Source of the DNA: Alphaproteobacteria bacterium
GTDB lineage: Bacteria; Pseudomonadota; Alphaproteobacteria; CAAHEQ01; UBA3637
Assembly (NCBI GenBank): GCA_017960645.1
Contig: JAGCYU010000024.1
Span: forward strand, 1 to 33,490
DNA length: 33,490 nucleotides
Direction: 5' to 3'
Positions 1-33,490 of the stretch are shown here, piece by piece (the stretch's first letter is position 1; each line of letters starts with the position of its first letter). The notes below the pieces were generated by a model that was not told the DNA's origin, did no database searches, and worked only from the letters and a program-made list of their open reading frames with translations. The translations under genes and the position numbers were made by a program.

Positions 1-1
1 C

Positions 2-421
2 GATCAAGATGAAATACTTTTACAAAAAAGAAGTCCTAACAAAGACAGTTATCCAAATATGTGGGATATTTCTAGTGCAGGACATTTAACAGCAGGGGAC
101 GATTCTTTGTCAGGTGCGGTTAGAGAAATAAAAGAGGAATTGGGTGTTGATATATCGCCGGAGCAACTGACCCTTATTGGTACAAGCAAAAGTTCCAGTC
201 GTCCTGGACCAACATTTATAAACAACGAATTCAATGATGTCTATTTACTGCGCTTGTCGTTGGATGTAAATAAAGTCGTTCTTCAGGAAGAAGAAGTTTC
301 CGAAATTAGATATGTTCCCATTGACGAATTGAGGCAAATGATTAAAAACAGGGATAAGACTCTTTTGTTGCATGATGATGAATTTCAAATGCTTTTTAAA
401 GCGTTGGGCTATCAGCTGTAA
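2..421 (+). CDS. Nudix hydrolase, 5' end outside window
   Basis: The reading frame is open from base 2, so the gene starts before the window; the first ATG inside (base 59) falls in the middle of the domain. The visible part has the Nudix entry segment (LLQKRSPNKDSYPNMWDIS) followed by a Nudix box, GHLTAGDDSLSGAVREIKEE-LGV. This fits GX5EX7REUXEEXGU except that the first Glu is Asp. The REIKEE core that binds the divalent metal is intact. Family members hydrolyse nucleoside diphosphates linked to another group; the pattern resembles the YfcD/IDI-like branch, but the substrate cannot be told. The stop is immediately followed by the GNAT gene, whose ribosome-binding site overlaps this stop, so the two are probably cotranscribed. 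Confidence 0.9.
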   Translation, partial: DQDEILLQKRSPNKDSYPNMWDISSAGHLTAGDDSLSGAVREIKEELGVDISPEQLTLIGTSKSSSRPGPTFINNEFNDVYLLRLSLDVNKVVLQEEEVSEIRYVPIDELRQMIKNRDKTLLLHDDEFQMLFKALGYQL

Positions 422-431
422 GGAAATGTCT

Positions 432-905
432 ATGATTACGATTAGTAACTTAAAGAAAGAAACAGATTTAGATATTATCGCGGAAGAATATGCTAATTAT
501 TATGCCAATTCAGTACTAGGGGAAAAATGGACCAAAGAAAAAGCAATTGAATTATTCAAATACTTTTATCGCCAAAATAAGGACTTATTCTTTGTAGCAT
601 ATGATAAAGATCAACCTGTCGGAGTTGTGACTTCTGTTTTGAAACCTTGGTGGGATGGAAATCATCTGGAAGATGGTGAAATATTTGTAGTTAAAAAATA
701 TCAGCGTCAAGGGATTGCCTCTCAGTTGATGAAAGCTTTGTGTGTATGTGCGCATGACAAATACAATGCAACAACACTGGAAGCACATACCTATGAAGAT
801 GAAAATGGTTTTCCTTTAAATTGGTACAAAAGGTTAGGATTCAAAACCATGGATGATCTCAAAATCATCAGTGGCGATATAGAAGAAGTTATAAAAAAAC
901 TATAA
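432..905 (+). CDS. GNAT-family N-acetyltransferase
   Basis: About 157 residues. The fold is recognisable from the central strand EIFVVKKYQRQGIASQLMKAL, which carries the acetyl-CoA pyrophosphate-binding R/Q-x-x-G-x-A type loop (QRQGIA). It is followed by a C-terminal LNWYKRLGFK motif typical of GNAT enzymes. Start: an in-frame ATG at 372 would overlap the upstream gene by 50 bases. ATG 432 has AAGGA at 420-424 with good spacing, while ATG 426 is too close, so I prefer 432. It probably forms a two-gene unit with the upstream Nudix gene. The acceptor substrate is unknown. Confidence 0.85.
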   Translation: MITISNLKKETDLDIIAEEYANYYANSVLGEKWTKEKAIELFKYFYRQNKDLFFVAYDKDQPVGVVTSVLKPWWDGNHLEDGEIFVVKKYQRQGIASQLMKALCVCAHDKYNATTLEAHTYEDENGFPLNWYKRLGFKTMDDLKIISGDIEEVIKKL

Positions 906-930
906 CTTTTTTCCACGGTGGAAAAAAGTT
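904..930. repeat. Near-perfect 13-bp palindrome after the GNAT gene
   Basis: Bases 904-916 and 918-930 are exact reverse complements (arms AACTTTTTTCCAC and GTGGAAAAAAGTT) separated by one base. It begins within the stop codon of the GNAT gene. There is no T-run after it on the plus strand, so it is not a standard intrinsic terminator. It could still act as a transcript 3' end or a protein site. Confidence 0.6.
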
Positions 931-940
931 AGAGGCTGGA

Positions 941-1051
941 TTTGATGTTTTGAATTCGGTCAGCAAGCGGCATTAACTCATCCAAATTTGTTCGAAGATA
1001 GCATGCACACCTCCACCATTTTAGACAGCCACCTTTCAATCGGTGGCTTTT
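941..1051 (+). repeat. 111-bp direct repeat, copy 1, ending in a terminator
   Basis: Same length as 1935-2045, with about ten mismatches by eye. The most conserved core runs from GCAAGCGGCATTAACT through CCAAATTTGTTCGAAGATAG and GCATGCACACC. The last 24 bases are a hairpin (GCCACC 1028-1033, GGTGGC 1042-1047) followed by a T-run, an intrinsic terminator. The two copies bracket one gene. No tRNA fold could be made from the upstream part, although it contains TTCGAA and CCACCA. Confidence 0.85.
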
Positions 1052-1052
1052 T
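1028..1052 (+). terminator. Intrinsic terminator in repeat copy 1
   Basis: GCCACC pairs with GGTGGC across an 8-base loop (TTTCAATC); the flanking A/T adds a seventh pair, and five T follow. It would end transcripts from the Nudix/GNAT pair. Confidence 0.75.
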
Positions 1053-1077
1053 CTTTTGTTTCCAGGGCATTGTGCGA

Positions 1078-1127
1078 GTTCGATAAGACTCTTTTCAAAA
1101 ATAGTCAAATTTTTCTCATTATCGAAT
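1078..1127. repeat. Stem-loop element shared with 30852-30905
   Basis: Outer arms TTCGATAA (1079-1086) and TTATCGAA (1119-1126), inner arms GACT (1087-1090) and AGTC (1103-1106), and a loop containing TTCAAAAAT. The element at 30852-30905 has the same outer arms, the same loop sequence and exactly the same spacing but a different inner stem. It lies between the terminator of repeat copy 1 and the promoter of the bracketed gene. Confidence 0.6.
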
Positions 1128-1136
1128 TTTTTAGAA

Positions 1137-1165
1137 TTGATAGTTTTAAAATATTATGATAAACT
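1137..1165 (+). promoter_or_regulatory. Sigma-70-type promoter for the FGase-like gene
   Basis: TTGATA (1137-1142), 17-base spacer, TAAACT (1160-1165). The predicted transcription start is near 1172, within about 20 bases of the start codon, so the bracketed gene carries its own promoter. Confidence 0.5.
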
Positions 1166-1192
1166 CTTTATAAAATGGCGGAGAAAATGGAT

Positions 1193-1939
1193 ATGAAAAA
1201 GTTAAAAGAACTTAATCAATTAAAACGATTGGAAAAACAATTTTCTCAAAATGATTACAGTGGTAATTTAAAGGAACATACTGTTTTTTCATATAAAGAA
1301 TATCGTTCTTATGTTTGTTTGACTGCGCCACACGCAACGAATTCAACTGTTCACAAACATTTCAAAGGGAGCGATTGCTTTACAGGAAGTATTGCTCAAT
1401 ATTTAGGCAAAACCTATCATTTATCGTATATTGTTCGAAATAAATATGTTCCTAAAAAGTGCATGCTAAGTTCATTTATTTTTGATAACCATTTAGAACA
1501 ACATTATTTTCTGGATGTTCATGCCATGAAAGATAGGCCTTTCGATTTGGCGGTCGGAATTGGTTATTGTTCAGTTGAAGATTATAAAAAAGAATTACTC
1601 TTTATCAAAAAGCTTTGCAAAAAGTACAAACTGAAATATGTTGTAAATCATCCTTCTTACACCGGACAACCGGGATTAACGGGACGGTTACAACGCAAAT
1701 TATCACAAGCAAATATCTTACAATTAGAATGGACAAAAAGGTATAGGGATTTTTATAACAATCCAGAAATAGTTTTGAATGTGACCCTTCCTTTTATAAA
1801 AGAATTGGCTTTATACTTGAATGATCTACATAAAAGCAACTTATCCTATATAATTACGTCGAGATATGGTATCTTTCAAAAAATAAAAAACAGATTGAAT
1901 TGGGTTAAAAAGTATCTTTTTTATAAAGTTGGTTTTTGA
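1193..1939 (+). CDS. N-formylglutamate amidohydrolase-like protein
   Basis: About 248 residues. Order and spacing of motifs match the FGase family (zinc-dependent amidohydrolases that release formate from N-formylglutamate): TAPHA near residue 46, FTGSIAQYLG near 65, DVHAM near 110, FDLAVG near 119, and LQLEW followed by an Arg near 178-183. The N-terminal 25 residues are charged and lysine-rich; there is no signal peptide. Start: ATG 1175 lacks a ribosome-binding site and lies almost on the predicted transcription start; ATG 1193 has GGAG at 1180-1183, so I choose it (1187 also possible). The 3' end runs into repeat copy 2. Neighbours do not suggest histidine degradation, so the true substrate may differ. 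Family assignment is by motif memory and is moderately sure. Confidence 0.6.
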   Translation: MKKLKELNQLKRLEKQFSQNDYSGNLKEHTVFSYKEYRSYVCLTAPHATNSTVHKHFKGSDCFTGSIAQYLGKTYHLSYIVRNKYVPKKCMLSSFIFDNHLEQHYFLDVHAMKDRPFDLAVGIGYCSVEDYKKELLFIKKLCKKYKLKYVVNHPSYTGQPGLTGRLQRKLSQANILQLEWTKRYRDFYNNPEIVLNVTLPFIKELALYLNDLHKSNLSYIITSRYGIFQKIKNRLNWVKKYLFYKVGF

Positions 1940-2045
1940 TATCTTGAATTCGTTCGGCAAGCGGCATTAACTGATCCAAATTTGTTCGAAGATAGCATGC
2001 ACACCCCCGCCATTTGTAACAGCCACCTTTCAATCGGTGGCTTTT
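1935..2045 (+). repeat. 111-bp direct repeat, copy 2, ending in a terminator
   Basis: Second copy of the repeat at 941-1051, 994 bases downstream. It starts inside the last codons of the FGase-like gene and ends with the same hairpin (GCCACC 2022-2027, GGTGGC 2036-2041) plus TTTT, which would terminate that gene. Confidence 0.85.
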
Positions 2046-2124
2046 GCTGTTATTATCAGATGTAAGTTCTGTAAATAACATACTTCCTTATTTGCGTACT
2101 CGCCTCCATTGTGGTATTCCTATG

Positions 2125-2793
2125 TCACTTTGAGCGATGTAATCTCATTGGAATAATAGAAAAGGTGTGACCTTTATCCCCCAACCTATTTTTACGCACA
2201 TTTTCAATAATATCGCTTATTAAAATTGCTTCCTGCATTACATTATCACCACCATTTGAAAAAAACAACCAAGCAGCTGAATGTTCTTGAAGGTTAGCAT
2301 TTTGATATAATTTAGCACATAATCCAGAAAGCTTTTCATCTCGTGTTAATGCCGGATTTTCACCTGTTTTTAAAGGCGGGAAACTATATACTGGAGTACG
2401 ATGATCAAAAAACAAGTCTTTAAAAAAAGCCGCTTTTGAAGAAGCATATTTTGTTTTAAAAATTTCCGGAGAATTTTGATAAATACTTACAGCTTCAATT
2501 ATAGAGTTTAATCCTCTTTCCAATAATTTTTTCAAAATACTCAAGCTTAGGATTTGCATTGCTTTGTGTGGGATTTTTTCAACCATCCGATCTTCTAATC
2601 CTGCAGCAAGGCAAAAATAGGCTTGTTCCAATCCCCACTGTTGCACATATTTAAGTGATTTACATTCCACAATATAGTCTAACAAATCATCCGCATTTTC
2701 ATAGGCATGCCAAACCTGTTCCAAAGTCCCCTGCGAACCAACAGAGTCTTTACCTTCGCGTTCAAAAATCGCTTTTGTTAATGGGCGCATCAT
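2125..2793 (-). CDS. Hypothetical protein, 222 residues
   Basis: I do not recognise this protein. It has no signal peptide or membrane segment and looks soluble and mainly alpha-helical, with an Ala/Leu-rich centre containing several Cys. The start is ATG 2793 with a purine-rich GAGAAAG just upstream; a second Met follows at once. It stands alone on the minus strand between the repeat-bracketed gene and the autotransporter. Base composition resembles the surroundings. Function cannot be inferred. Confidence 0.6.
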   Translation of the reverse strand: MMRPLTKAIFEREGKDSVGSQGTLEQVWHAYENADDLLDYIVECKSLKYVQQWGLEQAYFCLAAGLEDRMVEKIPHKAMQILSLSILKKLLERGLNSIIEAVSIYQNSPEIFKTKYASSKAAFFKDLFFDHRTPVYSFPPLKTGENPALTRDEKLSGLCAKLYQNANLQEHSAAWLFFSNGGDNVMQEAILISDIIENVRKNRLGDKGHTFSIIPMRLHRSK

Positions 2794-2945
2794 TCTTTCT
2801 CAATTATAAATTTTCATTTTCTGTTAAAAAGGCACTTTTCTCAACAGCCAAGATGAGGGGCAGTATAAATTATTTTTAATTGCATGTCAACTTTATATTT
2901 TTGTTTTAAAGCATAAAAAATATATTTAAAAGTTGATTTAATCTA

Positions 2946-2974
2946 TTGCCTTTTATTTTTTAATCATATACAAT
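2946..2974 (+). promoter_or_regulatory. Promoter of the autotransporter gene
   Basis: TTGCCT (2946-2951), 17-base spacer, TACAAT (2969-2974), 59 bases before the start codon. Upstream lies an 8-bp inverted repeat (TCAACTTT 2887-2894, AAAGTTGA 2929-2936) that could be an operator, though this is only a possibility. Apart from these, 2794-3033 holds nothing I can name. Confidence 0.5.
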
Positions 2975-3033
2975 CGTATTCGGTCAGGCTATTTAGGAAA
3001 TTCAAATTTTCTGTAAATCAAAGGAGCAAGGAC

Positions 3034-6000
3034 ATGACAAATTCAAAGACAACATTGATGGAATTAACAAGACAATATCGGCACATATTAAAAAAATGCT
3101 TCTTGTTGAATTTAGGAATCGTTTTATTTGCCACGCCCGCCAACGCCATGACCATTTCTGAAAACTATCCCATAACGGGTAATGTTGCCAACATTAACGA
3201 GGCACTTTCGATTGAAGATGGTGCCGACGTTGTCCTTACAAATGCCGGCCTTGTCGCAACAGACAACATCACATTTTCAGGCAACACAAAGTTCACTTTG
3301 AAGGCCCAGGGGGATAATGCCCACTCGTATTTGTTGCTTGGACAAGAATACGGTCCGGCCCACGTGATGACAATTACCGGAGATTCTGTGTGGAATCTTG
3401 AAGCTCCTGGGCGTGAATCCGAAGTTGAAGCAGATATTTTTGGAAACATAATTGTTGGCTCAGACAGCCAATGGACCATTAATGCCCCGACACGTTTCCC
3501 AGATAATGATGCAGATTTTCATATTAACGGCAATTTCACTTTAGCCGCACGCAGTACCTTGACTATAAACCATCCTATGACCTTAGATGATTATGAAGGG
3601 GTGGAATTTCATGCCGATAATTTGTTGGCAACCAATGCAACTATCAATTTAACAGGCGGCGAATTGGAAGCTCATTCAGCAACCGTTCAAGAAAGTGAAG
3701 TTACAATAAATGACGGTGGTATTTTTGGAGAAGGCTATTTATGGAGTGAAGGATTAACAACATTAACTGTCCAAAATTCTCATGTAGATTTAATTTACAG
3801 TGATTTATCCATAGAGCGCGAAGGGGAAAACTTTTTTGCTCTTATGGATAAAGAAGAACAAGAAGAATTTTTAGAGGACATTCGAGAGTTTGGCACCGAA
3901 AACTTGGCTAGCAACATACTCGGCCATGTCAATTATATGGGTGACCAAGAAATATCTTTGCCAAATGGCGTCCGGTTAAGTTATGATACTACAAACCCCA
4001 GCGATCCCAAAATTGTATGGAAAGACAGTACTGGTACACAATACCTTTCCTGGGGCGAACCCATCGATACCAAGCTGCAAGAATACTTAGCAGATGTTGG
4101 TCAAAATATTACCAAGCTTAAACAAATCCATGATGCTTTAGCCAGTATTGATCGTTCCCTTGAAGCCAGTATAACTTTGTCTGCATCCAACATAACAGGA
4201 GAATACGCATCCGAAATAGCAAATGAATTATCAGGCAATATGCAAATCATAAATGGGACAACCATTTCTTTGAAAAAAGGAAAAGCTTATACATCTATTT
4301 TGGGGCACCAAGGAACAACGGGCGACATTGATGTAATAGACAGTACGATTACCTTAAATGAAAATACAAGCCTTATTCGTGGATTGTATGGTTGGGACGA
4401 GACTGGAGTAACACTCAATCCAGGCGTTGAAATGTCTGAAGGAGATATTGATTTCAAACACTCTACATTAAATATGAGCGGGACCGCTTTTGTCGCTCTT
4501 TCTGATACAAATGGTGTTTTTGAACTATACGATGGTTCCGAGTTAAATGTCAAAGGGAAGAACACAATTTACCTTAAAAACGCAGCAGATGAAACTCAAG
4601 GAGCGGGAAGCGTTGCTCTTGGCTTTAATGATGAAGGAGAATATGCAGAGGCAATTTCCAGAATCAATATTGATCCGGGTGCTTCTTTAACTTTAGTTAC
4701 CGGAAATGTGGGCTATAAAGATGATTTAGGCGAATTTTTTAAACCCATCATTTACGCTGGAGAACATTCCGAAATCAACATCTCGGGTATTTTGAATGGT
4801 GGTGTTTCTACCGATGGCTTGTTGTCATTAACCCGTCCGGGGAAAATCAATGGTAAAATTTACAAGGCTACAAAAATCCATTTAGATGGGCATGCTGGTG
4901 ATATAAAATCTATTTTGGGCAACCCTCTTCAAGATGTTGAAGAGCTGAAATTATCTGGACCAAAATCAAAGTATACATTAAATAATCCGATGTTTTCTGC
5001 AACCGATCCAGAACAGATTGTGTATGTTAACTATATGCTGACAGATCCAAAAGACAAATGGATTTCACAAAACATCGGGGCTTTGACACCAGCTCAAGTT
5101 GCCTTAATGGACCAAAGAGGAAAGTGGTGCGACGAAAATGGTATGTGCTATACCCGTATTGACAATCAACTTTCTTCTTTAGACATCACAGACGGGGCCT
5201 CATTTTCAACAAACAAAATGTTGTACGCGAGCGACGGAATCCATTTGGATCACGGAGCACTCTTTAGCACAACTGCGCCCATTATGACAGACTCGATCCA
5301 GTTGTCTGATGGATCCAAAATGAGTGTAAGTAAACTCTACTTTGATGAGTTTAACGTTGGAGATGTTTCAGCATACAACGGCAGCACAGTTGACTTTTCC
5401 AATGGCGAATATTTATTTGCAAATGGCTATATGGAAAATTCCACCCTCATAGGTAAAACTGATGATATGCAAATGGGATCATTAGAGGTTACAGACGCCT
5501 CAAATGTCAATTTAACGGCATCACGCGTCTTTGCCGAGGAGTTGCTTGTTTCCAATAACACGTTAAATCAAAAATTGACAGCCACATTAAATAACGGAAC
5601 AATTTTAAGCGGTCACGAAACAACTGTATCTAATGTTGATATGGTTTTGAATAATTCAACCATTGGTAACCAACAAATTGCCATCATTACCGTAAAGCCC
5701 GAGAACATATCATACGTTGAATATGACAAAAACGGATCAAGTGAATTGACAAGCATTCAAAACAGCCGTGTTACTTTGAACGGTAATTCGTCCATTAAAA
5801 ATACCTTATTGCACGAAATTGAATCCAATAAAGTGGCCTTCACAGATTTATCCCCAATCTATTGGGCACAAAATGGAGAGCGGATTTCCAGCACATTACA
5901 AGGGGCTTCACTTTCAGGTCTGAATGACTTTGCAAATAACGTTGAATTAAGTAATTCCCGTGTAACCATGAACGGCACATCTTCTATTGCCAATAACTCC

Positions 6001-9000
6001 TGGAACACCCCTGTAGGCAAGGGACATATCAATATCGTCAACAATTCAGTTGTGAATGTTTTGGGTAAAAACACCTTCACCGCAAGCAGTAGCGTTCATC
6101 TTGAAAGCGGTAGTACCTTAAACGTCGCAAAAGGTGCCTCTTTGACTGTTCAGGATGACTGGGTTAATGACCATTATACCGACAACACAATTTATTTAAA
6201 TAACGCTCATTTAGTATTGGCGGGCACATTAAATGGTTCATTAAATGGATGGGCATATTCTGTCACCTTAGCCCCAACAACAAAAATTATCGGAGATGTT
6301 GATTTAGGAGGGTGTATTTATGGTTTTGGTCTGTCCGGCGTCAATAATGTCAAAGACGGAAATAAAGTTTTTGAAAATTTTCATGACCTGGCTACTACCG
6401 CAGACAATGTTTCTTTGAACACCTTGACTTTGGATAATTCAAAGTTATCTGCTTCTATGTTGCAACAAATTCATGACAATGAATATGGAATTGCGTCCGA
6501 CTTTGCGGTCAATATGGCTGTTCAAAACAAATCCGTTTTCACCGTTGATAACATGGATAATGAACTTCCAAATGTATCTCCAACCAATATGACAGTCGCT
6601 GATTCCACCTTAAACGTTGTTAAAGGCGGCTTATTAGAAACGTCTGCATTATCAATCTATGATTCAGCTGTCACAATAACTGGAGATGCGACGCGTGTTG
6701 ATGCTGGAATTACAGCAACAACTTTTTCCGTAGAAAATGTACTCAAACCACAATCAACTCTAACATTAACAAATGCAATTTTAAATGTTAGTGGCCCAAT
6801 GTCATTAGAAAACGCTAATGTCAAAATCACGGGTAATGCCAAAAATAGCACTATTACACGGATGGAAGCCGGAAATATTATTATTGACAATGATGCAAAT
6901 CAAAAAGCAACTGTGACGGTAACAAGTGCAAATTTACAGGCCAGCTCAAATATTGAGTTAACCAATACCTCCTTTACGTTTACTGGAAATACAAGCCTTT
7001 TGAACACAAATAAAGTGAACTTTATTAAAGCTAATGATTTTGGTATTGACAATGAATATAATACCAAGGCCAACGTCACTATGTCCAATGGGAAAGTAAA
7101 GGCTAATCAGTTTAGCATTTGCAATACACAAAATGTTAAATTGACAAACATGACTATTTATGACAAAAATGGTGGGGACACAAGTAACACTTATATCAGA
7201 TATGGGAAAAACCTTACTCTTTCCGCAGTTGGAACAGATGATATGGCAATATCCGTTTTTGACACAGTGACATTTGATCGTTCTGGCGGGGCAGATGTGG
7301 GTGTCAGCTGGGTTGGTAAAGCAACCGTCAAAAAATCAGATTTTGATTCGCTGAGTTTATATCAAGCCACAAACGCTATTGTTTCTGATACTGAAATTGA
7401 CGGAGAACTTAAAGTATGGGCAATGTATGCTCCAGTCATAGACTCAAAACAAAAATGGACTTATAGCACAAATGCCACAATTACAAATACAGAAATAGAA
7501 GGTAACTTATTTGTTCAAAAGGCAAACGTGACGATTGGTAAAGGCAACATCGTTGGTGGAACATTAAAAGTTAATACAGATTGCAATGCTACAGGTTCTG
7601 AATCAGCTTATGTCAATGTCAAAGAAAACTTAATCGTTCATGATGTTTTGTTGGATGAAGGAACGATTGAAGTCGCAGCAGGAAAAACTTTAACTGCAAC
7701 TGATGGCTTTACCATGAAAAACGACGCTTCCAAATTAGTACTCAACGGAAAAATTCAAGGTAATATCAACATGACTAATACAGGCTCTGTAATTGTTTCC
7801 AATAATGCAGCAAAAATGTATGTTGATGTAGGTGACAGCATTGATTTTGGCTCTGCAGGCACATTGGAATTCAAGAATGTCAAAGGCACTTTAAATGGCT
7901 TTATTCCAACAGCTAATTTAACCTTGCATAACTTGAAATTAACCAATTCCACATTGACCTATGACAAGGATGTAAATGTAGGCGGTGACTTTACCATGAC
8001 AGGCAGTAATTTGTATTTAGGAACAAATACATTGAATGTAACCGGGGAAGCAAATATCTATGACAAATCGACAATATATGTTAATGTTGCTGAAAATGGC
8101 GCTTATGGTAAATTACATGCAGACACAATAAACTTGCAAACAAACGCCAATGGTTCGCCTAAAAACATTACACTGGCAGTTACTTTACCAAAAGCAAGCC
8201 AGGATAATCCTTCCATCGTTGGACACTCATTCAACTTCTTAGACTACAACGATGTTACAGGAAGTTTGGGTAATGTAACGATTGCTAACAACCGTTATAC
8301 TTTCACAGAAAACAACGTTGGCCAATTTATGGTTACCAGTGCTCTTAGCGGAAAAGGTGTGATTGAACGTAATGCTTCGGCTTCCCCAGGAGTATTAGCG
8401 GCAGCGGCGGCCTTCGTTGATACACCTCAAGTCTTTGCTGCTCCTCGTCAAGCCACCTTGGCAAACAATTTAAATACATTATCTCAAGTTGTTGGAGGAG
8501 AACAGAACTACATTCAAGCTTTGTCCGCAACAAACCCAGACAGTGATGCCATCGTTCAAACAACGGCTTTAATGTCAACAGACACATTATTAGATACGTC
8601 AGCTTCTCGTTTAAGCGCTGGGGGATCTGTTGCCGGGCTTAGCGCAGGAGATGTTGTTGGCAATCACGGGGCAATGTGGGGGCAGGCTTTGTACAACAAA
8701 ACAAAACTGAACAGTACTGCTTCATCTCAAGGATTTAAAGATAACAGCAAAGGACTGGCTCTTGGGGCAGAAACCAATATGACAGATCATACAAAAGTCG
8801 GTTTGGCCTATGCTTATACACAAAATGATATCAAATCCTCTTATCGTCAAATGGATGTGGATACACATGGCTTAAGTTTGTATGGAGAATACAAACCAAA
8901 CAATTGGTTTGTCAATGGCGTTGCTGGGATATCATGGTCTGATTATGATACACAAGCATGGTCAACATTGGGTGCGACGAATGCTGATTTTGATGTTTAC

Positions 9001-9462
9001 ACCTATTCTGCACAAGCAACAACAGGATATAAGTTTGCTGTGGCTGACAATATAGAAATAACACCAAATGCAGGGTTACGCTATATTAACTTCCGACAAA
9101 AATCATATACAGATAGCGATGATAAACGTATCAGCGCTACCAATGCAGATATTTGGACAGCTATGGCTGGAAGTACTTTTAGTGCTTCCTATGCTACACA
9201 GAACGGCACAACATGGAAACCTTATGCTAAGTTGGGGGTATCCTATGACTTCCATTCTGAAGCGTCTGAAAGCATTGTCAGCTTGTCCAACGGTTCGGCT
9301 TATTATGTTCCAAACCGTCGCTTAAAACGTTTAGGTGTCACGGGAGGCATTGGTACGGAAATACATTCTGGAAATTGGGATTTCAGTATTGGCTATGACG
9401 TAGATGCACGCTCAGAATATCGTAGTCATACTGGCTCTTTGAAAGCTAAATATCACTTTTAG
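3034..9462 (+). CDS. Type Va autotransporter, very large
   Basis: 2142 residues. The N-terminus (1-38) is an extended signal peptide with a basic stretch, a hydrophobic core (LLNLGIVLFA) and a likely cut after ANA. The passenger (about 40-1850) is rich in Asn/Thr/Ser/Gly with many irregular short repeats (for example SRVTLNGNSSI and SRVTMNGTSSI), as expected of a right-handed beta-helix exposed on the cell surface. The C-terminal ~264 residues (from GAMWGQALYN, ~1879) alternate as beta-strands and end in KAKYHF with the terminal Phe, diagnostic of the autotransporter barrel that inserts through BAM. Start supported by AAGGAG at 3021-3026. Cysteines are few; one close pair is in CDENGMC (~695). 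Likely an adhesin; the ligand is unknown. A glycosyltransferase operon follows from its own promoter. Confidence 0.95.
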   Translation: MTNSKTTLMELTRQYRHILKKCFLLNLGIVLFATPANAMTISENYPITGNVANINEALSIEDGADVVLTNAGLVATDNITFSGNTKFTLKAQGDNAHSYLLLGQEYGPAHVMTITGDSVWNLEAPGRESEVEADIFGNIIVGSDSQWTINAPTRFPDNDADFHINGNFTLAARSTLTINHPMTLDDYEGVEFHADNLLATNATINLTGGELEAHSATVQESEVTINDGGIFGEGYLWSEGLTTLTVQNSHVDLIYSDLSIEREGENFFALMDKEEQEEFLEDIREFGTENLASNILGHVNYMGDQEISLPNGVRLSYDTTNPSDPKIVWKDSTGTQYLSWGEPIDTKLQEYLADVGQNITKLKQIHDALASIDRSLEASITLSASNITGEYASEIANELSGNMQIINGTTISLKKGKAYTSILGHQGTTGDIDVIDSTITLNENTSLIRGLYGWDETGVTLNPGVEMSEGDIDFKHSTLNMSGTAFVALSDTNGVFELYDGSELNVKGKNTIYLKNAADETQGAGSVALGFNDEGEYAEAISRINIDPGASLTLVTGNVGYKDDLGEFFKPIIYAGEHSEINISGILNGGVSTDGLLSLTRPGKINGKIYKATKIHLDGHAGDIKSILGNPLQDVEELKLSGPKSKYTLNNPMFSATDPEQIVYVNYMLTDPKDKWISQNIGALTPAQVALMDQRGKWCDENGMCYTRIDNQLSSLDITDGASFSTNKMLYASDGIHLDHGALFSTTAPIMTDSIQLSDGSKMSVSKLYFDEFNVGDVSAYNGSTVDFSNGEYLFANGYMENSTLIGKTDDMQMGSLEVTDASNVNLTASRVFAEELLVSNNTLNQKLTATLNNGTILSGHETTVSNVDMVLNNSTIGNQQIAIITVKPENISYVEYDKNGSSELTSIQNSRVTLNGNSSIKNTLLHEIESNKVAFTDLSPIYWAQNGERISSTLQGASLSGLNDFANNVELSNSRVTMNGTSSIANNSWNTPVGKGHINIVNNSVVNVLGKNTFTASSSVHLESGSTLNVAKGASLTVQDDWVNDHYTDNTIYLNNAHLVLAGTLNGSLNGWAYSVTLAPTTKIIGDVDLGGCIYGFGLSGVNNVKDGNKVFENFHDLATTADNVSLNTLTLDNSKLSASMLQQIHDNEYGIASDFAVNMAVQNKSVFTVDNMDNELPNVSPTNMTVADSTLNVVKGGLLETSALSIYDSAVTITGDATRVDAGITATTFSVENVLKPQSTLTLTNAILNVSGPMSLENANVKITGNAKNSTITRMEAGNIIIDNDANQKATVTVTSANLQASSNIELTNTSFTFTGNTSLLNTNKVNFIKANDFGIDNEYNTKANVTMSNGKVKANQFSICNTQNVKLTNMTIYDKNGGDTSNTYIRYGKNLTLSAVGTDDMAISVFDTVTFDRSGGADVGVSWVGKATVKKSDFDSLSLYQATNAIVSDTEIDGELKVWAMYAPVIDSKQKWTYSTNATITNTEIEGNLFVQKANVTIGKGNIVGGTLKVNTDCNATGSESAYVNVKENLIVHDVLLDEGTIEVAAGKTLTATDGFTMKNDASKLVLNGKIQGNINMTNTGSVIVSNNAAKMYVDVGDSIDFGSAGTLEFKNVKGTLNGFIPTANLTLHNLKLTNSTLTYDKDVNVGGDFTMTGSNLYLGTNTLNVTGEANIYDKSTIYVNVAENGAYGKLHADTINLQTNANGSPKNITLAVTLPKASQDNPSIVGHSFNFLDYNDVTGSLGNVTIANNRYTFTENNVGQFMVTSALSGKGVIERNASASPGVLAAAAAFVDTPQVFAAPRQATLANNLNTLSQVVGGEQNYIQALSATNPDSDAIVQTTALMSTDTLLDTSASRLSAGGSVAGLSAGDVVGNHGAMWGQALYNKTKLNSTASSQGFKDNSKGLALGAETNMTDHTKVGLAYAYTQNDIKSSYRQMDVDTHGLSLYGEYKPNNWFVNGVAGISWSDYDTQAWSTLGATNADFDVYTYSAQATTGYKFAVADNIEITPNAGLRYINFRQKSYTDSDDKRISATNADIWTAMAGSTFSASYATQNGTTWKPYAKLGVSYDFHSEASESIVSLSNGSAYYVPNRRLKRLGVTGGIGTEIHSGNWDFSIGYDVDARSEYRSHTGSLKAKYHF

Positions 9463-9529
9463 TTTTTGAAGCAGGATATCTCTTTGCACCATTGATAAAG
9501 ATTCCATGGGTTGTGTCCGTAAAATGCCC

Positions 9530-9558
9530 TTGAATTTTATAATAAATTATGATATAAT
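9530..9558 (+). promoter_or_regulatory. Promoter of the glycosyltransferase operon
   Basis: TTGAAT (9530-9535), 17-base spacer, TATAAT (9553-9558), a near-consensus sigma-70 promoter about 50 bases before the start. I saw no clear terminator between it and the autotransporter stop. Confidence 0.7.
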
Positions 9559-9606
9559 ACGTTCCTGTTCTTTTATATATAAGGGAAATAAATACAGGAG
9601 TTTGTA

Positions 9607-10611
9607 ATGCCAAAAATATCTGTGATCATGCCGATATACAATACAAAACCTGAGTATTTAAGAAAAGCTATTTCTTCCATTTTAAATCAAACCTTTACGG
9701 ATTTTGAATTTTTAATTTTAAATGACTCCCCAAAGAATTTACAGTTAGATAAAGAAGTAGAAAACTTTCATGATGAGCGTATAAAATACACTAAATCCGA
9801 ACAAAACTTAGGTATAGCAGAAGCGCATAACAGATTATTAAAAATGGCAACAGGCAAATATATAGCCATCATGGATCATGATGATATTTCGCTGCCAACC
9901 CGTTTAGAAAAACAATACCTTTATATGGAATCTCATGAAGAAGTAGGAATTTGTGGTACTGCATACAAACGGTTTGGAAAGCCATCCAAAATTAAAACAG
10001 TTCGCCATCCCCAAGAACATAAAATGATACAAGCTTCATTGCTATTTCATTGCCCTATCCACCATCCTACTGCTATGATTCGCAGAAATATTTTAACCCG
10101 GTTCAATATTACTTATGACAAACGTTTTATCAGCTTAAACGATCGCAAACTGTATTTGGATATTTCTCGACATGCTGAATTACACAATTTACCAAATATT
10201 TTGTATAAATACCGCATGCACCCATTGATGACTTCTTGTATTCGACGTCAAGAAATTATGAATGAACAATTACAGTATCGCGAATCTTTGCTCAAAAAAT
10301 ATGGCATTCAATTAACGCCAGAAGAACATGAAATTTTAAATAACTATGTATTTAATGGAAGATGTCGGATTAACTTTTCAGATTTACTGAATAGAATAAA
10401 CCATATTTTAGAGTGTTTGGTGAAAGAAAATAAACGTCATCCATTTGCTGACGAAAAATCTTTAAAAACAGTCTGTGCTTGTTACCTAATTAAACGCTGT
10501 AAAAATGCTGCATTAAAAGGCTTCATTTCATCCAAAAATATATTGAACAAAACAACTTTACCAGTTCATTGTCCATGGTGGCTTACTGTATTTAATCGAT
10601 TAAAAGCTTAA
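9607..10611 (+). CDS. Family 2 glycosyltransferase
   Basis: 334 residues, GT-A fold. It opens with the classic KISVIMPIYNT segment, then AISSILNQTFTDFEFLILND, the NLGIAEAHNRLLKMATGKYI region and MDHDD at 89-93, which carries the DXD-type metal/nucleotide-sugar site. A C-terminal region of about 130 residues is variable and probably binds the acceptor. It transfers a sugar from a nucleotide donor to a growing glycan at the inner face of the membrane. Start: AGGAG at 9597-9601 precedes ATG 9607. It ends two bases before the next gene, so the two form an operon. Linkage to a surface polysaccharide is inferred from that partner; modification of the neighbouring autotransporter is possible but unproven. 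Confidence 0.9.
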   Translation: MPKISVIMPIYNTKPEYLRKAISSILNQTFTDFEFLILNDSPKNLQLDKEVENFHDERIKYTKSEQNLGIAEAHNRLLKMATGKYIAIMDHDDISLPTRLEKQYLYMESHEEVGICGTAYKRFGKPSKIKTVRHPQEHKMIQASLLFHCPIHHPTAMIRRNILTRFNITYDKRFISLNDRKLYLDISRHAELHNLPNILYKYRMHPLMTSCIRRQEIMNEQLQYRESLLKKYGIQLTPEEHEILNNYVFNGRCRINFSDLLNRINHILECLVKENKRHPFADEKSLKTVCACYLIKRCKNAALKGFISSKNILNKTTLPVHCPWWLTVFNRLKA

Positions 10612-10613
10612 GT

Positions 10614-11483
10614 ATGAAGAAATTGGCCGTTCATTTACATCTTTATTATTTAAAACAACTGCCTCGAATATTGAAATATCTAAGGCATTTGGAATACCAA
10701 GATTATGATTTATTTGTCACGATGGTAGAACACAATCAAGATATCGAACAAACCATTAAGTCCTTTAATCAAAAAGCTACGATTATGATTGTTCCAAACC
10801 ATGGCTATGATGTAGGCCCTTTTATAGAATTTTTGCACCATATTGATTTAAACAATTATGAGTATATTTTAAAAATTCATACGAAATCCTTCAAAAGTAA
10901 TAATTTTACAATTTTAAATGGATACAGTATGAGTAATAAATTATGGAGCTATGTGTTATGGGATTCCGTACTAGGCTCAAAAGAACAAATCCAAAAATGT
11001 TTTGCGAAATTTTCTGATAAAAATACTGGGATGGTTGGATCAAAATTTTGTTTGACCGACGAAAAACGCACCTACGAAGAATTATTACCAGATATTAATA
11101 CTATCCTTACCAAATTAGGTTTTAAACCTATTTTCAAAACTCAATTCATCGCGGGAACAATGTTTTATGTACGCGCCCAGCTAATGCGTCCTTTGCTTGC
11201 CTATTCTGTTCAAGATTTTAATCCCTCTGATGAAAAAATTAAAAATCATACTTTAGCGCACATGATTGAGCGCGTTGTTGCAGAAATTATTTTGCAATAC
11301 GGCTATAAAATTTCAGGGGTAGGTACCACAAAGCCAATAATATTATATGGTCGTTTTTTCTTATCAAAATTTTTTCACTTTTGCTGGCAAATCAAACGTA
11401 CCAGCTCTGGCGCCCTTATTATTAAAATTTTGCGCATTCCTGTTTATTACAAAAAAACTAAGGAAAAAAGATCCAACGCTTAA
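10614..11483 (+). CDS. RgpF-like (rhamnan synthesis F family) protein
   Basis: 289 residues. Family marks: a short N-terminal HLHLYYLKQLPRILKYL strand-helix, PNHGYDVGPFIEFL near residue 60, YILKIHTKS near 83, a GMVGSKF segment, and FIAGTMFYVRAQL near 180. These occur in RgpF-type proteins that act in rhamnose-containing polysaccharide or O-antigen assembly. The C-terminus is basic. It follows the family 2 glycosyltransferase with only two bases between stop and ATG, so the pair is cotranscribed and probably builds one glycan. No other polysaccharide genes (sugar-nucleotide synthesis, flippase) are in the window. Confidence 0.8.
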   Translation: MKKLAVHLHLYYLKQLPRILKYLRHLEYQDYDLFVTMVEHNQDIEQTIKSFNQKATIMIVPNHGYDVGPFIEFLHHIDLNNYEYILKIHTKSFKSNNFTILNGYSMSNKLWSYVLWDSVLGSKEQIQKCFAKFSDKNTGMVGSKFCLTDEKRTYEELLPDINTILTKLGFKPIFKTQFIAGTMFYVRAQLMRPLLAYSVQDFNPSDEKIKNHTLAHMIERVVAEIILQYGYKISGVGTTKPIILYGRFFLSKFFHFCWQIKRTSSGALIIKILRIPVYYKKTKEKRSNA

Positions 11484-11503
11484 TTAGCGAAGGATCTTTT
11501 CCT
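11461..11503 (+). terminator. Long hairpin at the end of the glycosyltransferase operon
   Basis: AGGAAAAAAGATCC (11461-11474) pairs with AGGATCTTTTCCT (11491-11503) with a small bulge, and CGCT/AGCG pairs inside it. It overlaps the last codons of the RgpF-like gene. The T-run is within the 3' arm rather than after it, so efficiency is uncertain. Confidence 0.5.
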
Positions 11504-11526
11504 GGAAAATATTCTATACCTATTGA

Positions 11527-11640
11527 CTAATTTGCCTGAATAATAATAGGATCTTGATTTTCATTTTGAATAATAACGTCGACTTTTCTTAAAAAGATGG
11601 CCGGCGTTCCCTCTTCTTCTAAAATTTCTTCTTCACTCAT
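11527..11640 (-). CDS. Small acidic protein of 37 residues behind the tail-fibre gene
   Basis: Starts MSEEEILEEEGTPAIFL and ends in IIIQAN with a TAG stop. It has a strong ribosome-binding site (AAAGGAG, six bases before the ATG) and begins 10 bases after the tail-fibre stop on the same strand, so it is almost surely cotranscribed. The N-terminal ten residues are nearly all acidic; the rest is beta-prone. I know no family. By position it could be a tail-fibre chaperone or an accessory tail peptide; that is inference only. Confidence 0.6.
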   Translation of the reverse strand: MSEEEILEEEGTPAIFLRKVDVIIQNENQDPIIIQAN

Positions 11641-11650
11641 GAAAACTCCT

Positions 11651-13552
11651 TTATGACGATTTTCTGTTAATACCATAGATTTTGTTTAAATAACAATATG
11701 AATGACCGCTTATATATAAATCACTCGTAGTTGATGGATTTGTTGCTGTATAGTTTGCAATAATCAAATATGCAGCGTTATAATTAGACCAAATTACTGG
11801 ACTCCCAGAAATTTTAAGCAAAGAATCAAGCCAATATGTTGAAATTCTAAATGCTGTCATTTTTTCTCCTACGGACGAAGAAGAAGCAATAATAATCAAT
11901 TCATCAAAGTTTTGCCAGCTCTCTGATAAATTCATTAAGCCATTTGCATTAACTAATGAGCCTTCTCCATCTTTTAATTCTGTTATATCTCTAGGCGTCG
12001 ATCCGGTATTAGATAATACCCACGCTGTATTGGCTATTTGTTGGCTGTTATCTCCATTGGCAGGTGTTATAACTTTATTTATTCCAGTAAAAAAGTTATC
12101 ATTGGTTGTTGCCAAGCTTAATACAGGCTCAATATCAAATTTAGTTACAGATGTGTTATTATATCCATACCTAACTAATAAAGTTCCAGTGTATTGTACT
12201 TTTGTATTTCCTGTATATACTTTATTTTCATCTTTGACATAATATTGAGCGGAATTATTTGGAATATTATCTAGTGTATCAATGTCACCATTATAAAAAC
12301 CACTCCAAACGACATCATTTGTTCCATTTTTATAAATATTTAATGTTCTGTATATATCATTAGAAGGAGAGTATACCATTTCAATAATAGTTAATTCTGT
12401 ATGGTTATAATTTATATTTTTTAACGTTCCATCAGGATTGAATCCATTTGGAATCAATGCTTGAACATCTGGTAATACAAAGGCATGGTGTCCGATATAC
12501 CCTGCCCCGTTAAATACTTTTTCTATTGAAGTTATAACTCCTCCCGCTATTTTTATTATCGCTAAAGGTAAAGAACACGTCGATGAAGCAGTTGTTCCAT
12601 CAGAACCATATCTATTTATAACACTATTAGTCGTATCAAACCACATATGCCATGCAGTACCATTCAAAGAATCTGTAGAACCAGAGCACGTTTCAACCAT
12701 AGTTGGACCGATTACAAGATTACTACTGGTTAAATTTATATATACATATCTTGTTCCATTTGAAGAAGAAGTTGCTGTTTTATCAGAAGTTATCTGATAT
12801 TGAGCCCCATTTGGAGCATAGTATTTACTACCACTCTTCAACGTCAAAGTTCCATTATCTAATTCTAATTTAATATCTTGCGGAATACTTGTGATGCAAT
12901 TTGATCTCATACTATTTAATTGATTGACCGCTGAAATCGCCTCACTGGCTTTGGTAGTAGCAATATCTGCTTTGCTAGCAGCAATACCAGCTTTGCTTGT
13001 TGCTGTACTGGCAGCATTTTGAGCTTCCGTTTTATAGCCGTTTAATGTACTTTCTAACGCATTTACCTCGATGGTCGAATTTTCTAAACTTGTTCCATTG
13101 GCATTCCAAACAAGGGTCTTACCTGCGGCAGGCGTTGGAAGTGTTAATTTAACGTCACTGTCCATAGCATATGGGGGCAAAACCATAGAACGATTCAAAT
13201 TGTCTGCAAGCTGTTGTTGGCATGCAATTTGATAATCCAGCTCATCATTCAAAACATCTGCTCGTAAAGCACCTCCTTCTTGAAAATCACTTGTTCTTTC
13301 AATGGATAAATTACGCACAATTGTGATAATTGTACCAGATGCAGGGGCTGATCCAAAAGTAACACTTCCTCCATCAGAATTGCGACTTCCAGAAACACTA
13401 TAAGTGGATGTATCTTGTAATGTATCTGCAAAATAAACCTCTATATCTGACGTTTTAAAAATAGCAAACGGAAATTCATAGGTTGAAGAAGTTCCGTCTG
13501 CTGTATATTGTATCCGTGGTTGTACACCATAGATTTTTACATGTTCTGTCAT
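11651..13552 (-). CDS. Phage tail-fibre-like protein (T7 gp17-type N-terminus)
   Basis: 633 residues. Residues 1-150 match the virion-attachment domain of T7-like tail fibres: YTADGTSSTYEFPFAIF, GGSVTFGSAPASGTIITIVR, then ERTSDFQEGGALRADVLNDE and an Asn-Arg-Ser-Met stretch. An Ala/Thr/Ser-rich coiled-coil-like linker (about 165-210) follows. The beta-rich remainder includes ITPANGDNSQQIANTAWV, a motif frequent in tail fibres. The C-terminal third lacks a recognisable enzymatic site. Start ATG 13552 has AGGAG upstream. There is no capsid, portal, terminase, integrase or lysis gene nearby, so this is an orphan: a prophage remnant, or a fibre kept for another use. Its reading frame is intact and it has its own strong promoter, which argues against simple decay. 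Confidence 0.85.
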   Translation of the reverse strand: MTEHVKIYGVQPRIQYTADGTSSTYEFPFAIFKTSDIEVYFADTLQDTSTYSVSGSRNSDGGSVTFGSAPASGTIITIVRNLSIERTSDFQEGGALRADVLNDELDYQIACQQQLADNLNRSMVLPPYAMDSDVKLTLPTPAAGKTLVWNANGTSLENSTIEVNALESTLNGYKTEAQNAASTATSKAGIAASKADIATTKASEAISAVNQLNSMRSNCITSIPQDIKLELDNGTLTLKSGSKYYAPNGAQYQITSDKTATSSSNGTRYVYINLTSSNLVIGPTMVETCSGSTDSLNGTAWHMWFDTTNSVINRYGSDGTTASSTCSLPLAIIKIAGGVITSIEKVFNGAGYIGHHAFVLPDVQALIPNGFNPDGTLKNINYNHTELTIIEMVYSPSNDIYRTLNIYKNGTNDVVWSGFYNGDIDTLDNIPNNSAQYYVKDENKVYTGNTKVQYTGTLLVRYGYNNTSVTKFDIEPVLSLATTNDNFFTGINKVITPANGDNSQQIANTAWVLSNTGSTPRDITELKDGEGSLVNANGLMNLSESWQNFDELIIIASSSSVGEKMTAFRISTYWLDSLLKISGSPVIWSNYNAAYLIIANYTATNPSTTSDLYISGHSYCYLNKIYGINRKSS

Positions 13553-13595
13553 AAAAATACTCCTGTTATTATATAATAAAGTGAAAAAAATCTTT

Positions 13596-13629
13596 AAAAA
13601 AAACTCCCCTTACATAAAGAGGAGTTTTT
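13596..13629 (-). terminator. Terminator-like hairpin in the tail-fibre leader (proximal)
   Basis: Read on the minus strand, AAAAACTCC (from 13629) pairs with GGAGTTTTT (to 13599) and a run of T follows. It lies between the minus-strand promoter at 13691-13719 and the tail-fibre start, so readthrough would be required for expression. On the plus strand it could also stop transcripts. Confidence 0.55.
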
Positions 13630-13643
13630 AAAAGATGTAGTAT

Positions 13644-13683
13644 GGTTAATAAAAAAACACTGGATACACCAGTGCCATTAACC
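13644..13683 (-). terminator. Two-tier hairpin at the 5' end of the tail-fibre transcript
   Basis: Minus strand: CACTGG-TGTAT-CCAGTG followed by seven T, the textbook terminator shape, enclosed by a further 7-bp stem GGTTAAT/ATTAACC. The predicted transcription start (about 13684) is right at its base, so it may instead be a 5' stabilising or regulatory stem-loop. Confidence 0.55.
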
Positions 13684-13690
13684 ACGAAAG

Positions 13691-13719
13691 ATTATAGCAT
13701 AAAATGCAAAAAAAGTCAA
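13691..13719 (-). promoter_or_regulatory. Near-consensus promoter for the tail-fibre gene
   Basis: Minus strand TTGACT (13719-13714), 17-base spacer, TATAAT (13696-13691), with TGC just before the -10. Two terminator-like hairpins lie between it and the start codon at 13552. Confidence 0.7.
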
Positions 13720-13748
13720 GAAAAATTTTGATAATTTTTTATAACAGA

Positions 13749-13777
13749 TTGACTTTTATTTAATAATTTTATATCTT
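13749..13777 (+). promoter_or_regulatory. Promoter of the tandem-Nudix gene
   Basis: TTGACT (13749-13754), 17-base spacer, TATCTT (13772-13777), about 35 bases before the start codon. It diverges from the tail-fibre promoter. Confidence 0.5.
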
Positions 13778-13811
13778 TGGTGTGTGTTTTATATAGTAGT
13801 AGGAGTCTTCA

Positions 13812-14741
13812 ATGGAAAAGCCAGCTTTTTCACATTCCTTTGTGACACGATCTCATAAAGGAGTGTATGGTGTTATTCGCAAAAATAATCAAATCTTAGT
13901 CATTCGTAAAGCCCGTGGCCCATATACAGGCCTGTATGATTTACCTGGCGGCTCACCAGAAGATAACGAAACGCCGGAACAAACTCTTGCTCGGGAAATC
14001 AAAGAAGAAACAAACTGTAACTTAATTTCCTGTACAAACAAACGGGAAAAAACTATTTTCTTTTCTCAATTTACAAAAGAAAGCGGAAAAACAGGGTGTC
14101 TGCAACATACTGGGATTTTGTTTGATGCAATAATATCGGGCGAACCAACCACCCAAGGAGACGGTCTAGATTCGAACGGAGCTGTTTGGGTTGACATAGA
14201 TACTTTGTCCAGCCAAAATGCTACCCCATTTGTTTTAATTGGTTGTGGCAAAGAAGTCATCAGCTTAGCTAATGATGAAGACTATCCTGTGGATGTCGCC
14301 GTCAGGGGCGTACCTGTTCCAGAAAACAGGCATCCAATGATTGCCGCAATCTTTTTATTTAATTCCAAAGGTAATATCATTTTGCAAAGAATTGCTTTAA
14401 CTAAGAAAACAGATGCGGGCAAATGGAGTTATTCTGCCGGTGGTCATGTAGATGCAGGAGAAAGTTATGAAGTTGCCGCTTTGCGCGAACTCAATGAAGA
14501 AATGGGAATTAAAGCAACTACTGCCACTTTTGTTGGAAAAGATTATACCTTCAGAGATGGGAAGCCACGAGCTTGTCATAATGTCTTTAAAGTGATATCG
14601 GACGATCCAATTACCTTTGATCCCTCAGAGGTTGCTGAAATACATGAATTTTCTATCCCAGAATTAAAACAAAAAATTCAAGATCATCCAGAACAATTCA
14701 AAGACGTTTTTGCCAGAATTTTTATGACAGCATTTAAGTAA
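13812..14741 (+). CDS. Fusion of two Nudix hydrolase domains
   Basis: 309 residues with two Nudix domains. Domain 1 (about 15-150) has GGSPEDNETPEQTLAREIKE followed by ETNC; the usual Gly after EEX is replaced by Asn. Domain 2 (about 170-300) has the canonical GGHVDAGESYEVAALRELNE followed by EMGI. The metal-binding REXXEE Glu residues are present in both. Domain 2 resembles the partial Nudix protein at the window start; domain 1 is a different branch. Enzymes of this superfamily cleave nucleoside-diphosphate derivatives. Fusion could give one catalytic and one regulatory or substrate-binding half; which is unknown. Start supported by TAGGAG six bases upstream. The ribosome-binding site of the following transporter gene overlaps this stop codon, so they were one operon. 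Confidence 0.9.
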   Translation: MEKPAFSHSFVTRSHKGVYGVIRKNNQILVIRKARGPYTGLYDLPGGSPEDNETPEQTLAREIKEETNCNLISCTNKREKTIFFSQFTKESGKTGCLQHTGILFDAIISGEPTTQGDGLDSNGAVWVDIDTLSSQNATPFVLIGCGKEVISLANDEDYPVDVAVRGVPVPENRHPMIAAIFLFNSKGNIILQRIALTKKTDAGKWSYSAGGHVDAGESYEVAALRELNEEMGIKATTATFVGKDYTFRDGKPRACHNVFKVISDDPITFDPSEVAEIHEFSIPELKQKIQDHPEQFKDVFARIFMTAFK

Positions 14742-14750
14742 GGAGAAAAT

Positions 14751-15607
14751 ATGATACCACTTAAATCAGTTCATAGATGGTTTTCCATAAAAAATATGCA
14801 AAAATGAAAATGCTGCATAACCTTTCCTTAACCATAGCAACTTTTTCTGGTGCTTTCATTTATCAATTTTTTGGGCCAACCATTCCAGTATGGGTGTCCA
14901 TCTTTTGCTTAATCATTTCCGGTAATATCTTGTTTCTGTTACCAGATGTACCAGAATCTAGACGTATTGTTGCTCAAGATAAAAGTAAATGGCAAGATAT
15001 TTTGGATATTTCCAAATATGCGATGAAACATTCAGAAATTAAATGGTTGATGTTATTTCCAGCCCTTTATGGAACATTAACTTTAGTTTTAATGTGGGGA
15101 TTGCAATCCGTCATGGTTGCAAAGAATTTACCTATTTTTGTCTTTAGCATTATCATGGGACTACATGCATTTGCACGTACGTTTTGGTCAGGCATCTCAG
15201 GCAAGGTCTTAGAAAAAATCAATTTATCTGGTATTATCAAACTGGAAAGTTTGGTTATTGTTATTTCTTGCTTGGGTGCTTGCTTATCCCAATATGTTGG
15301 AACAATTGAGACCTATATTTGTTTAATACTTATGATACTGGGCAGCTCTTCCGTTGTCTTGGCAAATATGTCCACATCTGTTTTAATCAATCACAGAATA
15401 AAATCCGATGAAAGGGCTACCATTTTATCTGTTAACTCAATGATTGGCCGCGTTTTTTGGGCTATAAGTATGATAGCCCTAAAACCTTTATTTGATACAA
15501 TCGGGGTTGGACAAACTTTTATGGTATCAACACTTTTGCTAATCCCCATTTTAATTTGTGCAATGCACTTATATAAAATGAAATTAGCAACGATGAAAAA
15601 AGTATAG
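14751..15607 (+). pseudogene. Truncated, frameshifted MFS transporter
   Basis: A start codon with a good AAGGAG (14740-14745) sits at 14751, but its frame stops after 18 codons. The long reading frame (in a different phase, first ATG 14777, no ribosome-binding site) encodes about eight membrane segments that look like helices 5-12 of a 12-helix major facilitator: two helices, a cytoplasmic loop (RRIVAQDKSKWQDIL), then six more helices with the SDERATILSVNSMIGR signature before helix 11. The N-terminal four helices (about 130 residues) are missing. The simplest reading is an internal deletion that also shifted the frame, destroying the transporter. An alternative is a short half-transporter from 14777. 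Its end lies 3 bases from the convergent hydrolase gene. Confidence 0.7.
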
Positions 15608-15610
15608 TTC

Positions 15611-16558
15611 TTATTTTATAACAGCATAATCATTCATATTATCTTGGTACATTTGCCAAAACATCTCTGGATGAAGATGACCTTGTACAGGAATTATATG
15701 CAATCTAGATTTTGGTAATGCCTTATATAGTTCATAAGCTTGATAAGGCGGGCAACTTGGATCCCATCTATTCTGGTAAATCTCAGTAGGAATATCTTTG
15801 ATTTTAGTAATATTCTTTAAAATTTGATTTTCCTTCAAAAAAGAATGATTCAGTTGATAATGCATATAGATTCGAAATACATGAATTTCTTGAGCCGTAT
15901 ATTCCCTATTTTTGAATTCATAAGAAAGAGCCGCAGAGCTGGTTATATAATCTAACGTCTCATAATACTTCATTGCCTTTTGCTGATCGGCATATTTTTC
16001 AGAAAAAAGCAACTTACTAAAATATTTATCTGGATCAACTTTACCTGTAACTTTCTTGATTTCACCCAACATATCTGGATAAAATAAACGTGTTACAGGA
16101 GTTAAATATTCTCCATCTTTTTTGCGTCCCAAAAAAATTGCATTGACAATGATTCTTTTGGCTTTTTCTGGATAAGTTTCAGCAAACACCAAAGCACACG
16201 TTGACCCCCAAGAAGTCCCAGAAACAATGACTTTTGTCTTAATTTTTAAAAAATCTAGCAATCTATTGGCATCATCCACCGTTTTTTGAATTGTATTATT
16301 TTTAAAAGCATCCTTGCATATGGACAAACCACAACCTCTTTGATCAAAGATAACAACACGATATTTTTTCAAGTTATATGAATAAGCTTGAGATACTTTT
16401 CCACAACCACCAGGGCCCGCATGAAAACAAATAACTGGCTCTCCGTTTGGATTACCAACTTCTTGAAAGAATATCTTATGTCCATCTTGTTCAGGCAAAT
16501 AACCGGAATTATAGGCTTTCACAAAACGATTACGTAAATTATACCAAAAATGTTCCAT
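15611..16558 (-). CDS. Proline iminopeptidase-like alpha/beta hydrolase
   Basis: 315 residues. It follows the Pip pattern (S33 serine peptidases that remove N-terminal proline): the oxyanion motif HAGPGG (46-51, usually HGGPGG), FDQRGCGLS (71-79), the nucleophile elbow GTSWGS with Ser116, RWDPSCPP with Asp266, and GHLHPE with His294. No signal peptide, so cytoplasmic. The Ala for Gly in HGGPGG and Cys in DQRGCG are small departures. A strong minus-strand promoter precedes it; the ribosome-binding site is weak (AAGAAAAA). It is a lone gene converging on the broken transporter. Another substrate, such as an ester, cannot be excluded. Confidence 0.85.
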   Translation of the reverse strand: MEHFWYNLRNRFVKAYNSGYLPEQDGHKIFFQEVGNPNGEPVICFHAGPGGCGKVSQAYSYNLKKYRVVIFDQRGCGLSICKDAFKNNTIQKTVDDANRLLDFLKIKTKVIVSGTSWGSTCALVFAETYPEKAKRIIVNAIFLGRKKDGEYLTPVTRLFYPDMLGEIKKVTGKVDPDKYFSKLLFSEKYADQQKAMKYYETLDYITSSAALSYEFKNREYTAQEIHVFRIYMHYQLNHSFLKENQILKNITKIKDIPTEIYQNRWDPSCPPYQAYELYKALPKSRLHIIPVQGHLHPEMFWQMYQDNMNDYAVIK

Positions 16559-16578
16559 TTTTTCTTGTACCTAAGTTG

Positions 16579-16606
16579 ATTATATTTTTTTTATTTTAAA
16601 AGTCAA
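16579..16606 (-). promoter_or_regulatory. Promoter of the iminopeptidase-like gene
   Basis: Minus strand TTGACT (16606-16601), 16-base spacer, TATAAT (16584-16579), just upstream of ATG 16558. Confidence 0.6.
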
Positions 16607-16728
16607 TTGATATTTTTGCTTTTTAGTTAACACGATGATATTGTGTCGGTACTGTGGAAAGGATAAATAATAAAGCTAGTTTTATAAACCATTAAGACCA
16701 GATAATTAAAAAATACATGTAAAAGTGA

Positions 16729-16757
16729 TTGCATTTTGAAAAAATGTATGCTAGTTT
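16729..16757 (+). promoter_or_regulatory. Possible promoter of the first prepilin-like gene
   Basis: TTGCAT (16729-16734), 17-base spacer, TAGTTT (16752-16757). The surrounding 50 bases, including GGAAAAGGGAATTT before the start, resemble those before the second copy at 24883, but the -10 is not kept there. Confidence 0.3.
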
Positions 16758-16778
16758 TGGGGAAAAGGGAATTTAAAA

Positions 16779-18678
16779 ATGATACGTAAAGTTTGGCTCG
16801 GCAATACCCCCGCTGCCGAAAAAATAGTCATTTAAAATCAAATGGTTATTATGAATCTGGCCGCAGCATGATCGAGATGCTGGGCGTGCTGGCTGTTGTG
16901 GGCGTTCTAAGCATCGTTGGGATTGCCGGCTTTCGTTCTGCTATGGATAAACATCGTGCCAGCAAGATTTTGAATGAGGCCCACCGGCGCGCCGTGATTA
17001 TTTCGGGACAAAAAGGCTTTCATCAAAGCGCCCCTTCGTTGGAAGAATTTATAAACAATACGTTTGCGGGCGGTACATTTGATACAGCAGTGGTCACTGA
17101 TCCTGCTGTCAGCCAATTCGGACTGAAAGTATCCAAAATGCCCGAAAAAATATGCCAAAATATTCTTTCTATGATTTCCGAAAAAACAGTTCTTAGGCGT
17201 TTAGCTTCAGAAGAAAATATTGCCGAACTGATTGAAGCTTGCACAGAACCAGACGGAACGTATTTGATGGTTTATAATGATGATTTAGGCACTGAAGATA
17301 AAATACCACCAGCAAAGGTATGTCGAGAACATTCGGATTGTCGTACCACCTGTGGCACGTGCAATATTGCAGAAAACGCAGAAGAAGGTATTTGTGTTGG
17401 GGAATGTGACAGCGAATGTATTCCAGGAGAAGATGCCTGTGGCGAAAACGAATGTATCATCTGCGATGAAGAAAGCAAAACCTGCAAAGATAGATGTATC
17501 CCTCTTGATTATTTGGAATCTACTGGTACACAATGACGCAGATTTCATTCCCTCACTAAACACTAAAATTGAAGCTACTTTTAGAATTGTTACCGCTGGA
17601 ACTGATGATTGTATTATGGGCGTTATTGATCCAAATCTGGCAATAGGTATTGGTGGCCACAACATTTGTGGAGCCTTCAAAAATGGCGTAGGAAGTAATT
17701 TTTCGATAACGAATACTGATGAAGACTTTTATCATACATTACATACCGTTAATGTAGAAAACGGCAGGAGTACTGTTGATGGTGTAGGATATAGTTGGGC
17801 CAAAATAACCTCTTACTCTACAAATAAAAGTATTTACCTGTTTAAGGCTAACAATTTTGGTCCATCCAAGATTAAAGGATACGCATTTCAAATTTGGAAT
17901 CAAGAAAAATTGTCACGAGATTTCACGCCTGTACACGTTCCTTGGCATCCAAAAGGCACACAAAATTGTATGTTTGATAGAGTAAGCAAAAAACTTTTCT
18001 GTAATTTAGGTGGGGGTGTTGATTTCAATATTCATGGTGCCTACCATCCTGAAACAGAGGAATGCAAATCTAATATAGATTGCTTTGTTGAAGATGAATG
18101 TACGGTTTGTGATCCTGAATCAAAGATGTGTAAAGACGCCTGCAAAAAAATAGAATATCTGAGAAGCACAGGCAATCAATATATTGATACAAATTTTATG
18201 CCTAACAATAATACCTCAATTGAAACAAACGCAGAATGGACGTATTTACAAAATACAGAATTATTCGGTGTTAGAAATTCAACATCTTCAATGTACGAAT
18301 TATTAGCATGGAATAATTATCTTGTTTATCAATATGCTTCAAACGAACCTACGGTAAGTTTTGCTCCATACAATAACGTTCAACATATATATAGAACAGA
18401 GAAAAATAAGTTATATGTAGATAACATATTTGATTTTCTCTGTTTCATCTGCAAATTTCACCGACACTTGGCCTCTTACACTTTTCGCTTTAAACAACAA
18501 TGGGAATATACAGCGTTTTTCTCAAGCCAAGATGCATTATTTTAAAATTTGGGATAATGGCGCTCTTGTTCGCGATTTGGTACCAGTTTTAGATCCGGAT
18601 GATATCCCTGCTATGTATGATCAAGTGGAAAAAAGACTTTACTATAATCTAGGTTCTGGGCAATTCATTACACCGTGA
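16779..18678 (+). pseudogene. Prepilin-like / Cys-rich / twin lectin-like surface protein, frameshifted
   Basis: In order: a prepilin-type signal G-RSMIEMLGVLAVVGVLSIVG (cut after Gly, Glu at +5) with a pilin-like domain; a Cys-rich stretch (about 17320-17510); the DYLESTGTQ module start; a beta-rich domain; a second Cys-rich linker (18060-18150); a second YLRSTGNQYIDTNF module; and an end LVPVLDP...MYDQV...YYNLGSGQFITP. The last module matches the end of the gene at 31816-33490. The frame is broken near 17530 (a Tyr-Ile pair expected between TGTQ and DADF is missing, consistent with a 5-base loss) and near 18432 (net +1). The best start, ATG 16779 after AAGGGA, is out of frame with the pilin frame, which otherwise needs TTG 16793. 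Three breaks make a pseudogene likely. The module is probably a concanavalin-like fold. Confidence 0.75.
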
Positions 18679-18790
18679 TTTCATCTCCGTTAGATCATTA
18701 AGACACAACTATTACCGTACACTGGGGACATCGTCCGTTAGAAAGGTACTGTCACTGGTCAAAAAAATTTAAAATAAGATAAAAATACAC

Positions 18791-18819
18791 TTGTAATAGT
18801 ATATTATCTGGGGTATAAT
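18791..18819 (+). promoter_or_regulatory. Promoter of the RiPP operon
   Basis: TTGTAA (18791-18796), 17-base spacer, TATAAT (18814-18819). Start of transcription near 18826 gives a leader of only about 23 bases holding the strong AAAGGAGG site. Bases 18679-18790 show nothing else recognisable. Confidence 0.75.
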
Positions 18820-18848
18820 AGGGCCGTAGTCCAAGAAAGGAGGGTTCC

Positions 18849-18986
18849 ATGGAAAAGGAAGAAAATGTGAAACAGCCAGAGCAACCAAAAGAACAACCTA
18901 AAACCATTGATACATGGAAAATGAAGGCTATTGATGCTTTATCTCATGGTTGTACAATTAACTGTGATGGTCCTGATGCTGCATAG
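18849..18986 (+). CDS. Candidate RiPP precursor peptide, 45 residues
   Basis: Begins MEKEENVKQPEQPKEQ and ends with a probable core SHGCTINCDGPDAA before TAG. The N-terminal ~18 residues are charged and rich in Glu/Lys/Pro/Gln, then a short helix-prone stretch (DTWKMKAIDAL) leads to a Gly/Cys/Asp-rich tail: a leader-core layout. AAAGGAGG seven bases or so upstream is the strongest ribosome-binding site in this region, as expected for a substrate made in excess. It is directly followed by two radical SAM/SPASM genes. Cys35 and Cys39 (C-X3-C) are obvious candidates for thioether bonds, Asp/Asn for other carbon cross-links; Trp23 is a further candidate. No known precursor family is recognised. 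The gene is too short for usual ORF cut-offs. Confidence 0.8.
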   Translation: MEKEENVKQPEQPKEQPKTIDTWKMKAIDALSHGCTINCDGPDAA

Positions 18987-18995
18987 GATATTTGT

Positions 18996-20042
18996 TTGAC
19001 CAATTTTATAAAAGATGAATTTGCAGAGTACTATGAAAGGCCTGCAGAGGTTCAGGTTGACGTGACGAATCGGTGCAATTTTGATTGCGCATATTGTTAT
19101 AATAAAGGGAATTCGCACCGAAATAAGCCTGAGCTTTCTGACGGTCGTTTTTTGTTGTTGGTGGATAAAATAGTAAAAGAACTTAATCCTGTAACAATTA
19201 TTTTTACAGGAGGGGAGCCTTTGCTACGAAAAACTTTGCTATTAAAATCTATACAAAAAGTCCATGATGCAGGTATTGGCACCGCTTTAAATACAAACGG
19301 ATATTTTTTGACAGAATCTGTCATTCAAGAACTAAAAGAGGCAGGCCTTGATACAATTCAAACCAATCTTGATGCTTGCAATGCGGCTGTGTATCAAAAA
19401 TTAAGAGGTGGCGTCAGTTCATACAGTAGACAGATAGAAACCCTTAAAAATTTAAAGCGCCTATTTGGTGAAAAGTGTGTCACGGTTATTCAAGTAGTCA
19501 CCAAAGAAAATTATAAATATATAAAAGTTCTTGCCAATTTTATTCAGGAACTGGGGCTAACTAAGTTGAAACTTTTAGATTTTGTCCCTGTCAAAAAAGA
19601 AGACCAGGCATTAATGCTCACTAAAACCGAATGGTTGGAAGTTTTAAATCAAGTTAAGGAAAGCAGAGAAGAATTAAAGGTTCTTGTTAGGTTGTGTCAT
19701 TCTTTTATATTCATGTCCGACGAATACAAAAATCTCAAATTCCCTTTTTGTATGGCTGCACGTTTTGCATTATTTATTACCGCAGATGGATCTTTGTTCC
19801 CATGTAACCACTTAAAACGAGATGAGTTTTATTGTGGAAATGCTTTTGAGAATAATTTATTAAAGCTCTGGCAAGATAACGAGATGCTAAACAAAATTCG
19901 TTATTATGACTACAGCGATAGAAAATGCATTAATTGCATAAAGTATAAACAATGTGCTGGTGGGTGCAAGGCTTTAGCAAATATCCTAAAAGGCAATGCA
20001 TTTGCCGGCGATCCATCGTGTGATATGTTGCAATATTTATAG
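18996..20042 (+). CDS. Radical SAM/SPASM protein 1 (peptide maturase candidate)
   Basis: 348 residues. The radical SAM cluster motif is CNFDCAYC (Cys27, 31, 34), followed by FTGGEP (70-75) which binds the SAM amino group. The C-terminal SPASM region has Cys252, 270, 280, 311, 314, 320, 324 and 342, enough for two auxiliary 4Fe-4S clusters. Such enzymes form radical cross-links on peptides (for example thioethers or carbon-carbon bonds). Start: TTG 18996, four codons after the precursor TAG in the same frame, with AGGA at 18985-18988; there is no better in-frame ATG before the catalytic Cys. The N-terminal ~18 residues are too short for a full RiPP recognition domain, so leader binding may use another surface or the partner enzyme. 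Confidence 0.92.
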   Translation: MTNFIKDEFAEYYERPAEVQVDVTNRCNFDCAYCYNKGNSHRNKPELSDGRFLLLVDKIVKELNPVTIIFTGGEPLLRKTLLLKSIQKVHDAGIGTALNTNGYFLTESVIQELKEAGLDTIQTNLDACNAAVYQKLRGGVSSYSRQIETLKNLKRLFGEKCVTVIQVVTKENYKYIKVLANFIQELGLTKLKLLDFVPVKKEDQALMLTKTEWLEVLNQVKESREELKVLVRLCHSFIFMSDEYKNLKFPFCMAARFALFITADGSLFPCNHLKRDEFYCGNAFENNLLKLWQDNEMLNKIRYYDYSDRKCINCIKYKQCAGGCKALANILKGNAFAGDPSCDMLQYL

Positions 20043-20053
20043 GAAATGTAGCG

Positions 20054-21058
20054 ATGACTGAAGAAGAGTTGGGTCTTCATTTATTAGAAATTGAAATCAC
20101 AAACAAATGCAATTTAAATTGTTTGCATTGCTACGTGGATCGAACAAAACCAATGTTTATGCAACCCCAAGAAGTGTATAAATTAATTGATTTTGCCATA
20201 AAACACAAAATAACAAGACTCATATTCACTGGAGGAGAACCCCTTTTATGCCCTGATTTATTTCAATATGCAAACTATGCCCGCGATAAAGGTATTAACT
20301 CTTTATTTTTAATGACAAATGGTTTGTTATTAAATGAAGCAAATATACAAAAATGCAAGGTTTTTGATGAAATACAATTAAGTTTGGATGAACTGCCAAA
20401 CTCTAAAGCATCCATCAGAAATGATTATTTAAAAATATTAGAAAAAAAATTTGAGCTTTTAAGGAAAAATAATATTCTCTTTTTGCTTTTTGTGACCCTC
20501 AACAAACTCAATTATGAGCTTATTCCTGACTTTGTCCAATATGCGAGAAGTCAAGATGCATATATTTCCTTTAATTGTTTGGTTCCCTTATACCCGGAAT
20601 TACATAAATTAACTTTGAATCAAAAACAATTATATCAAGTGCTCAAAGAAATAAATACATTTAGTAAATCTAATAACCATGTTTCCTTCAATAATCATTT
20701 TAAGGTTCTTGTAGATCCAGAAGAACACGAAGTTTTGGAACAATATCCCAAAAATCAAATTGTTGGAGGATGTTTGGCAGGAATTGCATCCGCATATATA
20801 ACCGTAAAAGGAGACGTTTATGCTTGTCCATTTTTGAAAATCCCTGCGGGAAACGTATTTAAGAATCCATTAGATGATATTTGGTTAAACAGTAATCTAT
20901 TGAATTCTTTACGCAAACGACACAAATTCAAAAAACCCTGTGGCAATTGTACTTTTTTAAGTATGTGTGGCGGTTGCCGCGCCTTAAGTTATATAAAAAC
21001 AGGCGATTATTTAGGAGCAGATTCCATGTGTATAAAAGGAGAAATATATGAAAATTAG
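20054..21058 (+). CDS. Radical SAM/SPASM protein 2 (peptide maturase candidate)
   Basis: 334 residues. CNLNCLHC (Cys19, 23, 26) is the radical SAM site, FTGGEP is at 58-63, and the SPASM-type tail has Cys240, 258, 296, 299, 305, 308 and 326. It is clearly a separate enzyme from its neighbour: they share motifs but little else. It starts 11 bases after that gene and overlaps the acetyltransferase gene by 11 bases, so all are cotranslated. Two different SPASM enzymes beside one precursor suggest two successive modifications, or a heteromeric maturase. PqqE-like and sactipeptide-type enzymes have this layout; the actual chemistry is not predictable from the sequence. Confidence 0.92.
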   Translation: MTEEELGLHLLEIEITNKCNLNCLHCYVDRTKPMFMQPQEVYKLIDFAIKHKITRLIFTGGEPLLCPDLFQYANYARDKGINSLFLMTNGLLLNEANIQKCKVFDEIQLSLDELPNSKASIRNDYLKILEKKFELLRKNNILFLLFVTLNKLNYELIPDFVQYARSQDAYISFNCLVPLYPELHKLTLNQKQLYQVLKEINTFSKSNNHVSFNNHFKVLVDPEEHEVLEQYPKNQIVGGCLAGIASAYITVKGDVYACPFLKIPAGNVFKNPLDDIWLNSNLLNSLRKRHKFKKPCGNCTFLSMCGGCRALSYIKTGDYLGADSMCIKGEIYEN

Positions 21059-21530
21059 ATTAGCAACACCAGAAGATGCTGAAGGCATCTGTAATGTTTC
21101 TGTCATAACTTGGAAAAAAACATATGCAGGCTTGATTCCGGATGAAATATTAGCTCAAAAAACTGTAACAAAGCAGAAAACAGATCAATGGAAAACACGC
21201 ATTATGAATAATGTAGATACATCCCTTTTTGTTTTGGAAAATGACGGTCAAATTTTGGGTTTTCTATGGGGAGGCAAAGCAAGGGATTCTGTTTTATCTG
21301 AGTATAAAGAAATCTATGCATTTTATATTTTACCAGAAATGCAAGGCCATGGCTATGGAAGAAAACTCTTTGAATATTTTAGTCAAAAGTACAACACCAC
21401 TAAAATTTATGCATATGTCTTAAAAAATAACCCTTCTGAGGGATTCTATAAAAAATTAGGATTTAGCTGTCAAACACAATATGCAAAAGCAGAAGGAGTT
21501 TTTATGGAAAACGCTTTTCTACATTCATAA
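21048..21530 (+). CDS. GNAT acetyltransferase of the RiPP operon
   Basis: 160 residues. It starts MKIRLATPEDAEGICNV, has the acetyl-CoA loop MQGHGYGRKLFEYF (Q/R-X-X-G-X-G/A type) near residue 98, and SEGFYKKLGF near 130. Its ATG (21048) overlaps the end of radical SAM gene 2, with AAAGGAG just upstream, giving tight translational coupling. In a RiPP setting an acetyltransferase commonly caps the product N-terminus or a Lys, or inactivates the product for self-protection; either is inference here. It is not closely similar to the GNAT at 432-905. Confidence 0.88.
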   Translation: MKIRLATPEDAEGICNVSVITWKKTYAGLIPDEILAQKTVTKQKTDQWKTRIMNNVDTSLFVLENDGQILGFLWGGKARDSVLSEYKEIYAFYILPEMQGHGYGRKLFEYFSQKYNTTKIYAYVLKNNPSEGFYKKLGFSCQTQYAKAEGVFMENAFLHS

Positions 21531-21541
21531 TGGGGTAAATA

Positions 21542-22675
21542 ATGATACAGGAAGTTATTGATATTACACAAAAGCTTATGAAGCTTAAAACGGTTGAAAA
21601 TCGTTACATCGAGATTATGAAGGCTGTTAATTTTTTGCAAAATTATGCCAATCAAAACGGATTATATTTTGAAACTATCGAAAATGAAAATCATCCTATT
21701 GTCATCATATCAAATGGTCAAAAAAGAAAATTTGATGTTATGTCCTTGGGCCACATAGATGTGGTTCCTGCGGAAAATAAAGATCAATATCTTCCTAAAA
21801 TAGATGGAAATTTATTAAGAGGCCGAGGTTCTTTTGATATGAAAACAGGAGTGGCCATTGGATTAGAGTTACTTCGTTGGGTGAAAAAGATGGGATTGGA
21901 TATAAATATGGGAATTGTCCTCACTTCGGATGAAGAAGTAATTGGCGCTCGTAGTATGGATGTCGTTGAAAAAAAGGGGATACATTCAAAAATTATTTTG
22001 GATAGTGATGGCCTTACAGGTATCTCAGCGATCGTTGAAAAAACAAAAAATGCCATTTTTGGAAAATTAGTTTCAAAAGGTAAAAAAGTCAGTTCAAGAA
22101 TCCCGTGGATGGGAACAAGTGCTATAGATAATCTGATGCTATCATTAATCGGAATCAGAAAACATTTCCCCTACTATGATGGTAGGCATTTGCCCAAAAG
22201 TAAACGGGAAGGGGGCGATTTTTGGGAAAATCATTTGACAATTGGCATCATAGAAGGAGGGAGTTCTAGGTATCGCGTTAGCGCAGAGGCATCTGCAGAA
22301 CTTGATTTCAGAGTAATCAATGGGTTAACCGGAAAAGATATAAAAAAAATTATACAGCCAGAGCTCGTCGGAAATACAAGATATCAAGAAATATATGAAT
22401 TTGGCTCAATTAATGAAGATAGAAATGCGCCAATAATGGCTCTATATGCAAGCATTATAGAAAGAATCACTGGGAAAAAAGTAAAATTTATACGAGACGG
22501 ACGCGGATCTAATTCTTGTATGATGAAAAATAAAAAAGGAACAACTGTTATCATGCACAGTTATTCAGGAGGTGGGCAACATACCCCTGATGAATTTGTC
22601 AATTTAGATACAGTCAAACAGCAATGTCTAATTCAAAAAGAATTTATTAAAAAGATTACAGAACTAGAGACTTAA
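21542..22675 (+). CDS. M20-family metallopeptidase of the RiPP operon
   Basis: 377 residues, ArgE/DapE/M20 fold. Metal and catalytic motifs: SLGHIDVVP (His71, catalytic Asp73), RGRGSFDMKTG (bridging Asp99), SDEEV (Glu131 general base, Glu132 ligand), an ILDSDG ligand region (~154), and HTPDE near 347 (last His ligand). The dimerisation domain lies between about 180 and 290. Members remove N-terminal residues or acyl groups from small peptides or amino acids in the cytoplasm. It starts 11 bases after the GNAT stop. Plausible roles are trimming the processed leader remnant, releasing the acyl group, or degrading product for self-protection. No signal peptide. It is a good candidate for a dedicated RiPP protease, although M20 enzymes are unusual in that role. 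Confidence 0.85.
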   Translation: MIQEVIDITQKLMKLKTVENRYIEIMKAVNFLQNYANQNGLYFETIENENHPIVIISNGQKRKFDVMSLGHIDVVPAENKDQYLPKIDGNLLRGRGSFDMKTGVAIGLELLRWVKKMGLDINMGIVLTSDEEVIGARSMDVVEKKGIHSKIILDSDGLTGISAIVEKTKNAIFGKLVSKGKKVSSRIPWMGTSAIDNLMLSLIGIRKHFPYYDGRHLPKSKREGGDFWENHLTIGIIEGGSSRYRVSAEASAELDFRVINGLTGKDIKKIIQPELVGNTRYQEIYEFGSINEDRNAPIMALYASIIERITGKKVKFIRDGRGSNSCMMKNKKGTTVIMHSYSGGGQHTPDEFVNLDTVKQQCLIQKEFIKKITELET

Positions 22676-22781
22676 CTGGCTGGTAATTATTTATTCCAAT
22701 CAGCTTTAAAAAGGTGCATTTTTCTTTTCTTAAAATAAAAAGACACTATTACACATCAAAAAATCAATGATTTCTTTGTTT

Positions 22782-22807
22782 ATAATAACGTTTTGTTATT
22801 ATTTTTT
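22782..22807 (+). terminator. Terminator of the RiPP operon
   Basis: ATAATAAC (22782-22789), loop GTTTT, GTTATTAT (22795-22802), then TTTTT. An AT-only 8-bp stem with one G-C pair but a clear T tail. It marks the operon end about 110 bases after the peptidase stop; a weaker imperfect hairpin is at 22675-22705. Confidence 0.6.
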
Positions 22808-22835
22808 AACGGTTTGATCATTTCTTAAAATTCGC

Positions 22836-22864
22836 TTGAAAACTCAATAAAAAAAAGGTATGCT
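22836..22864 (+). promoter_or_regulatory. Promoter of the phosphatase gene
   Basis: TTGAAA (22836-22841), 17-base spacer, TATGCT (22859-22864), ending 23 bases before the start codon, so the phosphatase gene is transcribed apart from the RiPP operon. Confidence 0.5.
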
Positions 22865-22887
22865 TTATTTAAGAAAAGGGGCAGCCT

Positions 22888-24777
22888 ATGTTTTCAACAA
22901 TTAAATCAAAAATTCTGGTTCTGATTTTTGCCTTATTATGTGTACTCACCTGTATTTTGACAGGCGTATCTTTATACACCTTTCATCACAGCAAAGAATT
23001 GATTATTGCAGGAAATAATTCTTCTATCATGGCCTTTGAAGGCCAACTGAATAAAGAAATGGCCGAAATGGAAAAAGAAGCATTGGATTTGGCAGTCATG
23101 GGAGAAATATATTATCAAAACGGAAAGCATCAAGAAACAGGAGAATTTTTTGCCAAACGACTGCTTAAAAATTATCCAAATTCTATGGGAAATGGGATTT
23201 GGTTTGAACCCTATAAAATCGATAAAAATCGCAAGTCCAGCTGTATTCATGCTCTTTGGGATGAGAATGGTAAAATAGGTTTTTTACCGTCCTGTGTAAG
23301 GGGTGATTATGATTATTTCAGCCGAAATTGGTATGCCGAAATAATAAAAGACTTAAAGTCAGGCAAAAAAATATCATGGACCAGACCTTATAAAAGCAGT
23401 GAAGTTGAATTTTTGATGACAACTGTCGGTGTTGGTATCTATGACAAAAAAAAGTTAGTTGGTATTGCTATGGTGGATTGGCAAATGGATACTATTTTAA
23501 AATCTATCTTAACAATTAAACCAACCCCAAACAGCTTTGTGTTATTTGCAGACAAAACCAATGATTACATTATTGCGACAACCGAACCAGGCATTGACAC
23601 AGCAAAAGTCATGGGAAAATCACTCAAAAATTTAGCGTGGTATTCGACTGCTTTAAAAGAAGGTGTTCCCTTTGATTACCATGGCACAAAATATATTCCC
23701 TATATCAAACAATTACATAATGGTTTGTTTTTGATTATCAATGTGCCAGAGCGAGAATTGTTTTCGGCAGGACTTCATCATTTGCATGTTGTGCTAAGTG
23801 TATTGTTGATTGCCTGTGTTTTGATTATCGGGATTTTATACTTTGTATTAAAAAAGAATATCAATCAACCTCTTGAAAAACTCACCCAAACTGCCGAAGA
23901 AATCGGCAAAGGCAATTTGAATTTAGCGATTCAACTGGACCAGCCCCTGGAATTAGCACAATTAGCTGCTATCTTGAATAAAATGACCAAAGATATCAAA
24001 GAACATATCATTAACTTGGCGCGTGTATCACAGGAAAAAGAAAAGATTGAATCCGAACTAGCAATCGCACACACGATTCAAACTTCTGTTTTACCAACAG
24101 ATTTCCCAAAAAACGAAGCATTTGAATTAGTGGCATCCATGACAGCTGCCCGTGAAGTTGGTGGCGATTTCTATGACTTCTTCCCAGTGGATAAAACACA
24201 TTACGCCTTTGTGATGGCAGATGTATCTGGTAAAGGTATTACAGCCGCGCTTTATATGATGTCGGCCAAGACCATGATTAAAAATATGCTGCAAGCTGGC
24301 TATCCTTTGGCGGAAGCAGCGTCCAAAGTCAATAAAGGGCTGTGTGATAACCATGCGCGCGGGATGTTTGTAACCGCTTTCATTGGTATATTGGATATGA
24401 AAACAGGTCAGATAGAATATATCAGCGCAGGACATTGTCCGCCCCTTGTGAAAAAAGGAAAACAGTACACCTATGTGAAAGTGAATCAAAATTTGGTCTT
24501 GGGTATTACCCCAAACTATATTTATAAAACTGGTTCTTTCCAACTTAAGAAAAATAATCGATTATTCCTATATACAGACGGGGTTACAGAAGCTCAAACA
24601 AAAACCGAAAAACTTTATGGACCAGAACGATTGCAAAAAGCATTAAACCAAGGGACGGGAGATACTATATCCCGTGTACGGCATAGGATTCATCGCTTTA
24701 CAAAAGGCGCAAATCAATCTGATGACATTACGATGATGGAAGTTATATTAAAAAAGACAACTAAAAGAACTAAATAA
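22888..24777 (+). CDS. Membrane-bound SpoIIE/RsbU-type PP2C phosphatase
   Basis: 629 residues. An N-terminal membrane helix (about 8-29) is followed by a periplasmic Cache-like sensor (30-295; landmarks NGIWFEPYKID and RNWYAEI), a second helix (~300-321), a HAMP linker (NQPLEKLTQTAEEIGKGNL), a short coiled coil starting the output (ELAIAHTIQTSVLP), and a PP2C/SpoIIE domain (390-627). Metal-binding motifs are VGGDFYDFF (~425), ADVSGKG and SDDITMMEV at the end. Such proteins dephosphorylate an anti-sigma-factor antagonist in response to an external ligand. No antagonist, anti-sigma kinase or sigma factor gene is adjacent, so the partner must lie elsewhere. Start ATG 22888 is preceded by AAGGGG. 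Confidence 0.92.
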   Translation: MFSTIKSKILVLIFALLCVLTCILTGVSLYTFHHSKELIIAGNNSSIMAFEGQLNKEMAEMEKEALDLAVMGEIYYQNGKHQETGEFFAKRLLKNYPNSMGNGIWFEPYKIDKNRKSSCIHALWDENGKIGFLPSCVRGDYDYFSRNWYAEIIKDLKSGKKISWTRPYKSSEVEFLMTTVGVGIYDKKKLVGIAMVDWQMDTILKSILTIKPTPNSFVLFADKTNDYIIATTEPGIDTAKVMGKSLKNLAWYSTALKEGVPFDYHGTKYIPYIKQLHNGLFLIINVPERELFSAGLHHLHVVLSVLLIACVLIIGILYFVLKKNINQPLEKLTQTAEEIGKGNLNLAIQLDQPLELAQLAAILNKMTKDIKEHIINLARVSQEKEKIESELAIAHTIQTSVLPTDFPKNEAFELVASMTAAREVGGDFYDFFPVDKTHYAFVMADVSGKGITAALYMMSAKTMIKNMLQAGYPLAEAASKVNKGLCDNHARGMFVTAFIGILDMKTGQIEYISAGHCPPLVKKGKQYTYVKVNQNLVLGITPNYIYKTGSFQLKKNNRLFLYTDGVTEAQTKTEKLYGPERLQKALNQGTGDTISRVRHRIHRFTKGANQSDDITMMEVILKKTTKRTK

Positions 24778-24882
24778 TGAATCCAGGTTTAGGAATCATT
24801 AACGCCAGACAAAAAACGCATACCAAATAATAATAGTTGCATTCAAAAAGCATGCTCACTTCGTGGAAAAGGGAATTTTAAA

Positions 24883-25235
24883 ATGACACATAAGGTTTGG
24901 CTGAGCAATACCCCCGGCCCATAAATAATCGTTTGAAATCAAATTGTTATTCTAAATCCGACCGCAATATGGTAGAAATATTGGGCGTGCTGACCATCAT
25001 GGGTGTTTTAGCCATTACCGGGATCACCGGCTTTTGCTCTGCTATGGATAAACGCCACGCCAAAGAAATCATCAACAAGGTTAACAAGCGGACCTATTTA
25101 GGCTCTGCGGACTTATTGTTGAATCATAATAATACAAGCTTGAGTAATAATTTTGCTGTAACCTCACCAACGCCAGCTGCCAACCAAAAAACTACCACGA
25201 ACCAGATTGTCCAAATGGGGGAATGTATAGCGTAA
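24883..25235 (+). pseudogene. Decayed second copy of the prepilin-like gene start
   Basis: Upstream and N-terminal bases match the first copy (GGAAAAGGGAATTT before the ATG; the ATG frame reads KVWLSNTP against KVWLGNTP). As in copy 1, the ATG frame soon stops (TAA at 24922-24924) and the prepilin-like part lies in the -1 phase, reachable only from TTG 24897. The hydrophobic helix reads MVEILGVLTIMGVLAITG, but the Gly before the cleavage point is Asp (SD-RNMVEI), so prepilin peptidase should not process it. The frame ends after 112 residues without the Cys-rich or lectin-like modules. I read this as a truncated remnant. Confidence 0.7.
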
Positions 25236-25297
25236 GCGATGATACTTGTGGCACCTGATTATCCAAGTGTCCCACATCTAATATATCCAAAACTTGT

Positions 25298-25332
25298 CAA
25301 AAAATCCCCCATAAAATGCGGGGGAAATTTTT
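25298..25332 (-). terminator. Terminator of the RNase E gene
   Basis: Minus strand CCCCC (25324-25320), loop GCATTTTAT, GGGGG (25310-25306), then ATTTTTT. It lies just past the RNase E stop codon; on the plus strand a weaker T-run also follows, so it may serve both directions. Confidence 0.75.
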
Positions 25333-25340
25333 AACCAACT

Positions 25341-27341
25341 TTAACCAACCAATCGATTCCACCATCCTTTTTTGACGGGTTCTTCGGGTTCTTTTGATTC
25401 CGTTGACGGTGGATTTGCAGCTGTCATATTTTCATCAGCTGTTTTGGCTTTTTTATTTCCGTTTGCAGAACGTTTTGGTCGGCGAGTTTGTTTTTCGGTG
25501 TTTTGCTCAACTTCTGCCAACGTGGTTTGTTCCACCAGCTTAAAATCAGCCTCGGATGGCGTTTGATCCGCTTCATCTTTGACATCCGTTTTTTTGGATT
25601 GTTTTTTGTTTTTCCAACGACGGCGGCCATGGTGCCCTTTGATATCATCGCCTATCACAATTTCAGCACCCAATTTTTCCAAATCAACACGTTCGGCCAT
25701 TGGCAGGTGCAGTTGTTCTTGGGGTAAGATTGTTCTTTCGCCGGATTCGCGCAACCGTTCTAAACGATAGTCCGAATTTTTAATCAGGTTTTCATCTGCC
25801 ACAACTTGAATGCCAACTTGATATTTCTTTTCCAAGTCCAATAAATGGATGCGTTTGTGGTTGGACAAATATCCTGCTACTTCGGGCGGTACAGACAAAA
25901 TCAAAGTTGTACGCGCATTTTGAATAGCTGTTTCTTCCAATAAACGCAAAGCATGCATGGCGCATGATTCAACCGAGCGCACGACGCCTTGACCTCCGCA
26001 ATGAGGGCAGGTGTGATAGTTGGATTCCAAAAAGCTGGAGCGCAGCCTTTGACGCGACATTTCCATTAAACCAAAGCCGGACATTTTTCCCACTTGAATC
26101 CGTGCACGATCTTTTTTTAAAGCTTCCTTTAAATGACGTTCTACCGCCGCGTTGTTTTTGGGTTCGTCCATATCAATAAAGTCTATCACAATCAGTCCAG
26201 CCATATCGCGCAAACGAAGTTGGCGAGCCAGCTCAATACACGTTTCCAAGTTTGTCTGCAGGGCAGTTTCTTCTATGCCATGTTCGCGCGTGGAACGACC
26301 AGAGTTGACATCCACGGCAACCAATGCTTCCGTTTGGTCTATCACCAAATAGCCGCCGGATGGCAAGCGCACAACGTTGTTATGGATTTGTTCCAATTGC
26401 CCTTCTACTTGATATTCGCTGAATAGGGGCGTTTTGCCTTTATATTGTTTGACCTTTTTGACTTGAGTCGGCATCAGTGCTTTTACAAAATCTTTGGTGG
26501 ATTTGAAAATGCCTTCACCTTCAATAATAATTTCATCAATATCAGTTGTAAATACATCACGTAAAGAGCGCTTAATAATATCGCCTTCTTCGTGAATCAA
26601 TTTTGGAGCAAGCGATTTTAAAGTCAATTCGCGAATTTTTGTCCATGTTTTAATAAGATATTCAAAGTCACGTTTGATATCCGTTTTTGTTTTGCCTTGC
26701 CCTGCGGTACGAACAATAACACTCATTCCGTCTGGAATAGGTAATTTATCCACAATCTCGCGCAGGTCTTTACGGTCTTGAATTGAAGATATTTTACGCG
26801 ATACACCACCACCGTGACCATTGTTTGGCATTAACACACAAAAACGACCTGCCAGCGACAAATAGGTTGTCATAGCCGCCCCCTTGTTTCCACGCTCTTC
26901 TTTCACAACTTGGACAAGCATGACTTGGCCGGTGTGAATCACCTCTTGAATCCGATAGCGTTTATGAAATGCAGGACGCGCGTGGAAAACTTCCTCTGTT
27001 TCGGCAACTGTTTCAACGTCGGGTGCTTCTTCATTTTCCGATTCGTCGGATGATTGATCCGCAATTTGTTTTTTCAAAGCTTCACGGTCTGCAATAGGGA
27101 TTTGATAGTAATCGGGGTGAATTTCACCAAAAGCCAAAAAGCCATGACGATTTCCACCATATTCCAAAAAAGCTGCCTGCAGTGAAGGTTCAACACGAAT
27201 AACCTTGGCTAAATAGATGTTTCCCTTTATCTGTTTCTTGGTTTGGGTATCAACATCCAATTCTTCCAATCGACCATTTTCCAATATGACCACGCGAGTT
27301 TCCTCGGGATGCGTGGCATCAATAAGCATTTGTTTTGACAT
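25341..27341 (-). CDS. rne: Ribonuclease E/G
   Basis: 666 residues. The N-terminal S1 domain (about 35-160) carries an acidic insertion (97-118, rich in Glu/Asp). Next come the RNase H-like and 5'-sensor regions (RTAGQGKTK near 211) and the DNase I-like catalytic part with Asp344 (VAVDVNSGR) and Asp387 (VIDFIDM). The Zn-link CPHCGG (Cys445, Cys448) holds the tetramer. The C-terminal tail is short, about 110 residues, basic and low-complexity, ending KKGWWNRLVG. It is far shorter than the long scaffold region of E. coli RNase E and may bind only a minimal degradosome. The enzyme cuts single-stranded AU-rich RNA in mRNA decay and rRNA/tRNA maturation. It is divergent from the amidase gene. Confidence 0.95.
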   Translation of the reverse strand: MSKQMLIDATHPEETRVVILENGRLEELDVDTQTKKQIKGNIYLAKVIRVEPSLQAAFLEYGGNRHGFLAFGEIHPDYYQIPIADREALKKQIADQSSDESENEEAPDVETVAETEEVFHARPAFHKRYRIQEVIHTGQVMLVQVVKEERGNKGAAMTTYLSLAGRFCVLMPNNGHGGGVSRKISSIQDRKDLREIVDKLPIPDGMSVIVRTAGQGKTKTDIKRDFEYLIKTWTKIRELTLKSLAPKLIHEEGDIIKRSLRDVFTTDIDEIIIEGEGIFKSTKDFVKALMPTQVKKVKQYKGKTPLFSEYQVEGQLEQIHNNVVRLPSGGYLVIDQTEALVAVDVNSGRSTREHGIEETALQTNLETCIELARQLRLRDMAGLIVIDFIDMDEPKNNAAVERHLKEALKKDRARIQVGKMSGFGLMEMSRQRLRSSFLESNYHTCPHCGGQGVVRSVESCAMHALRLLEETAIQNARTTLILSVPPEVAGYLSNHKRIHLLDLEKKYQVGIQVVADENLIKNSDYRLERLRESGERTILPQEQLHLPMAERVDLEKLGAEIVIGDDIKGHHGRRRWKNKKQSKKTDVKDEADQTPSEADFKLVEQTTLAEVEQNTEKQTRRPKRSANGNKKAKTADENMTAANPPSTESKEPEEPVKKGWWNRLVG

Positions 27342-27494
27342 GGTTTTAAAATCTCCATTATGTTAAAAAACTTGTTTTGTGTAAAATACTTTCTAGAGCA
27401 ACGTGCAGACACGACCCAATAAGAGCCAATAATAACTAATAAAAGCCATAATTTTTCCATCATTTTGTGTCCAAACGTTAAAAAAATTAGTTTT

Positions 27495-27516
27495 AGCAAC
27501 TTTTTTGTTGCTTTTT
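27495..27516 (+). terminator. Terminator-like hairpin between rne and the amidase gene
   Basis: AGCAAC (27495-27500), loop TTTTTT, GTTGCT (27507-27512), TTTT. Plus-strand orientation, 57 bases before the amidase start, with no plus-strand gene upstream of it. It could be an attenuator, the end of a small transcript, or a stem-loop of the rne leader on the other strand. The rest of 27342-27572 shows nothing else I can support. Confidence 0.4.
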
Positions 27517-27572
27517 ACATTATATCGGTATATGAAGAAATAAGCAAGTGTTTTTTTGTTGATTTAGGGAAA

Positions 27573-28721
27573 ATGATAAAAAAAATTATTTATGTCGCTT
27601 GTTTGCTCATCTTGTGGACTAATTCGGTGTGGGCACATATTCAGGATTTACGATTCTCAAGTGATTCTGATACAAAAGCACGGTTTGTGATTGATTTGGA
27701 AAGCAAAAAGGATATCGCTCTTTTTCGGCTGGGAGATCCTGCCCGCTTGGTTATTGATGTTAAAAATGCCAAGTTTGTGCCCGAGTGTCAAACAAAACAA
27801 TTTACCAATACGGGGTTCATCAGCGGGATTCGTACAGGAACGCCAGACGGTCAAACTGCACGTATCGTTTTGGATTTGCCCAACAAAAATATTCAAGAAA
27901 AGCATTTCATATTGCCGCCTCAGGCAGGTGCCAATTGGCGTTTTGTTTTGGATATGGAAATTGTGGGAGGGGTAGCAGCTGCTGCAACAACCAACGCAAC
28001 AAAAGTAGGAGTTAAAAATTTTGAAAAAAAATCTCCTGTTAAAAAGAAAGTCATTGTTTTGGACCCAGGTCATGGTGGGCAAGATCCAGGTGCAATTTCT
28101 GTATCTGGAAAATATGAAAAAGATTTAACTTTAAAAATGGCTAAGGAAACAAAAAAAATGTTGGAACGGGCAGGCTATAATGTTGTCCTGACCCGCGATA
28201 AAGATGTCTTTATTACTTTGCGCGGACGGATACAAAAAGCGCATGAAGCAAATGGTGATTTGTTTATTTCTATCCATGCAGATAGCGCGCGCAATCGGTC
28301 CGCTCAAGGGCTGTCTGTCTATACGATTTCTGAAACTGCTTCTGATAAAGAGGCGGCTGCTTTGGCCGAACGGGAAAATAAAGCAGATATTTTAATGGGT
28401 ATGGATTTGGGCGAGTACCAGCCCGAGGTTGGCAATATCCTGATTGATTTTGCAAAAACTTATACAATGGATCAATCTGCAAAGTATGCGGCTGAAGTTG
28501 TCAAAGAAATGCGTAAAGAAGTCCAATTGGTTCCCAATGCGCACCGGTTTGCTGGGTTTGTTGTGTTAAAATCGCCCAGTATTCCGTCTGTATTGGTTGA
28601 GCTAGGTTATTTATCGAATAAACAAGAGGATAAAGCCTTGCAAAAAGAAAGCTATCGTGCAGGATTAAGTCGCGCGCTTGTACGTGCCGTGAAAACTTAT
28701 TTTGCTAATACTTTAGAATAA
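27573..28721 (+). CDS. amiC: N-acetylmuramoyl-L-alanine amidase, AmiC type
   Basis: 382 residues. A signal peptide (1-21, IIYVACLLILWTNSVWA) sends it to the periplasm. An AMIN domain (about 22-130) targets it to septal peptidoglycan or envelope complexes; a Lys-rich linker leads to the Amidase_3 domain (158-380). Zinc ligands and catalytic residues: His167 (LDPGHGGQDPG), Glu182 (YEKDLTL), His235 (FISIHAD) and Glu343 (VLVELGYLSN). It cleaves the bond between MurNAc and L-Ala, splitting daughter cells. Start: ATG 27573 fits the signal peptide and has AGGGA; an upstream in-frame ATG at 27465 would bury the signal. Its stop abuts the convergent glycosyltransferase gene with no spacer. Confidence 0.93.
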   Translation: MIKKIIYVACLLILWTNSVWAHIQDLRFSSDSDTKARFVIDLESKKDIALFRLGDPARLVIDVKNAKFVPECQTKQFTNTGFISGIRTGTPDGQTARIVLDLPNKNIQEKHFILPPQAGANWRFVLDMEIVGGVAAAATTNATKVGVKNFEKKSPVKKKVIVLDPGHGGQDPGAISVSGKYEKDLTLKMAKETKKMLERAGYNVVLTRDKDVFITLRGRIQKAHEANGDLFISIHADSARNRSAQGLSVYTISETASDKEAAALAERENKADILMGMDLGEYQPEVGNILIDFAKTYTMDQSAKYAAEVVKEMRKEVQLVPNAHRFAGFVVLKSPSIPSVLVELGYLSNKQEDKALQKESYRAGLSRALVRAVKTYFANTLE

Positions 28722-29651
28722 TTATATATGTAATTCTTGATGTATGATTTTAAGCATTTGTTCCAGGCGTTTTTCAAATGTATGGCATTGCATTGTTTTT
28801 ATATAGCCTTTTTGAGCAATTATTTTATATTTTTCTGGATTGGATAAAATATCTTCAAAAATAGCATCTAACTCTTTTGCATTTTGATAGGAAATGACTT
28901 CATCAGGATCGTAACACAAAGAAAGGTCCTGGCTATGGTTCACAATGATAGGATTACCTGTAGTTCCTATTTCAAATATACGAAAATTTAAACCATTTTT
29001 GACATTCTTAGAATAGGTTATATTGAATGGCAGGTATTTTTGATAGAGTTTGGAAATTTGTTCGTGTGAAATCTTGGTATTATGTACTTCGTGTTGTTTT
29101 AGCTGATGCACAGGCCAATTATTACCATAGATAACAACGGGTGTTTTAAGTTCTGCTAATAGTGCAACGCGTTCCGGATTGGCTGCTCCAACAAAAATAG
29201 GTTTTGTTTTGATAGAAAAAGGCGCATATTGAAAAATGTGTTCGTCTGCACACAGAGGTAAATAGATTCCTTTACATCTTTTCTTTTTGAGCATTTTAAA
29301 ACAGTATGTGTCAAACACAAAACATAAATCTAAAAAGTTTGGTTTTGGGTCTTTAAAACCAAAGTTATCTCCAGCCCATCCAATGCGCTTTAACTTTGGA
29401 AAATCTTTTAGGATTTGATAGTATTCAAGCGGGATAAACATGAATGAGACATAAAAGATAATGTCTGGTTGAAATTTTTGAATGGTTTTACTTAAACATT
29501 TTGCATGACGTTTATGTCCTAATAAAGATGCGGATAACCCATGCCATTTGTTGTAAAAAAACAATTTAGTATCGGCATGTTTTGATAAATATTTATTGAC
29601 ATTTTCCGGCCAATGCATTTGTTGTTTTTTGCCAACAATCAATATTTTCAT
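28722..29651 (-). CDS. CgeB-like family 1 glycosyltransferase
   Basis: 309 residues, GT-B fold. It opens with KILIVGKKQQMHWPENV and a Rossmann-like first half (FQPDIIFYVSFMF, RIGWAGDNFG). The second half carries the CgeB/Glyco_trans_1_2 signature: NGLNFRIFEIGTTGNPIIVN (223-242), then a DPDEVISYQNAKEL segment and a helical end. The acidic FEIG/GTTGNP region binds the nucleotide sugar. No signal peptide; a cytoplasmic or membrane-associated enzyme of unknown acceptor. It converges on the amidase gene without any intergenic base and has no apparent operon partner. Confidence 0.8.
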   Translation of the reverse strand: MKILIVGKKQQMHWPENVNKYLSKHADTKLFFYNKWHGLSASLLGHKRHAKCLSKTIQKFQPDIIFYVSFMFIPLEYYQILKDFPKLKRIGWAGDNFGFKDPKPNFLDLCFVFDTYCFKMLKKKRCKGIYLPLCADEHIFQYAPFSIKTKPIFVGAANPERVALLAELKTPVVIYGNNWPVHQLKQHEVHNTKISHEQISKLYQKYLPFNITYSKNVKNGLNFRIFEIGTTGNPIIVNHSQDLSLCYDPDEVISYQNAKELDAIFEDILSNPEKYKIIAQKGYIKTMQCHTFEKRLEQMLKIIHQELHI

Positions 29652-29731
29652 TTATTACCATCTTCCCTATAAAGTTATTTTAGGCTCAGTATAAACGAAA
29701 CAATAACAGAATGCAATGAAGAAATGGAAAA

Positions 29732-30019
29732 TTATTTACACTTGAAATACGCAACGCTAGGGGCAGTCAACCTGCATTTAAAATGTTCGGATTCAACATA
29801 TTCCGCTTTGCGATTTGTTCTGGCGCAGGCTTCATCTGCTAAAGCCTGTAAATCTGTGACAGACGTCCACACAGGATTGTAACATATTGCCGGTCGATTG
29901 TCTTTGGATTTTCCTACAGTTGGCACTTGCCCCGCTTCACGACGTCTGTCCTCAAACGGACCAACCTCTGCACAGCCGCTAATTGCTAATAACAACAGTA
30001 TTAAAATCCGAAATTGCAC
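29732..30019 (-). CDS. Small outer-membrane-type lipoprotein
   Basis: 95 residues. A type II signal peptide with lipobox LAISGC (Cys16) predicts lipidation; residue +2 is Ala, which favours the outer membrane. The mature part has four Cys, three of them near the C-terminus (CARTNRKAEYVES, FKCR, FKCK), suggesting a disulfide-stabilised domain. The start is GTG 30019 with AAGGGGAAACTG upstream. It begins 15 bases after the CarD-like gene and is probably cotranscribed. I recognise the type from alphaproteobacterial genomes but cannot name a function. Confidence 0.8.
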   Translation of the reverse strand: MQFRILILLLLAISGCAEVGPFEDRRREAGQVPTVGKSKDNRPAICYNPVWTSVTDLQALADEACARTNRKAEYVESEHFKCRLTAPSVAYFKCK

Positions 30020-30034
30020 CAGTTTCCCCTTTCT

Positions 30035-30538
30035 TTATTTTGCCGATACACAAGATTGTAAAATTTCTTCAATTTTTGAAACAGCTTCTGCCTCTGAAAT
30101 ATCGTGGATAACTGCGTATTCAGGAGCCAATCGCCCCAGCGCTTTTTCATAAATTTGACGTTCGCTATAGGTTGAATTTTCCTCTGGCGCACGATACAAT
30201 TCACGTACAACCTCTGCCAAAGAAATAGGATCCCCTGAACTGATCTTAGCAACATATTCTGTTTGCCGTTTGCTCCAAGGTATCCGCTTTGTTTTTGTTT
30301 TAACACTTAAAATATTTGTGACTGTTCCCATGATAGCAGGGGTTGCAATTTGGCGCAGTCCTTTATTGGTTGCATCTGTGCTAGGAATATGCATAGTCAT
30401 TTTATCTTTTGTAAATTGGATGGCCAGCAAGTCCATATCTTGACCAGCAACAGTAGTTTTTGTTCGCGCTGTCACTTGCCCAACACCATGGGCAGGATAC
30501 ACAACAAAATCACCGGGATTGAATGTATAGTCTTTCAT
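30035..30538 (-). CDS. CarD/CdnL-family transcriptional regulator
   Basis: 167 residues. The N-terminal RNA-polymerase-interacting Tudor-like domain (1-65) begins with FNPGDFVVYPAHGVGQV, the family hallmark; the C-terminal helical domain (80-165) binds DNA near the -10 and includes RIPWSKRQTEY and ELYRAPEENSTYSERQIYE. CdnL/CarD proteins bind the beta subunit and stabilise open complexes at rRNA and housekeeping promoters. Start ATG 30538 with GGAG upstream. The promoter is clear, and a lipoprotein gene follows. Confidence 0.93.
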   Translation of the reverse strand: MKDYTFNPGDFVVYPAHGVGQVTARTKTTVAGQDMDLLAIQFTKDKMTMHIPSTDATNKGLRQIATPAIMGTVTNILSVKTKTKRIPWSKRQTEYVAKISSGDPISLAEVVRELYRAPEENSTYSERQIYEKALGRLAPEYAVIHDISEAEAVSKIEEILQSCVSAK

Positions 30539-30577
30539 ATTTAACTCCGTTTTTGATGTTTTTCCTCAATTGTACAT

Positions 30578-30607
30578 ATTATACCATAAAATAAAACAAA
30601 AAACCAA
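30578..30607 (-). promoter_or_regulatory. Promoter of the CarD-like gene
   Basis: Minus strand TTGGTT (30607-30602), 18-base spacer, TATAAT (30583-30578) with TGG directly before it (extended -10). Confidence 0.6.
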
Positions 30608-30675
30608 TAAAAAAAGAAAAAAAGAGCAAGAAAAAACCTTTTCATTACAATATATTAAGAAAATTCAAAAAAAGA

Positions 30676-30704
30676 TTGATTTTTTCTTTTGTTTTTGGTA
30701 TAAT
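30676..30704 (+). promoter_or_regulatory. Promoter of the tRNA gene
   Basis: TTGATT (30676-30681), 17-base spacer, TATAAT (30699-30704), 14 bases before the mature tRNA 5' end. Confidence 0.7.
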
Positions 30705-30717
30705 TAACCCGTTTATT

Positions 30718-30794
30718 GGGTCTGTAGCTCAGTTGGTTAGAGCTGCCCGCTCATAACGGGCTGGTCGGGGGTTCGAGTCCCTCCGGACCCACCA
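30718..30794 (+). tRNA. tRNA, anticodon CAT (Met elongator or Ile2)
   Basis: 77 bases with encoded CCA. Acceptor stem GGGTCTG/CGGACCC, D-arm AGCTCAGTTGGTTAGAGCT, anticodon stem GCCCG/CGGGC with loop CTCATAA, T-arm GGGGG-TTCGAGT-CCCTC. The acceptor starts with a G-C pair and the anticodon stem lacks the initiator-type GGG/CCC, so it is not initiator tRNA. It is an elongator tRNA-Met or the lysidine-modified tRNA-Ile; the sequence alone does not settle which. Confidence 0.95.
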
Positions 30795-30829
30795 AGTAAA
30801 AAGGTCATCGCTTACGCGGTGGCTTTTTT
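30788..30829 (+). terminator. tRNA terminator and duplicated segment, copy 1
   Basis: CCACC of the tRNA 3' end can pair with GGTGG (30818-30822) and GTAA with TTAC inside, followed by CTTTTTT. The same 40-odd bases recur at 31751 with two substitutions. Confidence 0.75.
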
Positions 30830-30851
30830 CATGTTTCGTAAGTGTTGGGTC

Positions 30852-30905
30852 AAGTTCGATGATTTAGCCTTCAAAAATGGCTAAATTCCGTAACTTATCG
30901 AACTT
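30852..30905. repeat. Nested stem-loop element shared with 1078-1127
   Basis: Outer arms AAGTTCGAT (30852-30860) and ATCGAACTT (30897-30905), inner arms ATTTAGCC (30862-30869) and GGCTAAAT (30879-30886), loop TTCAAAAAT. It lies after the tRNA terminator and before the promoter of the next gene, exactly as its counterpart does near base 1100. Confidence 0.65.
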
Positions 30906-30980
30906 TCGCATACATCCCCTTGTAAAACAATCACTTATCCAAGTTCAAGTCCGACGTGGTGTTTTGGTCAAATTTATATG

Positions 30981-31009
30981 TTGCGTTTTGTGGAATAATT
31001 CGGTATACT
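30981..31009 (+). promoter_or_regulatory. Promoter of the bracketed membrane-protein gene
   Basis: TTGCGT (30981-30986), 17-base spacer, TATACT (31004-31009), 21 bases before ATG 31031. Confidence 0.6.
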
Positions 31010-31030
31010 ACACAAGAAAAAGGAGGAAAA

Positions 31031-31669
31031 ATGAAAAAATTACTCAAAAATATTGTACATACAACAGCTGGAAAGCTTTCTATTCTTTTCTTAAGTATTG
31101 GCCTTATTATGACAGTAGTACTGGTGACGTATTCAGCATCTATGGAGCTGTTGGCGATTCCTTACGCAATGGCAACCATCGGATTTTATGGGATCTTTTT
31201 TTGCTGTTTGTTGTGTGCTATTATGCGAGTTATAGTTAATCAGAATCCTAACAAGCATCATAAATTAGTGTCTGTAATGGAAGGAGTGGCATGGATTTGT
31301 TCTGCTTGTTGTTTATCTAGTTTCACAGCGGGACTTTATTACATTAATCCTTCACGTGTCCCATTTATCATTGGAATATGTTTCTGGTTGTTGGCATTTA
31401 GTCTTGCTGGCACAAGAATACTAAAGCGCGTTTTGTATTTTGGAGCTGTTGTAGTTGTTTTTAGCACAATTTCTTTTCGTTTGTGGTATTGGCCGCGCTC
31501 ACGGACAATCCTTGAATTATTATTAGGGTCTTCACCTATGGAGTTTTTTTGTTATTGGGGTATTTTCCTTATAGGAATAGCCCTATATGAATTAATTGAG
31601 TTTTTGTATAAATACTTTATATCTCAAACAAAGGAAAGAGATACTCGAAAGAAAAAACTTTCTAAATAA
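31031..31669 (+). CDS. Multi-pass membrane protein of unknown function
   Basis: 212 residues with about six predicted membrane helices: LSILFLSIGLIMTVVLVTY, the AIPYAMATIGFYGIFFCCLL region, GVAWICSACCLSSF, VPFIIGICFWLLAFSLAG, VLYFGAVVVVFSTIS and FFCYWGIFLIGIALYELI. Both ends are basic (KKLLKN at the start, RDTRKKKLSK at the end), so the C-terminus is probably cytoplasmic. Start: ATG 31031 follows AGGAGG with ideal spacing; a GTG 75 bases upstream in frame would precede the promoter -10. It has its own promoter and is bracketed by two copies of the tRNA 3'-end/terminator segment. I recognise no family and no catalytic residues. Confidence 0.7.
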   Translation: MKKLLKNIVHTTAGKLSILFLSIGLIMTVVLVTYSASMELLAIPYAMATIGFYGIFFCCLLCAIMRVIVNQNPNKHHKLVSVMEGVAWICSACCLSSFTAGLYYINPSRVPFIIGICFWLLAFSLAGTRILKRVLYFGAVVVVFSTISFRLWYWPRSRTILELLLGSSPMEFFCYWGIFLIGIALYELIEFLYKYFISQTKERDTRKKKLSK

Positions 31670-31750
31670 ATTTTTCATTCTAAGGTATTAATCTTGATAC
31701 TAATGCTTTTAAATCGGCTGGATTGTTGGCTCGATAAGTGCTAATTGCTC

Positions 31751-31797
31751 CCCACCAAGTAAAGAAGTCATCGCTTACGCGGTGGCTTTTTTATGTT
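31751..31797 (+). repeat. Duplicated tRNA 3' end and terminator, copy 2
   Basis: CCCACCAAGTAAAGAAGTCA and onward to GCGGTGGCTTTTTT match 30788-30829 with two substitutions. No tRNA body precedes it. It is a functional-looking terminator for the membrane-protein gene and, with copy 1, forms a direct repeat around it. Confidence 0.85.
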
Positions 31798-31815
31798 GTT
31801 TTAACGGGGATGAAA

Positions 31816-33490
31816 TCAGGGTGTAACGAATTCCCCAGAACCTTGGTTATAGAACAAAGTCTGGCTGACTTTATCGTACATAGCGGGTTTCCCATAGGAA
31901 TCTTTCACGGGGATCAAATTCATAATAATCTCGCTCCCTTTAGTTAAAACAGCTGATTTAATCCTTGATTTGACAGCGCTTGAATAGCTTTTAAATAATA
32001 AGAAATCAGTATTTGTAAATGTATGACTGGCTCCACTTATGTCATATAACGTATCGCTGCCAAAGGAACACTTTTTATTATTCAGGTAATTTAAAGTCGC
32101 TGTATAATAATTATCCAATCCATCCGGGTAAGTTGAAAAAGGAAAAGAAGGAGATGTCTTAGAGGTACTATAACTACTCCAACCATACACCCAACCATAA
32201 TTTTGTCGTGCCCCAAAGAATAAAAATCTGCGATTGTTTGTGGTACTAAAACCCGCCGGATAGTTATCAGAGACTGCCGTCATTGAATAGGTCATTTTTA
32301 AACCATAAGTACTATCAACTTCTCCGGTAATAAGGCGAATATACTGACTCCCTGTGCTCTCTAAATAATCCACCTGCGTACAAGCATTTTGGGCACATGA
32401 ACCATCAAAACAATCACATGTGGTTTGGGCGTATTTCACACATAAACCTTCGGCTGTTTTAACCACGTAGGTTTTTCCTATGCCATAAAGGTAACACTTG
32501 TTATCCGCCGTATTAAAGCACCGATTGGGACATGCTTTACAGCTTGTGGCTCCTTGACCACCTTGAGTTCCTAACGATTCGTCTGTTTTATCGCAAGCCG
32601 CCATGGCAGCTGTACAAACATTACTACTTGCATAAAACCCTGTCCCCAAGCACCGATCGGCATTATCTAAATTAGTACAATAACCTAATTCTGTTGTGCA
32701 ACTTTTAATATTTACATGATATGAATCTAAATATGTTCCCTCCGGGCGATACAGGCAATAACTCTCATATGCATATGTATCTTCACGGGGATTACAATAG
32801 CATGTGCCGTCTTCATTCTTTAAATAATCTTCTCCAGATACCCGACAGGTATTATCCGCCGTATTAAAGCACCGATTGGGACATGCTTTACAGCTTGTAA
32901 TGCTATCGGCACCCATTGTCCTTATGATTTCTGTTCTATCACAAGACACCATCGCGCCATTACCGCAACTAGCAATGTATCCATAAAACCCTGTCCCCAA
33001 GCACCGATCGGCTTGACTGACATATGTACATCCATAGCCTGTTCCTGTTGGACAAGATACACATTTTTTAGAGTTCCAAAATTGCTCTTGTGAACATTCG
33101 GCGCACATACCGTTCATACAAATTTTTCCATCTTCGCTTTCGGCACAATCGTCATGGACGCTACACCGATCCAACTCCCTTGTGGTTTGGTTGTATGGTG
33201 TACATAAAGCGCGGTGTTGGTTGACACGGGCATGTGAGGACGGTGCTTCATTGTTCCGGGCATAATAGGCACTTGCGCTGTCCGATGGGGCCAGCTCGAA
33301 CCACCTGTACACATTTGCATCGGTACTACCAATGGCTGAGCACCGACCAGATTGCGTACACGTATCCGCCGTTATCGTGCCTACACCATCCCATGCATCA
33401 TAAATATCTGCGCGTGTAGCAACTGGCAACTCCAATGCCGCGCAAAAGTTCCTGGCACTATCCCAGCTCATATCTATATTCGATGTGGCA
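31816..33490 (-). CDS. Cys-rich surface protein with C-terminal lectin-like module, 5' end outside window
   Basis: The frame stays open to the window edge (ATSNID before the first Met at 33471), so the N-terminus, perhaps a prepilin-like segment, is missing. Visible parts: an N-terminal SWDSARNFCAALELPVATRA domain that resembles C-type-lectin-like or paralogous surface domains; a Cys-rich region with two near-identical 117-residue units (each with ADRCLGTGFY and a SCKACPNRCFNTADN segment); then VDYLESTGSQYIRL and a beta-rich ~170-residue module ending LIPVKDSYGKPAMYDKV and YNQGSGEFVTP. The last module is homologous to those in the pseudogene at 16779-18678. Probably secreted and disulfide-rich, binding a surface or a glycan; this is inference from architecture. 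Confidence 0.75.
   Translation of the reverse strand, partial: ATSNIDMSWDSARNFCAALELPVATRADIYDAWDGVGTITADTCTQSGRCSAIGSTDANVYRWFELAPSDSASAYYARNNEAPSSHARVNQHRALCTPYNQTTRELDRCSVHDDCAESEDGKICMNGMCAECSQEQFWNSKKCVSCPTGTGYGCTYVSQADRCLGTGFYGYIASCGNGAMVSCDRTEIIRTMGADSITSCKACPNRCFNTADNTCRVSGEDYLKNEDGTCYCNPREDTYAYESYCLYRPEGTYLDSYHVNIKSCTTELGYCTNLDNADRCLGTGFYASSNVCTAAMAACDKTDESLGTQGGQGATSCKACPNRCFNTADNKCYLYGIGKTYVVKTAEGLCVKYAQTTCDCFDGSCAQNACTQVDYLESTGSQYIRLITGEVDSTYGLKMTYSMTAVSDNYPAGFSTTNNRRFLFFGARQNYGWVYGWSSYSTSKTSPSFPFSTYPDGLDNYYTATLNYLNNKKCSFGSDTLYDISGASHTFTNTDFLLFKSYSSAVKSRIKSAVLTKGSEIIMNLIPVKDSYGKPAMYDKVSQTLFYNQGSGEFVTP
32501..33012. repeat. Internal 351-bp tandem repeat within the surface-protein gene
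   Basis: Two stretches recur exactly 351 bases apart: a 47-base identity (32501-32547 and 32852-32898) and a 31-base identity (32631-32661 and 32982-33012). The region between them is diverged. 351 is a multiple of three, so the unit is a 117-residue protein module. Confidence 0.85.

What the first reader, a model, noticed from the sequence alone, without database searches (positions are those of the whole stretch)
18791..22807. Apparently undescribed RiPP operon: 45-residue precursor, two radical SAM/SPASM enzymes, GNAT and M20 peptidase
Seen: promoter TTGTAA-17-TATAAT, strong ribosome-binding site, a 45-codon gene ending in SHGCTINCDGPDAA, two radical SAM proteins with CX3CX2C and 7-8 SPASM Cys each, an overlapping GNAT gene, an M20 peptidase and a terminator. 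Known: SPASM enzymes beside short peptides are peptide maturases (PQQ, mycofactocin, sactipeptides, ranthipeptides). Inference: the C-X3-C core is cross-linked, then trimmed or acetylated. I match the precursor to no known class.
Basis: partly seen in the sequence, partly recalled or inferred. Interest (0 to 1): 0.92.

Follow-up and report, generated by a model that had tools for sequence, protein, structure and literature searches.

The report
Undescribed gut-bacterial modified-peptide operon
A small gut alphaproteobacterium carries a five-gene operon that probably turns a short, strongly conserved peptide into a modified product with two radical enzymes; it fits a known kind of pathway but matches no family in the libraries searched, and its product is unknown.

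Summary
In detail: a 45-codon gene, two radical SAM/SPASM enzymes, an overlapping GNAT gene and an M20 peptidase lie at 18849-22675, with a plausible promoter and a weak AT-only terminator hairpin. The decisive evidence is a second copy of the operon in a rabbit-gut MAG of another genus in the same family, with unrelated flanks. It has the same gene order and the same 11-nt overlap between rSAM2 and GNAT. Its 38-aa peptide shares 18 of 23 residues (DTWKMKAxxALxxGCTINxDGPD) with the window's; this block is more conserved than any enzyme (dN 0.14 against 0.27-0.63), while the N-terminus and tail differ. So the small ORF is a real gene and the operon behaves like a RiPP pathway. My best mechanism, inferred, is a Cys35 thioether to a downstream residue (Asp40 or Asn38), then trimming and acetylation. 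No enzyme reaches a curated NCBIfam cut-off, neither rSAM carries a leader-binding domain, and the operon has no exporter. It sits in a variable genomic site and is very rare.

The parts
18791..18819 (+). Candidate sigma-70 promoter TTGTAA-17-TATAAT
   Evidence: 10 of 12 matches, but such sites occur at chance frequency in the region; the position 5' of the ribosome-binding site makes it plausible
18849..18986 (+). Precursor peptide gene, 45 aa; conserved block residues 21-43 DTWKMKAIDALSHGCTINCDGPD
   Evidence: Homologous 38-aa ORF at L004:1361-1477 in front of homologous rSAM genes; dN 0.14, dS 0.88 over 23 codons
18996..20042 (+). rSAM1, radical SAM/SPASM enzyme, 348 aa, no N-terminal leader-binding (RRE) extension
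   Evidence: PF04055 and PF13186 over cut-off; 67% identical in the relative
20054..21058 (+). rSAM2, radical SAM/SPASM enzyme, 334 aa
   Evidence: PF04055 and PF13186 over cut-off; 59% identical in the relative
21048..21530 (+). GNAT N-acetyltransferase, 160 aa, overlapping rSAM2 by 11 nt
   Evidence: PF13508/PF00583; 45% identical, same 11-nt overlap in the relative
21542..22675 (+). M20 family metallopeptidase/deacylase, 377 aa, metal-ligand motifs present
   Evidence: PF01546/PF07687; motifs; partial copy in G040 and a 59% partial copy at a contig edge in G021
22782..22808 (+). Possible terminator: AT-only hairpin followed by a T run
   Evidence: -4.6 kcal/mol, z -1.8; weak

Best explanation
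A RiPP-type operon. The ribosomally made 45-aa peptide is recognised through its conserved segment DTWKMKAxxAL, without a classical RRE domain. The two SPASM radical SAM enzymes then modify the conserved core GCTIN-x-DGPD. The likeliest chemistry is a thioether from Cys35, the only conserved thiol, to a nearby downstream residue (Asp40, a Cys-X4-Asp spacing, or Asn38), with the second enzyme making another change in the same core. The M20 metalloenzyme then trims or deacylates the peptide and the GNAT acetylates an amine of the product or an intermediate. Shown: the genes, their conserved order, selection on the peptide block, and which core residues are kept. Inferred: that the peptide is the substrate, the bond chemistry, the order of steps, the roles of GNAT and M20, and the product's function.
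For: Second operon with the same gene order (A-rSAM1-rSAM2-GNAT-M20) and unrelated flanks. Peptide block 18 of 23 identical and under stronger constraint (dN 0.14) than rSAM1 0.27, rSAM2 0.35, GNAT 0.56, M20 part 0.63, with variable N-terminus and C-terminal tail. Both enzymes have intact CX3CX2C and SPASM Cys. Closest solved relatives by sequence are peptide-modifying SPASM/twitch enzymes: 6c8v PqqE and 5v1q for rSAM1, 6efn SkfB (a sactisynthase) for rSAM2. The conserved core has no aromatic residue, which disfavours aromatic C-C cross-links. PapB, a SPASM enzyme, joins Cys to the Asp beta-carbon and accepts Cys-Xn-Asp with n = 0-6 (PMC9413430).
Against: Only two peptide sequences were found, so conservation rests on one comparison. 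There is no RRE domain or PqqD-like partner, no exporter and no leader protease in the operon. The AlphaFold model of the peptide fused to rSAM1 gave low confidence for the peptide and the SPASM end, so it shows no docking. No chemistry was tested.
Confidence: 0.8

Rival explanations
1. Small-molecule pathway: the peptide is a scaffold whose conserved core is converted into a low-molecular-weight cofactor or metabolite, as in PQQ and mycofactocin. The M20 enzyme releases and the GNAT protects the product inside the cell.
For: No exporter or immunity gene in the operon (for the neighbours); the core is nearly invariant; rSAM1's best curated models are PqqE and other non-bacteriocin enzymes, although far below cut-off.
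Against: Very rare and in a variable site, unlike most cofactor pathways; no candidate cofactor-using oxidoreductase nearby; both enzymes are far below the PqqE and mycofactocin cut-offs.
Confidence: 0.25
2. Heme-type metabolism: the two rSAMs are a NirJ1/NirJ2 or AhbC/AhbD pair and the small ORF is incidental.
For: rSAM2's top curated models are NirJ2 (149.9 bits) and AhbD (147.6 bits); a tandem rSAM pair beside an AsnC-type gene was seen in Paenibacillus.
Against: Curated cut-offs are 500 bits for both; no siroheme decarboxylase (AsnC-like) gene beside the pair; the peptide block is the most conserved part of the operon.
Confidence: 0.03
3. Sactipeptide-like antimicrobial: Cys35 bonded to an alpha-carbon, exported by a general transporter encoded elsewhere, and used against competitors in the gut.
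For: SkfB is rSAM2's best solved relative; two rSAM enzymes act in thuricin CD and ruminococcin C pathways (PMC12093266, PMC8188230); accessory, patchy distribution.
Against: Only one conserved Cys; no ABC exporter, protease or immunity gene in the operon; no RRE domain like those in SkfB and CteB (PMC8326336).
Confidence: 0.25

Closest known systems
Ranthipeptides (PapA/PapB, freyrasin)
   Same: One or more SPASM rSAM enzymes beside a short precursor; Cys with a nearby downstream Asp, within the spacing PapB accepts (PMC9413430)
   Different: [quoted passage not shown] here one conserved Cys, a Cys-X4-Asp spacing, two rSAMs, GNAT and M20. rSAM1 scores 93.6 and rSAM2 69 bits against a PapB cut-off of 340
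Sactipeptides with two rSAM enzymes (thuricin CD, ruminococcin C)
   Same: Two rSAM enzymes per pathway; Cys in the core; rSAM2 nearest to SkfB among solved structures
   Different: Single conserved Cys, no RRE extension, no exporter or immunity genes, GNAT and M20 present
PQQ (PqqA/PqqE) and mycofactocin (MftA/MftC)
   Same: Short precursor, SPASM rSAM, peptidase, no bacteriocin exporter, near-invariant core
   Different: No PqqD/MftB partner; core lacks the Glu/Tyr or Val-Tyr residues those pathways use; scores 134 of 381 (PqqE) and 98 of 265 bits (mycofactocin) for rSAM1
NirJ1/NirJ2 and AhbC/AhbD heme enzymes
   Same: Tandem SPASM rSAM pair; rSAM2's highest curated scores
   Different: Under a third of the curated cut-offs; no siroheme decarboxylase gene; a conserved peptide gene instead

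Membership tests
RiPP pathway (general) | Short ribosomal precursor gene conserved beside modifying enzymes | tested here: met
   Peptide ORF conserved with the enzymes in two genomes with unrelated flanks; 18 of 23 identity, dN/dS about 0.16
RiPP pathway (general) | Precursor is chemically modified by the enzymes | not testable with these tools
   Needs expression and mass spectrometry
RiPP pathway (general) | Leader-binding RRE domain or partner (common, not universal) | tested here: not met
   No RRE or PqqD family hit in any operon protein; rSAM1 has 26 and rSAM2 18 residues before the first cluster Cys
SPASM radical SAM peptide maturases | CX3CX2C plus 7-Cys SPASM region | tested here: met
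Curated SPASM maturase families (PqqE, MftC, PapB, SCIFF, ACGX, GeoRSP, StsB and others) | Score over the NCBIfam curated cut-off | tested here: not met
   Best are PqqE 134.4 of 381.35 for rSAM1 and NirJ2 149.9 of 500 for rSAM2
Ranthipeptide | Cys thioether to a non-alpha carbon | not testable with these tools
   Cys35 and Asp40 are conserved in both peptides, which permits but does not show it
Sactipeptide | Cys thioether to an alpha carbon | not testable with these tools
   One conserved Cys only
NirJ/Ahb heme pathway | NirJ2/AhbD curated score and siroheme decarboxylase neighbour | tested here: not met
   149.9 and 147.6 against 500 bits; no such gene among the neighbours
Prokaryotic viperin (defence) | Score over the NCBIfam viperin cut-off | tested here: not met
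   84.1 of 180 bits for rSAM1; only generic pVip matches in PADLOC

The most novel reading that the evidence does not exclude
A new RiPP class: an RRE-independent, two-rSAM pathway that builds an unprecedented structure on the near-invariant core GCTIN-x-DGPD, possibly a small intracellular cofactor released by the M20 enzyme and handled by the GNAT.
Probability: 0.2. Interest if true: 0.75.

Novelty: new variant of a known kind. Interest (0 to 1): 0.55.

Why it matters
Peptide-modifying radical SAM pathways are a main source of new enzyme chemistry. This one gives a compact, testable unit (one peptide, two enzymes without leader-binding domains, an acetyltransferase and a peptidase) from reduced-genome gut alphaproteobacteria, where few such pathways are described to my knowledge. 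The conserved core has a single conserved thiol and no aromatic residues, so it narrows the chemistry to be looked for.

Tried and rejected
Genome-contig scan with rSAM1 alone found nothing; with the two-sequence alignment it found only the rabbit-gut copy. That scan used two exact peptide patterns, so distant relatives are not excluded. Viral-contig scans gave only distant generic rSAMs or chance pattern hits. About 385 alphaproteobacterial and 398 Pseudomonadota genomes had no rSAM1 relative at E 1e-45 or 1e-40; other phyla could not be reached. A plasmid hit to the peptide (Paroceanicella, E 0.3) is chance: no rSAM gene nearby. Plasmid rSAM hits are PqqE, mycofactocin, ACGX or heme-type enzymes. 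Peptide search of the order and class gave no further copy above noise. AlphaFold of the peptide-rSAM1 read-through gave mean pLDDT 66.6, with the peptide at about 40-50, so no docking claim. Literature searches for the core strings gave no relevant paper and none for an rSAM/SPASM RiPP with GNAT. The 'CX3C cross-link' was rejected as the conserved feature because Cys39 is Gly in the relative.

Full report
Observation. The 45-aa ORF (18849-18986), rSAM1 (18996-20042, TTG start), rSAM2 (20054-21058), GNAT (21048-21530) and M20 (21542-22675) lie head to tail on the + strand. Pfam confirms the four enzyme families, and both rSAMs match Radical_SAM and SPASM over the gathering score. Cys counts in the SPASM regions are 8 and 7. 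The promoter is plausible by position, but such matches are at chance frequency. The terminator is an AT-only hairpin of modest stability.

Relative. A search of relatives found one genome (G040, rabbit-gut MAG, contig CANPXT010000009.1) with a 67% identical rSAM1. Upstream of it lies a GTG-started 38-aa ORF behind a GGAGG site, MTEIVNDTWKMKATEALKNGCTINGDGPDFVEFPDMVQ; downstream lie rSAM2 (59%), GNAT (45%, with the same 11-nt overlap) and the start of M20 (38%), where the contig ends. tblastx shows no collinear match outside the operon. A third genus (G021) has a 59% identical M20 cut by a contig start, so the operon may continue in unassembled sequence.

Selection on the peptide. Over the 23 aligned codons 18 residues are identical; dN is 0.14 and dS 0.88. 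The enzymes have dN 0.27 (rSAM1), 0.35 (rSAM2), 0.56 (GNAT) and 0.63 (M20 part) (Nei-Gojobori, two sequences, so rough). Shuffling one peptide 5000 times never gave more than 9 identities. The N-terminus and the C-terminal tail differ. This is what a recognised segment plus a core looks like. The conserved core is G34 C35 T36 I37 N38 - D40 G41 P42 D43; position 39 is Cys in the window and Gly in the relative.

Family membership. No operon enzyme reaches a curated NCBIfam cut-off. rSAM1 peaks with PqqE (134.4 of 381.35), rSAM2 with NirJ2 (149.9 of 500) and AhbD (147.6 of 500), PapB 93.6 and 69 of 340. Closest solved structures are PqqE (6c8v) and 5v1q for rSAM1, and SkfB (6efn) for rSAM2; from my own knowledge 5v1q is SuiB, the streptide enzyme. 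Neither rSAM has an N-terminal RRE and no RRE partner is encoded in the operon. [quoted passage not shown] rSAM1 has an extra conserved Cys280 that could matter here, but the model is too weak in that region to place it.

Mechanism. With one conserved thiol and no aromatic residue in the core, a Cys35 thioether is the simplest outcome. PapB forms Cys-Asp thioethers with Xn of 0 to 6 (PMC9413430), so Cys35-Asp40 (X4) is within precedent. Two-enzyme sactipeptide pathways exist. Roles for GNAT (acetylation) and M20 (trimming or deacylation) are inferred from family only; the closest solved M20 is 2rb7, unnamed in function, and the closest solved GNAT is 1wk4, also of unnamed function. Lack of an exporter leaves a cofactor-like or a cytoplasmic product open.

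Genomic setting. In the sister genome G002 (87% identity in the SpoIIE-type neighbour) the stretch between the alpha/beta hydrolase (window 15611-16558) and the SpoIIE-type gene (window 22888-24777) holds other genes (an acetyltransferase, SIR2, a nitroreductase-like gene and others) and no operon. Together with rarity this indicates a laterally mobile accessory locus in a variable site.

Limits. Two peptide sequences; one scan pattern set over GTDB; no biochemistry. Confidence that this is a RiPP-type operon is about 0.8; for the Cys35 thioether specifically about 0.4.

Noticed in passing
window 16793-18678: Three overlapping ORFs in different frames form a pilin-like leader (RSMIEMLGVLAVVGV) followed by a Cys-rich protein; it looks like one frameshifted or decaying gene. 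None matched Pfam.
   Followed up: no
window 24897-25235: Short ORF whose N-terminus resembles the pilin-like start at 16793 (MARQYP.../MAEQYP..., NMVEILGVLTIMGV); the operon and the SpoIIE-type gene lie between the two copies.
   Followed up: no
L141:5923-7116 (own genome, contig C12): The genome's only other SPASM radical SAM protein (397 aa), 25% identical to rSAM1, beside a 178-aa protein and with no obvious peptide gene.
   Followed up: partly
L008:10541-10827 (G040 contig end): The relative's M20 gene departs from the family after MSLG for the last ~80 nt of the contig; contig-end chimera or an interruption.
   Followed up: partly
L173:8619-12716 (G002): Different accessory gene set (acetyltransferase, ASCH-like, SIR2, nitroreductase-like, Hsp70-like) in the same site where the window has the operon.
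   Followed up: partly
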